A DNA stretch of 64,000 nt from contig NZ_JTAN02000021.1 in assembly GCF_000949135.2 (NCBI RefSeq), forward strand, positions 806,001 to 870,000. Reading direction: 5' to 3'. This stretch comes from Burkholderia sp. USMB20. Lineage in GTDB: Bacteria > Pseudomonadota > Gammaproteobacteria > Burkholderiales > Burkholderiaceae. The translations under genes were made by a program, and so were the position numbers. The stretch's first letter is position 1. Every line of letters starts with the position of its first letter. Positions 1-64,000 of this stretch are shown in pieces. The notes under the pieces are model-generated. The model was not told the origin of the DNA. It saw nothing but the letters and a program-made list of their open reading frames with translations, and searched no databases.

Positions 1-1423
1 GCGACGCGCGCTCGAAGTAGTCCTCGAGCATCGGCCGGTAGTCGGGATGCGCGCAGGTCGCGATGATCTTGCGCGCGCGCTGCTTCGGCGACAGGCCGCG
101 CAGGTCGGCGAGCCCCTGCTCGGTGACGACCACCGCGACGTCGTGCTCCGTATGGTCGACGTGGCTCGCCATCGGCACGATCCGCGAGATCGCGCCGCCC
201 TTCGCGGTACTCGCCGACATGAAGCACGACAGGTAGCCGTTGCGCGCGAAGTCGCCCGAACCGCCGATGCCGTTCTGGATCTTCGTGCCCATCACGTGCG
301 TCGAGTTCACGTTGCCGTAGATGTCGGCCTCGATCATCCCGTTCATCGCGATGCAGCCGAGGCGGCGCACGAGTTCCGGATGGTTGCTGATCTCCTGCGG
401 GCGCAGCAGGATCTTTTCGCGGAACGTCGCGATCTCGTCCGCGAAGCGCTGCACCGCAGCCGGGCTCAGCGACAGCGCCGTGGCCGACGCGAAGCTCAGC
501 GTGCCGTCGTCGAGCAGGTCGAGCATGCCGTCCTGGATCACTTCGGTGTACGCGGTCAGGTTCGAGAAGCCGGCCGAGCTGAGTTCCGCGAGCACCGCGT
601 TCGTGATGTTGCCGACGCCCGACTGCAGCGGCAGCAGGTTTTCAGGCAGGCGGCCGCGCTTCACCTCGTGGCGCAGGAAGTCGATCAGTTGCAGCGCGAT
701 CTGCTTCGACGTGGCGTCCGGCGCGGAGAACGCGTTGCTGCGGTCCGGCGCGTCGGTCTCGACGATCGCGACGATCTTCTCGGCCGGGCAGCGCAGGTAC
801 GGCTCGCCGATCCGGTCGTCGCTTTTCGTCAGCGGAATCGGCTTGCGGTGCGGCGGCAGCGCGGTGCCGTAATAGACGTCGTGCATCCCGTCGAGGCCGA
901 GCGGCTGGCGCGCGTTCACTTCGAGGATCACGTGCTTCGCCTGCTCGAGCCACGTCTTGTTGTTGCCGATCGACGCGGACGGAATCAGCAGGCCGTCCTC
1001 GCGGATACCCGCGACTTCGACGATCGCGACGTCGAGGTCGCCGTACAGCCCGAACCATGCGTATTGCGCGACGTGACTCAGGTGGACGTCCTGGTAGTCG
1101 ACTTCGCCGTTGTTGATCTTGTCGCGCAGCGTCGGGTCGGACTGGTACGGCAGGCGCATCGAGATGCCGTTGGTGCGGGCGAGCGCGCCGTCGAGTTCGG
1201 GCGCGGTCGATGCGCCGGTCAGCACGTTGATCCGGAAGTCCTCGCCGCGCGCGTGGGCCGCGTCGATGTGGGCGGCGAGCGCGGCGGGCACGGCCTTCGG
1301 ATAGCCGGAACCGGTGAAGCCGCTCATGGCGACGGTCATGCCGGGGCGGATCAGCGCGGCGGCTTCGTCGGCGGTGCGGACGAGCGAACGCAGGGCGGGA
1401 GCGAGGATGCGTGAAGAAGACAT
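1..1423 (-). CDS. Acetyl-CoA hydrolase / succinyl-CoA:acetate CoA-transferase family, 3' end outside window
   Basis: CoA-transfer enzyme of the Ach1/AarC type, expected to move CoA between succinyl-CoA or propionyl-CoA and acetate in the cytoplasm. About 474 N-terminal residues are visible with no stop; the family is usually around 500 residues, so only the C-terminus is missing. Seen directly: an N-terminus with the glycine-rich MSGFTGSGYPK stretch, a TEVIQDGMLDLLDDG segment near residue 290 (the glutamate matches the family's CoA-accepting Glu) and an IQNGIGGSGDFARNGYLS motif near residue 385, all typical of the family. The start at 1423 follows MSSSRILAPALR. No partner gene is visible on this side. 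The exact acyl substrate cannot be assigned. Confidence 0.88.
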   Translation of the reverse strand, partial: MSSSRILAPALRSLVRTADEAAALIRPGMTVAMSGFTGSGYPKAVPAALAAHIDAAHARGEDFRINVLTGASTAPELDGALARTNGISMRLPYQSDPTLRDKINNGEVDYQDVHLSHVAQYAWFGLYGDLDVAIVEVAGIREDGLLIPSASIGNNKTWLEQAKHVILEVNARQPLGLDGMHDVYYGTALPPHRKPIPLTKSDDRIGEPYLRCPAEKIVAIVETDAPDRSNAFSAPDATSKQIALQLIDFLRHEVKRGRLPENLLPLQSGVGNITNAVLAELSSAGFSNLTAYTEVIQDGMLDLLDDGTLSFASATALSLSPAAVQRFADEIATFREKILLRPQEISNHPELVRRLGCIAMNGMIEADIYGNVNSTHVMGTKIQNGIGGSGDFARNGYLSCFMSASTAKGGAISRIVPMASHVDHTEHDVAVVVTEQGLADLRGLSPKQRARKIIATCAHPDYRPMLEDYFERAS

Positions 1424-2066
1424 GGCTGTATATCTGACGCTTTTGGTCTGTCGTTGACGTCGCGGGGGGTGTCTCCTGGGCGACGCGAAGCCCTTGGGGC
1501 CGCGAGGGGCGGCCCGGCACCACGGGCACGGTCGGAGTATCGCAGAGGCCATCGCCGCGAAATGTCCGTTGAATGCAAAAGATACTTGCCGAATGCGCCG
1601 GGTATCGAACGGCCGTTCTGTGACAGGGAGCCGGCTGCGCATCGAATGCAGTCGAAAGGTGCACGAAAGCGGACCGCCAATTTGCCGCACGCGGATTACA
1701 AATTGCTTGACGCCAATCGATCGAGATCTTTCCGGATTGACCGCGCAAACGCGGGGAATCCGCATGCGACGGCCGATCGGCGATCGCCGCGGCCGATTGT
1801 CTCCCGACGCGGCTTTTGCGGGCCTGATGCACATCAACGCGACGACGCGCGCGGAGCGCCGCCGCGCCCGCGCGCAAGGCCCGTCCGCCCTTGACAGCCG
1901 CGCGATGCGAACCACACTGGAGCAGGTAAGGCCCGCCTGTGCGAACGCCGTTTCGCGCATCCGGTTCGCAACCGGCCGATGTCCGGAATACGCGGTAACA
2001 CTCTCGTATGTCAGGACATTGATCGAATAAAAAGCAACAAATTACAATTCCGTATATATTTCGCCG
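1424..2066. other. Intergenic region between divergent genes
   Basis: About 640 bases without a convincing gene. The short frames here lack ribosome sites and family signatures. The right end (about 2020-2066) is markedly AT-rich compared with its surroundings, with TTGATC and TATATT elements just before the phosphonate operon start, so it probably carries that operon's promoter. The exact -35/-10 pair cannot be fixed by eye because the spacing is ambiguous. Confidence 0.5.
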
Positions 2067-2747
2067 ATGGACCAAAGAAAAACCGCCACACGTTCCGAAC
2101 CGCCCCTGCCACGCACCTGGGATGCGCGGCTCGCGCGCTCGCTCGTACGCCCGCTGATCGACACGCCCGTCACCCCGAATCACCTCACTACCCTTCGTCT
2201 GCTGATCGGCCTCGCCGGTGCCTGGTGCCTCGCGCAAGGCGGCTTCGGCTGGATCAACGCGGGGGCATTCCTGATCGTGCTGTCGAACTTCGTCGACCAC
2301 ACCGACGGCGAACTCGCGCGCATCAGCGGCAAGTCCAGCAAGATCGGTCACTTTTACGACCTCGCGGCCGACGCGTTCGTGACGGTCGCGCTGTTCGTCA
2401 GCATGGGCCTCGGCATCGTCGCCCAGGGCGGCCAGATGGCCGCGTCGCCGGTGCTGCTCGGCGCGGTGGCCGGTGCGGCCGTCGCGCTGATCTTCTTCCT
2501 GCGCATGCGGATCGAATCGATCGCCGGCAAGGCCGGCACCAAGCAGGCGTTCGCAGGCGGCTTCGAGACGGAAGACGTCCTCTACCTGCTGCCGATCGTG
2601 ACGCTCGTCGACGGCGTGCAGCCGTTCCTGCTCGCGGCATCGATCGGCGCCCCGCTGTTCGCCGCGTGGGTCGTGATCGACTGGTGGCGCATCGTCCGCC
2701 GCGGCAATCTCCCGCAGAACCCTACCGAAATCCAGGTTTCCAAATGA
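2067..2747 (+). CDS. CDP-alcohol phosphatidyltransferase family membrane enzyme
   Basis: Integral membrane enzyme of 226 residues from the family that transfers a phospho-alcohol group from a CDP-linked donor to an alcohol acceptor. The full family signature is present: D77, D80-G81, A84-R85, G94, D98 and D102, in the order D-x2-DG-x2-AR-x8-G-x3-D-x3-D, followed by several hydrophobic segments. It is the first gene of an operon whose third-from-last product is a phosphonate cytidylyltransferase. By analogy with ethanolamine phosphotransferase, CDP-2-aminoethylphosphonate would be the natural donor and a diacylglycerol-like or other lipid the acceptor. That substrate choice is inference; the other nucleotidyltransferase in the operon (4588) could instead supply its donor. 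The stop overlaps the next start in an ATGA. Confidence 0.85.
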   Translation: MDQRKTATRSEPPLPRTWDARLARSLVRPLIDTPVTPNHLTTLRLLIGLAGAWCLAQGGFGWINAGAFLIVLSNFVDHTDGELARISGKSSKIGHFYDLAADAFVTVALFVSMGLGIVAQGGQMAASPVLLGAVAGAAVALIFFLRMRIESIAGKAGTKQAFAGGFETEDVLYLLPIVTLVDGVQPFLLAASIGAPLFAAWVVIDWWRIVRRGNLPQNPTEIQVSK

Positions 2748-3553
2748 CTCCTAGCACGCGCGACGACTCCGTGCTGAGCCCGGCACGCCCCGCGCCTGCG
2801 CGCGCGGCAGCGGCCGATCCCGATCGCACCGTGGCCGACTGCGTCGGCCGTCTCGACCTCGACCGCCTGCGCGGCGACTACACGCGCCAGGGCTCGTTCC
2901 TGTACCTCGACGCATTCCTGCCGGCCGACGCGCACGCGAAGCTCGCGGCCGCCGCCCGCGCGATGCAGGCCGGCCTGAACCGCAATTACCTGCCCGGCCA
3001 CAAGCAGGGCGGCAGCGTGAGCCGGCACACGATCGACGAGCAGGCGCCGTACATCGCGGAGCTGTACCGCTCGAAGGCACTGATCGGCTTCCTCGAGAAG
3101 GTCACCGGCGACAAGCTGATGCTGTCGCCGGACGACGATCCGCATGCGTACGCGCTGTACTACTACACGAAGCCGGGCGACCACATCGGCTGGCACTACG
3201 ACACGTCGTACTACGACGGCCGTCGTTACACGCTGCTGATCGGCGTGATCGACGAGTCGTCGTGCCGGCTCGACTACGAACTGCATACGCGCAATCCCGA
3301 CGTGCCCGACGAACCGGGTTCCGTGCAGATCGCAGACGGCGGCATCGTGCTGTTCGACGGCGACAAGCTGCGCCATCGCATCACGCCGCTCGGCCAGAAC
3401 GAGACGCGCGTGTCGCTCACGTTCGAATACGTGACCAACCCCGGCATGCGGCCGTGGAAGCGCTTCATCTCGAACATGAAGGACGCGATCGCGTATTTCG
3501 GTTTCCGCCAGGTGTTCAAGCAGTTGGCTACGCGCCGGTCGAGCGGGTCATGA
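2744..3553 (+). CDS. 2-oxoglutarate/Fe(II)-dependent oxygenase
   Basis: Cytoplasmic non-heme iron oxygenase of 269 residues. The double-stranded beta-helix iron triad is visible as H151-x-D153 (in GWHYDTSYYDGR) and H211 (in DKLRHRIT), with R222 in TRVSLTF as the likely 2-oxoglutarate-binding arginine. The first ~25 residues are Ala/Pro-rich and probably disordered. The start at 2744 overlaps the upstream stop (ATGA), and the gene's own stop overlaps the next start, so translation is probably coupled. Sitting inside a phosphonate operon, it may hydroxylate aminoethylphosphonate or the lipid that receives it. It is not evidently a close relative of the phytanoyl-CoA-type AEP dioxygenase PhnY, so the substrate is unknown. 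Confidence 0.8.
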   Translation: MTPSTRDDSVLSPARPAPARAAAADPDRTVADCVGRLDLDRLRGDYTRQGSFLYLDAFLPADAHAKLAAAARAMQAGLNRNYLPGHKQGGSVSRHTIDEQAPYIAELYRSKALIGFLEKVTGDKLMLSPDDDPHAYALYYYTKPGDHIGWHYDTSYYDGRRYTLLIGVIDESSCRLDYELHTRNPDVPDEPGSVQIADGGIVLFDGDKLRHRITPLGQNETRVSLTFEYVTNPGMRPWKRFISNMKDAIAYFGFRQVFKQLATRRSSGS

Positions 3554-4551
3554 CACGCGCCGGCCTGATCCTGCTGTCCCTCGGAACGGCACTGTTCGTC
3601 GCCCTGCTCGCGTGGCAGGGCGTCGGCGCGGTCGCGTCGACGTTCCTCGCGGCCGGCTGGGGCCTCGCGCTCGTCGCGGCATTCCACGTCGTCCCGCTCG
3701 TGATCGACGCGCTGGCGATCTCGGTGATGTTCCGCCGCGGCCAGCCGGGCGCCGAGCTCGGCAACGCGCTGCGCGCGCGCTGGGTCGGCGAATCGGTGAA
3801 CAGCCTGCTGCCCGCCGGGCAGATCGGCGGCCCGGTGCTGATGGTGCGCCACCTCGCGCAGCGCGGCACGCGGATGGCCGACGCGGCCGCCGCGGTCACC
3901 GTCAGCACGACGATGCAGGCGCTCGCGCAGATGGCGTTCGCGCTGATCGGCATCGCCACGTTCAGCGTGTATGCGACGCACGAGTCGGTCGCTCACCTGC
4001 GCACGCCGGCGCTGATCGCCACCGGCGTGCTCGGCGCGCTGGCCGTCGCGTTCTACGCGGCGCAGCGGCGCGGGCTGTTCGGCCGCGGGCTGCGCCTCGC
4101 GTCGAAGCTGCTCGGCCCGCGCGACTGGTCGTCGCTCGCGACCCGCGCGGACGCGATCGACGACGCGGTCGGCGCGCTGTACCGCGATCGCGCGAAGGTC
4201 GCGAAGACCTTCGCATTGAGCCTCGCCGGCTGGATCGTCGGCACCGCCGAAGTGTGGCTCGCGCTGCACTTCCTCGGGCACCCGGTCAGCTGGCTCGACG
4301 CGCTGCTGCTCGAGAGCGTCGGCCAGGCGATTCGCGGTGCGGCATTCGCGATCCCGGGCTCGCTCGGCGCACAGGAAGGCGGTTACCTGCTGCTCGCCCC
4401 GCTGGTCGGCCTGCCGCCCGACGCGGCGCTCGCGCTGTCGCTCGCGAAGCGCGCGCGCGAACTCGCGCTCGGCCTGCCCGGCCTGCTCTATCTGCATTTC
4501 AGTGAAAGAAACTGGCAGCGGCGCCGTGCGCCGCAGCCCATCGCCGACTGA
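3550..4551 (+). CDS. Flippase-like / lysylphosphatidylglycerol synthase transmembrane-region family protein (HpnL-like)
   Basis: Polytopic inner-membrane protein of 333 residues with about eight hydrophobic segments. Characteristic pieces are the VGESVNSLLPAGQIGGP loop (residues ~79-95) and the GAAFAIPGSLGAQEGGY loop near residue 270, both typical of the HpnL/LPG-synthase transmembrane family (UPF0104). Relatives are linked to lipid flipping or hopanoid and glycolipid clusters. It starts on an ATGA overlap with the oxygenase gene and is followed after 36 bases by a nucleotidyltransferase gene. In this context a role in translocating a modified lipid across the inner membrane is plausible but inferred; nothing in the sequence identifies the lipid. 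Confidence 0.78.
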   Translation: MTRAGLILLSLGTALFVALLAWQGVGAVASTFLAAGWGLALVAAFHVVPLVIDALAISVMFRRGQPGAELGNALRARWVGESVNSLLPAGQIGGPVLMVRHLAQRGTRMADAAAAVTVSTTMQALAQMAFALIGIATFSVYATHESVAHLRTPALIATGVLGALAVAFYAAQRRGLFGRGLRLASKLLGPRDWSSLATRADAIDDAVGALYRDRAKVAKTFALSLAGWIVGTAEVWLALHFLGHPVSWLDALLLESVGQAIRGAAFAIPGSLGAQEGGYLLLAPLVGLPPDAALALSLAKRARELALGLPGLLYLHFSERNWQRRRAPQPIAD

Positions 4552-4587
4552 TCGTTCAGATCCGCCGGCTTTTTGGTTGGAGAACCC

Positions 4588-5355
4588 ATGCGAGCCATCA
4601 TTCTTGCGGCAGGCCTCGGCTTGCGCCTGCAACAACCGCCTGAGGCGCAATTTCCGAAGTGCCTGCTGCGCTTCGACGACGTGTCGCTGCTCGAGCGCCA
4701 TCTGCGCGTGCTCGACGCCGCCGGCGTCGATGAAATCGTGCTCGGGCTCGGCTTTCAGCACGAGAAGGTCGAGCAGGAACTGAAGCGCCTCGGCCGCACG
4801 GCCGAGATCGTGATCAACGAGCGCTACGACCTCGGCAGCGTGCTGACCGTGCATACCGTCGCCGATGCGATGACGCGCGGCGGCGACGTGCTGCTGATGG
4901 ACGCCGACGTGCTGTACGACGAGAACATCCTGCACGCGCTGGTCGCCGACGCCGACAAGTCGGTCGACCGCCTGCTGATCGATCGCGACTTCGAGGCCGG
5001 CGACGAACCCGTCAAGCTGTGCCTGAAGAACGGCGTGCCGGTCGAGCTGCGCAAGCAGCTCGCGGTCGACCTCGACTACGACACGATCGGCGAGTCGGTC
5101 GGCTTCTTCCGCTTCACCGAAGGCACCGCGCGCCGCCTCGCGAAAATCGTCGCGGGCTACGTCGACAGCGGCCGCGCGAACATGCCGCACGAGGAAGCCG
5201 TGCGCGACCTGCTGCTCGAAGGCGGCCACGCGTTCGACGTCGCCGACGTCACGGGTTCGCCGTGGATCGAGATCGACTTCCCGAACGACGTCGCACGCGC
5301 GACGCAAGAGATTCTCCCCCTGATTCAACGCACGACCGCCGGAGCCGCACGATGA
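4588..5355 (+). CDS. NTP transferase (sugar- or alcohol-phosphate nucleotidyltransferase)
   Basis: A 255-residue Rossmann-type nucleotidyltransferase. The N-terminal LAAGLGLRL signature (residues 6-14), a following FPKCLL with K24, and a DADVLYDE acidic motif for the metal are intact. It belongs to the broad family that couples CTP, UTP or GTP to sugar or polyol phosphates; its short single-domain form resembles inositol-1-phosphate or choline-phosphate cytidylyltransferases more than long sugar enzymes. A second, divergent nucleotidyltransferase domain sits in the next gene, so the operon probably makes two activated intermediates, or one feeds the phosphatidyltransferase and the other something else. 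It overlaps the next start by ATGA. Substrate not assigned. Confidence 0.82.
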
Positions 5356-7037
5356 ACGCACGCGAACCCAACTTCTCCGAATCGCGCAGCGCACGCCTGC
5401 GCCGCATGCTCGTCAGCAGCGAACTCGAATTCCTGATGGAAGCGCACAACGGCCTGTCCGCGCGCATCGTCCGCGAAGCGGGCTTCAAGGGGATCTGGGC
5501 ATCGGGCCTCGCGATCTCCGCGCAGTTCGGCGTGCGCGACAACAACGAGGCAAGCTGGACGCAGGTCGTCGACGTGCTCGAGTTCATGGCCGACGCGAGC
5601 GACCTGCCGATCCTGCTCGACGGCGACACCGGCTACGGCAACTTCAACAACGTGCGCCGCCTCGTGAAGAAGCTCGAGCAGCGCGGCATCGCCGGCGTCT
5701 GTATCGAGGACAAGCAGTTCCCGAAGACCAACAGCTTCATCGGCGGCGAGCGCCAGCCGCTCGCGGAAATCGACGAGTTCTGCGGCAAGATCAAGGCCGG
5801 CAAGGATTCGCAGACCGATCCCGACTTCTCGATCGTCGCGCGTGTCGAAGCGCTGATCGCAGGCTGGGGGATGGACGAGGCGCTGCGTCGCGCGAACGCG
5901 TACGCGGAAGCCGGCGCCGACGCAATCCTGATCCACAGCAAGCTGTCGCGCCCGGACGAGATCCTGCAGTTCGCGCGCGAATGGAGCGGCAAGGCGCCGC
6001 TCGTGATCGTGCCGACCAAGTACTACAGCACGCCGACCGACGTGTTCCGCCAGGCCGGCATCAGCACCGTGATCTGGGCGAACCACCTGATCCGCGCGTC
6101 GGCATCCGCGATGCAGGCGACCGCGCGCGAGATCCACGAGAGCGAAACGCTGATCAACGTCGAGGACCGCGTTGCATCGGTCAACGAGATCTTCCGCCTG
6201 CAGGACGCCGACGAGTACTCGGCCGCCGAGCGCATCTACCTGTCGTCGTCGTCGCGCGCGTCGAACGCCGCGATCGTGCTCGCCGCGAGCCGCGGCAAGG
6301 GCCTCGAAGCCGTCACCGAAGACAAGCCGAAGGTCATGCTGCCGGTCGCCGGCAAGCCGTTGCTGCGCTGGCTCGTCGACGGCTTCAAGACGCACGGCGT
6401 GAACGACATCACCGTGGTCGGCGGCTATCGCGCCGACGCGATCGACACGTCGGGCATCAAGCTCGTGGTCAACGAACGCCATGCGCAGACGGGCGAACTC
6501 GCATCGCTCGCATGTGCGGCCGAACGCCTGACCGGCGACACCGTGATCTCGTACGGCGACCTGCTGTTCCGCAGCTACATCGTGCGCGACCTCGCGGAGA
6601 GCGAGGCCGAGTTCAGCGTCGTCGTCGATTCGTCGCTCACGGAAACCAACCAGAGCGTGCGCGACTTCGCGTTGTGCTCGGCGGCGGACGACCGCGGCCT
6701 GTTCGGCCAGAAGACGTATCTGCAACGTGTGTCGAGCGACGTCGCCGCCGGCACGCCGCACGGCCGCTGGATCGGTCTCCTGAACGTGCGCGGCGCGGGC
6801 GTCGATCGCCTGAAGGCGATGCTCGCGACGCTGCAGGCACGCCCCGATTTCGACGCGCTCGACATCCCGTCGCTGCTCAACGAGCTGATCGCCGCCGGCG
6901 AGAAGATCGAGGTCCAGTACGTGCACGGCCACTGGCGCGGCGTCAACGATCTGGAAGACTTCCGCCGCGCGGGCGACTTCGCGCACGGCCAGACGCCGCT
7001 GTCCGAGCCGGGCGCCGGCAACGGGGGCGCGCAATGA
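5352..7037 (+). CDS. Phosphoenolpyruvate mutase fused to phosphonate cytidylyltransferase (PepM-PntC)
   Basis: Bifunctional cytoplasmic protein of 561 residues. Residues ~15-285 are PEP mutase, which makes the C-P bond by converting PEP to phosphonopyruvate: the metal-binding LLDGDTGYG (D90, D92) and the diagnostic [10 protein letters not shown] (119-128) are intact, distinguishing it from isocitrate lyase-like relatives. After a short linker, residues ~305-550 form a nucleotidyltransferase fold with [21 protein letters not shown] and a VISYGDLLF acidic motif. The fused domain matches the arrangement of PntC, which makes CMP-aminoethylphosphonate from CTP and AEP. Having both on one chain shows the phosphonate is meant for activation and transfer, not breakdown. 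Starts and ends in ATGA overlaps. Confidence 0.93.
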
Positions 7038-8215
7038 TCGAAGCGGCCCAGTTCGTCGAGGCCGCGCGCGAACGCGGCTTCGACTGGTACGCGGGCGTGC
7101 CCTGCTCGTACCTGACGCCGTTCATCAACTACGTGCTGCAGGACCCGACGCTGCACTACGTGTCGGCCGCGAACGAAGGCGACGCGGTCGCGCTGATCGC
7201 GGGCGCCACGCTCGGCGGCAAGCGCGGGATCGCGATGATGCAGAACTCGGGGCTCGGCAACGCGGTGAGCCCGCTCACGTCGCTGACCTGGACGTTCCGG
7301 CTGCCGCAGCTGCTGATCGTCACGTGGCGCGGCCAGCCGGGCGTCGCCGACGAGCCGCAGCACGCGCTGATGGGCCCGATCACGCCGGCGATGCTCGACA
7401 CGATGGAGATCCCGTGGGAGACGTTCCCGACCGACCCCGCACAGGTCGGCCCGGCGCTCGACCGCGCGATCGCGCACATGGACGCGACGGGCCGCCCGTA
7501 CGCGCTCGTGATGCAGAAAGGCAGCGTCGCGCCGTATGAGCTGAAGGCGAATCCGGCGGCCGCGCCGCGCGCGCATGTCGCCGCGCAATCGTCGTCGCGT
7601 GCGGCGTCGGCCGACGCGTGGCCGACCCGCCACGACGCGCTGCAGCGCGTGATCGCGCACACGCCGGTCGATTCGACCGTCGTGCTCGCGTCGACCGGCT
7701 TCTGCGGCCGCGAGCTCTATGCGATCGACGACCGCCCGAACCAGCTGTACATGGTCGGCTCGATGGGCTGCGTGACGCCGCTCGCGCTGGGTCTCGCGCT
7801 CGCGCGCCCCGACCTGCGCGTGGTGGCCGTCGACGGCGACGGCGCCGCGCTGATGCGCATGGGCGTGTTCGCGACGCTCGGCACCTACGGCCCGGCCAAC
7901 CTCACGCACGTGCTGCTCGACAACGGCGCACACGAATCGACGGGCGGCCAGGCGACCGTGTCGCAGCATGTGTCGTTCGCGGGTGTCGCGGCCGCATGCG
8001 GCTATGCGTCGGCCGTCGAAGGCGACACGCTCGACGTGCTCGATGCAACGCTCGCCGCGCGGGCCGACGGTGCGCAGTTCGTGCGCGTGGCGATCCGCAC
8101 GGGCGTGCCCGACGGCCTGCCCCGCCCGACCGTCACGCCGGTCGAGGTCAAGACCCGCCTGATGCGGCATATCGGCGCCGCGCAGGCTGAAGCCCACGCC
8201 GAAGGAGCTCATTGA
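7034..8215 (+). CDS. Phosphonopyruvate decarboxylase
   Basis: Thiamine-diphosphate enzyme of 393 residues that decarboxylates phosphonopyruvate to phosphonoacetaldehyde, pulling the unfavourable PEP mutase reaction forward. Seen: the N-terminal [14 protein letters not shown] and [14 protein letters not shown] segments (the family's Glu is in AANEGDA), and a C-terminal ThDP/Mg motif [10 protein letters not shown] continuing to [13 protein letters not shown] around residues 275-315. The poorly conserved Ala/Ser-rich stretch around residues 177-200 is a domain linker. It overlaps the PepM-PntC gene by ATGA and is followed by the aminotransferase gene with a TGATG junction, as expected for a three-step AEP pathway. 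Confidence 0.93.
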
Positions 8216-9279
8216 TGCTGCTGCTGAATCCCGGCCCGGTCACGCTCACCGAACGCGTGCGCCGCAGCCTGCTGCAACCCGACCTGTGCCATCGCGAAAG
8301 CGAATTCTTCGATCTGCAGGATGAAGCGCGTGCGCGCCTCGTCGCCGCGTACGAGCTCGATCCGGCCGAATGGGCCGCCGTGCTGATGACCGGCTCGGGC
8401 ACCGCCGCCGTCGAGAGCATGATCGCGGCGCTCGTGCCGCAGGACGGCAAGCTGCTCGTGATCGAGAACGGCGTGTACGGCGAGCGCATCACGCAGATCG
8501 CGATGCAGTACGGAATCGCGCACGAGGTGCTGAAGCACGAATGGATGCAGGCGCCCGATCTCGCGCAGATCGCCGCGCGTCTCGACGCGGGCGGTTATTC
8601 GCACGTCGCGGTGATTCATCACGAAACGACGACCGGCCGGCTGAACGACCTCGGCGCGATCGCCGACGTGTGCCGTGCGCGCGGCGTGAAGATGCTCGTC
8701 GACGGCGTCAGCAGCTTCGGCGCCGAAGCGATCGACTTCGCCGGCGGCGTGATCGACGCGGTCGCCGCGACCGCGAACAAGTGCCTGCACGGCGTGCCGG
8801 GTGCCGCATTCGTGATCGTGCGCCGCAGCGCGCTCGCGAAGGCCGCGAGCCGCACGTATTACCTTGATCTCGGCCGGCTCGCGAAGCTGCAGGATCAGCG
8901 CAATACGCCGTTCACGCCGTCCGTGCACGCGTACTACGCGCTCGTCGAGGCGCTGCGCGAGTTCGACGAAGCCGGTGGATGGCGCGCGCGCCATGCGCAC
9001 TACAAGGCGCTCGCCGATCAGGCGCAGGCCGGGCTCGCGGCGCGCGGGATGTCGCTCGTGCTGCCGGAAGGCGCGTCGTCGGTCGTGCTGCGTGCGTACC
9101 GGCTGCCGCAAGGCGTCACGTACGAGACGCTGCACGACGGGCTGAAGGCACGTGGCTTCGTGATTTACGCGGGGCAAGGCGGGTTGTCGAAGGAACTGTT
9201 CCGCATTTCGACGATGGGCGCGATTCAAGCGGCTGATGTCGAGCGGTTGCTGGAGGGTTTTACGGCGCTGACGCAGTAA
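8215..9279 (+). CDS. phnW: 2-aminoethylphosphonate aminotransferase (PhnW-like)
   Basis: Pyridoxal-phosphate enzyme of 354 residues, fold type I class V. It interconverts phosphonoacetaldehyde and 2-aminoethylphosphonate; here the biosynthetic direction is implied by the neighbours. Seen: [12 protein letters not shown] at the start, as in the AEP transaminases, the TGSGTAAVES phosphate-binding region, D163 in LVDGVSSFGA and the Schiff-base lysine K189 in ATANKCLHG. The ATG at 8215 is chosen over the TTG one codon earlier because an AGGAG sits 8 bases upstream and it overlaps the previous stop (TGATG). Last gene of the operon; a strong terminator follows 21 bases downstream. Confidence 0.92.
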   Translation: MLLLNPGPVTLTERVRRSLLQPDLCHRESEFFDLQDEARARLVAAYELDPAEWAAVLMTGSGTAAVESMIAALVPQDGKLLVIENGVYGERITQIAMQYGIAHEVLKHEWMQAPDLAQIAARLDAGGYSHVAVIHHETTTGRLNDLGAIADVCRARGVKMLVDGVSSFGAEAIDFAGGVIDAVAATANKCLHGVPGAAFVIVRRSALAKAASRTYYLDLGRLAKLQDQRNTPFTPSVHAYYALVEALREFDEAGGWRARHAHYKALADQAQAGLAARGMSLVLPEGASSVVLRAYRLPQGVTYETLHDGLKARGFVIYAGQGGLSKELFRISTMGAIQAADVERLLEGFTALTQ

Positions 9280-9300
9280 CGCTACTCGCTTCGTCGACGA

Positions 9301-9322
9301 AAGGCCCGCAAGGGCCTTTTTT
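9301..9322 (+). terminator. Rho-independent terminator of the phosphonate operon
   Basis: A 7-bp stem AAGGCCC/GGGCCTT with a GCAA tetraloop is followed by a run of six T from 9317. It lies just after the aminotransferase stop and closes the seven-gene operon. Confidence 0.88.
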
Positions 9323-9621
9323 GTTGTTTGCGAGGTTCGGGGAAAGACTCGACTGTGCAGGTGACATTTGGCCGGCCGCGGGCACATGCGAGTGGCTGTC
9401 GGCGAACCAATGCCGTCATTGCCCCGACGAAAACCGTACGTTGGGCGCAGTTGCGAGCCGGTGCCCGGTCGAGCGTCGGATCGGTTTCATCTTGATATCG
9501 ATCTGTCCGACCGATCGCTTTGTTCGCCGGCATCGACGCAACATGCCAAAGCAGGCCGGTTCAATCCCGCGTCCCGTCATTCCGCGGGAGGTGACGACAC
9601 ACACTCGGCCTGTATTCGAAG

Positions 9622-10146
9622 TCATTTGGCTCGCCTCAGCACGACCTCACCCGAGCCTCCCCCGGAGGCTGAGGGCGTGGTCCATCTGAGCTCGTCTCCC
9701 GAGAGGACAAACGGCCTGCGTTGCTCGACACCGTTCCAGTTCGGAAACGTGCTTGCTTCTATGTGAAAGGTGATGGTTCTGTCTGCTTCGTTGACGACGT
9801 ACGTGCCAAAATGTGCGATCGAACCTTGCACCACGGCGCGATATTCCTCTGCACTGCCTTTCATTCGATCGTTGGACACATACTTGGGTAAGTCGCTGCG
9901 CGAATTCACCAGCGCGTAGTGACCATGGCCATCAAAAATCACCAGACCGCGCGGATCAGATCCGTACATGGGTGTGCGGCTTCCGTCCGGGCGGACGGTG
10001 TCGACCGAGACATACGTCCATGCACCGGCCAGTTGCTGGTCCAATGACTTGTCCGGCTGCTGTTGACTCAACGCAGCGCCCGATTGCACCGCGAGCCCCA
10101 GAAGCACCCATCGCGAAGCAGCGGCGACGATGTGGATACGATTCAT
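9622..10146 (-). CDS. Secreted lipocalin-like domain protein
   Basis: A 174-residue protein with a signal peptide (positively charged start, hydrophobic stretch to about residue 24, then ALSQQQ) and a single lipocalin-like domain of the bacterial Lipocalin_5 type: LAGAWTYVSVDTVRPDGSR, a DPRGLVIFDGHGHYAL strand pair, and EEYRAVVQGSIAHFGTYVVNE. The family binds small hydrophobic molecules or has no known function. The start at 10146 is preferred to longer in-frame options because GAGGAGGG lies 7-8 bases upstream. Monocistronic; the gene on its 5' side (10232) runs the other way and is probably a remnant. Confidence 0.75.
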   Translation of the reverse strand: MNRIHIVAAASRWVLLGLAVQSGAALSQQQPDKSLDQQLAGAWTYVSVDTVRPDGSRTPMYGSDPRGLVIFDGHGHYALVNSRSDLPKYVSNDRMKGSAEEYRAVVQGSIAHFGTYVVNEADRTITFHIEASTFPNWNGVEQRRPFVLSGDELRWTTPSASGGGSGEVVLRRAK

Positions 10147-10231
10147 GGTCCATCCCTCCTCTCGCAAACTGACCCATGACGACAAATATAGAACGCAAGC
10201 AAGGAAAGGGAGGCAATCGCCGCTGCCCCGA

Positions 10232-10561
10232 ATGTGCGAAGGCGGCCGTATCAGCCCGTGGTTCGGCACCAATCTCTACGGATGGGTCGGCGTCGAAGGT
10301 GAAGCCTGCGGCCCCGGCATCGGCGATGCGCGCAGCGAAGAGGCCCGCATGACGATCGCCGTCGAGAAAGCATCGAGCCACGGCTTCGCCAACCTGTCGA
10401 TCACGGCGCACATCACGGAGACGCAGCGCAAGAACGGTGATTACTCGGATACGGGCAAGCGCACGGCGCGCACGGTCGTCCACCACGACGGCAAGTCGTA
10501 CGGCATCGACATGTTCCGGAACTTCTGGTATTCGCCCGCCGCAATGAAGCGCTTCAAGTAA
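10232..10561 (+). CDS. Hypothetical protein, probably a 5'-truncated gene remnant
   Basis: About 109 residues, with host-like codon use from roughly 10240 onward: segments such as GWVGVEGEACGPG, HITETQRKNGDYSDTG and FRNFWYSPAAMKRFK, then a stop. I do not recognise the family. The ATG at 10232 has no convincing ribosome site close upstream, and the reading frame stays open back into the antisense of the lipocalin gene's promoter, where it looks non-coding. This suggests the original 5' end, perhaps a signal peptide, was lost or replaced when the neighbouring gene arrived. It could still be an intact small protein; the call is tentative. Confidence 0.4.
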   Translation: MCEGGRISPWFGTNLYGWVGVEGEACGPGIGDARSEEARMTIAVEKASSHGFANLSITAHITETQRKNGDYSDTGKRTARTVVHHDGKSYGIDMFRNFWYSPAAMKRFK

Positions 10562-10589
10562 GGCCGGAGCGAATCGCCACCCCACCCGC

Positions 10590-11741
10590 CTATTCCGCCA
10601 CCTTCGGCCCGATCGCGTCGGTCGGCGCCGGCATCCGCAGCGCATCGTCGCGCATGCGTCGCGCCTCGCGCGCCGTATAGCGATCCTTCAGCCGCAGGAA
10701 CGGCTTCTCGACGAGGAAATAACTCGCCATCGCGGCCAGCAGCGCCCATCCGATGCCGAGCGGGAACGCGTGCGGAACCGCCAGATCCGGATTCGCGAAC
10801 GGCTGCTGCCACAGATACAGGCTGAACGAGATCGTGCCGACGAACACGACCGGCGCGGCCCGCAGCCAGCGCGCGCACCAGAACTCGCTGCGGAAATTCA
10901 GCACGACGATCACGATCGCGATCAGCGCGGCCTCGAGCGTCACGCCGTAGGTCGCATTCCAGAAGCCGCCGAGCCGATGTTCGGCAAGCGGCATCCCGAA
11001 CAGCACGATGAAGACGAGCGCCGTCACGATGCGCGTCTCGCCGCGCCACGAGCCGATCCATGCTTCGAGCCGTTCGCGTTCGAGCGCCGCGTAGCAGCCG
11101 ATCAGGATCGGATCGACGCCCGTATGCAGCATCATCCCGAGCTGCCCGCGCAGCGCCGGCGCGACGAAATACGTGAGCGCGCGCGCGAGCGGCACGGCCA
11201 GGATCAGCGCGGCCAGCCAGCGCGTGCCGCGACGGCGGGCGCCAAACACGAACAGCAACGGCCAGAACCAGTAAAACTGCTCCTCGAGCGCGAGCGACCA
11301 GAAATGGCCGAGATACCACGCGCCGTCCGGGTGCAGCACGTTGTCGCCGCTCAGCCCGAACCATGCCGAGTAATTCCACAGATGCAGCGCCGCATACAGC
11401 CACTGGCGGCGCCCGACGTCGAGCCAGCCGACGGCGGCGAGCACGCCGATGGTCGCGAGATACACGTAGCACGCCGGCCAGATTCGCAGCGCGCGGCGCA
11501 CATAGAACGACGTCAGCGCGATCCCGCCGGTGCGCGCGCACTCCGCGCGCAGCACGTTGGTGATCAGGAAGCCGCTGAGGACGAAGAAGATCAGCACGCC
11601 GAGCCGGCCGTCGGCGACGAGCCGCAGCGGCGCGAGCCAGCCGGTGTAGCCGCCCGGCAGCACGTGCTCGGCATGGCCGACGACGACCATCGTGACCGCG
11701 ACGGCGCGCAACCCGGTCAATTGCTTGACGCGATGGTTCAT
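10590..11741 (-). CDS. Acyltransferase-3 family membrane protein (OafA/YrhL-like)
   Basis: Multi-pass inner-membrane acyltransferase of about 383 residues that would O-acetylate or otherwise acylate a surface saccharide or lipid. Typical features: LTGLRAVAVTMVVVGHAEHV at the N-terminus with the family's catalytic-type histidine, then GVLIFFVLSGFLITNVL, YVRRALRIWPACYVY and HFWSLALEEQFYWFWP, and about ten hydrophobic segments. No C-terminal SGNH domain, so it is the short form. The ATG at 11741 is used; an in-frame GTG seven codons upstream (11762) is possible and neither has a strong ribosome site. No sugar genes adjoin, so the substrate is unknown. Confidence 0.85.
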   Translation of the reverse strand: MNHRVKQLTGLRAVAVTMVVVGHAEHVLPGGYTGWLAPLRLVADGRLGVLIFFVLSGFLITNVLRAECARTGGIALTSFYVRRALRIWPACYVYLATIGVLAAVGWLDVGRRQWLYAALHLWNYSAWFGLSGDNVLHPDGAWYLGHFWSLALEEQFYWFWPLLFVFGARRRGTRWLAALILAVPLARALTYFVAPALRGQLGMMLHTGVDPILIGCYAALERERLEAWIGSWRGETRIVTALVFIVLFGMPLAEHRLGGFWNATYGVTLEAALIAIVIVVLNFRSEFWCARWLRAAPVVFVGTISFSLYLWQQPFANPDLAVPHAFPLGIGWALLAAMASYFLVEKPFLRLKDRYTAREARRMRDDALRMPAPTDAIGPKVAE

Positions 11742-13028
<1,287 letters not shown>

Positions 13029-13109
13029 GCGCAAGCAACGCAGCACATACCGCGCAATACCACGCGGCGCGCGGCAGCCGGCCATGCCGGCCGGCGCGCG
13101 CCGCCCCGC

Positions 13110-13382
13110 TCAGAGCGCCGCTTCGACGATCGAGCGGCCGCTGATCGCCCGCTCGACGAGTCGTTCATCGCCAACCTTGCGGATCGCATCGTCGAGCAAC
13201 CCTTCCGGCTCCTCGGTCGCGACCTTCAGCAGGCCCGACAGGCCACGCGCGTCGAGCACCACGAGTGTTTCCATCGAATCCGCACGGCTCACGAGCACGC
13301 GGCGGAACGCCGGGCCAGCGCCGAAGCTCGCGCAAAGCCCGATCGTCTCGTTGCCGAGCGTGTAGTCGAAGTTCTTGATCAT
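13110..13382 (-). CDS. Small conserved-looking hypothetical protein
   Basis: Ninety residues starting MIKNFDYTLGNETIGL. It has host-type codon use and a balanced composition, no signal peptide or membrane segment, and no motif I recognise. It ends with an acidic/basic helix-like region (DDAIRKVGDERLVERA). It runs convergently with the iminopeptidase gene and stands alone upstream of the ATP-grasp/transglutaminase cluster end. Cytoplasmic, function unknown. Confidence 0.6.
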   Translation of the reverse strand: MIKNFDYTLGNETIGLCASFGAGPAFRRVLVSRADSMETLVVLDARGLSGLLKVATEEPEGLLDDAIRKVGDERLVERAISGRSIVEAAL

Positions 13383-13554
13383 GTCCGCCGCCGTTGCAAG
13401 GGAATGGCGACGCGCGACGGCGCGGCGCCGTGACGTCGACGCACCCGTGCGTGCCGCCGGCGCCGGATCGGGTCCGATCCGTTCGCCGGCAACACCATGC
13501 TAGGCGGGCAGTATTAACGACGACTTAAACGTCCGGCGGCCGGCGCATCAGGCC

Positions 13555-14613
13555 TTAGAGCGCCTCATCGAGCGGCTCGACCGTCACACCGACCTTCAGC
13601 TCCTGATCCGCGCCGCCGCCGCGAATCACGCCGCGCAGCGGCGTCACGTCCGCGTAGTCGCGGCCGATCGACAGCATCACGTAGTCGTCGCCCGGCGCGC
13701 GGTCGTTGGTCGGATCGAGCTGCAGCCAGCCGCCGTCTTCGGGCCACGCCGGGTCGTACACGTCGACCCATGCATGCGATGCGTCCGCACCGATCAGCCG
13801 CGGCTGCCCGGGCGGCGGCTGCGTCAACAGATACCCGCTCACGTAGCGCGCGGCGAGCCCGAGCGAGCGCAGCGCGCCGATCATCACGTGCGCGAAATCC
13901 TGGCAGACGCCCTTGCGCAATCGCAATGCATCGAGCGCCGTCGTCGTGATGTCGGTGCTGTTCGGCGTATACGCGAAGTCGGCGTGAATCCGCCGCATCA
14001 GGTCCCATGCGGCCTGCACGAGCGGCCGCTGCGGCTTGAAGCTGGCGGCCGCATACGCAGCCAGTTCCGGATCGCACGCCACGTGCGGCGACGCGAACAC
14101 GAACTCGCTCGCCGCGTCGTACGGCTGCCCCGCGCGAAACCGCAGGCGGTCGCGCACGACTTCCCATGCGGTTGCGTGCTCGGGGTCGGGATGCGCGATC
14201 GCGGGCGGCGGCGCGCCGCGTGCGCCCTGCGACCAGACGGGCGGGCTCACGCGCACCGTGCTGCAGCTGCGCACGAGCAGCGCATCGTGCGGCTGGTTCA
14301 GCGCGAACGATGCGCGCGCGTTGCCGAACGCGTCGATCTCGGTGCCGACCGTTTCCGGTCCGGGTTCGATGTCGAGCGCGAACGACAGCACCTGCTGGCG
14401 CGGCGTCGCGAGCGGCTGCAGCCGCGCCTGGTGCTGGGCCGATTCGACGCGCGCCGCGTAGCGATATTCGGTGTCGTGCGTGACACGCAGGACACGACCG
14501 GCCGACGTGGCCGATGCATTCGAGGCCGCGGGCACGACCGCCGCCGCTGTCTGCTTCGCACTGCCGGGGGCGGCCGCGGGCGGCGTCTTCGCCGCGTGTT
14601 TCGGCGTCACCAT
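13555..14613 (-). CDS. Transglutaminase-like cysteine protease-fold protein
   Basis: A 352-residue protein with an Ala/Pro-rich N-terminus (~40 residues), a bacterial transglutaminase N-terminal domain (RVTHDTEYRYAARVESAQHQARLQP) and a transglutaminase core. The catalytic triad looks intact: Cys in RKGVCQDFAH, His in ADASHAWVDVY and Asp in WLQLDPTND. Members of this family cleave or form isopeptide bonds. It is last in the six-gene cluster and overlaps the ATP-grasp/alpha-E gene by 7 bases (ATGGTGA). Its intact triad contrasts with the Cys-less paralog at 20948. Confidence 0.85.
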   Translation of the reverse strand: MVTPKHAAKTPPAAAPGSAKQTAAAVVPAASNASATSAGRVLRVTHDTEYRYAARVESAQHQARLQPLATPRQQVLSFALDIEPGPETVGTEIDAFGNARASFALNQPHDALLVRSCSTVRVSPPVWSQGARGAPPPAIAHPDPEHATAWEVVRDRLRFRAGQPYDAASEFVFASPHVACDPELAAYAAASFKPQRPLVQAAWDLMRRIHADFAYTPNSTDITTTALDALRLRKGVCQDFAHVMIGALRSLGLAARYVSGYLLTQPPPGQPRLIGADASHAWVDVYDPAWPEDGGWLQLDPTNDRAPGDDYVMLSIGRDYADVTPLRGVIRGGGADQELKVGVTVEPLDEAL

Positions 14614-17213
14614 AGCGTCCTGCCCGCCTCGCGAACGTGGCTGAAATATCGCTCGCCGATCCGGTTCGACAGATCCCACACGGCCTTCACGGTCGTGTCG
14701 AGTGCATCGAGCAGCGCGTCGTGCCGACCATCGTCGCCGGTTTCACACAGTTCGTGCAGCGACCACGCGGGCACGTCCGGAATCGTCTCGGCCAGTTCGG
14801 ACAGCGCATAGCCCTCGCTGCGCTCGACCTTCGTCAGCCGGCCGCGCAACGCCTGCACGACCCAGCCGAGCGAGCGCGGATTGTCGGTGTCGAGCACGAC
14901 GAGCGACAGCAGCGGCGCGACGTCGAAGCCGCGCTGGAAGCGCGAGCGGAACGTGATCGTGCTGTCGAACAGCTCCAGCACGAGTTCGAAACCGTCCTGC
15001 CGGTGCACCGCGCCTTCGTCGAACGCGAACTTCAGCACGCTGCACAGGAAGTCCAGCCGGTCGATCTGCCGCCCGATCGACAACAGCCGCCAGCCGTCGT
15101 CGCGCGTCATGTTGTCGGTCTGCGCGCCGGTGATCGCGCCGAGCAGCAGCCCGAGGCGCTCCAGCAACTGCAGCGCCTCGTTGCCGATCTGCTCCTCGGC
15201 TTCCGGATGATCGGCGCTGTCGGCGAACAGTTGCGTCGCGTCGTCGATCAGCCGCCACTGATCGCTCGACAGCCGTTCGCGGATCGCCGCAGCCGCGCCG
15301 CGCATCCCGAACAGGCAGGACGCGATGCCCGACGTGCGGTCCGCGCCGCGCGTCAGCGACGTCGCGAGCGCGTACTGGAACGCACGCGGCGCATCGACGG
15401 CGTTCGGCGCGTCGGGCGCGATCAGGCCGGTGTCGCGGCACAACGTGTCGATCAACTCGAGATGCGCGGGACTGTCGACGTCGTCCTCGCCGCGCAGCCG
15501 TTCGAGCGCGGCGCGCGCGAGACGCATCAGGTTGGTCGCGCGCTCGGTATAGCGGCCGAGCCAGAACAGGTTCTCCGCCGCGCGGCTCGCGATCGCGCGC
15601 GGACGCTCGACCAGATCGTCGGGGCCGAGACGCGTCTGCAGCAGCGTCGTCGAATCGACGATGCCTTCGGTCATCACCCACGTATCGACCGTGCTGCCGC
15701 CGCGCGGCATCGGCGCGTTGAACAGCGTATCGCGCGTGCCGACCCGCGACAGTCCGCCCGGCAGCAGCCGCCAGCGCTGCGCGCCGTCGGCGAGCGCGAA
15801 CACGCGCAGCAGCAGCGGCTTCGGCACGATGCGCGCGCCGCCGCTGCCGTCGGACGCGTCGTGCCCCGGCCAGGTCGGCGCCTGCGACAACGGCAGGTCG
15901 GCCTGCACCGTGTAATGCTCGGGCCGGGCCAGGATCCGCGCACGCCATTCGGCCAGCTGCGCCGGCGTGAGCCGCGCGCCGGTCACCGGGTCGAACGCGC
16001 CGCCGGCCTGCACCTCGGGCGGATACGACGGCTTCACGATGCTGCGCGCAAGCTGCGGCAGCGCGTCGCCGCACGCGGCCGCCTCGCCGCACCACCACGA
16101 ATGCACGGCCGGCAGCGTCAGCGTTTCGCCGAGCAGCGCTTCCGCGAGGCGCGGCATGAAGCCGAGCATGCCCGGCGACTCGAGGAAGCCCGAACCCGGC
16201 GCATTCGCGAGCAGCACGTTGCCGGCCCGCACGGCCTGCAGCAGGCCGGGCACGCCGAGCATCGAATCGGGACGCAGTTCGAGCGGATCGAGCCACGCGT
16301 CGTCGACGCGCCGCAGGATCCCGTGCACGGGTTCGAGCCCGCGCAGCGTCTTCAGGAAGACGCGGTTGTCGCGCGCGGTCAGGTCACCGCCCTCGACGAG
16401 GGTGAGGCCGAGGTAGCGCGCGAGATACGCATGCTCGAAGTAGGTCGCGCTGTGCGGCCCGGGCGTCAGCAGCACGATCCGCGAATTCTTTCTGGCGGGA
16501 CTGAGCGCCTGCATGCTCTGCAGCAGCGACCGGTACGCGGAAGCGAGCCGCTGCACGCGCAGCCCGCGGAAACCGCGCGGAAAGAGCCGCGACACGATCA
16601 GCCGGTTCTCGAGCAGATAGCCGAGGCCGGACGGTCCCTGCGTGTGCTGCGCGACGATCCGCCATTGGCCGTCGGGGCCGCGCGCGAGATCGAACGCGAC
16701 GACGTGCAGCCACGTGTCGCCCGGCACGCGTGCGCCGCGCATCGCGCGCAGGTAGCCCGGGTGGCCGGTCACGAGCGCGGGCGGCAGCAGCCCGCGCTGC
16801 AGGATCGTCTGCGGTCCGTACAAATCGGCCATCGTCGCGTTCAGCAGCCGCACGCGCTGCAGCACGCCGCGCTCGATCGCGACCCAGTCCTCGGGCGTGA
16901 CGATCAGCGGCAGCAGGTCGAGCGACCACGGGCCGGCCGCGCCGTCGCCTGCGCGTTGTTCGTGGAGCTGGTAGAACAGGCCGTTCTCGCGCATGCGGCG
17001 CTGCAGCGCGTCGGCGCGGCGGTCGAGGTCGGCCACGCCGTCGCTGCCGATCGACGTGAAGAAGCTGCGCCATGCGGGGGCGAGCAGCGGCGCGGTGAGG
17101 CCGGCGGCACTGCCGCGCAGTTCGTCGTAGCGGCCGGCCGCGGCCGGCGCCGCGAGCGCGGCGGCCAGTTCCGCGGCGTCCGGCTGCGCGCCGGTATCGA
17201 AAAGCGTGGGCAT
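14607..17213 (-). CDS. Circularly permuted ATP-grasp (divergent) fused to alpha-E domain
   Basis: About 868 residues: an N-terminal ATP-grasp type 2 domain (~1-510) and a C-terminal helical alpha-E domain (~555-868, beginning with ASRAAENLFWLGRYTERATN). Compared with the stand-alone paralog at 22937, the ATP-grasp half keeps the fold-level landmarks (LLTPGPHSATYFEHAYLARYLG, LANAPGSGFLESP) but the acidic EDN-type metal motif reads QHTQGPSG and the glycine-rich VKE..GSGGYGM loop reads IVKPSYPPEVQAGG. It may therefore be inactive or use a different chemistry. The start is uncertain: ATG at 17213 has no good ribosome site, and longer in-frame starts reach up to 17321. The predicted role is in a peptide-ligation or modification system; substrate unknown. 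Confidence 0.82.
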   Translation of the reverse strand: MPTLFDTGAQPDAAELAAALAAPAAAGRYDELRGSAAGLTAPLLAPAWRSFFTSIGSDGVADLDRRADALQRRMRENGLFYQLHEQRAGDGAAGPWSLDLLPLIVTPEDWVAIERGVLQRVRLLNATMADLYGPQTILQRGLLPPALVTGHPGYLRAMRGARVPGDTWLHVVAFDLARGPDGQWRIVAQHTQGPSGLGYLLENRLIVSRLFPRGFRGLRVQRLASAYRSLLQSMQALSPARKNSRIVLLTPGPHSATYFEHAYLARYLGLTLVEGGDLTARDNRVFLKTLRGLEPVHGILRRVDDAWLDPLELRPDSMLGVPGLLQAVRAGNVLLANAPGSGFLESPGMLGFMPRLAEALLGETLTLPAVHSWWCGEAAACGDALPQLARSIVKPSYPPEVQAGGAFDPVTGARLTPAQLAEWRARILARPEHYTVQADLPLSQAPTWPGHDASDGSGGARIVPKPLLLRVFALADGAQRWRLLPGGLSRVGTRDTLFNAPMPRGGSTVDTWVMTEGIVDSTTLLQTRLGPDDLVERPRAIASRAAENLFWLGRYTERATNLMRLARAALERLRGEDDVDSPAHLELIDTLCRDTGLIAPDAPNAVDAPRAFQYALATSLTRGADRTSGIASCLFGMRGAAAAIRERLSSDQWRLIDDATQLFADSADHPEAEEQIGNEALQLLERLGLLLGAITGAQTDNMTRDDGWRLLSIGRQIDRLDFLCSVLKFAFDEGAVHRQDGFELVLELFDSTITFRSRFQRGFDVAPLLSLVVLDTDNPRSLGWVVQALRGRLTKVERSEGYALSELAETIPDVPAWSLHELCETGDDGRHDALLDALDTTVKAVWDLSNRIGERYFSHVREAGRTLW

Positions 17214-17425
17214 CGCGTCGGCGTCGGCGAGATCGTCGGGGTGAATGGGCGGCACGGTCGGTATCGTTCCGTCGTCAGGGGGCAGCGGTGCCCGCGCGCC
17301 GCCGCACCGTCGTCCGGGCACGGCAGACGCGGCGGGCGGCCGCAGTCTGCCCGCATCCTAGCACTCCTCCCTGCGCGCCGGGAGGTCGGAGACCGCGCAT
17401 CGTCGTGCGTCCTTTCATCCGACGA

Positions 17426-20400
17426 TCAGGGCCGTCGCAGGTCGAGCGTGAACGGGAATTCACGGCTCGGCGCGGCGGCCGCCACGTCCATCCGCCCCGG
17501 CGTGTGCCCCATCGCGACGAAACGCGCGAGCCGGCGGCTCTCGGCCTCGTACGCGTTGACCGGGAACGTCGCATAGTTGCGCCCGCCCGGGTGCGCGACG
17601 TGATACCGGCAGCCGCCCAGCGAGCGCTGCAGCCACGTATCGACGATGTCGAAGGTGAGCGGCGCATGCACGCCGATGGTCGGATGCAGCGCAGACGGCG
17701 GCGCCCACGCCTTGTAGCGCACGCCCGCGACGTATTCGCCGACGGTGCCGGTCGGCTGCAACGGCAGCGCGCGGCCGTTGACGGTCACGACGTGACGGTT
17801 GTCGTTCAGCCCGGTCACGCGCACTTCGAGCCGTTCGACCGACGAATCGACGTAGCGCACCGTGCCGCCGGGCGCGCCCTCTTCGCCCATCACGTGCCAC
17901 GGCTCGAGCGCGCCGCGCAGCGACAGCTGCATCCCGTTCACCGCGATCTGGCCGAACAGCGGGAAGCGGAATTCGAAATGCGGCGCGAACCACGCGGAAT
18001 CGAACGCGAAACCGGCGTCGCGCAGCTCGGCCAGCACGTCGTCGAAATCCATCTTCAGGAACGCGGGCAGCATGAAGCGATCGTGCAGCGCGGTGCCCCA
18101 GCGCGTGAGCGGCGTCGTATACGGCGCGGCCCAGAAGCGCGCGACCAGCGCGCGCAGCAGCAGTTGCTGCACGATGCTCATCCGCGCATGCGGCGGCATC
18201 TCGAACGCGCGCAGTTCGAGCAGGCCGAGCCGCCCGGTCGACGAATCCGGCGAATACAGCTTGTCGATGCAGAATTCGCTGCGGTGCGTGTTGCCGGTCA
18301 CGTCGATCAGCAGGTTGCGCAGCACGCGGTCGACGAGCCACGGCGGCATGTCCTGCCCGTACAGCAGCTTGTTGCGCTGGATTTCCGCGAATGCGATGTC
18401 GAGCTCGTAGACCTGGTCGTTGCGCGCCTCGTCGACGCGCGGCGCCTGGCTCGTCGGCCCGATGAACAGCCCCGAGAACAGGTACGACAGCGACGGATGG
18501 TTGTGCCAGTAGGCGATCAGGCTCGCGAGCAGATCGGGGCGGCGCAGGAACGGGCTGTCGACCGGCGTCGCGCCGCCGAGCACGAAGTGGTTGCCGCCGC
18601 CCGTGCCGACGTGCCGGCCGTCGACCATGAACTTCTCGCTGGACAGCCGCGACTGCCACGCGGCGTCGTACAGGAATTCGGTCTGGCCGACGAGTTCGTC
18701 GAAGCTCTTCGCCGGATGGATGTTCACCTCGATCACGCCGGGATCGGGCGTGACCTGCAACAGCTTGAGCCGCGCGTCGCGCGGCGGCGGATAGCCTTCG
18801 AGCACGAGCTTCACGCCGAGGGCCTGCGCGGTCAGCTCGATCGCCGCGAGCAGGTCGAGATAATCCTCGAGCGCGGCGAGCGGCGGCATGAACAGGTACA
18901 GGATGCCGTTGCGCACTTCTGCGCACATCGCGGTACGCGTGATCCATGCGGCCGATTCGAAGCGCTCGGGGTGGCGCTGCGGGTCCTGCGCGGCATGCGC
19001 GTGCCGGTCGCCGGCGGCGCTGCCGTCGCTGCCGTCGCTGCGCAACTGCATGACCGTTTGCGCGGACGCTTCGCGATGCACGCCGGCCAGGTAACGCGGC
19101 GCGTCGGCCGCACCCGCATGACGCGCACGGAACGCGGCCGCGTCCGGCAGCGCGTCGCGCGGCGCGAACGGATCGCGTTCGACCAGGTACGGATAGTCGG
19201 CGCCGGCAACCCACGGCAGCGAATCGAGCGGCAGCCGATAGCCCATCGGCGAATCGCCGGGCACGAGGTACATCCGTTCGTCGCGGAAGAACCACGGGCC
19301 GGTCTGCCAGCGCGGGCCGTCGAGGCCCGGCGCGTCGTCCGTGCGCTTGATCGGCAGCACGTAGCCGACCACGCTGTCGAGATGCTGGTCGAACACCTTG
19401 CGCAACCGCGCGCGCTCGAGCTCGTCGTCGAGGCGCGAGTCGAACGGATCGACGTTGACGGGCAGCCGGCGCTCGCGCCACAGGTAGTACCAGACATCCT
19501 CGTAGCCGGGCCGCACGAATTCGTCGGTCAGTCCGAGGCGCGCGGCCAGCGCGTCGATGAAGCGCTTCGCGTCCTCGGTCGTGCACGCGGACGGCTCGCG
19601 CTCGTCGGCGAACAGCGACGGGTCGTGCCACACGGGCTGGCCGTCGGCGCGCCAGAAGATCGACAGCGCCCAGCGCGGCAGCTGCTCGCCCGGATACCAC
19701 TTGCCCTGCCCGAAATGCAGGAAGCCGCCTTCGCCGTATTCGGCGCGCAGCCGCTGCACGAGTTCGGTCGCATAGCCGCGCTTGGTCGGGCCGAGCGCAT
19801 CGGTGTTCCATTCGGCGCCGTCGCGATCGTCGATCGACACGAAGGTCGGCTCGCCGCCCTGCGTCAGCCGCACGTCGCCGGCCGTCAGCGCGCCGTCGAC
19901 CTGCGCGCCGAGCGTGCGCACGGCGTCCCATTGCTGCTCGGTATACGGCTTCGTCACGCGCGGCGATTCGTACACGCGCGTCACCACCATCTCGTGCTCG
20001 AACGACACTTCGCATTCGTCGATCAGCCCCTCCACCGGCGCGGCGCTGGTCGGCTGCGGCGTGCATGCGAGCGGGATGTGCCCTTCGCCGGCGAGCAGGC
20101 CCGAGGTCGGATCGAAGCCGATCCAGCCCGCGCCCGGCAGGTAGACCTCGCACCACGCGTGCAGGTCGGTGAAGTCGACCGACGTGCCGCTCGGGCCGTC
20201 GAGCGCCTTCACGTCGGGCGTGAGCTGGATCAGGTAGCCGGACACGAAACGCGCGGCGATGCCGAGATGCCGGCACAGCTGCACGAGCAGCCACGCGCTG
20301 TCGCGGCACGACCCGGACGCGAGCTCGAGCGTCTGCTCGGGCGTCTGCACGCCCGGCTCCATCCGCACCAGATAACCGATGTCGTGCTGCAGTTGCTGGT

Positions 20401-20854
20401 TCAGCGCGACGAGGAAGTTCACGGTGCCGGCCGGCGTGCGGTCGACGCCGTCGAGATACGCGCGGAACAGCGGCGCCGCGCTCGTCTGCGGATCGCACGC
20501 GAGGTACGGCGCGAGTTCGGTCTTCAGCGCATCGTCATAGCTGAACGGGTATTGCTCCGCGCTGGCTTCCAGGAAGAAGTCGAACGGGTTGTACACCGAC
20601 ATCTCGGCAACCAGGTCGATCGTGATCTCGAAGTGTTCGGTGCGCTCCGGAAACACGAGCCGCGCGAGATAGTTCGAGAACGGGTCCTGCTGCCAGTTGA
20701 TGAAGTGCTGCGCGGGCTCGACGGTCATCGAATACGCGACGATCGGCGTCCGGCAGTGCGGCGCGGGCCGCAGCCGCACGATCTGCGGCCCGAGGTTGAC
20801 GGGCCGGTCGTAGCGGTAGCGGGTGGTGTGATGCAGCGCGACGTGAATGGGCAT
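17426..20854 (-). CDS. Large transglutaminase-like protein with DUF2126 C-terminal region
   Basis: A protein of 1142 residues. Residues 1-~290 carry the bacterial transglutaminase N-terminal domain (HVALHHTTRYRYDRPVNLGPQ) and core with an intact triad: Cys in ASGSCRDSAWLL, His in DLHAWCEVYLPG, Asp in WIGFDPTSG. The remaining ~850 residues match the DUF2126-type extension seen in these clusters (TQGGEPTFVS, GQGKWYPGEQLPRW, FMPPLAALEDYLDLLAAIE, HVGTGGGNHFVLGG, THRSEFCIDKLYSPDS). No signal peptide, so cytoplasmic. It lies between the Cys-less transglutaminase gene and the ATP-grasp/alpha-E fusion gene, all on the minus strand. Confidence 0.87.
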   Translation of the reverse strand: MPIHVALHHTTRYRYDRPVNLGPQIVRLRPAPHCRTPIVAYSMTVEPAQHFINWQQDPFSNYLARLVFPERTEHFEITIDLVAEMSVYNPFDFFLEASAEQYPFSYDDALKTELAPYLACDPQTSAAPLFRAYLDGVDRTPAGTVNFLVALNQQLQHDIGYLVRMEPGVQTPEQTLELASGSCRDSAWLLVQLCRHLGIAARFVSGYLIQLTPDVKALDGPSGTSVDFTDLHAWCEVYLPGAGWIGFDPTSGLLAGEGHIPLACTPQPTSAAPVEGLIDECEVSFEHEMVVTRVYESPRVTKPYTEQQWDAVRTLGAQVDGALTAGDVRLTQGGEPTFVSIDDRDGAEWNTDALGPTKRGYATELVQRLRAEYGEGGFLHFGQGKWYPGEQLPRWALSIFWRADGQPVWHDPSLFADEREPSACTTEDAKRFIDALAARLGLTDEFVRPGYEDVWYYLWRERRLPVNVDPFDSRLDDELERARLRKVFDQHLDSVVGYVLPIKRTDDAPGLDGPRWQTGPWFFRDERMYLVPGDSPMGYRLPLDSLPWVAGADYPYLVERDPFAPRDALPDAAAFRARHAGAADAPRYLAGVHREASAQTVMQLRSDGSDGSAAGDRHAHAAQDPQRHPERFESAAWITRTAMCAEVRNGILYLFMPPLAALEDYLDLLAAIELTAQALGVKLVLEGYPPPRDARLKLLQVTPDPGVIEVNIHPAKSFDELVGQTEFLYDAAWQSRLSSEKFMVDGRHVGTGGGNHFVLGGATPVDSPFLRRPDLLASLIAYWHNHPSLSYLFSGLFIGPTSQAPRVDEARNDQVYELDIAFAEIQRNKLLYGQDMPPWLVDRVLRNLLIDVTGNTHRSEFCIDKLYSPDSSTGRLGLLELRAFEMPPHARMSIVQQLLLRALVARFWAAPYTTPLTRWGTALHDRFMLPAFLKMDFDDVLAELRDAGFAFDSAWFAPHFEFRFPLFGQIAVNGMQLSLRGALEPWHVMGEEGAPGGTVRYVDSSVERLEVRVTGLNDNRHVVTVNGRALPLQPTGTVGEYVAGVRYKAWAPPSALHPTIGVHAPLTFDIVDTWLQRSLGGCRYHVAHPGGRNYATFPVNAYEAESRRLARFVAMGHTPGRMDVAAAAPSREFPFTLDLRRP

Positions 20855-20947
20855 GGGAGAGCCGCTCGGTTCGGGTTGGACCGGCCGCGCGCGCCGCGTC
20901 GCCGTCGCTGCGGCGGCACGGCACGGCGGGTTCGGAGAAGGTGTGCG

Positions 20948-21922
20948 TCAGACCAGTTCGGGCGACTGCACGACGCTGATCTCGATGCCGACGGCGCTCG
21001 CGCCAATCCCCGTCACCGGTTGCGCGTCGCGATAGTCGAGGCCGACGGCGATGCGCACGTAGCGCTCGTCCGGGCAGCGGTTCATGAACGGATCGAAGCC
21101 GACCCAGCCGAGCCCTTCGACGTACGCCTCGGCCCACGCATGGCCGGCCGGCTGCTGCATCAGCGCGACGGCCTGCGGCTGCGCGCCGAGTGCCGCCTGC
21201 GGCAAGCCCTGCGACTGTGCGGCATGCGATGCGCCGAGCACCTGCTGCATGCCGTCGCCCGTCTGCAGCGCGAGCGCTTCCTCGGCATCCTCGTCGCTCG
21301 CGCTCTGCTTCGCGTCGGCGATGCGCTGCATCGCGCTGTCGGCAAGCACGTAGCCCGAGATGTAGCGCGCGGGCACCTTCAGCGCGCGCGCGGCCGCGAT
21401 GAACGCGTGCGCATGGTCGCGGCTGGTGCCCTCGCCGCTTTGCAGCGCGGTTTCGGCATCGACCGGCGCGTCGGTCAGGTTCGGCGCGTATGCGATGCGG
21501 TCGTGCACTTCCGTCATCAGCCAGTGCAGCGCATCGAGGCTGTGCGGCTCGATCGGCAGCGCCTGCGTGAGCTCGCGCACGGTGTCGCCGGCTTTCGTGA
21601 GCGCGGTCTCGCGCTCGAAGATCCACGGCGGCGCATAGCCCTCGGGGTTGCCGAGAATGCCCGCGCGGTCCTGCGTCTCGACGACGCCGGCCGCGACCAC
21701 GACGACCTCGTTCTTCGCGCCGCGGTCGTGGCGCACGAGGTCGATGCGGTTGCCGAATCCGTCCGCATAGGAAAGCGTCGGCTCGACGCCGTCGATCGTG
21801 ACCTGCCACGCGCGCACCGTCTGCCCGGGCCCCGATTGCGGGCGCAGCCGCAGCCGTTGCAGCGCGTGGGTGGCTTGATCGTCGAACTGATAACGCGAGA
21901 TGTGTCGGATGGCGAGTCGCAT
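20948..21922 (-). CDS. Transglutaminase-like protein lacking the catalytic cysteine
   Basis: A 324-residue protein with the N-terminal beta-sandwich (MRLAIRHISRYQFDDQATHALQRLRLRP) and transglutaminase-like core. The position of the nucleophile, G-x-C-x-D-x-A-H in the paralog at 13555, here reads GTSRDHAH, i.e. Ser for Cys; His and Asp (GHAWAEAYVEGLGWVGFDP) remain. Between them is a ~60-residue Ala/Gln-rich insertion (around residues 200-265) not seen in the other two copies. It starts 9 bases after the alpha-E gene, so the two are co-transcribed. Either a regulatory/pseudoenzyme member or a serine-using variant. Confidence 0.84.
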   Translation of the reverse strand: MRLAIRHISRYQFDDQATHALQRLRLRPQSGPGQTVRAWQVTIDGVEPTLSYADGFGNRIDLVRHDRGAKNEVVVVAAGVVETQDRAGILGNPEGYAPPWIFERETALTKAGDTVRELTQALPIEPHSLDALHWLMTEVHDRIAYAPNLTDAPVDAETALQSGEGTSRDHAHAFIAAARALKVPARYISGYVLADSAMQRIADAKQSASDEDAEEALALQTGDGMQQVLGASHAAQSQGLPQAALGAQPQAVALMQQPAGHAWAEAYVEGLGWVGFDPFMNRCPDERYVRIAVGLDYRDAQPVTGIGASAVGIEISVVQSPELV

Positions 21923-21930
21923 GGCAAGTC

Positions 21931-22872
21931 TCAGTCGAAGTTGTAGGCCTGGGCGATATCGATCCCCAGGCTGTTGTTGCGGCCGATGAAGTCGGTCAGG
22001 AACTCGTGCAGGCCGCTCTTGAAGATCCGCTCGACCGAGGTGTCGGACAGCATCTGCAGAATCTTCGTGGCCGTGTCGTGACACGGGTGTGTCACGCCGT
22101 AATCCTTCGCGAGCAGGTTCAGGCTCGACACCACGCGCCCGTAGCAATAGCGCAGCGAGCGCGGCATGCGGCCGTTCAGGATCAGGTAGTCCGCGATGTT
22201 CATCGGCTTGTACTGCACGTCGTACACCCAGCGATACGACCGGTGAGCGGCCACGCAGCGCAGGATCGTCTCCCACTGGTAGTTGTCGAGGATCGTGCCC
22301 ACGTGCGACACCGACGGCAGCAGCAGGTGGTATTTCACGTCGATGATCCGCGCGGTGTTGTCGGCGCGCTCGACGAATGCGCCGATCTGCGCGAAATCGA
22401 AGATCTCGTTGCGCAGCATCGTGCTGTAGAAGCTGCCGAGGATCAGCGCGGTTTCGCGCTTCACTTCGTCGAGCACCGCCGGCAGCCCGCTCTCCGGCAC
22501 CGGCTGCGCGAGCGCCTGGCGCAGCGCCAGCCATGCGCCGTTCACGCTCTCCCACGCCTCGCGCGTGAGCGCCGTGCGCACCATCCGCGCGTTCGAGCGC
22601 GCGGCCTCGATGCACGACAGCACGCTCGACGGGTTGTCGCGGTCGCGCAGCAGGTAGTCGGTCACGGTATCGGCGGCATACGCGTCGTACTTCTGACGAT
22701 AGCCGTCGTCCGCGCCCGAGCTGACCAGCACCGACGACCATTCGGCCGGCGCGTCGGACGTGCGCGTGAGCGCCATCCGCAGCCCGGCATCGACGATGCG
22801 CGCGATGTTCTCCGCGCGCTCGATATAGCGGTACATCCAGTAAAGACCGCTCGCAGTTCGTCCCAGAAGCAT
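21931..22872 (-). CDS. Alpha-E domain protein
   Basis: An all-helical protein of 313 residues of the alpha-E (DUF403) family. Typical elements are MLLGRTASGLYWMYRYIERAENIARIVDAG at the start, an ETALILGSFYSTMLRNEIFDFAQIGAFVERADNTAR core, and a C-terminal CHDTATKILQ...SGLHEFLTDFIGRNN region. The family has no solved biochemistry that I can cite with certainty; it occurs beside permuted ATP-grasp and transglutaminase genes in many bacteria. Here it lies 64 bases downstream of the ATP-grasp gene and 9 bases upstream of the Cys-less transglutaminase gene. This split pair parallels the fused ATP-grasp/alpha-E protein at 14607. Confidence 0.9.
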   Translation of the reverse strand: MLLGRTASGLYWMYRYIERAENIARIVDAGLRMALTRTSDAPAEWSSVLVSSGADDGYRQKYDAYAADTVTDYLLRDRDNPSSVLSCIEAARSNARMVRTALTREAWESVNGAWLALRQALAQPVPESGLPAVLDEVKRETALILGSFYSTMLRNEIFDFAQIGAFVERADNTARIIDVKYHLLLPSVSHVGTILDNYQWETILRCVAAHRSYRWVYDVQYKPMNIADYLILNGRMPRSLRYCYGRVVSSLNLLAKDYGVTHPCHDTATKILQMLSDTSVERIFKSGLHEFLTDFIGRNNSLGIDIAQAYNFD

Positions 22873-22936
22873 CTCGTGTCCACTCCGTCTTCGTTCGGTT
22901 CGCGCGCCGGCTGAGGCGCGCGCGGTCGTGCCCGGC

Positions 22937-24352
22937 TCAGTCGGCCAGCACCCAGGTGTCCTTGGTGCCGCCGCCCTGGCTCGAGTTGACGACCAGCGAG
23001 CCTTCCTGCAGCGCGACGCGCGTGAGCCCGCCCGGCGTGATGCGGATCCGGTCCGACACCAGCACGAACGGCCGCAGGTCGACGTGGCGCGGCGCGAGGC
23101 CGGCTTCGGTCAGGATCGGCGTCGTGGACAACGCCAGCGTGGGTTGCGCGATGTAGTTCGCGGGACGCGCGCGCAGCTTCGCGGCGAACGCCTCGATCTC
23201 GGCCTTCGATGCGCACGGCCCGACCAGCATCCCGTAGCCGCCCGAGCCGTGCACTTCCTTCACGACCAGTTCGTCGAGATGCTCGAGCACGTATTTCAGG
23301 CTGTCGGCCTCGCCGCAGCGCCAGGTCGGCACGTTCTCCAGCAGCGCCTTGCGGCCCGTGTAGAACTCGACGATCTCCGGCATGTACGAGTAGATCGCCT
23401 TGTCGTCGGCGATGCCGGTGCCGGGCGCGTTCGCGATCGTGATGTTGCCGGCGCGGTACACGTCCATGATCCCGGCCACGCCGAGCACCGAATCGGGGCG
23501 GAACGTCAGCGGATCGAGGAACGCGTCGTCGACCCGGCGGTACAGCACGTCGATCGGCCTGAAGCCTTCGGTGGTGCGCATCGCGACGCGGCCGTCGACC
23601 ACCTGCAGGTCGCTGCCCTCGACGAGGTGCACGCCCATCTGGTCGGCGAGGAACGAATGTTCGTAGTACGCGGAATTGTGGATGCCGGGCGTGAGCACGG
23701 CGATGGTCGGGTTGTCGGCGTTGCCGCCCGGCGGGCACACGGCCGCGAGCGACTGGCGCAGCATCTGCGGATAGGTCTCGACCGGGCGCACCTTGACCTG
23801 CTGGAACAGCTCGGGAAAGAGCTGCATCATCGTCTCGCGGTTTTCCAGCATGTACGACACGCCGGACGGCGTGCGCGCGTTGTCTTCCAGCACGTAGAAC
23901 TGGTTCTCGGCGGTGCGTACGATGTCGACGCCGATGATGTGCGTGTAAACGTTGCCGGGCGGCCGGAAATCGATCATCTCCGGGATGAACGCCTCGTTGT
24001 GCGCGATCAGGTGCTTCGGCACGATGCCGGCGCGCACGATCTCCTGGCGGTGATAGATGTCGTCGAGGAACGCGTTGAGCGCCATCACGCGCTGCTCGAT
24101 GCCGAGCGACAGCCGGCTCCATTCCGCGCCCGAGATGATGCGCGGCACGATGTCGAACGGAATCAGCCGCTCGGCGGCCTGCGCGTCGCCGTACACGGCG
24201 AACGTGATGCCGGTCCTGCGGAACACGCCTTCCGCGTCGTGGGCCTTCTGGGCGAGGCTTGCAGGGTTCTGCGTGTCGAGCCACTGCTTGAGGCGCGCGT
24301 AAGGCGCCCTCACCATATCGCCGGATTGCAGCATTTCATCGAATGGCTTCAT
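22937..24352 (-). CDS. Circularly permuted ATP-grasp type 2 ligase
   Basis: A 471-residue ligase-fold protein, first gene of the cluster. Motifs expected for an active enzyme are present: the acidic YVLEDNARTPSGVSYMLENR near residue 165, LTPGIHNSAYYEHSFLADQMG, ANAPGTGIADDKAIYSYMPE, and the glycine-rich LVVKEVHGSGGYGMLVGP near residue 375. ATP-grasp enzymes activate a carboxylate as acyl-phosphate for ligation to an amine or thiol, so with the transglutaminase-fold partners this suggests a system that makes and cuts amide bonds on a peptide or protein tag. The start at 24352 has GGAG about 10 bases upstream. The proteasome-like Anbu gene that accompanies such clusters elsewhere is not present in this window. 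Confidence 0.9.
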   Translation of the reverse strand: MKPFDEMLQSGDMVRAPYARLKQWLDTQNPASLAQKAHDAEGVFRRTGITFAVYGDAQAAERLIPFDIVPRIISGAEWSRLSLGIEQRVMALNAFLDDIYHRQEIVRAGIVPKHLIAHNEAFIPEMIDFRPPGNVYTHIIGVDIVRTAENQFYVLEDNARTPSGVSYMLENRETMMQLFPELFQQVKVRPVETYPQMLRQSLAAVCPPGGNADNPTIAVLTPGIHNSAYYEHSFLADQMGVHLVEGSDLQVVDGRVAMRTTEGFRPIDVLYRRVDDAFLDPLTFRPDSVLGVAGIMDVYRAGNITIANAPGTGIADDKAIYSYMPEIVEFYTGRKALLENVPTWRCGEADSLKYVLEHLDELVVKEVHGSGGYGMLVGPCASKAEIEAFAAKLRARPANYIAQPTLALSTTPILTEAGLAPRHVDLRPFVLVSDRIRITPGGLTRVALQEGSLVVNSSQGGGTKDTWVLAD

Positions 24353-25131
24353 CGATCTTTTTCTCCATCGATCGTTTTCCCCGGCATTGCGCATGCCGGA
24401 CCGGCGTACTAACTGCCTTGCAAGGAACGTGCCTTGCGATAACCCCTCAGGTCCCCCTTTTTGTCGCGCGGCCGGCACGCCCCCGCAGCATGCCGCACCA
24501 TGATGGTGCGACGCACGGCGCGGGACGCGCCAGCGGCGTGCCGTGCCCGTGCACGGCCGCTGCTGCGCCGCGTCTGTGAAACATAGTTCCCCTGCGTGTC
24601 ACGACTGTGCAAGCTGCACTGCACCAATACTTCCCCTGCCCGCACGCCTGCCCGTTGCCGCGCTGCCCGCCGGCAGCAGCTCCGAGCCCGTACCGGCGCG
24701 GCTTCCCGCCGCCGTGCACTCGGCCGCGTCCCGCCACCTCCTCGGCCGGTCTTGCCGCATCGCAGCGAACCGCGCCGCGGCGGCGGCGGCCCGTCGCGGC
24801 GGCCCGTCCTGCACCGCGAACGGGAATGGCGCCGCATCCTTCGGTTACCGGGCGGAATGGCGGAAAGGCGGGCCGGCACGAGGCCGGCCCTGGGGGAAGT
24901 ACCGTCTGCGGCGGGTCGGGCAGTTCGACGCGGTGAACTAACCGGTTAGCCGGGTCCGGCACCTCGAACTTATGCAGCCGTAATCCCGCCGACAACGCCC
25001 ATGCATATTTCGACTGACACCGATCGAAAAAAAACATCGGCCCCCATGCGCGAGGCGCGGTACGCTACCAAACCGGTTCAGTGAAATGGTGCCGCTCCTC
25101 CCGGCGCCGACTATAAACAGCGAAGATCAAC
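24353..25131. other. Intergenic region between the ATP-grasp cluster and a LysR gene
   Basis: About 780 bases with several overlapping open frames on both strands (Arg/Ala-rich, no ribosome sites, no family features) that I do not accept as genes. It holds the promoter side of the ATP-grasp cluster at its left end and that of the LysR gene at its right end, plus two AACCGGTT palindromes described separately. Confidence 0.5.
24938..25078. promoter_or_regulatory. Pair of AACCGGTT palindromes upstream of a LysR gene
   Basis: A 12-bp perfect palindrome CTAACCGGTTAG at 24938-24949 and a second AACCGGTT core at 25071-25078 lie about 190 and 55 bases before the LysR start. They could be operator half-sites for a dimeric regulator. 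Only the sequence symmetry supports this. Confidence 0.35.
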
Positions 25132-26340
25132 ATGGAAGCAAAGTGGCTGGAAGATTTCCTGAGCCTTGCGGATACCAAGAGCTTTTCCCGGGCCGCGCGT
25201 CATCGGCACCTCACGCAGTCGGCGTTCAGCCGGCGCATCGCCGCGCTCGAAACGTGGATGGACGCGAAGCTGGTCGACCGCAGCATCAACCCGATCGCGC
25301 TGACGCCGGCCGGGCAGATGTTCCGCGGGCTGGCCGCGGACATCCTGCGCAGCATGTATGCGGCACGCAACCTAGTGAACGGCTATGACCAGTTCGCGGC
25401 AAGCGACCAGGTGGTGCGCTTCGCGGTCGCGCATACGCTCGTGTTCACGCTGTTCCCCGAATGGCTCAAGCAGCTGAACGGCGAAGTCGGCCACGTGACC
25501 GCGCGCGTCAACGCGGTGAACGTGCCCGAAGGCGTGCAGCAGCTCGTCGAAGGTGAATGCGATCTGCTGCTCGGCTATCACCATCCGCAACTGCCGATCG
25601 TGCTCGATCCGAACCACTTCCCGTTCGTCACGCTCGGCGTCGAACGGATCCTGCCGGTGTCGACGCCCGACGCGCGCGGCAAACCGGTATTCGAACTGCC
25701 CGGCACGCCGGACGCGCCGCTGCCGCTGCTCGCGTATTCGTCGGGCGCGTTCCTCGGGAACGTGGTCGAGATGCTGCTGCTGAACGCGGCCGAACCGTAC
25801 GCGCTGCACCGATGCTTCGAGACGCACATGTCCGAGGCGCTGAAGGGGATGGTCGTGGCCGGGCACGGGATCGGCTGGCTGCCCGAAAGCTGCGTGGCGA
25901 AGGAACTCGCGGAGGGCTCGCTCGTCCGCGCGGGCTCGGCGGACTGGATCACCGAACTCGAGATCCGCCTGTACCGGTCCGCGCGCAAGCGCGGGCTCGC
26001 GGCCGAGCAGCTGTGGACCTACATCATGAACCGGCCGCGCACCGCGGCGACGGCGCGCGCGCGGCCGAGGAGTCGATCGCGCCGGCCATGCGCATCGCGC
26101 GCCGCAGCGCCGGCGGCAGCCGGTAGCGCCCTTCACCGTCCTCGTCACCCGACTCGCCAGCGCGCCGCGGGATGCAATCCGCCGGCGCGCGGTTATTCGA
26201 CGTGCGCAATCGCGGAGCATTTTCCGCTCCTGCTCCGTCTTCGATATGCGTTCCGTACCTCGATTAAACCCGTAAAAACAGGCAAACGTTTGCGAGACGA
26301 ATCGCATTTAATTTACATCGAAAACATCGACCCCGAATAA
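25132..26340 (+). CDS. LysR-family regulator with probable frameshifted, extended C-terminus
   Basis: The first ~305 residues are a normal LysR protein: winged helix-turn-helix (MEAKWLEDFLSLADTKSFSRAARHRHLTQSAFSRRIAALE) and a substrate-binding-like effector domain ending YIMNRP. The frame then continues ~95 more residues of Arg/Ala-rich and finally AT-rich sequence to 26340, which looks non-coding. At 26053-26063 there is a GCGCGCGCGCG tract. Losing two bases there (or gaining one) would give ARAAEESIAPAMRIARRSAGGSR and a stop at 26124-26126, for about 330 residues, nearer the family's usual size. So the extension is probably the product of dinucleotide slippage or a sequencing error. Resembles the HypT-type oxidative-stress LysR branch, without certainty. 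Confidence 0.8.
   Translation: MEAKWLEDFLSLADTKSFSRAARHRHLTQSAFSRRIAALETWMDAKLVDRSINPIALTPAGQMFRGLAADILRSMYAARNLVNGYDQFAASDQVVRFAVAHTLVFTLFPEWLKQLNGEVGHVTARVNAVNVPEGVQQLVEGECDLLLGYHHPQLPIVLDPNHFPFVTLGVERILPVSTPDARGKPVFELPGTPDAPLPLLAYSSGAFLGNVVEMLLLNAAEPYALHRCFETHMSEALKGMVVAGHGIGWLPESCVAKELAEGSLVRAGSADWITELEIRLYRSARKRGLAAEQLWTYIMNRPRTAATARARPRSRSRRPCASRAAAPAAAGSALHRPRHPTRQRAAGCNPPARGYSTCAIAEHFPLLLRLRYAFRTSIKPVKTGKRLRDESHLIYIENIDPE
26053..26063 (+). repeat. GC-dinucleotide tract in the 3' end of the LysR gene
   Basis: Five GC units plus a G, exactly where the reading frame departs from a plausible LysR C-terminus. Short dinucleotide tracts can change length by slippage. Confidence 0.5.
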
Positions 26341-26813
26341 ATTTCCGATTCATACGACAGAAATAACCTGTTACAGAACAAATTAAAAGTTTCTCTTTTC
26401 ATGCAATGGCATTTTTCATCGATAAGGCCATATCACCTCTTTCGATTCCCTGACCTGCACTCCGAAATTCACCGTAATGCTTCGATGAAAGAGGAAAGTC
26501 TTCCTTTTATCAGTCGTTATTTTTCGGTACAAACGTCGGTACCACTTACGTCGGAAATTTGCAAAATGGTCATCGCTACCGATGAGCAAATTTCATATTC
26601 GGCAATATCGCCTTTGTTCAGAGCTGATCCATTTCGTCGAATTATTGCCAATCCTATTTAAATAAGACATTTAAAGCTTGTCCCATTCGGGCCACACATG
26701 ATTGTTTGTTCGAAACCCATCGTGTATCAATAGCGTTGTCGCAAAACGAAATAGCGTCGCTAATTTTCAAATCGGAATAAGTGCATTGCCAGCGATTCCG
26801 GATGGAGGTTGCA
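26341..26813. other. AT-rich intergenic region before the PNAG locus
   Basis: About 470 bases (extended by AT-rich sequence back to about 26210) with base composition clearly unlike its neighbours. An open frame at 26401-26661 (86 residues, MQWHFSSIRPYHLFR) has no ribosome site and no recognisable family; I do not call it. The region likely carries promoter and regulatory sites for the downstream exported-protein and pga genes, or is a remnant of transferred DNA. Confidence 0.45.
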
Positions 26814-27242
26814 ATGTCTTCCTCGTTTGAACAGCATGGTCGCCGGCTCCTCGGCATTGTCGTATCCGCGCTCTGCATTCATGCCGCGGCCCAAACTCCG
26901 AACCAGGCCCCGACACCCTCGTCCGATACCGGCTCCGGGCGATACGTGATTTCGTACGTCTGCGGCGACGCGCGAATCGACGGTACGGCGCCGCTTCCCC
27001 CCGATGGCCGGCCGTACAACCTCGGTGTGTCGTTCGTATCGGGCGCCACCGGGCAACCGCTGTCGAACGTGCAGGTGCGGCTGCGACGGCATGGACGCGT
27101 CCTCGTCGAATTCAACGCGACGGGTTCGCGCTGTCTGTTCAGCGTGCCCGATGCAAGTTACCGGGTCGAAGGGACCTATCAGGGAGCGACCCAGTTCGCG
27201 GTGGTCGAAACCGGCGCACTCACCACGCAGTTGCGGTGGTGA
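26814..27242 (+). CDS. Small secreted protein of unknown function, upstream of pga genes
   Basis: A 142-residue protein with a signal peptide (RRLLGIVVSALCIHAAAQ, cleavage near residue 27) and a compact mature domain of beta character: YVISYVCGDARIDG, YNLGVSFVSGATGQPLSNVQVRLRRHGRVLVEF, CLFSVPDASYRVEGTYQG. The mature part reads like a single carboxypeptidase-regulatory/transthyretin-like beta-sandwich, but I cannot place it in a family. Good ribosome site GGAGG 6 bases before the ATG. Two cysteines in the mature part could form a disulfide. First of the genes leading into the pga locus, so a periplasmic accessory role is possible. Confidence 0.7.
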   Translation: MSSSFEQHGRRLLGIVVSALCIHAAAQTPNQAPTPSSDTGSGRYVISYVCGDARIDGTAPLPPDGRPYNLGVSFVSGATGQPLSNVQVRLRRHGRVLVEFNATGSRCLFSVPDASYRVEGTYQGATQFAVVETGALTTQLRW

Positions 27243-27314
27243 ACGTCAGTCGAATCCGCGCGCCGAGGGCGCGCACCCGCGTCATGCACTGCAATCCATC
27301 GACAGGAGAATCGA

Positions 27315-28073
27315 ATGACTCGTGCAGAGCGACCGGACGGCGCGCCCGTCCGTCAGCCGAAGCCCTCCTGGGGACCGGGAAAGAATGCGGCGCTCAGCAT
27401 CGTTGCATTTGCCGCGATCTTCGGCGCCTTCGCCTACGTCGAGCGAGACGTGGGGGGCAGCCATGCAACCGTGACGCACGACATCGCCGGCCTGATCGGC
27501 ACCACCGTCGGGAAGTATCGCCAGGCCATCGTGGCCGCGACGGCCGACGCCTCCCGCGCGGCGTCGACGGCCGCGCAGGCCGAGCCGGTGACGCCTTCCG
27601 TACCGGGTACGCCGTTTGCGTCGGCAATGCCTGCCGGGTCGGCCGCGACCGCCCCGGCCGTGCCGCCACCACCGACCGCCCGCTCCGCCGCGAAACACGC
27701 GCGCCCCGCGCATGTGCCGACCACGACGCTCGCGGCCGGCGCACACGCCGCATCGGCCAGTGCTCGCGCGGCACGCCCCGCTGACACGCACCGGACGTCG
27801 CGTTCGCAGGCGCTGGCACGCGCGAGACAACACCCCGAGCCCACGCCGACACGGCAACCGCAATCGGATATCGCCGACACGACGCACATGCAGACCACCA
27901 GCGTCACGCGCGACGAGATGGAAGGCGCCCGCGCCCTCGCCAGGGCGCGCTGGTGCGCACGGATCGACGAATGGACCTGCGTCGAGCACAACGCGAGCCG
28001 GGCCCTCGCCATCGACCCGAAGAACAGCGAATCGCGCGCGCTGCTTGGACAAGCGATCCGCAACCGCCTGTGA
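27315..28073 (+). CDS. Membrane-anchored Ala/Pro/Thr-rich protein with C-terminal repeat-like domain
   Basis: A 252-residue protein with one hydrophobic segment (ALSIVAFAAIFGAFAYVE, residues ~26-43). It is followed by a long low-complexity Ala/Pro/Thr/Arg stretch (~75-185) and a short helical C-terminus (EGARALARARWCARIDEWTCVEHNASRALAIDPKNSESRALLGQAIRNRL) that looks like a tetratricopeptide-type helix pair. The likely layout is an inner-membrane anchor with a periplasm-spanning linker. Ribosome site AGGAGA precedes the ATG. Placed 104 bases before pgaA, in the same direction. Not a known pga gene; it may connect inner-membrane synthesis to the outer-membrane porin. Function unknown. Confidence 0.7.
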   Translation: MTRAERPDGAPVRQPKPSWGPGKNAALSIVAFAAIFGAFAYVERDVGGSHATVTHDIAGLIGTTVGKYRQAIVAATADASRAASTAAQAEPVTPSVPGTPFASAMPAGSAATAPAVPPPPTARSAAKHARPAHVPTTTLAAGAHAASASARAARPADTHRTSRSQALARARQHPEPTPTRQPQSDIADTTHMQTTSVTRDEMEGARALARARWCARIDEWTCVEHNASRALAIDPKNSESRALLGQAIRNRL

Positions 28074-28177
28074 AGCGGCCGGACGCTGCCGGGCCTCACT
28101 GTCCGGCAGCACGACGACCGGCGACGCGCGTCGTCGGGCGTGCAACCGATGTGATCGTTTCAGAGTGAGGAGACATC

Positions 28178-31100
28178 GTGGCTAACAATCGTCAACAACA
28201 ATGCACCACCGTCGCTCCGCCCAACCGGCGGATCCTCCTGCACGCGCCCCTGCTGTTGCTGCTCATCGCGTCCGGCTCCTGTCTTGCCGCCGAAGGCGAC
28301 GCGGAACCGGGCAGCGCGAGGGAAGTCGCAGGCACCCACGGCGCGCCGGATGCGCTGCCGCCCGGCATGCAGCCGACGGAGGCGTCGATGCGGCTCGCCC
28401 AGGGCCCGGACGCCCTGCCCCCGCATGCGCCGACGCCGATCGCGCAGGCATCGGACGCATCGATGCAGATCGCGCAGGCGTCGAACCCGCAGCCGCAGGC
28501 GATGCCGACCACGGTCGTGGTGGAGCCGGACGCGGCGCAGCCGAGTGAACCGGCGCCGGACGCGCGATCGTCGGATGCGCAGGCGCAGCAGCTTGCCCAG
28601 GCGCCCGACATCGCGTCGCCGAATACGTCAGCGCCAGCCGCGCAATCGTCGGACGCTTCAATCCAGCTTGCCCAGGCACCCGACACCGCGCCGCCGAACA
28701 CATCGGCTCCAGCCGCGCAATCGTCGGATGCTTCAATCCCGCTTGCCCAGGCACCCGGCACCGCGCCGCCGAATACATCGGCACCGGCCGCGCAATCGTC
28801 GGATGCTTCAATCCCGCTTGCCCAGGCACCCGACACCGCGCCGCCGAATACATCGGCTCCAGCCGCGCAATCGTCGGATGCTCCAATGCCGCTTACCCAG
28901 GCGCCCGACACCGCGCCGCCGAATACATCGGCTCCGGCTGCGCAATCGTCGGACGCTCCAATGCCGCTTGCCCAGGCGCCCGACACCGTGCCGCCGAATG
29001 CATCGACACCGGTCGCGCATGCATCGGACGCGCCGACCCAGCCCGCACCGGCCGCTGCCGCCGCATCGCCGAATGCTGCGACGACAGCGACGACACCGAC
29101 GCAAACCGCGCAGGCATCCGGCACCCCCATGCCGACCTCGCCTGCGCCGGTGACCCAGACGCCCGGCGCTCAGCCGCCGTCCTCGCAGGCACCGAATTCG
29201 CAGACGCCCGGCGCCCAGCTACCCGGCGAATCGATCCAGCGATCGCAAGGCCCCGACGTCCAGACACCGAATGCCCAGATACCGAATCTCCGTACCGCCG
29301 ATGTCGCGACCGTGCGCAACGACGTGTTCGGCCTCGCGGCGAGCGGCGGCGCGATCCAGGCGCTCGAGGAAGCGAAGGCACGGCCCGATGCGTTCTCGGC
29401 CGTCGACGTCGCGCAGCTGGAAGAGCTGTCGATACGCCAGCAGGTGCGCGGCGGACGCGACAAGTCGCGCTCGATGACGAGTCCGGACCGCTTCGACGGG
29501 ATCGACAACGCGCTGCGCGCGGCCGACGACCTCGACAAGCGGATGCCGGCCACGCCCGACTATGCGCCGGTCAGGACGGCGCTCGCGGGCGACCGCACGG
29601 TCGCCCTCGCGGCACGCGGCGACATGAAGCCGGCCGTCGCGACGTTCGAGACGATCCCGTCCAATGCGGAGATCTCGATCGACGCGCTGGCGGCGGTTGG
29701 CGACGCCTACCTGTACCTGAGCGAACCGGCCAAGGCGAACGGCGTGTACCAGCGTGCGCTGAATCAGGCGACCGCGTCGCCTACGGACCGTGCGACCCGC
29801 GGCTTCCAGTACGGCGCACGCACGCGTCCGATCGAACTTCGCGAAGGGCTGTTCTGGTCGTATGTCGACCAGGCACGCGCGGCGGACGCGAAGCAGGTGC
29901 TCGACGACATGGGCAAGTCCCTGCCGCCGGTCAACGAAGTGCGCAACGTCGGTCCGGAAGAAAGCGACTATCTGCGCTACTACCGGCTGCGCGCGCAATA
30001 CCTGATCTTCACGGGTCACACCGACGAGGGGATCGCCGCGCTGGAACAGCTCGAGAAGGAGGTGCCGTTCAACGCGGAGGTCCGTGCCGCGCACGCCGAC
30101 GCGGTATCCGGCCAGTCGCATCCCCGCCAGGCGATCGCGATGTATCGCGCATCGCTGACCGACCACCCGGACAGCGTCGAGATGCTCGCCGGCCTCGGCC
30201 GCGCGGCGCTGACGGCAGACGACTACGCAACCGCGAAGAACGTCGACCAGACCCTCGACAACACGTTCCCGGACAGCGGCGCCGTGCGCAGCTTCAAGCG
30301 CGACTACAAGGCATACCGCAGCCCCGTGTTCACGACCGACCTGAGCTTCGAGCACGGCAACAGCGCACTGGCCGACAACAGCTTCACGTCGGACAGCTAT
30401 GTGTATTCGCAACCGTTCGGCGACAACTGGCGCGTCTTCTCGCATACGTTCTTCGGCCACGCGCAAACCGATTCCGGCAGCGTCAGCCGCACGCGCACGG
30501 GCGTCGGCGGCGACTACCGGCACGGGCCGCTCACCGTGCAGGGCGAAGTCACGCGCTCGTTCGGCTCGGACGGCCGAACCGGCGGCCGCGGGTCGATCGC
30601 GTACGCGCTGAACGACTACTGGACGGTCAGCGCCGGCCTCGACAGCAACGACAACTCGCTGCCGTGGAAGGCGTATGCCGCGCATATCTGGGGCCGCTCC
30701 GCGAACGCGTCGGTCGTGTATCGCCAGAACGACCGCCGCGAGGTCAAGCTGAGCTACGGCGTGAGCCGCTACAGCGATTCGAACCTGCACCAGGAAATCG
30801 CGGCAACCGCCACGCAGCGTGTGTACACGTCCGCCAAACAGCTCGTCAACGTCTCGCTGGAACTCGGCACCGACAGCAACACGCGCAACGACGCGCCCTA
30901 CTTCAGTCCGCGCCGCGACTATGCGGCCGCGGCGACCGTCATGCACCAGCTGACGCTGTGGAAGAAGGGCGACATGTCGCTGCAGCAGCGCGTCTCGGCG
31001 TCGGGCGGCGTGTACAACGAGCGCGGCTTCGGCAGCAGCCCGCTGTGGAGCGCGCGTCTCGAGCACGCGTGGACGTTCAAGCACGACATCACGCTGAGCT

Positions 31101-31186
31101 ATGGCGTCGAGGTCAGCAGCCACGCGTACGACGGCCAGCGCGAGCGCTCCGAAACCGGCTTCCTGTCGCTCAACCTGCCGTTCTAG
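28178..31186 (+). CDS. pgaA: PNAG outer-membrane export porin with repeat-rich N-terminal extension (PgaA-like)
   Basis: Exports poly-beta-1,6-N-acetylglucosamine across the outer membrane. The 1002-residue protein starts at GTG with GAGGAGA 5 bases upstream, then a signal peptide (LLHAPLLLLLIASGSCLAA). Residues ~30-370 are an Ala/Pro/Ser/Gln-rich extension containing a 25-residue repeat (see 28563-29030) that ordinary PgaA proteins lack. Residues ~375-710 form tetratricopeptide-like helices (VGDAYLYLSEPAKANGVYQRALNQ, ITDEGIAALEQLEKE region). From ~720 to the end is a beta-barrel (DLSFEHGNSALADNSF...), closing with the outer-membrane C-terminal phenylalanine in LSLNLPF. First of pgaABCD, 15 bases before pgaB. 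Confidence 0.88.
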   Translation: MANNRQQQCTTVAPPNRRILLHAPLLLLLIASGSCLAAEGDAEPGSAREVAGTHGAPDALPPGMQPTEASMRLAQGPDALPPHAPTPIAQASDASMQIAQASNPQPQAMPTTVVVEPDAAQPSEPAPDARSSDAQAQQLAQAPDIASPNTSAPAAQSSDASIQLAQAPDTAPPNTSAPAAQSSDASIPLAQAPGTAPPNTSAPAAQSSDASIPLAQAPDTAPPNTSAPAAQSSDAPMPLTQAPDTAPPNTSAPAAQSSDAPMPLAQAPDTVPPNASTPVAHASDAPTQPAPAAAAASPNAATTATTPTQTAQASGTPMPTSPAPVTQTPGAQPPSSQAPNSQTPGAQLPGESIQRSQGPDVQTPNAQIPNLRTADVATVRNDVFGLAASGGAIQALEEAKARPDAFSAVDVAQLEELSIRQQVRGGRDKSRSMTSPDRFDGIDNALRAADDLDKRMPATPDYAPVRTALAGDRTVALAARGDMKPAVATFETIPSNAEISIDALAAVGDAYLYLSEPAKANGVYQRALNQATASPTDRATRGFQYGARTRPIELREGLFWSYVDQARAADAKQVLDDMGKSLPPVNEVRNVGPEESDYLRYYRLRAQYLIFTGHTDEGIAALEQLEKEVPFNAEVRAAHADAVSGQSHPRQAIAMYRASLTDHPDSVEMLAGLGRAALTADDYATAKNVDQTLDNTFPDSGAVRSFKRDYKAYRSPVFTTDLSFEHGNSALADNSFTSDSYVYSQPFGDNWRVFSHTFFGHAQTDSGSVSRTRTGVGGDYRHGPLTVQGEVTRSFGSDGRTGGRGSIAYALNDYWTVSAGLDSNDNSLPWKAYAAHIWGRSANASVVYRQNDRREVKLSYGVSRYSDSNLHQEIAATATQRVYTSAKQLVNVSLELGTDSNTRNDAPYFSPRRDYAAAATVMHQLTLWKKGDMSLQQRVSASGGVYNERGFGSSPLWSARLEHAWTFKHDITLSYGVEVSSHAYDGQRERSETGFLSLNLPF
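28563..29030 (+). repeat. 75-bp tandem repeat inside pgaA
   Basis: About six tandem copies of a 75-bp unit; the anchor CGCAATCGTCGGA recurs at 28641, 28716, 28791, 28866 and 28941, with degenerate copies before and after. Each unit encodes 25 residues of the form AQSSDA-S/P-I/M-x-L-x-QAPDTAPPNTSAPA. Because 75 is a multiple of three, changes in copy number would keep the frame and vary the length of a periplasmic linker. Confidence 0.9.
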
Positions 31187-31201
31187 CAAGGAGATCGCGC
31201 A

Positions 31202-33295
31202 ATGCAAACCAGACGGACCTTCATGTGCGGATGCCTCGGCACGTTCACCGCCTGTTCGCTGTTCCCGGGTGTGACGAACGCCAAGATGATCGACCTGCTG
31301 CCGCCATCCGATCCGGCCGACGGCAAGACGTTTCGCGTCATCTGCCTGCATGACGTGCGCGACAACCTGATGGAGTCGTTCAAGCCCCCGTCGGCGCTGG
31401 TCGATCCGTTCGCGGTCGATACCGGCACGCTGACCGCGATCTTCTCGTGGCTGCAGACCAACAACTACCACACCATCACGGTCAAGCAGATCGAGGCATC
31501 CCGGCACGGCGGCAAGCCGCTGCCGCCGCGCGCCGTGCTGCTCACGTTCGACGACGGCTTTCGCAGCCACTACACGAAAGTGCTGCCGCTGCTCGAGCGC
31601 TTCAAGTATCCGGCCGTGATGGGCATCGTCACCGCGTGGATCGATGCACCGCCGAATGTGCCGATCCGCATCAGCGACAAGGTCCAGGTGCCGCGCGACT
31701 ACTTCCTGTCGTGGGACGAGGTGAAGAAGCTCGGCCAGTCGGACCTCGTCGAGCTCGGCTGCCATACCCACAACCTCCATCACGGCGCGATCGCGAATCC
31801 GCAAGGCAACGAGTTGCCGGCGACCACGTCGCACCTCTACCTGCAAGACCAGAAACGCTATGAAACCGACGCCGAATTCCACGCACGCGTGCACGACGAC
31901 CTGCAGACGTGCGTGCGCCAGATCCGCGAACACACGGGCATCGTTGCTCGCTCGATGGTGTGGCCATACGGCGCGGAAAACCAGCCCGTGCGCCAGATAT
32001 CGACGTCGCTCGGCATGGACATCCAGTTCAGCCTCGATGCCGGCCCGAATACGCCGGACGTGCCGCTGGACCGGCTGAGACGGATCCTGATGATGTACGA
32101 CGTCGACATCGGCGGGTTCGAACGCTCGATGCGCGAGCCGGCCTCCAACCGCGGCGACGTCGACGTGCCCGAGCGCACCGTGCAGGTCGATCTCGACCAG
32201 GTCTACGATCCGGATCCCGCGCGGCAGGAAGCGAATCTCGGCAAGCTGATCGAACGCATCTACCGGATGCAGCCGAAATCGGTGTACCTGCAGGCGTATG
32301 CCGATCCGAAAGGCACGGGCGTGGCCGAAGCGGTGTATTTCCCGAACCGGCACCTGCCGATGCGCGCCGACCTGTTCTCGCGCGCCGCGTGGCAGCTCAA
32401 CACGCGCTCCAACGTGCAGGTGTACGCGTGGATGCCGGTGCTCGCGTTCCGGCCGCCGCCGGACAAGCAACGCGGGCTCGAGGCCGTCAGCGCATTCGGC
32501 GGCGCGCCGGCCCGCGAAAACGGCACGCGCGTGTTCCGGCTGAGCCCGTTCGATCCGGAGGCGCGGCTGATGATCCAGCAGATCTACGAGGATCTCAGCA
32601 AGCACGCGTCGTTCAGCGGCATCCTGTTCAGCGACGACGCCGTGCTCGACGACTACGAGGATGCGGGCCGGCATGCGCTGCGCACCTATTCGCAGTGGGG
32701 GTTGCCGGCCGACGTCGGCAAGATCCGCGAAAATCCCGACCTGTTGAAACGCTGGACGCGCCAGAAGTCGCGCTACCTGATCGACCTGACCCGCCAGCTC
32801 GAACAGATCGTGCTGGCCCACCAGAACGTGGGCGACGTGCTGACCGCGCGCAACATCTACGCGCTGCCGGTGCTCAAGCCCGAATCGGAAGCGTGGTACG
32901 CGCAGAACTACGACGATTTCCTCGCCACCTACGACTACGTCGCGCTGATGGCGATGCCGTACATGGAGCAGGCGAAGGATCCCGAGGGCTGGCTGGACCA
33001 GCTCGTGCGGGCCGTCCGCGCCAAGCAGCGCGGGCTGCAGCGCACCGTGTTCGAACTGCAGTCGTACGACTGGCGCGCGCAGAAGCCGGTGCCGGCCGGC
33101 ACGCTGCTTGCGCAGATGCGACGACTGCGCAGCGAGGGCGCCGTGAATTTCGGCTACTACCCGGACAACTTCCTGAACGGCCAGCCGGAACTCGACGCGA
33201 TGCGCGACGTGATGTCGCTGAAGTCGCGCCTCGATCCGACCTCCATCAACGCGCTGATGCAGATGCAGCATGCACAGGGGACCAAGACGCCATGA
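31202..33295 (+). CDS. pgaB: PNAG N-deacetylase (PgaB-like)
   Basis: Periplasmic enzyme of 697 residues that removes part of the acetyl groups from PNAG before export. The N-terminal NodB-type deacetylase domain has the catalytic TFDDGF (D117, D118) and CHTHNLHH (H188, H193) motifs; residues ~350-680 correspond to the glycoside-hydrolase-like C-terminal domain of PgaB (YLQAYADP, SGILFSDDAVLDDYEDAG, YDYVALMAMPYME). The N-terminus MQTRRTFMCGC...TACS has a twin-arginine-like start and a cysteine near a lipobox-like site, so it may be Tat-exported and/or lipidated; E. coli PgaB is a lipoprotein. Ribosome site AGGAG before the start; the stop overlaps pgaC (ATGA). Confidence 0.92.
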   Translation: MQTRRTFMCGCLGTFTACSLFPGVTNAKMIDLLPPSDPADGKTFRVICLHDVRDNLMESFKPPSALVDPFAVDTGTLTAIFSWLQTNNYHTITVKQIEASRHGGKPLPPRAVLLTFDDGFRSHYTKVLPLLERFKYPAVMGIVTAWIDAPPNVPIRISDKVQVPRDYFLSWDEVKKLGQSDLVELGCHTHNLHHGAIANPQGNELPATTSHLYLQDQKRYETDAEFHARVHDDLQTCVRQIREHTGIVARSMVWPYGAENQPVRQISTSLGMDIQFSLDAGPNTPDVPLDRLRRILMMYDVDIGGFERSMREPASNRGDVDVPERTVQVDLDQVYDPDPARQEANLGKLIERIYRMQPKSVYLQAYADPKGTGVAEAVYFPNRHLPMRADLFSRAAWQLNTRSNVQVYAWMPVLAFRPPPDKQRGLEAVSAFGGAPARENGTRVFRLSPFDPEARLMIQQIYEDLSKHASFSGILFSDDAVLDDYEDAGRHALRTYSQWGLPADVGKIRENPDLLKRWTRQKSRYLIDLTRQLEQIVLAHQNVGDVLTARNIYALPVLKPESEAWYAQNYDDFLATYDYVALMAMPYMEQAKDPEGWLDQLVRAVRAKQRGLQRTVFELQSYDWRAQKPVPAGTLLAQMRRLRSEGAVNFGYYPDNFLNGQPELDAMRDVMSLKSRLDPTSINALMQMQHAQGTKTP

Positions 33296-34563
33296 CCACC
33301 CACGGCATCATCCAGCGCCTGCAGGACTTCGTCTTCTACTATCCGTTCTTCATGTCGTATCTGTGGATGATCGGCGGCGTCGTCCATTATTTCCTGCTCG
33401 AGGAAGGCCGCGAGCTGTCGACGCGCACGATCGCCGCGAGCGGCATCCCGAAGATCTCGATCGTCGTGCCGTGCTTCAACGAGGCCGCCAACGCACGCAG
33501 CGTGATCCGCCACCTCAACGCGATGGACTACCCGAACTACGACATCATCGCGGTCAACGACGGCAGCCGGGACCGCACGGGCGACATCCTCAACGAGCTG
33601 GCCGTCGAGATCCCGCGGCTGCTCGTCATCCATCACGCGCGCAACGAAGGCAAGGCGGTCGGGCTCACCACCGCGGCGGCGGTATCGAACGCGGAATACC
33701 TGCTCTGCATCGACGGCGATGCGCTGCTCGCGCATGACGCGATCGGCTGGATGCTCGAGCACTTCCTGACCGACCCGGGCGTCGGCGCGGTCACCGGCAA
33801 CCCGCGCATCCGCACGCGCACGTCGCTGCTGGGACGCATGCAGGTCGGCGAATTCTCGTCGATCGTCGGCCTGATCAAGCGCACGCAGCAGGTGTACGGC
33901 CGCATCTTCACGGTGTCGGGCGTGATCACGATGTTCCGCAAGACCGCGCTCGCCGACGTCGGCTACTGGAGCTCGGACATGCTGACCGAGGACATCGACA
34001 TCAGCTGGAAGCTGCAGTGCCGCGACTGGCGCGTCGTGTACGAGCCGCACGCGCTCAGCTGGATCCTGATGCCCGAGACGCTGAAGGGTCTCTACCGGCA
34101 GCGATTGCGCTGGGCGAAAGGCGGCATCCAGGTGCTGATCAAGTACGCGGGCACGCTCGCGCGGCCGACCCAGATGATGATGTGGCCGCTGTTCGTCGAG
34201 TACCTGATCGGCATCACGTGGGCCTACTCGATGTCGTTCATCCTGCTGCTCGCGCTCGTCGACGTCGTCTACCCGCTTCCGCCCGACTGGCATGTGTCCG
34301 TGGTGCCGCACTGGCACGGGATGCTGCTGGTCGCGACCTGCATCCTGCAGCTGATCATCGGCAGCATGATCGATCGTCGTTACGACGAAAAACTCCTGAT
34401 GTATTTCCTTGACACCGTCTGGTACCCCGTCGCGTTCTGGCTGATCAGCATGATCACCACCGTCGTCGCCCTGCCCGCCGTCGTACTGCGGGGCCGCGGC
34501 AAGCGCGCCGTCTGGGTCAGTCCCGACCGAGGCATTCAACATGAAGAACGCGCCGATTATTGA
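33292..34563 (+). CDS. pgaC: PNAG synthase catalytic subunit, family 2 glycosyltransferase (PgaC-like)
   Basis: Inner-membrane processive glycosyltransferase of 423 residues that polymerises UDP-GlcNAc. Motifs seen: an N-terminal membrane segment (FFMSYLWMIGGVVHYFLL), ISIVVPCFNEAANA, the sugar-nucleotide D in VNDGSRDRTG, the D-x-D in CIDGDALL, the TED acid motif in MLTEDIDISWK, and RQRLRWAKGG (Q/RxxRW), followed by three to four transmembrane helices. It overlaps pgaB by 4 bases and pgaD by 23 bases, so synthesis of the pair is likely coupled. The combination of PgaB and PgaD neighbours fixes the product as PNAG rather than cellulose or hyaluronan. Confidence 0.94.
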   Translation: MTTHGIIQRLQDFVFYYPFFMSYLWMIGGVVHYFLLEEGRELSTRTIAASGIPKISIVVPCFNEAANARSVIRHLNAMDYPNYDIIAVNDGSRDRTGDILNELAVEIPRLLVIHHARNEGKAVGLTTAAAVSNAEYLLCIDGDALLAHDAIGWMLEHFLTDPGVGAVTGNPRIRTRTSLLGRMQVGEFSSIVGLIKRTQQVYGRIFTVSGVITMFRKTALADVGYWSSDMLTEDIDISWKLQCRDWRVVYEPHALSWILMPETLKGLYRQRLRWAKGGIQVLIKYAGTLARPTQMMMWPLFVEYLIGITWAYSMSFILLLALVDVVYPLPPDWHVSVVPHWHGMLLVATCILQLIIGSMIDRRYDEKLLMYFLDTVWYPVAFWLISMITTVVALPAVVLRGRGKRAVWVSPDRGIQHEERADY

Positions 34564-35029
34564 CCTTTCCCTGCGCGCGCCGCGCGAAATGATCGCCGAG
34601 CGCGGCGTCGTCGTCGGGCCCGTGCTCGTCGCATGGTTCCGCCTCGTGCGGCCCGCGCTGGTCGGAGGAGTATGGGCATCGATCTGCATCTACACGTACC
34701 GCTACCTGCTGCCGTTCAACGAGGCCGAGATGCCAATCGAGCAGATCGTGTTCTACGTGACGAGCATCGCGCTGATCGCCGGCACGATCGTCACGTGGCT
34801 GATCGCGGGACGCGTCGTGCATCCGCTCGCGTACCGGTTGCGCGTGTCGAAGATGCTGCGGCGCTCGGCCAGCGTGAAGATGCGCTCGGTGCCGCCGACC
34901 GCGCTCGCGGGTGCCCGCCGGCGCGGCGCGCGGCGCACGACGCGCATTCTCGTCGCGTCGCACGATGCGAACGGCTCGATCTCGGGCATCGAATGGATCG
35001 CGCATGCGGGACCGCAGCCCCGCGAGTAG
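34541..35029 (+). CDS. pgaD: PNAG synthase auxiliary subunit (PgaD-like)
   Basis: A 162-residue protein with two transmembrane helices (ALVGGVWASICIYTYRYLL and VFYVTSIALIAGTIVTWLIAG) and a basic cytoplasmic tail. It has the size and topology of PgaD, which together with PgaC forms the synthase and in E. coli takes part in cyclic-di-GMP response. The start overlaps pgaC by 23 bases. Sequence conservation of PgaD is low, so the call rests mainly on position and topology. The C-terminal ~60 residues are Arg/Ala-rich and longer than needed for the two-helix core. Confidence 0.82.
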   Translation: MKNAPIIDLSLRAPREMIAERGVVVGPVLVAWFRLVRPALVGGVWASICIYTYRYLLPFNEAEMPIEQIVFYVTSIALIAGTIVTWLIAGRVVHPLAYRLRVSKMLRRSASVKMRSVPPTALAGARRRGARRTTRILVASHDANGSISGIEWIAHAGPQPRE

Positions 35030-35153
35030 GTCACCGGCGCCGTGCCGCAACGCACTGCGCACCACGCACGCCGCATGACGCGACGGCGCTCCTGAAATCG
35101 TCCTGGCGCGCGTCGCGCGCCGGCCGGAAAACTTCCTGTAGACGAGGTGAATC

Positions 35154-36976
35154 ATGTGCGGAATCGTCGGAGCAAGCGGCCTGAAAAATCAGGTCCCGCA
35201 ACTGGTCAATGCACTGAGCCGGCTCGAATATCGCGGCTACGATTCGTGCGGCATCGCCGTGCTGCGTGACGGCTGCCTGCGCAGCGAACGCACGTTGCGG
35301 CGCGTGGCAGACTTGCAGGACCGCGTGCTGACGCTCGGTCTCGAAGCGCAGACGTGCATCGCGCACACACGCTGGGCAACGCACGGCGCACCGTCGGAAA
35401 TGAACGCGCACCCGATCATGTCGGGCGACACGATCGCGGTCGTGCACAACGGCATCATCGAAAACCACGATGCGCTGCGCGCCGAACTGCGGGAGCGCGG
35501 CTATACGTTTCGCGGCGAGACCGACACCGAGGTGATCGCACACCTGATCCACAGCATGTATCGCGACGACCTGTTCGACGCGGTGATTCGCGCCGTCAAG
35601 CGGCTGCACGGCGCGTACGCGATCGCCGTGCTGAGCGCACGCGAGCCGCAGCGGCTCGTCGCCGCGCGCGCGGGCTCGCCGCTCGTGATCGGCATCGCGC
35701 GGACCAGAACTATCTCGCGTCCGATTGCGCGGCACTCGGCGACCTGACCGACCGTTTCGTCTACCTGGAAGACGGTGACGTCGCGCTGATCACGCCGGAG
35801 CGGATCGCCGTGGTCGACTCGGTCGGGAGCGAAGCACAGCGTCCGCTGTGCCTCGTCAAGGCGCGCGACGACGACGCCGCGCTCGGCCCGTACCAGCACT
35901 TCATGCAGAAGGAGATCTTCGAACAGCCGAAGGCGATCGCCGCCACGATCGACGGCATCGACACGGTCTCGCCCGCGCTGTTCGGCGGCAGCGACAGCAC
36001 GCGTGCGCTGCTGTCGAAGACCCGAAGCGTGCTGCTGCTCGGCTGCGGCACCAGCTACTACGCGGGCCTGACCGCGAAATACTGGCTCGAGGGCATCGCG
36101 GGCATCCCGGCGCAGGTCGAGATCGCGAGCGAATACCGCTATCGCGATACCGTGCCCGATCCGCGCACGCTCGTCGTCGGCATTTCGCAGTCCGGCGAGA
36201 CCGCCGACACGATCGGCGCGATCGAGCGCGCGCGCGCGATGGGCCAGGACATGTCGATGGCGATCTGCAACGTGGCGACGAGTTCGATCGCGCGCAGCGC
36301 GCCGCTCAGCTTCCTGACACGCGCCGGCATCGAGCTCGGCGTCGCGTCGACCAAGGCGTTCACGACCCAGCTCGTCGCGCTGTTCCTGCTGACGCTCGCG
36401 CTCGCGCAGCAGCGCGGCCGGCTCGACGCCGCGCAGGTCGCGACGCACCTGAAGCAGCTGCACGAACTGCCGGACCGCATCGGTCACGCACTCGCGCTGG
36501 AAACGCAGATCATGGGCTGGGCCGCGAAGTTCGCGCGCACCGAGAACGCGCTGTTCCTCGGGCGCGGCATTCACTATCCGATCGCGCTCGAAGGCGCGCT
36601 GAAGCTCAAGGAAGTGTCGTACATCCATGCGGAAGGCTACCCGGCCGGCGAACTGAAGCATGGCCCGCTCGCGCTCGTCACGAGCGCGATGCCGGTCGTC
36701 ACGATCGCGCCGGACGACCGCCTGTTCCAGAAGCTGAAGTCCAACATGGCCGAGGTGCGCGCGCGCGGCGGACGGCTGTACGTGCTCGCCGGCCATCATC
36801 TCGAGATCGACGCCGACCGCGACACGCACCTGATCCGCGTGCGCGAATCGGGCGACGCGCTGTCGCCGATCGTCAATGTGATCCCGTTGCAGCTGCTCGC
36901 GTATCACGTCGGCTGCGCGCGCGGCGCCGACGTCGACAAGCCGCGCAATCTCGCGAAATCGGTCACCGTCGAATGA
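35154..36976 (+). pseudogene. glmS: Glutamine--fructose-6-phosphate aminotransferase (GlmS) paralog, frameshifted
   Basis: Encodes the enzyme that makes glucosamine-6-phosphate for UDP-GlcNAc, the PNAG precursor. The N-terminal glutaminase part is intact (catalytic Cys in [39 protein letters not shown]) but the frame breaks near 35696, where GGCATCGCGCGGACCAG occurs; adding one G restores [12 protein letters not shown] and joins the second frame, which holds both isomerase domains (LLGCGTSYYAGL, ISQSGETADT, ELGVASTKAFTTQ, LKEVSYIHAEGYPAGELKHGP, KPRNLAKSVTVE). Restored length is 607 residues, the normal size. As written the gene makes a 197-residue fragment. Real inactivation or sequencing error cannot be told apart. 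Follows pgaD by 124 bases. Confidence 0.85.
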
Positions 36977-38283
36977 TGCGGCGGCCGGTCGCGGCCCAAG
37001 TCGCCACCGCGCGCCCGCATGCGTTCGGGCGCGCCGCCGCGTGGCGCGTCGCGACCGTGCTCTGCGGCGCGTGCTGCGCGTTCGCCGCGCCGTCGCGCGC
37101 GTTTGCCGGCGCGCCGGTCGTGCACACCGTCACCGTGGAGGCGCCGGCGTCACCTCAGTCGCCGCAGGAGCGCGGCGACCCGCGGCGCTTCATGCACGGG
37201 ATCGGCGTGGCCGACGCCGGCGACGGCCGGCGCTGGGTGTTCTTCAGCAGCTCGGGCATCGTGCCGCGCGGCGCGCTGCGCAACGGCGACTGGCCGCATG
37301 ACGTGTACGTCGGCGAATGGCTGCCGGGCAAGCCGCGCCTGCTGCGCGTCCATACGTTCATCAGCCGCCCGGAAGCGCAGGAGCCCGTGTCGATCGCGCA
37401 GAACCCGCGCGGCGACATCTTCGTCACGTTCGAGGACGGCTGGAACACGCCGCAGGTGGTCAGCCAGCGATACGGCGTCTATCGGCGCGACCTGAAGCCG
37501 GTCAAGCCCTACCCGAACGACGTCGAAGCAGGCGGCCACTCGGGCCACGTCGCCGCGGTGAGCGAACGCTTCGTCGTGTTCTATTCCGCCGACTGGATCG
37601 ACGGCGGCGGCGTCGACAACCTCGGCACCGGCAACGGCGTCTACGTGAAAACCTACGATGCCGAAGGACGCGTGATGAACCATGTGCCGGTCGCGCCGCA
37701 CCGCCGCGAATGGTGGCCCGTGGTCGCAGGTTCGCCGCGGCGCGCGCTGCTGGTCTGGCAAAAATACATCGAGGGCAGCACGGACGCGACGCTCGAATAC
37801 GCGATGTTCGATCCGGTCACGGCGAAACTCGACATGCTCGGGCCGCTGAACGGCACGATCCAGTACTACGTCTATTCGTCCGCGTATGTGCCGGCGGTCG
37901 ACCGCTTCGTCGTCGTCACGACGACCGCGGACAATCGCGGCGTCGCGATGCTGATCGACCCGGACGGCCGTCGTCTGGCCACGCTCGACTGCCTGCCGGC
38001 GTCGGTGCGCGAGGCCGGGATCGGTGTCGACGGCACGCATGCCTACGTGCCGATCCGCGACGGGCGGCTGCTGACCCTCGCGCTTTCGCCGACGGGCATG
38101 TCGGTGAGCGGCGTGCAGCGTTCGCCGATTCCGTGGGGCTCGACCGGCATCGCCGGGTTCCCCGCACGCGGCGGGACGATGCATTTCGTGTCGCTGACGC
38201 CGTCCGGCGCACGCGAAGCGGATTTCGACACGACGCGGGAAACGCCGTTGCCGAAGGCCGACGCGCAGTGTTCGACGCATTGA
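36973..38283 (+). CDS. Secreted protein of unknown function, linked to the PNAG locus
   Basis: A 436-residue protein with a signal peptide (WRVATVLCGACCAFAAPSRAFAGA, cleavage near residue 46). The mature part is rich in repeated beta-strand pairs such as RWVFFSSSGIVPRG, PHDVYVGEWLPGKPRLL, RGDIFVTFEDGW, RFVVFYSADWIDGGG, RALLVWQKYIEG and GVAMLIDPDGRR, suggesting a beta-propeller. No catalytic motif recognised. The start overlaps the glmS stop (ATGA), which places it in the same transcript, so a periplasmic or surface role in polysaccharide handling is possible. I cannot assign a family. Confidence 0.72.
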   Translation: MMRRPVAAQVATARPHAFGRAAAWRVATVLCGACCAFAAPSRAFAGAPVVHTVTVEAPASPQSPQERGDPRRFMHGIGVADAGDGRRWVFFSSSGIVPRGALRNGDWPHDVYVGEWLPGKPRLLRVHTFISRPEAQEPVSIAQNPRGDIFVTFEDGWNTPQVVSQRYGVYRRDLKPVKPYPNDVEAGGHSGHVAAVSERFVVFYSADWIDGGGVDNLGTGNGVYVKTYDAEGRVMNHVPVAPHRREWWPVVAGSPRRALLVWQKYIEGSTDATLEYAMFDPVTAKLDMLGPLNGTIQYYVYSSAYVPAVDRFVVVTTTADNRGVAMLIDPDGRRLATLDCLPASVREAGIGVDGTHAYVPIRDGRLLTLALSPTGMSVSGVQRSPIPWGSTGIAGFPARGGTMHFVSLTPSGAREADFDTTRETPLPKADAQCSTH

Positions 38284-38563
38284 CGGCAACCCGGCACGTC
38301 GATCCGGCCCGACGCGCTCGATCCGGGCGTTCGCGCCTTTGCCCGAATCGCGCAGTGCGATCCCCCCGCGCGTATCGGCCGCACCCGGTCGTCACCCGGT
38401 AGTCGGACTTGCAGCGGCAGCCCGGCCCGCTTCCTCGTGCCGCCCCCGCTCCCGCGCCGAAGTCGCCAGCGCCGCCCGTACCGGATAGACTGTCGCCCGA
38501 TTCCATCCCTCGGCCGCGGCGCTCGCCTTTCTGCCGCCGCCGGAACGCCCCCACGGAGAACGA

Positions 38564-39400
38564 ATGCTGAAGCGCCGGTGGTTTTCGCTGTTGCTGCTGA
38601 CGGTGTGCCTGATCGCGACGCGCGCGTCCGCCCAGGGCTCGCTCGAACTCGAAACCGACGGCACGCCTCGCGTCCTGACGCGCCAGGCGCTCCTCGCGCG
38701 CGCCGACGCGACGGACATCCGCGTGCCGCGCGACATCGCGTACGGCCGGCCGATGACGTTCCGCGCGGTACCGTTCGCCGCGCTGCTCGGCGACACGCCG
38801 CTGCCGGCGGACGGCGTGCTCGAAACGCGCGCGGCCGACGGTTTCGCCGCGCAACTGCCGCTGGATCTCGCGCGCCGCCGTGCGCCGGCCGGCGCCGTCG
38901 CGTGGCTCGCGATCGAGGACCCCGCGCACCCGTGGCCGAAGCTGCCGGGCAAGCAGGTCAGCGCGGGGCCGTTCTATCTCGTGTGGCTCGGGCCGGACGC
39001 GTCGTCGGTGCGCGGCGAGCAGTGGCCGTATCAGATCGTGCGCATCACGATCGAATCGTCGCCGCTCGCGCGCTGGCCGTCGCTCGCCGTCGATCCGGCG
39101 TTGCCGGCGGACGATGCGGCCCGGGCGGGCCAGCGGCTGTTCGTCACGCAATGCCTCGCGTGCCACCGCGTCGACGGCGCGGGCAGCAGCCAGGCCGGCC
39201 CCGACCTGAACACGCCGATGAATCCGGTCGACTACTTCCAGCCCGCCGCGCTGCGCCGCTACATCCGCAACCCGGCATCGGTGCGCGACTGGCCGGGCCG
39301 CGCGATGCCGGCGTTCCCGCCCGATCAGTTGAGCGACCGGGAACTCGACCAGATCGTCGCGTACCTCGCGTACATGGCGCGGCGCAAGGCCGGCAAGTAA
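38564..39400 (+). CDS. Secreted c-type cytochrome
   Basis: A 278-residue periplasmic protein with a signal peptide (FSLLLLTVCLIATRASAQ) and a C-terminal cytochrome c domain: heme site C197-x-x-C200-H201 in CLACH and a candidate axial methionine in GRAMPAFPPDQLSD, followed by DQIVAYLAYMAR. The N-terminal ~170 residues (RQALLARADATDIRVPRD, MTFRAVPFAALLG, WPYQIVRITIE) resemble the molybdopterin-binding-like fold of sulfite-oxidase relatives but with no visible cofactor cysteine, so this part is probably a docking or structural domain. Likely carries electrons for a periplasmic oxidoreductase not seen here. Convergent with the carbamoylase gene. Confidence 0.85.
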   Translation: MLKRRWFSLLLLTVCLIATRASAQGSLELETDGTPRVLTRQALLARADATDIRVPRDIAYGRPMTFRAVPFAALLGDTPLPADGVLETRAADGFAAQLPLDLARRRAPAGAVAWLAIEDPAHPWPKLPGKQVSAGPFYLVWLGPDASSVRGEQWPYQIVRITIESSPLARWPSLAVDPALPADDAARAGQRLFVTQCLACHRVDGAGSSQAGPDLNTPMNPVDYFQPAALRRYIRNPASVRDWPGRAMPAFPPDQLSDRELDQIVAYLAYMARRKAGK

Positions 39401-39421
39401 GCCGCGCCCGTCAGGGGCGCG

Positions 39422-40678
39422 TTACGCGCCCGGTTCCTGCGCGCTTTGCAGCACTGCACGCAGCAGCACGTCGGCGCCCGCCGCCGACCATTCCGGCGTG
39501 ATCGCCTCGGCTTCGTTGTGGCTCAGCCCGTCGACGCACGGCACGAAGATCATGCCGGTCGGCGCGACGCGCGCGACGTAGCACGCGTCGTGGCCCGCGC
39601 CGGACACGATGTCCATGTGCGACAGCCCGAGCGCCTGCGCCGCATCGCGCACCGCGTCGATGCAGCGCGGCGCGAACGGCACCGGCGGGTACGTGAAGAT
39701 CTGCTCGATCTGCGCGCCGAGCCCGGCGTCGGCCGCGACGCGCGCCAGTTCCGCACGCAGCGCCGCGTCGAGTTCGTCGAGCACCGCATCGTCCGGATGG
39801 CGAAACTCGACCGTGAAGAAACAGCCGCCGGGCACCGTGTTACGCGAATTCGGCCGCGCCTCGATCATCCCGACCGTCGCGCGCGCATGCGGCGCATGGC
39901 GGCGGCCGAGCGCATCCACGAATTCGATCATTCGCGCGGAACCCACCAGCGTGTCGCGCCGGAATTCCATCGGCGTCGTGCCCGCGTGCGCGTCGACGCC
40001 CGTGAGCGTCACCTCGTACCAGCGCTGCCCCTGCCCGGCCGTCACGACGCCGATCGTCCGGCCCGCGCGTTCGAGAATCGCACCCTGCTCGATATGCAGT
40101 TCGTACGCGGCATGCACCGGATAGCCGCCGACGGGTTCGGCGCCCGCGTAGCCGATCCGCGCGAGTTCCTCGCCGATCGTCCTGCCCGCGCCGTCGGTGC
40201 GCGACAGCCCGTATTCGAGCGAATAGACGCCCGAGAACACGCCGGCCGAGATCATCGCCGGCGCGAAGCGCGAACCTTCCTCGTTGGTCCAGATCACGAC
40301 GTCGATCGGGCGCTCGGTCTCGATGCCCGCGTCGTTCAGCGCGCGCACGACCTCGAGGCCGCCGAGCACGCCGTAGATGCCGTCGTAACGGCCGCCCGTC
40401 GGCTGCGAATCGGCGTGCGAGCCGGTCATCACCGGCGCGGCGTCGGGATTGCGGCCCGCGCGGCGCGCGAACACGTTGCCCATCCGGTCCACCCGCACCG
40501 TGCAGCCGGCATCGCGTGCCCACTGCACGAACAGGTCGCGCGACTCGCGGTCGAGGTCGGTCAGCGCGAGACGGCAGACGCCGCCCTTCGGCGTCGCGCC
40601 GATCTGCGCCATGCGTTCGAGCGATGCCCACAGGCGCGCGCCGTCGACGCGCGGTGCGGTCGCGAGGTCGTCACGCAT
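39422..40678 (-). CDS. Zn-dependent amidase/carbamoylase, likely N-carbamoyl-L-cysteine hydrolase
   Basis: A 418-residue M20-type metallo-amidase of the hydantoinase/carbamoylase family. Metal ligands are visible in GSHADSQPTGGRYDG (His and Asp), IWTNEEGSRF (the EE pair), ELHIEQGAILE and GAGHDACYVA; the substrate-binding segments DAHAGTTPMEFRRD and RPNSRNTVPG are intact. Its gene overlaps the ATC-hydrolase gene by 8 bases, which points to the last step of the 2-amino-thiazoline-4-carboxylate route, N-carbamoyl-L-cysteine to L-cysteine (AtcC in Pseudomonas). A ureidoglycolate- or beta-ureidopropionase-like role is the alternative but fits the neighbours less well. Confidence 0.88.
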   Translation of the reverse strand: MRDDLATAPRVDGARLWASLERMAQIGATPKGGVCRLALTDLDRESRDLFVQWARDAGCTVRVDRMGNVFARRAGRNPDAAPVMTGSHADSQPTGGRYDGIYGVLGGLEVVRALNDAGIETERPIDVVIWTNEEGSRFAPAMISAGVFSGVYSLEYGLSRTDGAGRTIGEELARIGYAGAEPVGGYPVHAAYELHIEQGAILERAGRTIGVVTAGQGQRWYEVTLTGVDAHAGTTPMEFRRDTLVGSARMIEFVDALGRRHAPHARATVGMIEARPNSRNTVPGGCFFTVEFRHPDDAVLDELDAALRAELARVAADAGLGAQIEQIFTYPPVPFAPRCIDAVRDAAQALGLSHMDIVSGAGHDACYVARVAPTGMIFVPCVDGLSHNEAEAITPEWSAAGADVLLRAVLQSAQEPGA

Positions 40679-41210
40679 TGCCGGCCTCCGGGGTGTCGTC
40701 GCGCGGCGCCGCCTGCAGCGCATAGCGGAAATCGCAGCGCTTGCCGCCCTGCATGATCGTGCTCGTGCGCGTCAGCGCGATGCGCGGGTCGTAACCCTCG
40801 ATGAAGTAGCTGTCGCGCGCGCAGCTCAGCAGGTGGCCGATCTCGCCGAGCCCCATCGCGTGATACATCTCCGCGTAGCTGCAGCGATGCACGTCGTAGT
40901 CGTAGTGCGTGTCGTCCGCGCGGCGCACCTCGACGTCGAGCGCATCGTCCTTCTCCCACAGCACCTGCAGCGCGATGAACGACTGCACGCTCGTGCCGTC
41001 GGGCTCCTGCGCGGCGAACGTGCGGCCCGCGTCGACGGCCGCGCCGCGCACGGCCTCCGCGATCACGGCCTGCGCGCGCTCGGTGCCGAATTCGCGCTTC
41101 ATGATCTCGTAGATCGGCTTGATGATTTCCGCTTCGATGCGGCGCCGCGCGAGGATGCCGAGGCGCGTGTCCTCGGGTGCCGCCGCGGATGCGTGGGTGG
41201 TGTCGGTCAT
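40671..41210 (-). CDS. L-2-amino-thiazoline-4-carboxylic acid hydrolase
   Basis: A 179-residue cytoplasmic protein of the ATC-hydrolase family, which opens L-ATC to N-carbamoyl-L-cysteine (AtcB in Pseudomonas). Recognised by overall length, the N-terminal LARRRIEAEIIKPIYEIMKREFG, the central DDTHYDYDVHRCSYAEMYHAMGLGEIGHLLSCARD and the ending LTRTSTIMQGGKRCDFRY; the two cysteines in HRC and LSC are at positions usual for the family. Start ATG at 41210. It is followed by the carbamoylase gene (8-base overlap) and preceded 17 bases upstream by a binding-protein gene, forming a small uptake-and-conversion operon. Confidence 0.87.
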   Translation of the reverse strand: MTDTTHASAAAPEDTRLGILARRRIEAEIIKPIYEIMKREFGTERAQAVIAEAVRGAAVDAGRTFAAQEPDGTSVQSFIALQVLWEKDDALDVEVRRADDTHYDYDVHRCSYAEMYHAMGLGEIGHLLSCARDSYFIEGYDPRIALTRTSTIMQGGKRCDFRYALQAAPRDDTPEAGNA

Positions 41211-41227
41211 GGGGTTCGTCTCCGTCC

Positions 41228-42394
41228 TTATTTCGTTGCCGGGTGCGCGCCGCCGAGCACGTCGACGACGGTCCACTTGCCGCCGCGCACCTGGTAGATC
41301 GTGAATGCCGGGTCCTTCAGGTTGCCTTCGCCGTCGAACGCGACCCGGCCGGTCACGCCGGGCCGGTCGATCGCGCGCACGGCCGCGACCAGCTTCGCCG
41401 GCTGCGTCGTGCCGGCCTTTTGCGCGGCCGCGATCAGCGTGGCCGCCGCGTCGTACGCGAACGGCGCATGCAGTTCGATCGGCGCGTTGAAGCGGGCGCG
41501 GTACTGGGCGTCGAACGCCTTGCCGCCCGGCATCCGGTCGAGCGGCAGGCCCGGTTCGAGCGCCGTCACGCCGTCGCCGTCCTTGCCCGCGAGCGACAGG
41601 AAGGTCTGGCTCACGAAGCCGCCGGCGCCGAGCAGCGGCGCGTTCACACCGAGCTGGCGCATCCGGCGCGCGATCGGCGCGGCCTGCGCGTCGAGCCCGC
41701 CGAAGAACACGAGATCCGCGCGCTTGCCCTTGACCGCGGTCAGCACGCCGCTGAAGTCGGTCGTCTTGTCGTTCACGTACTGGCGATCGACGATCGTGCC
41801 GCCGTTCGCCTGCACGCCCTTGATGAACTGGTCGGCGAGGCCTGCACCGAACGACGTGCGATCGTCGATCACCGCGATGCGTTGCGCCTTCAGCGTCTTC
41901 ACCGCGTAGGCGCCGGTGAAATTGCCGCCCGCATCGTCGTGACCCATGATGCGGAACGCCGTCGCGTAGCCCTGCTGCGTGTATTGGTGGCCGGTGGACG
42001 CCGGCGCGATCTGCGCAATGCCCGCATCGCGGTAGACGCGCGACGCCGGCACGCTGCAACCCGTGTTCCAGTGGCCGACGACGCCGATCACATGCTGGTC
42101 GACGAGCTGCTGCGCGACCGCGACGGCCGTGCGCGGGTCGGATTGATCGTCGGCCGCGACGAGCTTGTAGACGACCGGCTTGCCGCCGATGCTCGGATGT
42201 TTCGCGTTCGCGTCGTCGATCGCGAGTTGCGCGCCGTTCTGCAGATCCTTGCCGATCCGCGCCGACGGGCCGGTGAGCGGCGCGGCGAGACCGATCAGGA
42301 TCGTCTGCGGTGCGGACTGCGCGAAGGCGGGAACGGCGGCGATCAGCGCGGCCGCGGAGAATGCGAAGCTGGCGGGAAGAAAGGCGATTTTCAT
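41228..42394 (-). CDS. Periplasmic solute-binding protein, branched-chain amino acid (LivJ/LivK) family
   Basis: A 388-residue protein with a signal peptide (ASFAFSAAALIAAVPAFAQ) and the type I periplasmic-binding fold: ILIGLAAPLTGPSARIGKDLQNGAQLAIDDAN, VVGHWNTGCSVPASRVYRDAG, APASTGHQYTQ, MGHDDAGGNFTGAYAV. First gene of the ATC operon (17 bases to the hydrolase gene). No permease or ATPase gene is in the operon, so it must use a transporter encoded elsewhere or act as a sensor. The ligand could be ATC, a hydantoin or an amino acid; the operon suggests ATC or a related sulfur compound. Confidence 0.9.
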   Translation of the reverse strand: MKIAFLPASFAFSAAALIAAVPAFAQSAPQTILIGLAAPLTGPSARIGKDLQNGAQLAIDDANAKHPSIGGKPVVYKLVAADDQSDPRTAVAVAQQLVDQHVIGVVGHWNTGCSVPASRVYRDAGIAQIAPASTGHQYTQQGYATAFRIMGHDDAGGNFTGAYAVKTLKAQRIAVIDDRTSFGAGLADQFIKGVQANGGTIVDRQYVNDKTTDFSGVLTAVKGKRADLVFFGGLDAQAAPIARRMRQLGVNAPLLGAGGFVSQTFLSLAGKDGDGVTALEPGLPLDRMPGGKAFDAQYRARFNAPIELHAPFAYDAAATLIAAAQKAGTTQPAKLVAAVRAIDRPGVTGRVAFDGEGNLKDPAFTIYQVRGGKWTVVDVLGGAHPATK

Positions 42395-42435
42395 GTGCGG
42401 GGCTCGGAGATTCGAATCAAAACATGAAAAATATT

Positions 42436-42465
42436 AAATATTCGGCACTCTCACCCCAAATATTC
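42436..42465. promoter_or_regulatory. Direct repeat AAATATTC in the divergent promoter region
   Basis: AAATATTC occurs at 42436-42443 and 42458-42465, 22 bases (two helical turns) apart, within an AT-rich 177-base gap between the binding-protein gene and a divergent LysR gene. This is the usual place for LysR sites, so it is a candidate operator; spacing and position are the only support. Confidence 0.35.
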
Positions 42466-42571
42466 AATTGTTGGATGCTTATGCCATTCCCGACACAATA
42501 GCGCAATAGCCTGTAAATAAAGGATATTTTTACGTTGTCGCTTACCCTGATTTTTCGATAAAATTCGACAC

Positions 42572-43465
42572 ATGAAAAATATCGAACAATTGCCGCACGA
42601 TCCGCCGTTACGCGCCGTCCGCGCGTTCGAGGCATTCGCGCGTCTCGGGTCGGTCACCGCGGCCGCGCACGAGCTCGACATCACGCCGTCCGCGGTCAGC
42701 CACCAGTTGCAGCTGCTCGAGGCGTTCATCCAGACGCCGCTGACCGTGCGCGAAGGCCGGCTGCTCGCGCTCACCGACGAGGGGCGCGACTACTACCGCT
42801 CGATAAGCGCCGCGTTCTCGGTGCTGCGCAGCGCGACGCGCTTCGTGCGCGACCGGTCGTCGCTGCGACAGATCACGATCAGCCTGATTCCGCTGCTCGG
42901 CATCGGCTGGTTCATCCCGCGGCTGCATGCGTTCCTCGCCGAGAACACCGACGTCGACGTGACCGTGCTGTACGCGCATCACCGCAACTATCGAAGCGAC
43001 GCGTCCGACCTGTCGATCCGCTTCGGCACCGGCGACTGGCCCGGCTACCGCTGCGAGCGGCTGCTGCCGGGCGCGATGGTGCCGATGTGCAGCCCGTCGT
43101 TCCTGAAGCGCCACGGGCCGTTCCGCACGCCGGCCGATCTCGCGCAGGCGCCGCTCGTGCACGACGAGGATCGCAGCACCTGGGTCAACTGGCTGCAAGG
43201 CGCCGGCGTGCGGCACGTGTCGCATGCGGTGGGGCCGATGTTCGAGGACGGGCAACTGACGCTGAGCGCGGCGCGCGCGGATCTCGGCGCGGCGCTGCTG
43301 CGCGCGCCGCTGGTCGAGCGCGAACTGGCCAGCGGCGAACTCGTGAAGCTGTTCGACCACGCGCTCGACGACGGGCGCGACTACTACCTGTGCACGCGCG
43401 AGGATGCGGACATGCCGGACGGGGCGAGACGGCTCGCCGACTGGCTGAGGAAGATCGCCGCCTGA
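42572..43465 (+). CDS. LysR-family regulator, GcvA-like, probably of the ATC operon
   Basis: A 297-residue LysR protein with an N-terminal winged helix-turn-helix (LRAVRAFEAFARLGSVTAAAHELDITPSAVSHQLQLLE) and an effector domain with the GcvA-subgroup look (LIPLLGIGWFIPRLHAFLAENTDVDVTVLYAHH, DLSIRFGTGDWPGYRCERLLPG). Divergent from the ATC uptake-and-hydrolysis operon across 177 bases, so it likely controls that operon and itself. The start sits in an AT-rich leader; no strong ribosome site is evident before the ATG. The chain is complete and ends ADWLRKIAA. Confidence 0.9.
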   Translation: MKNIEQLPHDPPLRAVRAFEAFARLGSVTAAAHELDITPSAVSHQLQLLEAFIQTPLTVREGRLLALTDEGRDYYRSISAAFSVLRSATRFVRDRSSLRQITISLIPLLGIGWFIPRLHAFLAENTDVDVTVLYAHHRNYRSDASDLSIRFGTGDWPGYRCERLLPGAMVPMCSPSFLKRHGPFRTPADLAQAPLVHDEDRSTWVNWLQGAGVRHVSHAVGPMFEDGQLTLSAARADLGAALLRAPLVERELASGELVKLFDHALDDGRDYYLCTREDADMPDGARRLADWLRKIAA

Positions 43466-43541
43466 GCCGCCGTTGCGCCGCCTGCCGGCGCAACGGCGCG
43501 CTTGCCGGGCAAGTCGGTGACTTGCGGACGTCCGCACGCGT

Positions 43542-43565
43542 ATATATGATATGCATATCATATAT
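43542..43565. promoter_or_regulatory. 24-bp perfect palindrome, probable toxin-antitoxin operator
   Basis: A perfect inverted repeat centred on ATGCAT (43551-43556), with arms ATATATGATATG and its complement. It ends 11 bases before the antitoxin ATG and directly adjoins its ribosome site (GGAG, 43567-43570). Ribbon-helix-helix antitoxins bind such palindromes to repress their own operon; binding by the product here is inferred. Confidence 0.75.
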
Positions 43566-43576
43566 CGGAGGTTGCG

Positions 43577-43795
43577 ATGAGCCGTATCCTGATCGATCTG
43601 TCGAATGGCCAGCTCGACGAACTGGCCGCCATCGTCGAGACTGAGCAACGCCCTCGCGCCGCGATCATTCGCGACGCGATTGACGCGTATATCGCGCAAC
43701 ACAAGCGCGCGCATGCCGATCACGTATTCGGCCTGTGGAAGGATCGCGCGGTCGACGGGCTCACCTATCAGGAGGCATTGCGTTCGGAATGGTAA
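43577..43795 (+). CDS. Ribbon-helix-helix antitoxin
   Basis: A 72-residue antitoxin with an N-terminal ribbon-helix-helix DNA-binding part (MSRILIDLSNGQLDELAAIVETEQRPRAAIIRDAIDAYI) and a C-terminal toxin-neutralising tail (HVFGLWKDRAVDGLTYQEALRSEW). It should bind both its own operator, the palindrome just upstream, and the PIN toxin. The stop overlaps the ATG of the small frame at 43789 in the same way that the second tail copy overlaps the toxin start. Good ribosome site GGAG six bases upstream. Confidence 0.88.
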   Translation: MSRILIDLSNGQLDELAAIVETEQRPRAAIIRDAIDAYIAQHKRAHADHVFGLWKDRAVDGLTYQEALRSEW

Positions 43796-43973
43796 AAGCA
43801 CACATCGACACTCAAAGCGCGGCCGGGTATCCGGGCCGCGCGCTCCCGGCCGACGCCTGCCTCGTGCAGGTGCAGCAACGGCCGCCCCATGCCCACACCG
43901 TGTTCGGCCTGTGGAAAGATCGCGCGGTCGACGGGCTCGCCTGGCAGGAGGCACTGCGTTCGGAATGGTAAGA
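43724..43973 (+). repeat. Direct duplication of the antitoxin 3' end
   Basis: About 74 bases at 43724-43797 are repeated with few changes at 43900-43973, offset 176 bases, each ending in the same GGAATGGTAA junction where the next coding start overlaps the stop. Because 176 is not a multiple of three, the second copy is read in a different frame from the first. Confidence 0.85.
43789..43971 (+). CDS. Chimeric small frame: toxin-like start joined to antitoxin-like tail
   Basis: Sixty residues. It begins MVKAHIDTQSAAGYPG, which parallels the PIN toxin's MVRALFDTNILIDYLG in the same position relative to the preceding tail. It ends HTVFGLWKDRAVDGLAWQEALRSEW, a near copy of the antitoxin tail. 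This is best read as a scar of a tandem duplication of the antitoxin-toxin junction followed by internal deletion. It overlaps the antitoxin stop at one end and the toxin start at the other, so it could still be translated by coupling, and its tail might bind the toxin. Confidence 0.5.
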   Translation: MVKAHIDTQSAAGYPGRALPADACLVQVQQRPPHAHTVFGLWKDRAVDGLAWQEALRSEW

Positions 43974-44330
43974 GCCCTCTTCGATACCAACATCCTGATC
44001 GACTATCTCGGCGGCGCGGAGTCCGCGCGCGCGGAGCTGGCCCGCTACGACTACCGGGCGATCAGCATGGTGACCTGGATGGAAGTCATGGTCGGCGCGA
44101 CGGCTCGCGACGATGCGGCAATTCGCGCATGGCTTTCGTCGTTCGACATCATCCCGCTCGACAGCATGGTGGCGAACCGCGCCGTAACGATTCGCAAGGA
44201 ACGTCGCATTCGTCTGCCCGATGCGATCGTCTGGGCATCGGCGCAAGTGAACGGCCTGTTGCTCGTATCGCGCAACACGAAGGATTTTCCCGTCACCGAC
44301 CCGGGCGTCCGCGCGCCGTATCAGATCTAG
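43965..44330 (+). CDS. PIN-domain toxin (VapC-type ribonuclease)
   Basis: A 121-residue PIN-domain endoribonuclease expected to cleave tRNA or other RNA. The acidic triad is visible: D7 in LFDTNILIDY, E40 in WMEVMVG, D86 in RLPDAIVWASA, with N104/D107 near the end of the fold. Starts within the antitoxin-tail copy (ATGGTAA overlap), so translation is coupled to the chimeric frame rather than directly to the true antitoxin, whose stop is 170 bases upstream. Gene order antitoxin then toxin is standard. Confidence 0.9.
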   Translation: MVRALFDTNILIDYLGGAESARAELARYDYRAISMVTWMEVMVGATARDDAAIRAWLSSFDIIPLDSMVANRAVTIRKERRIRLPDAIVWASAQVNGLLLVSRNTKDFPVTDPGVRAPYQI

Positions 44331-44387
44331 CGCGAGCGGCGTCCGTCATGCGTGGCGGACATCCGCGCGTCCCGCCGTCGCCGCGCG

Positions 44388-45089
44388 TCACACCGCCCGC
44401 CCCCATCCGCGCTCGGCCGCATAGGCGACCGTCGCGCGCGCCAGCTCGTTCGTGCTGTCGACCAATGCAAACGGCGCATCGCGCACCGCCCGCGCGGCGA
44501 TCGGGATTTCCGTGCAGCCCATCACCGCGACGCCCACGTCCCGTCGCGCCAGCGTCGCGAGCGCGCGCGACAGGCACCGCACCGACGCATCGATCTTCCC
44601 CGCCTTGACCGCCGCGATGCACGCGGCGATGTCGCGCTGCGCGGCCACGTCCGGCATTACGGGTTCGAAGCCGCGCGCACGCAGCGCCGCCTGGTAGAAG
44701 CCCGACACCAGCGTGCCGCCCGTGGCGAGCACGGCGACGCGCCGCACGCCGGCCGGCAACGCGGCCACCGACGCATCGACGATATGCAGGATCGGCGCCG
44801 CGCTGCGTTCGCGCAGCGGCGCATACCAGTGATGCGCCGAATTGCACGGGATCGCAATCACGTCGACACCGCAGCGGTTCAGCAGCGCGACGCCATCGAG
44901 CAGCGCCGGCAGCGGATCGGGCCCGCCGTCGATGATCGCGCGCGAACGATCGGGCGTCTGCGTCAGGTTCGCGACGACCATCGGCAGGTGCTCCTGGTCG
45001 CAGCGCGCACGCGTCAGGCGCATCACGCGATGCATGAAGTCGACCGTGGCCAGCGGCCCCATTCCGCCCAGTACGCCGACGAGCGCCAT
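44388..45089 (-). CDS. Aspartate/glutamate racemase family protein
   Basis: A 233-residue cofactor-independent racemase with the two catalytic cysteines in place, C82 (IPCNSAHHW) and C192 (VMGCTEIPI), and the N-terminal GVLGGMGPLATVDFMHRV signature. Closest in look to the broad YgeA/aspartate-racemase group rather than the cell-wall glutamate racemase MurI. It is the last gene of a minus-strand set, 10 bases after a dicarboxylate/amino-acid symporter gene, so an acidic amino acid or related dicarboxylate is the probable substrate. Stereospecificity unknown. Confidence 0.88.
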   Translation of the reverse strand: MALVGVLGGMGPLATVDFMHRVMRLTRARCDQEHLPMVVANLTQTPDRSRAIIDGGPDPLPALLDGVALLNRCGVDVIAIPCNSAHHWYAPLRERSAAPILHIVDASVAALPAGVRRVAVLATGGTLVSGFYQAALRARGFEPVMPDVAAQRDIAACIAAVKAGKIDASVRCLSRALATLARRDVGVAVMGCTEIPIAARAVRDAPFALVDSTNELARATVAYAAERGWGRAV

Positions 45090-45099
45090 GACGTCTCCT

Positions 45100-46404
45100 T
45101 CACGCGCGCCGTGGCCGCGCGCAGATCGCGGATACGACGGCCGAGTTGCCGATCACCAGCAACAGCGTCCGCAACATCTCGCAGAACGGATCGACCGCCA
45201 CGAACAGCACGAACGCGGCCTCGAACGGCAGGTGCAGCGCCGCGCACACCATGCCGGCGAGCGACACCGTCACGACGCCCGACGTGCCCGTCGACGCGAA
45301 CCCGGCCAGCACCGACGCGACCAGCACGACGCACAGCTCGCCGGGGCCGAGCGACCGCTCGTAGAGTTGCGCGACGAACAGCGTCGCACTCGCGTAATAG
45401 ACCATCGGCCCGACGCGCAGCAGCGACACGGCGAGCGGCACGACCAGCTCGACGCGCGCGCGGGCGAAGCCGAAGCCGTCGGCCAGGCACTCGATCATGC
45501 TCGGCATGCAGGCCACGCTGCTGCGCGTGGCGAGCGCCATCGCGAACGGCGTGCGCAAGCCGGCGAGCGTCCCGGCCAGCGTCGCGCCCGAGCGCTTCCA
45601 GATCACGACGATCGCCGCCGCGATCAGCACGAGCGCGACGACCGCGAACGCGGCGACGAAGCGGACCATCGCCTCGAGCGGCCCGAACCCCGACGTGCCG
45701 ATCTGCGCGGCGCCGCCGCAGAACAGCACGATCGGCGTCGGATACGCGAGCCAGTGCATGATCTTCTGGCACGTGCAATAGACGGTCTCCAGCGTCTGGC
45801 TCAGCGCCGCCGAGATGCTGGGCGGCACGCGCCCCGACGCGAACCCGAAGAACAGCGAGAACACCAGCGCCTTCAGCGTGTCGCCGCTCGCGAGCGCCGC
45901 GAAGAAGTTGCCGGGCACCAGCGCGATCAGCATGTCGGCGAGGCCCGACGTCTTCTCCGCGGGATCGCTGCCGTACAGCGTCATCACGGTATCGCTCGCC
46001 GCGCCGTCGCTGCCGACCAGCGCGCCGAACGCCTTCAGCGTCGCGGTCGACAGGTGCTCGCCCGGCCGCATCGCGACCAGCACGACCGCGCCGACCGCCA
46101 CGACGAACACCGACACGCAGCTGAAGATCGTGATCACGCGCAGCACGAGATCCGACGCGTTGCCGTCGCGCAGCAGCCGCTGCAGGCTGAAGATCACGGC
46201 GGCCGTCATGAACGGCAGCGCCGTCATCTTGAGCAGGCCGACGTACACCTGGCCCACGTAGTCGAATTGCGGTGCGGCCGCCGGCCACAACACGCCCGCC
46301 ATGATGCCGAGCGCGAGGCTGCCGAAGACCGTCAACGGATGGATCGCGAGCGCATGCAGCCGCTCGATGCGTGGTGTGATCCTGATGTTCTCGTTCATGT
46401 TCAT
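45100..46404 (-). CDS. Dicarboxylate/amino acid:cation symporter (DAACS family)
   Basis: Inner-membrane secondary transporter of 434 residues with eight or more hydrophobic segments and the two re-entrant regions of the glutamate-transporter fold. It retains TALPFMTAAVIFSLQRLL near the N-terminus, the SS pair of hairpin 1 as ALATRSSVACMPSMIE, and a GFASTGTSGVVTVSL hairpin-2 region. The usual NMDGT-type sodium motif is replaced by LRVGPMVYYAS, suggesting altered cation or substrate use. Start at 46404, 1 base beyond the previous gene's stop; followed by the racemase gene. Confidence 0.85.
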   Translation of the reverse strand: MNMNENIRITPRIERLHALAIHPLTVFGSLALGIMAGVLWPAAAPQFDYVGQVYVGLLKMTALPFMTAAVIFSLQRLLRDGNASDLVLRVITIFSCVSVFVVAVGAVVLVAMRPGEHLSTATLKAFGALVGSDGAASDTVMTLYGSDPAEKTSGLADMLIALVPGNFFAALASGDTLKALVFSLFFGFASGRVPPSISAALSQTLETVYCTCQKIMHWLAYPTPIVLFCGGAAQIGTSGFGPLEAMVRFVAAFAVVALVLIAAAIVVIWKRSGATLAGTLAGLRTPFAMALATRSSVACMPSMIECLADGFGFARARVELVVPLAVSLLRVGPMVYYASATLFVAQLYERSLGPGELCVVLVASVLAGFASTGTSGVVTVSLAGMVCAALHLPFEAAFVLFVAVDPFCEMLRTLLLVIGNSAVVSAICARPRRA

Positions 46405-46405
46405 G

Positions 46406-47371
46406 TCAGTGACCCATCGCATCGAGCAGGGATTTCACGTCGAGCCGCTTGTTGCGCTCGGCCAGGAACTGGTTGACGAACGCAAGCAGCGTCGGCATGG
46501 ACACCGGCACGCCGACGGCAAGCGCGTCGGTGAGGTCGTCGAAGGTCGCGACGCGCAGCCGGATCGGCGCGGTCGGGTCGTCCTGCATCACGCGCTTGAT
46601 CGCGAGCTCGTCGCGATACACGGCCGTGACCGCGCCGGCGTTCAGTGCGTCGAGCGTCGCCGGCCAGCTCGGATAGGTGCGCACCCGCGCGGCCGGAAAA
46701 TCGTTGCGCGCGTATTCGGCGTAGGCGGACCCCGCGACGACGCCGATCGTGCCGCGATAGTCGCGCACGACTTCGGGCAGCGGCCGCCCTTTCGCGAGTT
46801 CGGCGAAGCCGACGCGGTTGATCAGCAGCGCGCGCCGCAGGCTGATGTACGGCGTGCTGAAGCGCACCACCTGCGCCCGCGGCAACGTACGCGACAGCTT
46901 GCTGATCGCGACGTCGGCCTGCCCGGTCGCGAGCAGATGCACGACGTCGTCGAACGTGCGCGCATCGCGGTCGAACTGCACCGGCACGCCGAGCTTTTTG
47001 GCGAGCTCGTCGGCGAGGTCGATGTCGACGCCCGCCAATGCGCCGTTGCGCGACATGAAGAACGGCGGCTGATCGACGCCGAGCACCGCGACGACGAGCG
47101 TGCCGCGCGTGACGATGCGGGCGAACTCCGGCGCGAGCAGCCGGCCGTCGGGCATCTGCACGAGCCCGGTCGCCGTGGTGGCGGGTGCCGTCACCGCTGC
47201 GGGCGCCGCCGGCGCGGACGCATCGAGGGCCAGCGCCGGCGCGGCGCACGACACGGTCACGAGTACGCAGGCCGCACGGCGCAAGGGCCGATGCAGGCAT
47301 CGCCGCTCGGGGACGAACTCGCGGAACCAGGCAAGCAGCGCGCACGCGGCGCGTCCGGAAAAGAGGTTCAT
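46406..47371 (-). CDS. Periplasmic amino-acid-type solute-binding protein (type II fold)
   Basis: A 321-residue protein with a long N-terminus containing a signal sequence (ACVLVTVSCAAPALALDA, cleavage near residue 49), a ~25-residue Ala/Pro/Thr linker and a bilobal binding domain: LVVAVLGVDQPPFFMSRNGALAGVDIDLADELAKKLGV, VHLLATGQADVAISKLSRT, YRGTIGVVAGSAYAEYARNDFP, LNAGAVTAVYRDELAIKR. First of three minus-strand genes with a secondary symporter and racemase. Binding proteins of this family normally serve ABC importers; no ABC gene is present here, so it may deliver to a transporter elsewhere or act with the symporter. Confidence 0.85.
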   Translation of the reverse strand: MNLFSGRAACALLAWFREFVPERRCLHRPLRRAACVLVTVSCAAPALALDASAPAAPAAVTAPATTATGLVQMPDGRLLAPEFARIVTRGTLVVAVLGVDQPPFFMSRNGALAGVDIDLADELAKKLGVPVQFDRDARTFDDVVHLLATGQADVAISKLSRTLPRAQVVRFSTPYISLRRALLINRVGFAELAKGRPLPEVVRDYRGTIGVVAGSAYAEYARNDFPAARVRTYPSWPATLDALNAGAVTAVYRDELAIKRVMQDDPTAPIRLRVATFDDLTDALAVGVPVSMPTLLAFVNQFLAERNKRLDVKSLLDAMGH

Positions 47372-47691
47372 GGCGGCAGTGGGACGGGGAGTATCGAACG
47401 ACCGCGCGGCCGTTCGTGCAGAACGGGCGCCGGACCCTTGCGCGGGGCGCGGCACCGTCGCCCGGCGCCGCGCCCTCCCGCACGCCCAATGTGTCAGAAG
47501 CGCCTTCCGGCCGAAATCCGCCGGAAGGCCCGGCCCGGATGGCACGGGACGCCCGGACGGGCCGCCGCGACGGGGCCGGATGCAGATAGAAATTCGCGAT
47601 GCCGCGGATTGAAACAAGCAATTTCACAAACCAAGGGTGAACCCGGATACTGGCAACACTTCATCAACACCCAAGCAAAGGAACCCGCAAG
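47372..47691. other. Divergent intergenic region upstream of ahpC
   Basis: About 320 bases between the binding-protein gene and ahpC. The right third is relatively AT-rich and should hold the ahpC promoter; AAAGGA lies 8-9 bases before the ahpC start as ribosome site. No OxyR-type site could be identified confidently by eye. Confidence 0.45.
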
Positions 47692-48255
47692 ATGCCGATC
47701 ATCAACACCCAAATCAAACCGTTCAAGGCAACCGCATACCACAACGGCGATTTCGTGCCCGTGACCGAAGAGAACTTCAAGGGCAAGTGGTCCGTCGTCG
47801 TGTTCTACCCGGCCGACTTCACGTTCGTCTGCCCGACCGAGCTGGGCGACCTCGCCGACCGCTACGCGGAATTCCAGAAGCTGGGTGTCGAAATCTACGG
47901 CGTGTCGACCGATACGCACTTCACGCACAAGGCCTGGCACGACACGTCGGACACGATCGGCAAGATCAAGTACCCGATGATCGGCGACCCGACGCTCACG
48001 CTGTCGCGCAACTTCGACGTGCTGATCGAAGAAGAAGGGATGGCGCTGCGCGGCACGTTCGTGATCAACCCGGAAGGCGAGATCAAGCTGTGCGAAATCC
48101 ACGACAACGGCATCGGCCGCGACGCCGGCGAACTGCTGCGCAAGGTGCAGGCTGCGCAATACATCGCGGCGCACCCGGGTGAAGTGTGCCCGGCCAAGTG
48201 GACGCCGGGTGCGGAAACGCTGACCCCGTCGCTCGACCTGATCGGCAAGATCTAA
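47692..48255 (+). CDS. ahpC: Alkyl hydroperoxide reductase subunit C (2-Cys peroxiredoxin)
   Basis: Cytoplasmic peroxidase of 187 residues that reduces hydrogen peroxide and organic hydroperoxides. The peroxidatic C47 in FVCPTE and resolving C166 in EVCPAKW are present, along with [14 protein letters not shown] and the arginine in [12 protein letters not shown]. The length is that of typical AhpC. It is reduced by AhpF, encoded 129 bases downstream on the same strand. Confidence 0.97.
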
Positions 48256-48384
48256 GGGTCGCCCGGCGCCTCGCTCGAGGCGCCCAGGAAGCACCCAGCC
48301 GGGCCGCTGCCTCGCGCGGCGGCCCGCACCCTCCTCCGGCACGACGTGCCCGAGCAGCCAAATCAATACGGAATCCGAAACGCC

Positions 48385-49983
48385 ATGCTCGACGCCAATC
48401 TCAAGAACCAACTGAAAGCGTACCTCGAAAAGATCACGCGCCCGATCGAACTCGTCGCGTCGCTCAACGACAGCGCGAAATCGCAGGAACTGCTTGCGCT
48501 GCTGAACGAGATTGCGTCGCTGACGTCGCGCGTGACCGTGACCGAACGCCGCGACGATGTCGAGCGCAAGCCGTCGTTCTCGATCGGCGAACCCGGCAAG
48601 CCGGCCGGCATCCGCTTCGCCGGCATCCCGATGGGCCATGAATTCACGTCGCTCGTGCTCGCGCTGCTGCAGACGGGCGGCCATCCGGTCAAGCTCGACG
48701 ACGACGTGATCGAACAGATCCGCGCGCTCGACGGCGACTACACGTTCGAGACGTATTTCTCGCTGTCGTGCCAGAACTGCCCGGAAGTCGTGCAGGCGCT
48801 GAACGTGATGTCGCTGATCAACCCGCGCATCCGCCACGTCGCGATCGACGGCGCGCTGTTCCAGAACGAAGTCGATGCGCGCCAGATCATGGCCGTGCCC
48901 ACGATGTTCCTGAACGGCGAATCGTTCGGCCAGGGCCGCAGCAGCGTGAAGGAAATCCTCGCGAAGCTCGACACGGGTGCCGGCGAGCGCGCCGCGAAGT
49001 CGCTCGAGAACAAGCCGGTGTTCGACACGCTGATCGTCGGCGGCGGCCCGGCCGGTGCGGCCGCGGCAATCTACTCGGCGCGCAAGGGCATCGCGACGGG
49101 CGTCGTCGCCGAGCGTTTCGGCGGCCAGGTGCTCGACACGATGGCGATCGAGAACTTCGTGTCGGTGCAGGAAACCGAAGGGCCGAAGTTCGCCGCGGCG
49201 CTCGAGCAGCACGTGAAGCAGTACGACGTCGACATCATGGACGTGCAGCGCGCCGACGCGCTGATTCCGGGCGACGTGCATCAGATCCGCCTGGCGAACG
49301 GCGCGGTGCTGAAGGCGAAGACGATCGTCCTCGCGACCGGCGCGCGCTGGCGCGAAATCAACGTGCCGGGCGAGCGCGAATACCGCAACCGCGGAGTCGC
49401 GTACTGCCCGCACTGCGACGGCCCGCTGTTCAAGGGCAAGCGCGTCGCGGTGGTCGGCGGCGGCAACTCGGGCGTCGAGGCCGCGATCGACCTGGCCGGC
49501 ATCGTGAAGGCCGTCACGCTGATCGAATTCGGTGCGCAACTGCGCGCGGACGAAGTGCTGCAGCGCAAGCTGCGCAGCCTGCCGAACGTGACGATCGTCA
49601 CGCAGGCGCAGACGACCGAGCTGACCGGCGACGGCAGCAAGCTGAACGGGCTCGTCTACAAGGATCTGCGTTCGGGCGAAACGAAGCGGGTCGATCTCGA
49701 AGGCGTGTTCGTGCAGATCGGCCTCGTGCCGAACACCGAGTGGCTGAAGGGCACGGTCGAACTGTCGAAGCACGGCGAGATCGTCGTCGATGCGCGCGGT
49801 GCGACGTCGGTGCCGGGCGTATTCGCCGCCGGCGACGTGACGACGGTGCCGTTCAAGCAGATCGTGATCGCGGTGGGCGAAGGCGCGAAGGCATCGCTCG
49901 GCGCGTTCGATCACCTGATCCGGCAGGACGCGACGCCGGCTACTGCCGACGCGCCGCAGGCCGAAGAAGCGATCGCCGCGTAA
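48385..49983 (+). CDS. ahpF: Alkyl hydroperoxide reductase subunit F (NADH:peroxiredoxin reductase)
   Basis: Flavoprotein of 532 residues that passes electrons from NADH to AhpC. The N-terminal thioredoxin-fold tandem has the redox pair C129-x-x-C132 (SCQNCPEV); the reductase part has the FAD site [12 protein letters not shown] near residue 215, the second disulfide in [12 protein letters not shown] near 350, the NADH site [14 protein letters not shown] and the FAD-binding [15 protein letters not shown]. Start ATG at 48385 ([11 protein letters not shown]); a longer in-frame reading upstream is not family-like. A terminator follows. Confidence 0.96.
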
Positions 49984-50016
49984 CGCGCGACGCACCGCAC
50001 AGGTTCGTCTCTCTTG

Positions 50017-50052
50017 GCCCCGCATGCCCTGGTCGGCGTGCGGGGCTCTTTT
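50017..50052 (+). terminator. Terminator after ahpF
   Basis: GCCCCGCATGCC pairs with GGCGTGCGGGGC (12-bp stem with one G-T pair, six-base loop), followed by TCTTTTT. It lies 34 bases after the ahpF stop. Confidence 0.85.
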
Positions 50053-50097
50053 TCATCCGGTGCGGAGCAGCACGGCGCGCGCGCTGCGGCGCCCTGC

Positions 50098-50931
50098 TCA
50101 CTGGGTCGCGCCGGGCCCGGCGTTCGCCGGTGCAGGCGCCTTGATATTGCTCGACTGCCTGACCAATTGGTCGGTCATCGCGGCAGCGACCGAATTCGCC
50201 CCCGCCGACGTGTGCTGCCGATCGCGGCTCGGCGTCGCCACGTATTGCGGCGCCGGCAACGACGGATCCAGCTTCGCCGATTCACGCACGAGCGCAGCGG
50301 TTTCCGGGGTTTCGGATTTCATGGCGGACGGTGCTGCCGCGTGTCGCTCGAGCCCGTCGCGTTTGCGCGCCGCGTGCTGCGGAGGCTGATACGCCGCCTG
50401 CTGGCTCGGCCGGCTTGCCTGCGCGGCCTGGGCCGGCGGCGCCGATTGCGTCGATTGCGCCGGCTGGGCCGATTGCGCTGCTTGTATCGGCGCTTGTACA
50501 GGTTGCGCGGGCTTGGCCTTCGGCGGGGTCGCATCCTCCGGCTCGACCGTCACGACGTGGACGGTCGGTGGCGGAGCACTCGGTTTCACCGGTTTCGCCG
50601 GTGCGGCGATGACCGGCGCGACGGCAGCGGAGGCCGGTGCCGCATTCGTACGCGCAGCGGCCGCGGCAGGCGGCGCTACGGCCGCTGGTTGCGGCACCGC
50701 CTCGTCCACATGCGCGGACGGGACGGCGACGGGCGCGGGCGGCGCGATCGTGCCTTGTGCGGTGTGACCGTCGTTCGCCGCGGTCACGGCGGCGGCAGGT
50801 GCTGCGGCATCGCCGATGCCGGCTTCCGCGATCGCGCGGTGGTCCGCACGCAGGAGCATCACGTAGCCGCTGCCTGCCGCGGCAACCAGCAAACCGCCGG
50901 CGATCATCAATGTCTTACGGGTACGAGTCAT
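50098..50931 (-). CDS. Membrane-anchored Pro/Ala/Gln-rich protein of unknown function
   Basis: A 277-residue protein with one N-terminal hydrophobic segment (TLMIAGGLLVAAAGSGYVMLL) and then almost entirely low-complexity sequence rich in Ala, Pro, Gln and Ser, including QSAQPAQSTQSAPPAQ around residue 155. No folded domain recognised apart from a possible short one at the C-terminus (VRESAKLDPSLPAPQYVATPSRD). The likely topology is an inner-membrane anchor with a long periplasmic linker. Monocistronic, ending toward the ahpF terminator. Composition is reminiscent of TonB- or FtsN-like linkers, but no such domain is visible. Confidence 0.6.
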   Translation of the reverse strand: MTRTRKTLMIAGGLLVAAAGSGYVMLLRADHRAIAEAGIGDAAAPAAAVTAANDGHTAQGTIAPPAPVAVPSAHVDEAVPQPAAVAPPAAAAARTNAAPASAAVAPVIAAPAKPVKPSAPPPTVHVVTVEPEDATPPKAKPAQPVQAPIQAAQSAQPAQSTQSAPPAQAAQASRPSQQAAYQPPQHAARKRDGLERHAAAPSAMKSETPETAALVRESAKLDPSLPAPQYVATPSRDRQHTSAGANSVAAAMTDQLVRQSSNIKAPAPANAGPGATQ

Positions 50932-51099
50932 GCTTGCTCACCGATCCAATCGACGTGAACAAGCCATGATACGCGCGCGTTCGCGCATGATCCCGCACGA
51001 ATACAATTGGTTGCATTGACGTCGACCCCAAGAGCGCCGAGGCCGTACGATGCTGCGCGCCCTATCGTCTGACGGTTCGGCACCGTCTGCCTTCCGCCA

Positions 51100-51999
51100 T
51101 CAGATGCAGAAGATCGCGACCGCGATCCCGCCGAACAGCGCCCACTTGACGACGTAGTACACGGTGCGATTCCACGCCTTCAGCCGCTTGCCGGCGCGGC
51201 GAATCGCATACAGGTACTTGAATGCATGATTGAGCCCGCCCGTGCGGTCGCCCGTTTCGTTCGGCGACGCGGCCGCGCGCATCAGCAGTTGCCCGAACGC
51301 ATCGTTGATGCGCTGCGCCCAACGATATTTCATCGGGCGGTCGATGTCGCAGAACAGGATCACGCGATCGCGCGCGGTGCGATTCTCGGCCCAGTGCAGA
51401 TAGGTCTCGTCGAACATCACGGCCTCGCCGTCGCGCCACGCATACGACTCGCCGTCGACGACGATCCGGCACGCGTCGTCGTTCGGCGTGTCCAGCCCGA
51501 GGTGGTAGCGCAGCGAGCCCGCATACGGATCGCGATGCAGGCCGAGCTTGCCGCCCGGCGGCAACTGCGCGAACATCGCGGCCTTGATCGACGGAATCCG
51601 CGACAGGATCTCGACCGTGCGCGGACACAGCGCCTGCGCGGACGGATGCGGCGCGTCGTACCACTTCAGATAGAAGCGCTTCCAGCCGTTGCGAAAGAAC
51701 GAATTGAAGCCGATGTCGTTGTACTCGCCCGACGCCTTGATCCGGCTGGCATCGCGCAACGCGAGCGCCTCGTCGCGGAAGGTCCGCCATTCGCGCTGCA
51801 GCACGGCGAGTTCCGGAAAGTGCCGCGTGTCGAGAAACGGCGTGGTCGGCACCGACGAGAACGCGTAGGAAAAGCAGTTCAGCGGCGCGGTGAAGGTCGA
51901 GTGATCGGATAGTTGCCTGAACAACCTGTGCCGAACCTTGCCGCGCCGGTGCGTATGGACGACACACGCAATGAACACGATCAACAGGACCCAGCGCAT
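51100..51999 (-). CDS. lpxO: Aspartyl/asparaginyl beta-hydroxylase-type enzyme, LpxO-like lipid A hydroxylase
   Basis: A 299-residue 2-oxoglutarate/Fe(II) hydroxylase with hydrophobic segments at both ends (RWVLLIVFIACVV; YYVVKWALFGGIAVAIFCI), the topology of LpxO, which 2-hydroxylates a lipid A acyl chain at the inner membrane. The iron ligands H155-x-D157 in LHRDPYAGSLRYHLGL and H202 in DETYLHWAENRT, and the arginine in RDRVILFCD, are intact. Single gene on the minus strand. The assignment to LpxO rather than another membrane hydroxylase is by size, topology and motif order. Confidence 0.84.
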   Translation of the reverse strand: MRWVLLIVFIACVVHTHRRGKVRHRLFRQLSDHSTFTAPLNCFSYAFSSVPTTPFLDTRHFPELAVLQREWRTFRDEALALRDASRIKASGEYNDIGFNSFFRNGWKRFYLKWYDAPHPSAQALCPRTVEILSRIPSIKAAMFAQLPPGGKLGLHRDPYAGSLRYHLGLDTPNDDACRIVVDGESYAWRDGEAVMFDETYLHWAENRTARDRVILFCDIDRPMKYRWAQRINDAFGQLLMRAAASPNETGDRTGGLNHAFKYLYAIRRAGKRLKAWNRTVYYVVKWALFGGIAVAIFCI

Positions 52000-52130
52000 C
52001 GATATTTCCCCCGTAAGTTGTTTTACGGAATTCTAGGTACGGGGAAAATTTCCTGCGCTGAAGCGCAGGCGGCGCGAGGTGCGTCGGCAAGACGCAAAGA
52101 GGATGCCGATCGAATCATGCCGGCACACCG

Positions 52131-52154
52131 AAAAGCCCGTGCCGACGGGCTTTT
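52131..52154 (-). terminator. Terminator of the ABC-importer/peptidase operon
   Basis: A 10-bp perfect stem AAAAGCCCGT / ACGGGCTTTT with a GCCG loop. Read on the minus strand it ends in TTTT and lies about 55 bases past the last gene of the operon; it may work in both directions. Confidence 0.8.
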
Positions 52155-52208
52155 CGACGCAACCGGAATGCGCGCGCGGCATGCTGCCGACCCGCGCGCA
52201 TGCGGCGA

Positions 52209-52763
52209 TTATTCCGGAAACGGTAACTCAGTTTGTCCGTCAGCGCGCATACCGAACGTGTTGAGCGTCATCGCCACGAGCGCGTAATAGCCGAGCAGCG
52301 CGACGAGGTTCACCACGGTCTCGTGGCCGAATCGCGCCTGCGCGCGCGCGAACGTCGCGTCGCTCACGCGCCGCGTGTCGTACAGCTCGGTCGCGAACGC
52401 ATGGATCAGCGCATCGTCGTCCGATTCGAATGCCGGCTCGACGCCACGGCGGATCGCTTCGGCCGTCGCGGCCGGCACGCCGGCATCGAGCGCGATCGGA
52501 TGGTGGATGTGCCACTCGGCCTGCGAGCGCCAGCGCGCGGCCGTCACGAGAATCGCGAGTTCCGACAGCCGCAGCGGCAAACCCGTGCGATAGCGGCAGA
52601 ACGCGCCGAGCCGCTGCGCGTGCTGCGCGAGCTCGGGGCTCGCGATCCAGCCGAGGAACGGCCCGTTCAGGTTGCCGCGCGGGCCGCTGAGGATCTCGGC
52701 GAGCACGGCCTTCTGCTCGTCGGTGGCCGATGCGGGATCGAAGGGAGGCAGTCTGTCTGTCAT
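52209..52763 (-). CDS. Carboxymuconolactone decarboxylase family protein
   Basis: A 184-residue helical protein of the AhpD/carboxymuconolactone-decarboxylase superfamily. The core LSELAILVTAARWRSQAEWHIHHPIALDAGV has the family's histidine-rich motif (EWHIHH), but the C-x-x-C of the peroxidase AhpD is absent, so a decarboxylase-like or unknown activity is more likely. The C-terminus (VVNLVALLGYYALVAMTLNTF) is typical. It is the last gene of a six-gene operon with an amino-acid importer and is separated from the aminotransferase gene by 25 bases; a terminator follows. Confidence 0.85.
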   Translation of the reverse strand: MTDRLPPFDPASATDEQKAVLAEILSGPRGNLNGPFLGWIASPELAQHAQRLGAFCRYRTGLPLRLSELAILVTAARWRSQAEWHIHHPIALDAGVPAATAEAIRRGVEPAFESDDDALIHAFATELYDTRRVSDATFARAQARFGHETVVNLVALLGYYALVAMTLNTFGMRADGQTELPFPE

Positions 52764-52788
52764 GGCGAGGGTTCGGTGAGGTCGTGAT

Positions 52789-54123
52789 TCACGCGCCGGC
52801 CGACGCGAGCGCCGCGTCGATCGCGCCGGACAGTCGCTCGACGATCGTGTCGATCTGCTGCGCGGTGCAGACGAACGGCGGTGCGACCAGGATGTGATCG
52901 CCGTGCACGCCGTCGATCGTGCCGCCCATCGGATACACCATCAGGCCGCGCTGCATCGCCTCGCGCTTGACCGCCGCATGCAGCTTCAGCGCGGGATCGA
53001 ACGTCGCCTTGCTGTCGCGATCGCGCACGAGCTCGACGCCGACGAACAGCCCGCGGCCGCGCACGTCGCCGACATGCGGATGCGCACCGTACTGCTCGCG
53101 CAGCGACGCCCGCAGTTGCTCGCCGCGCGCCTTCACGTTGTCGAGCAGCTTCTCTTCGGCGATCACGCGCTGCACTTCGAGCGCGGCCGCACAGGCGGTT
53201 GCGTGGCCGAGATACGTGTGGCCGTGCTGGAAGAAGCCCGAGCCGTCGACGATCGTCCGGTAGATGCGATCGCTCACAAGCGTCGCGCCGATCGGCTGGT
53301 AACCCGCGCCGAGCCCTTTCGCGATCGTCAGCAGGTCGGGCGCGACTCCGTCTTCGTCGCATGCGAACAGGTAACCGGTACGCCCCATCCCCGACATGAT
53401 TTCATCGAGAATCAGCAGCACGCCGTACTTGTCGCACACCGCGCGGATCTTCTTCAGGTAGGTACGCACCGGCGGCACCGCGCCGGCCGTCGCGCCGACC
53501 ACCGTCTCCGCGACGAACGCCGCGACGTTTTCCGCGCCGAGTTCGACGATCTTCTGCTCCAGTTCGTCAGCCAGGCGCTGCGCATACGCTTCGTCGGTTT
53601 CTCCCGCCTGCTGGTCGCGATACGCATAACACGGGCTCACGTGGTGCGCTTCGATCAGCAGCGGCAGGAACGGCTCGCGCCGCCATGCGTTGCCGCCGAT
53701 CGCGAGCGCGCCGAGCGTGTTGCCGTGATAGCTCTGGCGGCGTGCGATGAAATGGCGGCGCTGCGGCTCGCCCTTTTCGACGAAATACTGGCGCGCAAGC
53801 TTCAATGCGGCTTCGACCGCCTCTGATCCGCCCGACACGAAATACACGTGTTCGAGGCCGGCCGGCGCGGCCTCGACGAGCCGGTCGGCCAGCTCCTCGG
53901 CCACCTCGGTCGTGAAGAACGACGTATGCGCATACGGCAGTTGCTGCGCCTGCCGCTTGATCGCATCGATCACGCGCTGGTTGCTGTGCCCGAGACACGA
54001 CACGGCCGCGCCGCCGCATGCGTCGATATAGCGTTTGCCGGTCGAATCGATGATCTCGATGCCGTCGCCTGCGACGGCGACGGGCAAGGTGGCGCGCGGA
54101 GCGCGATGGAAAACGGTCGTCAT
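52789..54123 (-). CDS. Class III pyridoxal-phosphate aminotransferase
   Basis: A 444-residue omega-aminotransferase. Seen: GSEAVEAALKLARQY (residues ~99-113), SYHGNTLGAL, the cofactor aspartate D240 in LILDEIMSGMGRTG and the Schiff-base lysine K269 in TIAKGLGAGYQPIGA, then the GHTYLGHATACAAALEV segment. The family moves amino groups from omega- or beta-amino acids or diamines to a keto acid. In the operon it follows a C45-type amidohydrolase gene by 14 bases, so its substrate is probably the amine released or imported by the neighbours. ATG at 54123 is used; an ATG four codons earlier (54135) is equally possible. Confidence 0.9.
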   Translation of the reverse strand: MTTVFHRAPRATLPVAVAGDGIEIIDSTGKRYIDACGGAAVSCLGHSNQRVIDAIKRQAQQLPYAHTSFFTTEVAEELADRLVEAAPAGLEHVYFVSGGSEAVEAALKLARQYFVEKGEPQRRHFIARRQSYHGNTLGALAIGGNAWRREPFLPLLIEAHHVSPCYAYRDQQAGETDEAYAQRLADELEQKIVELGAENVAAFVAETVVGATAGAVPPVRTYLKKIRAVCDKYGVLLILDEIMSGMGRTGYLFACDEDGVAPDLLTIAKGLGAGYQPIGATLVSDRIYRTIVDGSGFFQHGHTYLGHATACAAALEVQRVIAEEKLLDNVKARGEQLRASLREQYGAHPHVGDVRGRGLFVGVELVRDRDSKATFDPALKLHAAVKREAMQRGLMVYPMGGTIDGVHGDHILVAPPFVCTAQQIDTIVERLSGAIDAALASAGA

Positions 54124-54137
54124 GCGTTGCCTCATGG

Positions 54138-55187
54138 TCAGGACGCGCGGGGCGCGTGCGCGGACGGCACGATGCGCGTCGCGAAGCGCTGCGTGCCGTG
54201 TTGATGAACGGTGAAGTCGATCGCGGTATCGCGAATCGCGAACACGGCGGTCGCCAGCGTGTTTTCGTCGTCGGGATCGGCCGGATCGTCGCGATAGATC
54301 GGTAGCCCTTCCGGTGCGCGATCGCCGAGCACACGCAGCAGCGCAGCTTCGTCGATCGCATCGATGGCCGGCGTCAGCGCATCGACGCGCCGCTGGCGAT
54401 CGCCGGACGATTGCGTGACGATCTGCGCTTCGGCCTCGCAGCCCGAATGCACGAGATGATTCGCGTGGCCGGTGAGTTGCGAAACGTCGACGACCGAACA
54501 GCGCGCGACGCTCGCCTCGATGCTCAAGAGCCGCGTATCGCCGGTCGCGCCGAGCGTGTGGTGAAAGCCGCTCGCGCGCGCATGGGTGCGCAGCACGTCG
54601 GCGGCTGCGTCGAGCGACGTCGCATCGAGCACCGCACGCGCGAGGATCATCCGCGGCACGCCGGCCGCCGGCGTGCGGATGCGCAGGTTGTTGATCGCCT
54701 GCGCGATTCCCGCGCGGTTCGCGGCGAACGTATGGCCGGGCAGCGAGCCCGGGTAATAGAAGCTGATGAAGCCCGGCTTGCCCTGCGGCTGCACGTCGAC
54801 CAGCAGGCAACGCTCGCGCAGGTACGGATCGCCGTCCTCGTTGTGCGCGATCCAGCGCGTGCCGTGCGCGTCGCGCCCGGCGAGCGTCGTGCAGCCGTCC
54901 GGCGCGTTGTGGATCAGTTCGCCGCGGCAGTTCCACAGGAAGATGTCCTCCGCCGGCCAGCCGACGCCCGCCGCGATCCCGTCCAGTTCCGCGACGAGGT
55001 CGGGGTACGCGGCCAGCGCGGCCTGCCGCAGCGCGGCGACGAACGGATGGCCGCGCCAGCGGCGCACGGCCTGCCATGCGCTGCTCTGCTGCATGTACGC
55101 ATCGAACACGGGGCGGGCAAGCTCGCCGAGACGCACGCCGATGTCGAACGGCGTGCCGGCGATGACGGGGGAAAGGGAAAGCGGCAT
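54138..55187 (-). CDS. C45-family peptidase / acyl-CoA:6-APA acyltransferase-like Ntn hydrolase
   Basis: A 349-residue Ntn-type hydrolase resembling isopenicillin N acyltransferase and the C45 autoproteolytic peptidases. The expected nucleophile is C99 in APDGCTTLAG, preceded by WNCRGELIHN and followed by WIAHNEDGDPYL and GFISFYYPGSLPGHTFAANRAGIAQAINNL. These proteins self-cleave before the cysteine and then hydrolyse or transfer acyl groups on amines or peptides. The start is ATG 55187 (MPLSLSPVIAG), with a TTG three codons upstream as alternative. It sits between the ABC importer ATPase gene and the aminotransferase gene, suggesting it deacylates an imported amino compound. Confidence 0.85.
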   Translation of the reverse strand: MPLSLSPVIAGTPFDIGVRLGELARPVFDAYMQQSSAWQAVRRWRGHPFVAALRQAALAAYPDLVAELDGIAAGVGWPAEDIFLWNCRGELIHNAPDGCTTLAGRDAHGTRWIAHNEDGDPYLRERCLLVDVQPQGKPGFISFYYPGSLPGHTFAANRAGIAQAINNLRIRTPAAGVPRMILARAVLDATSLDAAADVLRTHARASGFHHTLGATGDTRLLSIEASVARCSVVDVSQLTGHANHLVHSGCEAEAQIVTQSSGDRQRRVDALTPAIDAIDEAALLRVLGDRAPEGLPIYRDDPADPDDENTLATAVFAIRDTAIDFTVHQHGTQRFATRIVPSAHAPRAS

Positions 55188-55207
55188 GTCGGGCAATTCG
55201 GTTTCGT

Positions 55208-55936
55208 TCAGGACACGTGTTTCAGGAATTCCTTCAGGCGCGGTGTCGGCGGCCGGTCGATCAGATCGACCGGATGGCCGTCCTCGGCGATGCCGCCCTG
55301 ATCCATGAACAGGAGCCGCGTGCCGACCCGCTTCGCGAAGCCGATCTCGTGCGTGACGACGATCATCGTCATCCCTTCGGTGGCGAGATCCTGCATCACT
55401 TTCAGCACTTCGTGGCGCAATTCCGGATCGAGCGCCGACGTCGGCTCGTCGAACAGCATCAGCCGCGGCCGGATCGCGAGCGCGCGTGCGATCGCGACAC
55501 GCTGCTGCTGGCCGCCCGACAGCTCCGACGGGTAATGATTCGCGCGCGATTCGAGGCCCACCTTGTCGAGCAGCGCCATCGCCTGGTCGCGCGCGTCGGC
55601 GCGCGACGCGCCGCGCACCTGGATCGGCCCGAACATCACGTTCTCGAGCGCGGTCATTTGCGGAAACAGGTTGAACTGCTGGAACACCATGCCGGCCTCG
55701 AGCCGGATGTTGCGAATCGTCGACGCGTTGCCGCGCACGCTCTGGCCGTCGACCAGCAGCTCGCCGCCGGTGATTTTCTCGAGCGCGTTGATACAGCGCA
55801 ACATCGTCGACTTGCCCGAGCCCGACGGACCGATCACGACCACGACTTCGCCCGCGTCGATCTTCAGGTCGATATGCTTGAGCACCGGCACATGGCCGAA
55901 GCTCTTCGACACGTTCTGGAATTCGATCATGCTCAT
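55208..55936 (-). CDS. Polar amino acid ABC importer, ATP-binding subunit
   Basis: A 242-residue ATPase of the GlnQ/HisP type with all nucleotide-site motifs: Walker [11 protein letters not shown]-loop FQQFNLFPQ, signature LSGGQQQR, Walker [13 protein letters not shown], and the switch histidine in VTHEIGF. The start at 55936 overlaps the permease stop by 4 bases. Energises uptake together with the permease and binding protein upstream. Confidence 0.94.
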
Positions 55937-56589
55937 AGGATCCTCATGCGCTTTTCGACGAGCCGCAGCGTCAGCGTCATCGCGCCGGTCAGCATCAGGT
56001 AGATGATGGCCACCGCGGTCCAGATTTCGACGGCCTGGAAATTGCCGGCAATGATTTCCTGCCCCTTGCGCGTCAGTTCGCCGACACCGATCACGATGAA
56101 CAGCGACGTGTCCTTGAGGCTCACGATGCACTGGTTGCCGAGCGGCGGAATCAGCCGCCGGAACGCGAGCGGCCCGACCACCTTCAGCAGCACGCGCGGC
56201 ATCGACAGGCCCATCGCGAGCCCCGCTTCCGTCAGCCCCTTCGGGATCGACAGCAGCGCGCCGCGCACCACTTCCGCGAGATACGCGCCGGAATTCACCG
56301 TGATCGCGATGATCGCGGCCGTCAGGCCGTCGATGCGGATATGCGCGAGCAGCGGCAGCGCGAAGTACAGGAACATCACCTGCACGACGATCGGCGTGCC
56401 GCGGATCAGTTCAATATAAACCTGTGCGAGCACGTTCATCGCCTTCGGTCCGTATGCGCGGAACATGCCCGCGATCATCCCGACGACGAACCCGCCCACC
56501 AGCCCGAAAAATGCGATGAACACCGTCAACCGGACCCCGTCCATCAGGTCCGGCAACGCCGCCCAGATCGCCGACCAATCGAAATTCAC
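55933..56589 (-). CDS. Polar amino acid ABC importer, permease subunit
   Basis: A 218-residue permease with about five transmembrane helices of the HisM/GlnP family. The coupling-loop motif is seen as [33 protein letters not shown], and the [17 protein letters not shown] segment is typical. Only one permease gene is present, so it presumably forms a homodimer. It lies between the binding-protein and ATPase genes. Confidence 0.93.
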
Positions 56590-56655
56590 GTGTCGCTCCC
56601 CGTTCGATTCAAGACCGGCGCGGCCGCCCGGCCGCGCCCTGTTGCGCCGTCACGC

Positions 56656-57408
56656 TCACAGCTTCGGCGGCTCGGCGCCGAACCACTTCTTGTAGATCTG
56701 CGCGTAGCGGCCGTCGGACTTGATCTTCACGAGCGACGCGTTGACCTTCGGCACGAGCGGGCTGCCCTTCGGGAAGCCGATCCCGTACTTGTCGCCGCTC
56801 ACCGGCTGGCCCGCGACCTTCACCTTGCCCTTGCCTTCGTTGTTCACGAAGAACAGCACGTTCGGCGTGTCGTGCATCGCCGCGTCGACGCGGCCGGCCT
56901 CGAGCGCGAGGTACGCCTGGTCGATGTTCGGGAACTGGCGGATCTCCTTCGGCTTCAGGTGCGCCTTGATCCAGTCGATCGTCGCGGTGCCCGTCTTCGC
57001 GGCGATCACCTTGCCGTTCAGGTCGTCGATCGACTTGATCGACGTGTTGTCGGCCTGCACCATCGCCGCGAGCCCGCTGTCGTAGTACGGCGCGGAGAAG
57101 TCGATCGCCTTCTTGCGCTCTTCCTTGATGGTCATCCCCGACAGCGCGACGTCGATGTTCTGCGTCTGCAGCGCCGGGATCAGGCCCGCGAAATCCATCG
57201 GCTGGATCGTGTATTTCCAGCCCTGGTCCTTCGCGATCTCCGCCCACAGGTCGAGATCGAAGCCGACGTACTTGTCGCCCTGCTTGAACTCGAACGGCAT
57301 GAACGACGTATCGGTCCCGACGACGAGCGTCTTGGTATCCGCGTGCGCGATGCTGGCGCCGAGCGCGGCGACCACCGCGACGGCTTTCAGGAAGGAACGA
57401 CGACTCAT
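56656..57408 (-). CDS. Polar amino acid ABC importer, periplasmic binding protein
   Basis: A 250-residue family 3 binding protein with a signal peptide (RRSFLKAVAVVAALGASIAHA; the double arginine is Tat-like) and the domain opening LVVGTDTSFMPFEFKQGDKYVGFDLDLWAEIAK, then DVALSGMTIKEERKKAIDFSAPYYDSGLAAMV. The acidic/aromatic contacts fit glutamine-, arginine- or polyamine-type ligands but cannot be decided. ATG 57408 is chosen; an ATG five codons earlier is possible. First gene of the six-gene operon. Confidence 0.92.
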   Translation of the reverse strand: MSRRSFLKAVAVVAALGASIAHADTKTLVVGTDTSFMPFEFKQGDKYVGFDLDLWAEIAKDQGWKYTIQPMDFAGLIPALQTQNIDVALSGMTIKEERKKAIDFSAPYYDSGLAAMVQADNTSIKSIDDLNGKVIAAKTGTATIDWIKAHLKPKEIRQFPNIDQAYLALEAGRVDAAMHDTPNVLFFVNNEGKGKVKVAGQPVSGDKYGIGFPKGSPLVPKVNASLVKIKSDGRYAQIYKKWFGAEPPKL

Positions 57409-57479
57409 GGCTTTTCTCCGCATGGTTGAGCGATGTAACCGGCCGGCTGGCCGGGGAACGACGACATCAAGCCGCACCG

Positions 57480-57527
57480 CAACATGCGATGTTGAATTAG
57501 ACCTTAGTGCAACAAGTGTTGTCAACA
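57480..57527. promoter_or_regulatory. Alternating CAACA/TGTTG half-sites upstream of the importer operon
   Basis: CAACATGCGATGTTG at 57480-57494 and CAACAAGTGTTGTCAACA at 57510-57527 contain five CAACA/TGTTG half-sites as overlapping inverted repeats, centred about 28-35 bases apart. They sit 72-119 bases before the binding-protein start, in an AT-richer part of a 355-base gap, and are a good candidate operator for a dimeric regulator such as a GntR or LysR protein. The rest of the gap (57528-57763) shows nothing clear beyond runs of A. Confidence 0.5.
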
Positions 57528-57763
57528 CGGATACTACGACAACAAAAAAACGCGCAACAGGTAATTGCATCGAGACAAACCCGCGCGGGACGGGCGGGAT
57601 TGGTCAGAGGAAAAGGCGGGGGAATGACGGCGGGAGCGCGCGGCGGGCCCTGGACTCGGGGATGAGGCGGGCGAGCGGTATTTGCCGGCAACCGCCGCCG
57701 CTCAACGAACGGAATGAACCTCGAGCGGCAATGCCGCCCGGCATGACTTCAACACGACATCCG

Positions 57764-60700
57764 TTACGCCGCCACCCCGCTCGCCTGATGCGAAACCAGC
57801 CGCGCATACGCACCCTGCCGCGCGATCAGCGCCGCATGCGTTCCCGCCTCGATGATCCTGCCGTGCTCGAGCACGAGGATCGTGTCCGCGTTGCGCACGG
57901 TCGACAGCCGGTGCGCGATGATGATCGAGGTCCGCTGCGCCATCAGGTCCTCCAGCGCCGCGCGGATCTGCTGCTCGCTGATCGTGTCGAGGTGGGACGT
58001 CGCTTCGTCGAGGATCAGCACCGGCGCATCCTTCAGGAACGCACGGGCGATCGCGACGCGCTGGCGCTGTCCGCCGGACAGCTGCACGCCGCGCTCGCCG
58101 ACCCGCGTCGCGAGCCCGTCGGGCAGCCGCGCGACGAATGCGCCCAGCGCCGCGTGGTCGATCGCGCGCCGGACGTCCTCGTCCGATGCATCGTGCGCCG
58201 CGAGCCGGATATTCGCTTCGAGCGTGTCGTTGAACAGATAGGTATCCTGCGCAACCAGCGCGATGTGCCGGCGCAGATCGTCGAGCCGCAGATCGCGCAG
58301 GTCGACGCCGCCGAGCGTCACGCGCCCGTGCTGCGGATCCCAGAAGCGCAGCAGCAGGCTCGCGACGGTCGACTTGCCGGCGCCCGATGCGCCCACCAGC
58401 GCGACCGTGCTGCCGGGCGGCACCTCGAAACTCACGCGATCGATCGCCGGCACGCCGCGGCCCGGGTACGTGAAGCCCGCGTCCTCGAATCGCACGGTCG
58501 CGTCGCCGGACAGCGCGTGCGCGCCGTCGACGACCGTCACCGGCTCCTTCTCGAGCGCGCGCAAGCGCCGCGTCGATGCAATCGTGTCGGCCAGCTGTCG
58601 CGCGACCTGGCCGATCTCGGCCACCGGAATGAACGCGGCCACCGCGACCAGCACCAGCAGCGGCAACGCTTCGTGCGCGAACCAGCCGCGCGCGCACAGC
58701 AGCGCACCGAGCGCCGCGACGGCCAGCCCGCCGAGCCCGCTCGCGACTTCGAGCGCGGCGCTCTGCGCCGACAGATCGTCGAGCAGCTTCGCGCGCTGCT
58801 GCCGGTACGCGTCGGCTTGCGCGACGAACGCGGCACGCCGGCGCGCGAGCGCCTGGAACGCGGTCAGTTCCGCGAGCCCCTGGATCGTTTCGGTCAGGTG
58901 CGCGCCGAGCAGGCCGAGCGCCTCGCGTGCGCCGATGCCGAGCCGGTCGACGTCGCGCCGCGCCAGCACGGGCGCCAGCCCGGCCCACAGCAGGAACGGC
59001 AGCAACACCAGCGCGAGCGGCCATGCGACCGACGCGAGCAGCACCAGCACGCCGGCCGGCACCAGCACCGCGACGAACGCCGGCGCGAGCGTATGCGCAT
59101 AGAAGTATTCGACGGTCTCGACGTCCTGCGTCGCGAGCGCGACCAGATCGCCGGAACGGCGCCGCAGCAAACCGGCCGGCGCGAGCCGTTCGAGCGTCGC
59201 GAACAGCGCGATGCGCATCTCGGCGAGCAGCCGGTACGCGACGTCGTGCGCGAGCCACGATTCGAGCCAGTGCAGCACCGCCGCGACCGGCGCGACGACC
59301 AGCAGCGCCGCGACGAGCGCGCCGTTCGCGTGTCCGTCCGGCACGCCGCCGACCACCCGCGCACCAATCACGCCGACGCCGATGAACGCGAGCACGCGAC
59401 CGATCCCGAACAGCACGGTCAACAGGACCTTGCCCTTCCACGGACCGACGAAGCGCAGCAGCGCGCGCAACGTTTCGGGCCAGCCGATCGTCGCCGCGTC
59501 GTCGTTCAGCGGCCTGACCTGCGGGCCCGCTGCAGCACGCGCGCCCGCGCCGCCGGCCACCGCGGCCGTGCCGACGGCTTCGGCGGCGGCCTCCAGCTGC
59601 GGCCCCATCAGCTGGCGATACGGGCCGTCGCGCGCGATCAGTTCCGCGTGCGTGCCCGCGTCGACCACCCGCCCCTGGTCGAGCACCAGGATGCGATCGG
59701 CGCCGATCACGCTGGACAGCCGGTGCGCGAGCACGAGCGTCGTACGCCCGCGCGTGAGCCGGTCGAGCGCCTGCTGGATCAGCGCTTCGTTCTCCGCATC
59801 GACCGACGACAGCGCCTCGTCGAGCAGCAGGATCGGCGCATCGCGCAACAGTGCGCGCGCGATCGCGATCCGCTGGCGCTGGCCGCCCGACAGCATCAGC
59901 CCGCGTTCGCCGATGCGCGTCGCATAGCCGTCGGGCAGCGCCGAGATGAAATCGTGCGCGTTGGCGGCTCGCGCGGCCGCGATCATGTCCGTGTCGCTCG
60001 CGTCGGGCCGGCCGAGCCGCAGGTTGTCGGCGACGCTGCCGTCGAACAGCGTCGCGTCCTGCGCGACCACCGCGATCATCTCGCGCACCTGATCGGCGTC
60101 GAGCGTGCGCACGTCGTGCCCGCCGATGCGGATCGTGCCGCCCTGCGCATCGTGCTGGCGCAGCAGCAGGCGCACGATGGTCGACTTGCCCGCGCCGCTC
60201 GGGCCGACGATCGCGACCGTCTCGCCTTCGCGCACCGTGAAGCCCAGCGCCGCATGCGCATCCGCGCGACGCCCCGGATACGCGAAGCTGACGCCGTCGA
60301 ACACGATCTCCGGCCGCAGGTGCGGCACGCGCGGCGCCGCGGCGGCCGGCGTGTCGCTGCCCGCATCGAGCAACGCGTGAATCGCGTTCGCCGCCGACTG
60401 GCCGATCATCCCCTGGTGCAGCACGCCGCGCAGGTCGCGCAGCGGCCGGAAGATTTCGCTGCCGGCCATCAGCACGATCAGCAGCGCCTCGAGGCTCATG
60501 TCGCCGTGGCGCACGCGCCATGCGCCGACCGCGATCGCCGCCGCCGCGCCGAGGCCGGTGCCGAAATCGGTGAAGAGCCGCGTCAGCAGCCCGAGCGCGA
60601 GCACCCAGAACGTGCTGTCGGAGAGCGCGCGCGCCTTCGCCGCCAGCTTCGCGCCGAACGCGCCGCTCTGTCCGAACGCCTTCAGCGTCGGCAGGCCCTG

Positions 60701-61306
60701 CACCGCGTCGAGAAACTCCTCGCCGAACGCCTTGAACGCGGCCGAGCGGGCGAGCGCCGCGCGCCGGTCGGCGCGATGCACGAGTTGCGGCAGTGCGAGC
60801 GTGACGAGCGCGGCGACCAGCAGGATCGCGGCCGTCGGCACGTCCCACCATGCGAGCACCGCGAAGATCATCACCGGCGCGCACGCGGCGATCACGAGCT
60901 GCGGCAGGTAGACGCCGAAGAAGGTCTGCAGCTGCTCGACGCCGTCGACGACGGCCAGCATCACGCCGCCCGTGCGCTCGCCGCTGAACCATGCGGGGCC
61001 GAGCGCCGCGATCCGGTCGAACAGCCGCGCGCGCAGCGCGGACTGCACGCGCCCGGCCGTCTGCTGCGCGAGCACCGTGCGGCGATGGTCGAGCCATGCG
61101 CGCAGCAGCACGCAGGCCGCGGTTGCAACGACGGTTTCGGCGATATCGCGCGCCGGCGCGCCGGCAAAGACGAGCGCGAGCACACGGCCGAGAAACACGA
61201 ACCGCAGGATGCCGACACCCATCGCGAGCAGCCCGAGCGCGACCGCGGCGGCGACCCGCCAGCGCAATCCCGCCATCATCGCCCATAGTCGTCGGTCGAA
61301 ATACAT
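57764..61306 (-). CDS. Double-length ABC exporter, CydDC-like fusion
   Basis: A 1180-residue single chain with two complete half-transporters: membrane domain (~1-310) and ATPase (~345-570), then a ~60-residue Ala-rich linker, a second membrane domain (~625-915) and a second ATPase (~945-1170). Both Walker A (GPSGAGKST, GASGAGKST) and both LSGGQRQR signatures are intact, with Walker B LLLDEALSS and LILDEATSH. The first half has the CydD-like WFSGERTGGVMLAVVDGVEQLQ and FGVYLPQL. CydDC proteins export thiols (cysteine, glutathione) needed for cytochrome assembly. Ribosome site GGAGG 5 bases before ATG 61306. Not adjacent to cydAB, so a different export role is possible. Confidence 0.85.
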   Translation of the reverse strand: MYFDRRLWAMMAGLRWRVAAAVALGLLAMGVGILRFVFLGRVLALVFAGAPARDIAETVVATAACVLLRAWLDHRRTVLAQQTAGRVQSALRARLFDRIAALGPAWFSGERTGGVMLAVVDGVEQLQTFFGVYLPQLVIAACAPVMIFAVLAWWDVPTAAILLVAALVTLALPQLVHRADRRAALARSAAFKAFGEEFLDAVQGLPTLKAFGQSGAFGAKLAAKARALSDSTFWVLALGLLTRLFTDFGTGLGAAAAIAVGAWRVRHGDMSLEALLIVLMAGSEIFRPLRDLRGVLHQGMIGQSAANAIHALLDAGSDTPAAAAPRVPHLRPEIVFDGVSFAYPGRRADAHAALGFTVREGETVAIVGPSGAGKSTIVRLLLRQHDAQGGTIRIGGHDVRTLDADQVREMIAVVAQDATLFDGSVADNLRLGRPDASDTDMIAAARAANAHDFISALPDGYATRIGERGLMLSGGQRQRIAIARALLRDAPILLLDEALSSVDAENEALIQQALDRLTRGRTTLVLAHRLSSVIGADRILVLDQGRVVDAGTHAELIARDGPYRQLMGPQLEAAAEAVGTAAVAGGAGARAAAGPQVRPLNDDAATIGWPETLRALLRFVGPWKGKVLLTVLFGIGRVLAFIGVGVIGARVVGGVPDGHANGALVAALLVVAPVAAVLHWLESWLAHDVAYRLLAEMRIALFATLERLAPAGLLRRRSGDLVALATQDVETVEYFYAHTLAPAFVAVLVPAGVLVLLASVAWPLALVLLPFLLWAGLAPVLARRDVDRLGIGAREALGLLGAHLTETIQGLAELTAFQALARRRAAFVAQADAYRQQRAKLLDDLSAQSAALEVASGLGGLAVAALGALLCARGWFAHEALPLLVLVAVAAFIPVAEIGQVARQLADTIASTRRLRALEKEPVTVVDGAHALSGDATVRFEDAGFTYPGRGVPAIDRVSFEVPPGSTVALVGASGAGKSTVASLLLRFWDPQHGRVTLGGVDLRDLRLDDLRRHIALVAQDTYLFNDTLEANIRLAAHDASDEDVRRAIDHAALGAFVARLPDGLATRVGERGVQLSGGQRQRVAIARAFLKDAPVLILDEATSHLDTISEQQIRAALEDLMAQRTSIIIAHRLSTVRNADTILVLEHGRIIEAGTHAALIARQGAYARLVSHQASGVAA

Positions 61307-61393
61307 GAAGCCCTCCGGTCGGTTTTTTCGTTGCGGTTCGATTGACCGGACCAAGGCTACCCGCGCCCCCGACGCGCGGCAAAAGATGATTTT

Positions 61394-61419
61394 TCAACGG
61401 GTGTTGAGTCAACTACAAT
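61394..61419 (+). promoter_or_regulatory. Inverted repeats and -10-like element upstream of a LysR gene
   Basis: TCAAC (61394-61398), GTTGA (61403-61407) and TCAAC (61409-61413) alternate as overlapping inverted repeats, immediately followed by TACAAT (61414-61419), a good -10 box 7 bases before the ATG at 61427. The transcript would begin at or next to the start codon, so the mRNA may be leaderless. The repeats overlap the promoter and suit autoregulation. Confidence 0.5.
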
Positions 61420-61426
61420 ACCCCGC

Positions 61427-62380
61427 ATGTCGCACCTCCCTCCCCTCAGCGCGCTGCGTGCTTTCGAGGCGGCCGTCCGCCTCGGCGGGTTCGCGCGCGC
61501 GGCGGCCGAGCTGAACGTGTCGACGAGCGCGATCAGTCACCAGATCCGCGCGCTCGAGGAATCGCTGGGTGCCCGCCTGCTCGAACGCAGCACGGGGCTC
61601 GGCGGCATCGGCCTCACGCAAGCGGGCGCCCGCCTGCTGCCGGCCGTCAGCGATGCGCTGTCGAAGCTGACCGACGCGTGCGCCGAGATTCGCGGCACCA
61701 CCGCGCAACGGCTGACCGTGTCCGCCAACGCGCCGTTTTCGTCGATGTGGCTCGCGCGCCGCCTCGCGGAATTCTCGTCGCTTCATCCCGACACGCCGCT
61801 GCACGCGGTCGTGGTCGACGACGAACCGGATTTCGCGCGCAGCGGCGTCGATCTCGCGATCGTGCACGTGCCCGCGCACCGGCTGCGCGCCGACGACGAC
61901 ATCCTGATGCGGGAAACCGTGTTTCCGGTGTGCAGCCCCGAGCTGTTCCCGTACGCATCCGGGTACGTGTGCCGCTCGCGGCTGCTGCAGGAGATGCACG
62001 AGGACAGCCCCGAGATCGACTGGCGCAACTGGGCCGTGCACTTCGGCCTGCCGGACGACTTCGAGACGAAAATCGTCCGTTACAGCAGTTTCAGCCAGGT
62101 GATCGGCGCGGCCGTGGGCGGCGCGGGCATCGCGCTCGGCCGTGTGCCGCTGATCGAGCCCGAACTGCGCAGCGGCCGCCTGGTGCCGCTGGTGCCGGGC
62201 CTCGAGCGCGATGCGTCGTGGCGCTTCGTGCTGCGCCGCAATCCGTCGGCGCGGCACCGGCTGCTCGATCCGTTGATCGCGTTCCTGCGCCGCGAAGCCG
62301 ATGCCCCGCCGCTCCAGCGCGCGAAGATCGTTGCGCCCGCATCCAACGACAGTCACGCGCGCGACGCGGGCGGTGCGTAG
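61427..62380 (+). CDS. LysR-family regulator, GcvA-like, divergent from the ABC exporter
   Basis: A 317-residue LysR protein with winged helix-turn-helix (LSALRAFEAAVRLGGFARAAAELNVSTSAISHQIRALE) and a GcvA-type effector domain (LTVSANAPFSSMWLARRLAEFSSLHPD, DLAIVHVP, IVRYSSFSQVIGAAVGGAGIALGRVPL). No ribosome site precedes the ATG, and a -10-like box lies 7 bases upstream, so translation is probably from a leaderless mRNA. Divergent from the double ABC exporter gene across 120 bases, which is the likely target. The C-terminal ~25 residues (READAPPLQRAKIVAPASNDSHARDAGGA) extend past the usual fold. Confidence 0.9.
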   Translation: MSHLPPLSALRAFEAAVRLGGFARAAAELNVSTSAISHQIRALEESLGARLLERSTGLGGIGLTQAGARLLPAVSDALSKLTDACAEIRGTTAQRLTVSANAPFSSMWLARRLAEFSSLHPDTPLHAVVVDDEPDFARSGVDLAIVHVPAHRLRADDDILMRETVFPVCSPELFPYASGYVCRSRLLQEMHEDSPEIDWRNWAVHFGLPDDFETKIVRYSSFSQVIGAAVGGAGIALGRVPLIEPELRSGRLVPLVPGLERDASWRFVLRRNPSARHRLLDPLIAFLRREADAPPLQRAKIVAPASNDSHARDAGGA

Positions 62381-62428
62381 CGCGCCCGCGCGCACAGCGG
62401 GCGCAGGCATCGCCGGTTCGCTACCGCG

Positions 62429-62800
62429 TCACGGCGTCGCGAAGAACAGCGCGACGACGCACGCCATCCCGCCGGACCACACGAGCGAACGCAGCGACGC
62501 CCAGTTCAGCAGGTACATCAGCGCATAGACGACGCGAATCGCGACGAACCCCATCGCGAGCTGGTCGACGTGGTGCGCATTCGCGCCGTTGTGCCATGCG
62601 ACGACCAATCCGGCCGTGAACAGCGCCAGCGCTTCCCACGCATTCTGGTGCGCGGCCTGCGCCCGCGCGCGCCAGCCTTCGAGCTTCGCGAGGTACTCGC
62701 GCGGCGTGTGGTTGTCGTAACCCTTGCGGGCCTTGGCCAGGAACGTCATCGGGAACGGCAACAGCGCCGCGATGAACAGGCACAGCTGGGACGTCGTCAT
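62429..62800 (-). CDS. MAPEG-family membrane protein
   Basis: A 123-residue protein with four hydrophobic segments, of the MAPEG (membrane-associated eicosanoid/glutathione) family: the loop NHTPREYLAKLEGWRARAQAAHQNAWEALALF has the family's glutathione-site look (the RAQAAHQNAxE motif). Bacterial relatives are membrane proteins of unknown or glutathione-linked function. Start chosen at 62800 with AAGGAGG about 8 bases upstream; a longer reading adds non-family sequence. A 12-bp palindrome lies just upstream. Confidence 0.85.
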   Translation of the reverse strand: MTTSQLCLFIAALLPFPMTFLAKARKGYDNHTPREYLAKLEGWRARAQAAHQNAWEALALFTAGLVVAWHNGANAHHVDQLAMGFVAIRVVYALMYLLNWASLRSLVWSGGMACVVALFFATP

Positions 62801-62824
62801 CAAAGTCCCCTCCTTTATGATTAC

Positions 62825-62836
62825 ATTGATCAATGA
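62825..62836. promoter_or_regulatory. 12-bp palindrome upstream of the MAPEG gene
   Basis: CATTGATCAATG is a perfect 12-bp palindrome ending about 25 bases before the MAPEG start on the minus strand. Possible operator; no more can be said. Confidence 0.3.
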
Positions 62837-63099
62837 CATGGTCGCGCAGAGCTTAGCATTGCGTCGCGCCGTTCGCGCACCGGTTTTCTAGACGGGAGAC
62901 TCGGCAAGGCAGGCTGGCGAAGGCCGTGTCGACATGGATTCGGCACAAAAAATTCCACCAAATCGCCGACAAATACGTTAATTAAAACTGGTCGAACACC
63001 AATAAGATAGCGCTCAACACTGGTTGGGTGCGCAAACGCACCAGCCACTGACCCGCGCCGCCGCGCGCGCACCGAACGACTTTCGACCCGAGCCCGCCC

Positions 63100-64000
63100 A
63101 TGCCCCGTCCCATCGTCGCCCATATCCGTCCCGACGCCGTCCGCCACAACCTCGACGTCATCCGCCGCACCGCCGCGCAATCGCGCGTATGGGCCGTGAT
63201 CAAGGCCAACGCCTACGGTCACGGGATCGAGCGGATCTATCCGGGCCTCGCGGCCGCCGACGGCATCGCGCTGCTCGATCTCGACGAAGCCGTGCGCGTG
63301 CGGGAACTCGGCTGGGACAAGCCGGTGCTGCTGCTCGAAGGCATCTTCGAGCCGGCCGACGTCGAACTGGCCGATCGTTACCGGCTGACGGTGGCCGTGC
63401 ACTGCGACGCGCAGCTCGACCTGCTGATCGCCGCGAAGCCTCGGCAACCGATCGACATCCAGCTGAAGATGAACTCCGGGATGAACCGGCTCGGCTACCG
63501 CCCCCACGCATTCCGTGCCGCGTGGGAGCGCGCGGCGGCCGCGCCGTCGATCGGCAAGATCACGCTGATGATGCATTTCGCAAACGCCGACGAAGGCGAA
63601 GTCGACTGGCAGCTCGAGCAGTTCGATGCGGCCACCGCCGGGATTCCGGGCGAGCGCTCGACATCGAATTCCGCGGCCGTGCTGTGGCATCCGCGCGCGC
63701 ATCGCGACTGGGTCCGGCCGGGCACGATCCTGTATGGCGCGTCGCCGACCGGCGCGTCACGGCACATCGCCGACACGCCGCTGATGGCCGCGATGACGCT
63801 GACCAGCAAGATCATCGGCGTGCAGACGCTCGCGCCGGAAGAAACGGTCGGCTACGGCCGCCGCTTCACCGCCGACCAGCCGATGCGGATCGGCGTCGTC
63901 GCGTGCGGCTACGCGGATGGCTATCCGCGCCACGCGCCGACCGGCACGCCGATCGCGGTGGACGGCGTGATGACGCGCGTCGTCGGCCGCGTGTCGATGG
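63100..64000 (+). CDS. alr: Alanine racemase, 3' end outside window
   Basis: Pyridoxal-phosphate racemase interconverting L- and D-alanine, needed for peptidoglycan (biosynthetic Alr) or alanine use (DadX). The first 300 residues are visible: the Schiff-base lysine in [12 protein letters not shown] (~residue 36), then [64 protein letters not shown] and [16 protein letters not shown], all as in the family. The second catalytic residue (Tyr) lies near GYGRRF. Starts [17 protein letters not shown]; the downstream part is cut by the window edge. Upstream 62837-63099 is an AT-rich promoter region with no gene. Confidence 0.92.

Follow-up and report, generated by a model that had tools for sequence, protein, structure and literature searches.

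Phosphonate clusters containing the cytidylyltransferase PntC (Rice et al. 2019, PMC6697681) are, in the published passages, built around PEP mutase (PepM), phosphonopyruvate decarboxylase (Ppd) and 2-aminoethylphosphonate (AEP) transaminase (AEPT), together with two nucleotidyltransferases, of which one is fused to PepM and the other separate, and the locus described here has the same set. According to these passages AEP is activated as CMP-AEP and a cell-surface destination is proposed, similarly to the model given below, but the neighbours are LicD-like or glycosyltransferase genes, whereas the present locus has a CDP-alcohol enzyme, a 2-oxoglutarate (2OG) oxygenase and HpnL, and in relatives also hopanoid genes. 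The phosphonate cluster of a lichen Nostoc (PMC5987646) contains, like our locus, a CDP-alcohol enzyme, OG-Fe(II), an NTP transferase, pepM, ppd, AEPT and hpnL. The passages of that paper draw a homologous Burkholderia cluster, read it as phosphonolipid and include HAEP in the abbreviation list. The operon itself is thus not new, since a Burkholderia phosphonolipid cluster of the same kind is published there; the same passages contain neither a hopanoid acceptor nor a co-occurrence test, and in them the end product is a prediction.

The operon and its enzymes

The window, i.e. the whole 64,000-nucleotide stretch from Burkholderia sp. USMB20 that was analysed, carries seven close-packed genes (g1-g7) on the + strand at 2067-9279. 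The features are:

2019..2048, +, weak sigma-70-like promoter candidate TTGATC-18-TACAAT (1 found vs 0.5 expected by shuffling)
2067..2747, +, g1, CDP-alcohol phosphotransferase, predicted to transfer the phosphonate of CMP-AEP to a lipid hydroxyl (PF01066, motif, model)
2744..3553, +, g2, HalD-type Fe(II)/2OG oxygenase with hydroxylase-type HxD...H triad (PF23169, conserved residues)
3550..4551, +, g3, HpnL, flippase-like membrane protein of a hopanoid-associated family (TIGR03476)
4588..5355, +, g4, PntC-like cytidylyltransferase, likely for AEP activation (Tde-PntC 6pd1 match, conserved acids)
5352..7037, +, g5 (whole), PEP mutase fused to a nucleotidyltransferase domain (TIGR02320 and PF12804)
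5352..6251, +, g5 N-terminal domain, PEP mutase (TIGR02320, 1m1b match)
6252..7037, +, g5 C-terminal domain, second PntC/LicC-like nucleotidyltransferase (PF12804, model fold)
7034..8215, +, g6, phosphonopyruvate decarboxylase (TIGR03297)
8215..9279, +, g7, AEP transaminase (TIGR03301)
9299..9320, +, terminator-like hairpin with a T run after it (weak; 5 such sites in the window vs 4.1 expected, near chance)

The initial annotation described a seven-gene phosphonate set with overlaps of 4 bases or nearly so, and its coordinates and families are confirmed: four of the six junctions overlap by 4 bases and one by 1 base, while the g3/g4 junction has a 36-base gap (4552-4587). The 1-base overlap of g6 and g7 follows from taking ATG 8215, not TTG 8212, as the g7 start, and the domain boundary in g5 was placed by hand at residue 300. 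Every one of the 37 Burkholderia genomes searched has a PepM match (a single piece in 36, three pieces in G015, and one internal TAG in G009), and the operon is therefore not a product of chance.

The PEP mutase domain of g5 scores 406 bits against TIGR02320 (cut-off 319.55) and 439 bits against the solved structure 1m1b, and its row has the ten-residue PEP mutase motif EDKxxxxxNS (PMC6697681). The decarboxylase g6 scores 483 bits against TIGR03297 (cut-off 312.5) and the transaminase g7 397 bits against TIGR03301 (cut-off 360.8), and g3 belongs to HpnL with 373.8 bits (TIGR03476, cut-off 195.65).

CDP-alcohol phosphotransferases have the signature DX2DGX2ARX8GX3DX3D. This signature is found in 15/15 rows of g1 (CDP-OH_P_transf, PF01066, 54 bits, cut-off 22), in which D77-x2-D80-G81-x2-A84-R85-x8-G94-x3-D98-x3-D102 is invariant. 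The structural model of g1 (pLDDT 88.6) has AF2299 (4o6n) as its best PDB match and is matched more weakly by CEPT1 and CPT1 (E 6e-3 to 8e-3); its structure is closer to enzymes of the inositol-phosphate type than to that of CEPT1, and this closeness favours no acceptor. The oxygenase g2, fused to g1 in four relatives, belongs by score (50 bits, cut-off 26) to the HalD-type family PF23169. In the halogenases HalD and BesD, HxG/HxA replaces the HxD facial triad. H151-Y-D153, H211 and R222 of g2 are invariant in 15/15 rows, and the halogenase reading that the family name suggests was rejected on the HxD triad; since H151-Y-D153 is invariant, g2 should work like a hydroxylase.

Both nucleotidyltransferases belong to NTP_transf_3 (PF12804, cut-off 27), g4 with 53 bits and the g5 C-terminus with 50 bits. 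The closest solved relative of g4 is Tde-PntC (6pd1, E 1.2e-11), and D105, D107, E202, E228 and D230 are invariant in 16/16 alignment rows. The substrate-amine positions, E104/E196 in Tde-PntC and D105/D192 in LicC (PMC6697681), are both acidic in g4 (D105, E202) as judged from alignments to these two proteins, of which E202 is less sure since it comes from a LicC piece scoring -2.9 and in the Tde-PntC alignment E196 does not fall on it. The fused domain has an invariant tyrosine (Y101, 13/13 rows) at the first amine position. Its model (pLDDT 86.2) matches PntC (6pd2) and LicC (1jyk) best, and the model and fold search gave this fold and indicated no substrate. With Tde-PntC as best solved relative and the acids kept, against a tyrosine in the fused domain, g4 (4588-5355) is the likelier AEP cytidylyltransferase from its sequence. 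The role had been assigned to the fused protein, which, given the PntC/LicC-like fold of the modelled domain, could still have it but now appears less likely than g4.

Association with hopanoid genes

Hopanoids are sterol-like molecules of bacteria. The same phosphonate genes are found within or next to hpn clusters in gammaproteobacteria, Pandoraea and Nostoc. In one locus (L105) HpnH, HpnA, HpnM and HpnL, all over cut-off, adjoin the phosphonate core, together with a partial HpnN; in two others HpnN over cut-off (L096) or HpnH (L097) lies by it. The gene order in Nostoc is HpnJ-HpnK-HpnI-g1-g2-g4-g5-ppd-AEPT, and in the Pandoraea-like order the phosphonate genes are inside or beside the hpn cluster. 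At least two hpn genes are present in the fetched stretch of 18 of the 80 named loci, a count reduced from 19 by removal of one "HpnJ" match with 25% identity (L218), and hpn genes are present in 11 of 22 class-sample stretches; the two sets overlap, as some loci come from the same genome. An HpnM label given by eye in a further locus (L226) had no supporting family match at 1e-20.

Searching the window with hpn queries gave no clear hpn gene and none adjoining the operon, so that the hpn cluster is seen in relatives only. The fetched loci of Burkholderia, Cupriavidus and Paraburkholderia also have the operon away from hpn genes. Paraburkholderia xenovorans LB400 carries these same genes at two places. 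A glycosyltransferase-like stretch at 33424-34122 of the window has 25% identity to HpnI and 36% to HpnB.

In raw counts, which ignore kinship and genome size, HpnH is present in 110/110 PepM-positive vs 25/90 PepM-negative genomes of Burkholderiaceae, in 21/25 vs 29/344 genomes of the class-level sample (four PepM-positive genomes thus have no HpnH match), and in 8/8 PepM-positive cyanobacteria against a background of 10/59. Genome size inflates the Burkholderiaceae count, since 17 of the 20 PepM-negatives listed from the family sample are genomes under 4 Mb. The possibility that any PepM cluster pairs with hopanoids was rejected, as 4 of the 12 genomes whose PepM is of another type have HpnH. 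In one of these four (G926) a g4-like gene (40%) adjoins PepM.

HpnH is present in each of the 134 Burkholderiaceae genomes whose HpnL exceeds the cut-off. Other Burkholderia HpnL copies adjoin hpnIJK (L228, L269 and L270, by tblastn) and are 30-35% identical to that of the window. In the HpnL tree the phosphonate-linked copies separate from the hpnIJK-linked ones, although the fork uniting the former has weak support (80/43); seven flippases encoded near the cluster in gammaproteobacteria fall in another, distant branch.

In its own tree the g1 of the window groups with CDP-alcohol enzymes located between HpnN and HpnA, apart from a second paralogue (three rows). A g1-like enzyme (E <= 1e-20) is present in 18/21 HpnH genomes with a PepM match vs 1/29 without, where 8 of the 18 matches are strong (E <= 1e-78) and the other 10, at 1e-32 to 1e-58, score no better than the second paralogue; the sole match without PepM (G253) is strong. 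This single occurrence among 29 speaks against the CDP-alcohol enzyme as a general gene of hopanoid clusters. Matches to g1, g2 or g4 were absent from all 13 hpn regions that were retrieved from PepM-negative genomes, which represent 13 of the 54 PepM-negative HpnH genomes of the two samples.

Proposed product and alternatives

The initial annotation proposed an AEP phosphonate linked to membrane or envelope, activated by CMP and moved by the CDP-alcohol enzyme, and this is supported by the families, the conserved catalytic motifs and the published PntC logic (PMC6697681, in the passages on these clusters). It regarded the acceptor as not deducible and a phosphonolipid as the simplest model. 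Diacylglycerol may still be the acceptor, but the HpnL identity of the flippase, the gene neighbourhood and the co-occurrence favour an extended hopanoid, a tie that it overlooked.

The gene identities, intact motifs, conservation, neighbourhood in relatives and HpnH co-occurrence are observed, and from them we infer which reactions take place and in which order, what accepts the phosphonate, where hydroxylation occurs, that the product is flipped and what the second nucleotidyltransferase domain may do. The three enzymes PEP mutase, decarboxylase and transaminase would convert PEP to AEP, which g4 would turn into CMP-AEP; g1 would then transfer the AEP phosphonyl group from CMP-AEP onto a hydroxyl group of a bacteriohopanepolyol, either bacteriohopanetetrol or one of its derivatives; g2 may hydroxylate the head group or else the product, which HpnL would flip across the inner membrane. 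A phosphonate-capped extended hopanoid is thus our tentative assignment, with a probability approaching one half. The acceptor may be an extended hopanoid because the flippase is HpnL, relatives have the hpn neighbourhood and HpnH co-occurs; this suggests such an acceptor, although association cannot name one. That Burkholderia and many other hopanoid makers form phosphono-hopanoids, as AEP or hydroxy-AEP phosphonoesters on bacteriohopanepolyols that the CDP-alcohol enzyme makes and a dedicated HpnL flips, is a wider proposal that we consider slightly doubtful.

CEPT-type CDP-alcohol phosphotransferases use diacylglycerol. A glycerophosphonolipid, made from CMP-AEP and diacylglycerol in analogy to the CDP-ethanolamine route of eukaryotes, with the hopanoid link reflecting membrane partnership or shared regulation, would agree with this, with CEPT1 and CPT1 among the weaker structural matches of g1, and with the phosphonolipid reading published for the Nostoc cluster and the homologous Burkholderia cluster in the passages of PMC5987646. 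We regard it as rather unlikely, since diacylglycerol is common to bacteria at large, which leaves the HpnH association and the location in hpn clusters unexplained. The phosphonate could also be carried by a glycan, or by a glycosylated hopanoid or lipid A, in which case HpnL would act on a glycolipid: the Pnt logic covers glycans in the passages of PMC6697681, HpnJ, HpnK and HpnI adjoin the genes in one Nostoc locus, and other Burkholderia HpnL copies occur with hpnIJK. The family search found no LicD-type transferase or glycosyltransferase family in the seven proteins, and this makes such a product improbable. PepM clusters make small molecules too, and flavophos of Burkholderia comes, in the passages describing it, from a different PepM cluster (PMC12871164). 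A soluble metabolite or antibiotic was put aside as very improbable here, since conservation across the genus, the HpnH association and the presence of HpnL and a CDP-alcohol enzyme are unlike an accessory antibiotic.

Significance and comparison with known systems

Through the hopanoid link the operon yields a prediction that can be tested directly, with computed exact masses near m/z 654.486 for AEP-BHT (C37H68NO6P), 670.481 for hydroxy-AEP-BHT and 815.555 for AEP on BHT cyclitol ether. If the phosphono-hopanoid proposal is true, HpnL gains a substrate, the CDP-alcohol enzymes inside hopanoid clusters are explained, and a new membrane lipid class would unite two geochemically important kinds of molecule. 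It would also imply a polar hopanoid pool, possibly missed by standard hopanoid workups. Against the proposal, profiling of B. cenocepacia mentions BHT cyclitol ethers but not a phosphono-hopanoid in the passages concerned (PMC8560942), though it started from known hopanoid masses.

A link between hopene cyclase and PEP mutase in Roseomonas (PMC8776678) resembles our locus in that terpene and phosphonate genes adjoin, and its authors propose an undiscovered terpene-phosphonate; it concerns Alphaproteobacteria, and its passages hold no transferase, HpnL, mechanism or Burkholderia link. The hpnI-hpnJ-hpnK-hpnL genes differ in their glucosamine/cyclitol chemistry, which is not phosphonate chemistry, but as in the present operon HpnL adjoins enzymes that decorate the polyol head.

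Layout and gene assignments

2067-9279, forward strand: g1, CDP-alcohol phosphotransferase; g2, HalD-type 2OG oxygenase; g3, HpnL; g4, separate PntC-like cytidylyltransferase; g5, PEP mutase (PepM) with fused nucleotidyltransferase domain; g6, phosphonopyruvate decarboxylase (Ppd); g7, 2-aminoethylphosphonate (AEP) transaminase (AEPT)
6252-7037: the PepM-fused domain

The seven genes lie where the initial annotation had placed them. Neighbours overlap by 4 bases at four of the six junctions and by 1 base at a fifth, and the remaining junction is a 36-base gap. Family profile scores exceeded curated cut-offs for PEP mutase, phosphonopyruvate decarboxylase, AEP transaminase and HpnL, and the flippase-like gene g3 is HpnL; Pfam-level matches were clear for the CDP-alcohol enzyme, the HalD-type oxygenase and both nucleotidyltransferase domains. 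The nearest named relatives of g1 in a tree are from Burkholderia. Of the nearest genus 37 genomes were searched, and each had a PepM match, in one as three pieces only (G015) and in another with one stop inside (G009). An ordinary ahpC-ahpF pair (TIGR03137, 342 bits; TIGR03140, 808 bits) lies at 47692-49983 of the window.

Transferase, oxygenase and nucleotidyltransferases

The CDP-alcohol signature of g1 is conserved in 15/15 aligned rows, and its model (pLDDT 88.6) best matched AF2299 and PIP synthases, with CPT1 and CEPT1 weaker. Residues H151-Y-D153, H211 and R222 of g2 are likewise kept in 15/15 rows, a pattern of the hydroxylase type; a halogenase reading was rejected, since the pattern is not that of halogenases. 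In four loci, from two named Pandoraea, genome G245 and one further Burkholderiaceae genus code, g1 and g2 are fused into one reading frame in which both Pfam domains occur:

L159, Pandoraea: 6609-8156
L182, Pandoraea: 6627-8156
L226: 5104-6639
L233: 3818-5485

This fusion suggests that hydroxylation and transfer share one substrate. Several relatives have g4-g5-Ppd-AEPT without g2 within the stretches examined, and hydroxylation may therefore be optional. A second, distant CDP-alcohol enzyme adjoins g4 or g2 in two gammaproteobacterial clusters (L096:9077-9706 and L097:9908-10666), additional to the one between HpnN and HpnA.

The solved protein closest to g4 is Tde-PntC, described in the available text of Rice et al. 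as a proven AEP cytidylyltransferase (PMC6697681). D105 and E202 of g4 are invariant in 16/16 rows and aligned with D105 and D192 of LicC, the second piece of this alignment being below threshold; the Tde-PntC alignment did not place its E196 at E202, and the E202 assignment is weak. The PepM-fused domain shares the fold of g4 (model and fold search) and is kept with the core, but carries an invariant tyrosine (13/13 rows) at the first position, where PntC and LicC have the amine-contacting acid. The initial annotation had proposed a fused phosphonate cytidylyltransferase; because of the tyrosine, AEP is a less likely substrate for this domain. The same source notes that PepM-nucleotidyltransferase fusions are common and that some clusters have both fused and separate enzymes; the two enzymes assayed are described there as not fused to PepM (PMC6697681).

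Association with hopanoid genes

The phosphonate core of distant relatives is embedded in hopanoid (hpn) clusters, with the following gene orders:

L105, gene direction: HpnN, g1-type enzyme, HpnA, two other genes, HpnL, g4, g5, Ppd, AEPT, HpnH, then HpnB-like and HpnM
L226/L227, one Burkholderiaceae genome: operon, Dxs, HpnN, HpnM-like, IspH, HpnH, HpnA, HpnB, HpnG-like phosphorylase, hopene cyclase, HpnE, HpnD, HpnC
L155, Nostoc: HpnJ, HpnK, HpnI, then g1, g2, g4, g5, Ppd, AEPT

The called Dxs reading frame of L226/L227 shares 4 bases with AEPT; the HpnM-like label in L226 was given by eye and gained no confirmation from the family search. The hpn and dxs/ispH genes of these two loci are 83-99% identical to the shared ones of Pandoraea L159 and L182. 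At least two hpn genes occur, within the stretches examined, in 18 of the best 80 named loci; the rest are mostly from Paraburkholderia, Cupriavidus and Burkholderia, with the operon separate from hpn genes. Hpn genes were found in 11/22 class-sample stretches, and g5 and HpnH lie less than 10 kb apart on one contig in 9 of 21 class-sample genomes with both, and within 14 kb in at least 23 of 110 family-sample genomes (HpnH positions for 38/135). In P. xenovorans LB400 (L161, L266) the attachment half (g1-g2-HpnL-g4) and the AEP-making half (g5-g6-g7) occupy two places on the same replicon. A window stretch at 33424-34122 with 25% identity to HpnI and 36% to HpnB is probably an unrelated glycosyltransferase.

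Among 200 family-sample genomes, 110 had a g5 match and 135 HpnH, with both in 110 and g5 alone in none (Fisher p 3e-32, computed without correction for descent); 17 of 20 g5 negatives among those listed are below 4 Mb. The corresponding class-sample figures (369 genomes) are 25, 50 and 21 (p 7e-17; 11 family codes). Of the four genomes with g5 and no HpnH, G457, G459 and G612 gave weak or no g4 and g5 fused-domain matches, and G441 has HpnG-like and squalene-synthase-like genes beside g4. HpnH was present in 8/8 genomes with cyanobacterial phosphonate loci, against a background of 10/59 that includes one of the eight, and in 4/12 genomes with other PepM types. A g1-like enzyme (E <= 1e-20) occurred in 18/21 class-sample genomes with both PepM match and HpnH, and in 1/29 HpnH genomes without PepM match; orthology to g1 holds for the 8 strong matches (E <= 1e-78) alone, since the remaining 10 do not surpass the second paralogue of G365 and G586.

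HpnL exceeded its cut-off in 134 of 200 Burkholderiaceae genomes, all 134 with HpnH; the exceptions were three sub-cut-off HpnL matches without HpnH and one HpnH genome without HpnL. In Alphaproteobacteria, in the part of the study available, hpnL is missing wherever hpnH is (PMC12583986). HpnH starts the extended, polyol-bearing hopanoids (PMC12583986), which are those with free hydroxyls. The third HpnL of one Burkholderia genome (L271, G007) adjoins an HpnI-like match only (30%), away from hpnIJKL.

Acceptor and known phosphonolipids

Our data argue strongly for a membrane lipid, in agreement with the membrane- or envelope-linked phosphonate proposed in the initial annotation. Its generic phosphonolipid is retained as a lipid; the acceptor, which it considered not deducible, is now narrowed by genome context, in which a hopanoid is the best single explanation, with a chance just short of even, the chief rival being diacylglycerol. 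The operon would then place AEP on a hydroxyl of an extended hopanoid, the reactions, their order, the acceptor and the flipping being inferred from the genes, motifs, conservation and context observed. That Burkholderia and many other hopanoid-making bacteria make phosphono-hopanoids is a tentative proposal, its chance somewhat short of even. In the accessible text, profiling of B. cenocepacia names bacteriohopanetetrol cyclitol ethers and no phosphono-hopanoid (PMC8560942), and a B. thailandensis study contains no phosphono term (PMC12625709). Searches of open PubMed Central papers, as far as their text was available, yielded no hopanoid-phosphonate link for Burkholderia, co-occurrence test or mechanism.

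The operon and the bare notion of a terpene-phosphonate are already published. In the sections available, a homologue of the Nostoc cluster was drawn for Burkholderia, comprising CDP-alcohol enzyme, OG-Fe(II) oxygenase and hpnL, and was read as phosphonolipid (PMC5987646); Yu et al. 2013 is credited with the hydroxylated phosphonolipid head groups of Burkholderia (PMC12723261); and in Roseomonas PEP mutase genes were linked to hopene cyclase, with an undiscovered terpene-phosphonate suggested (PMC8776678).
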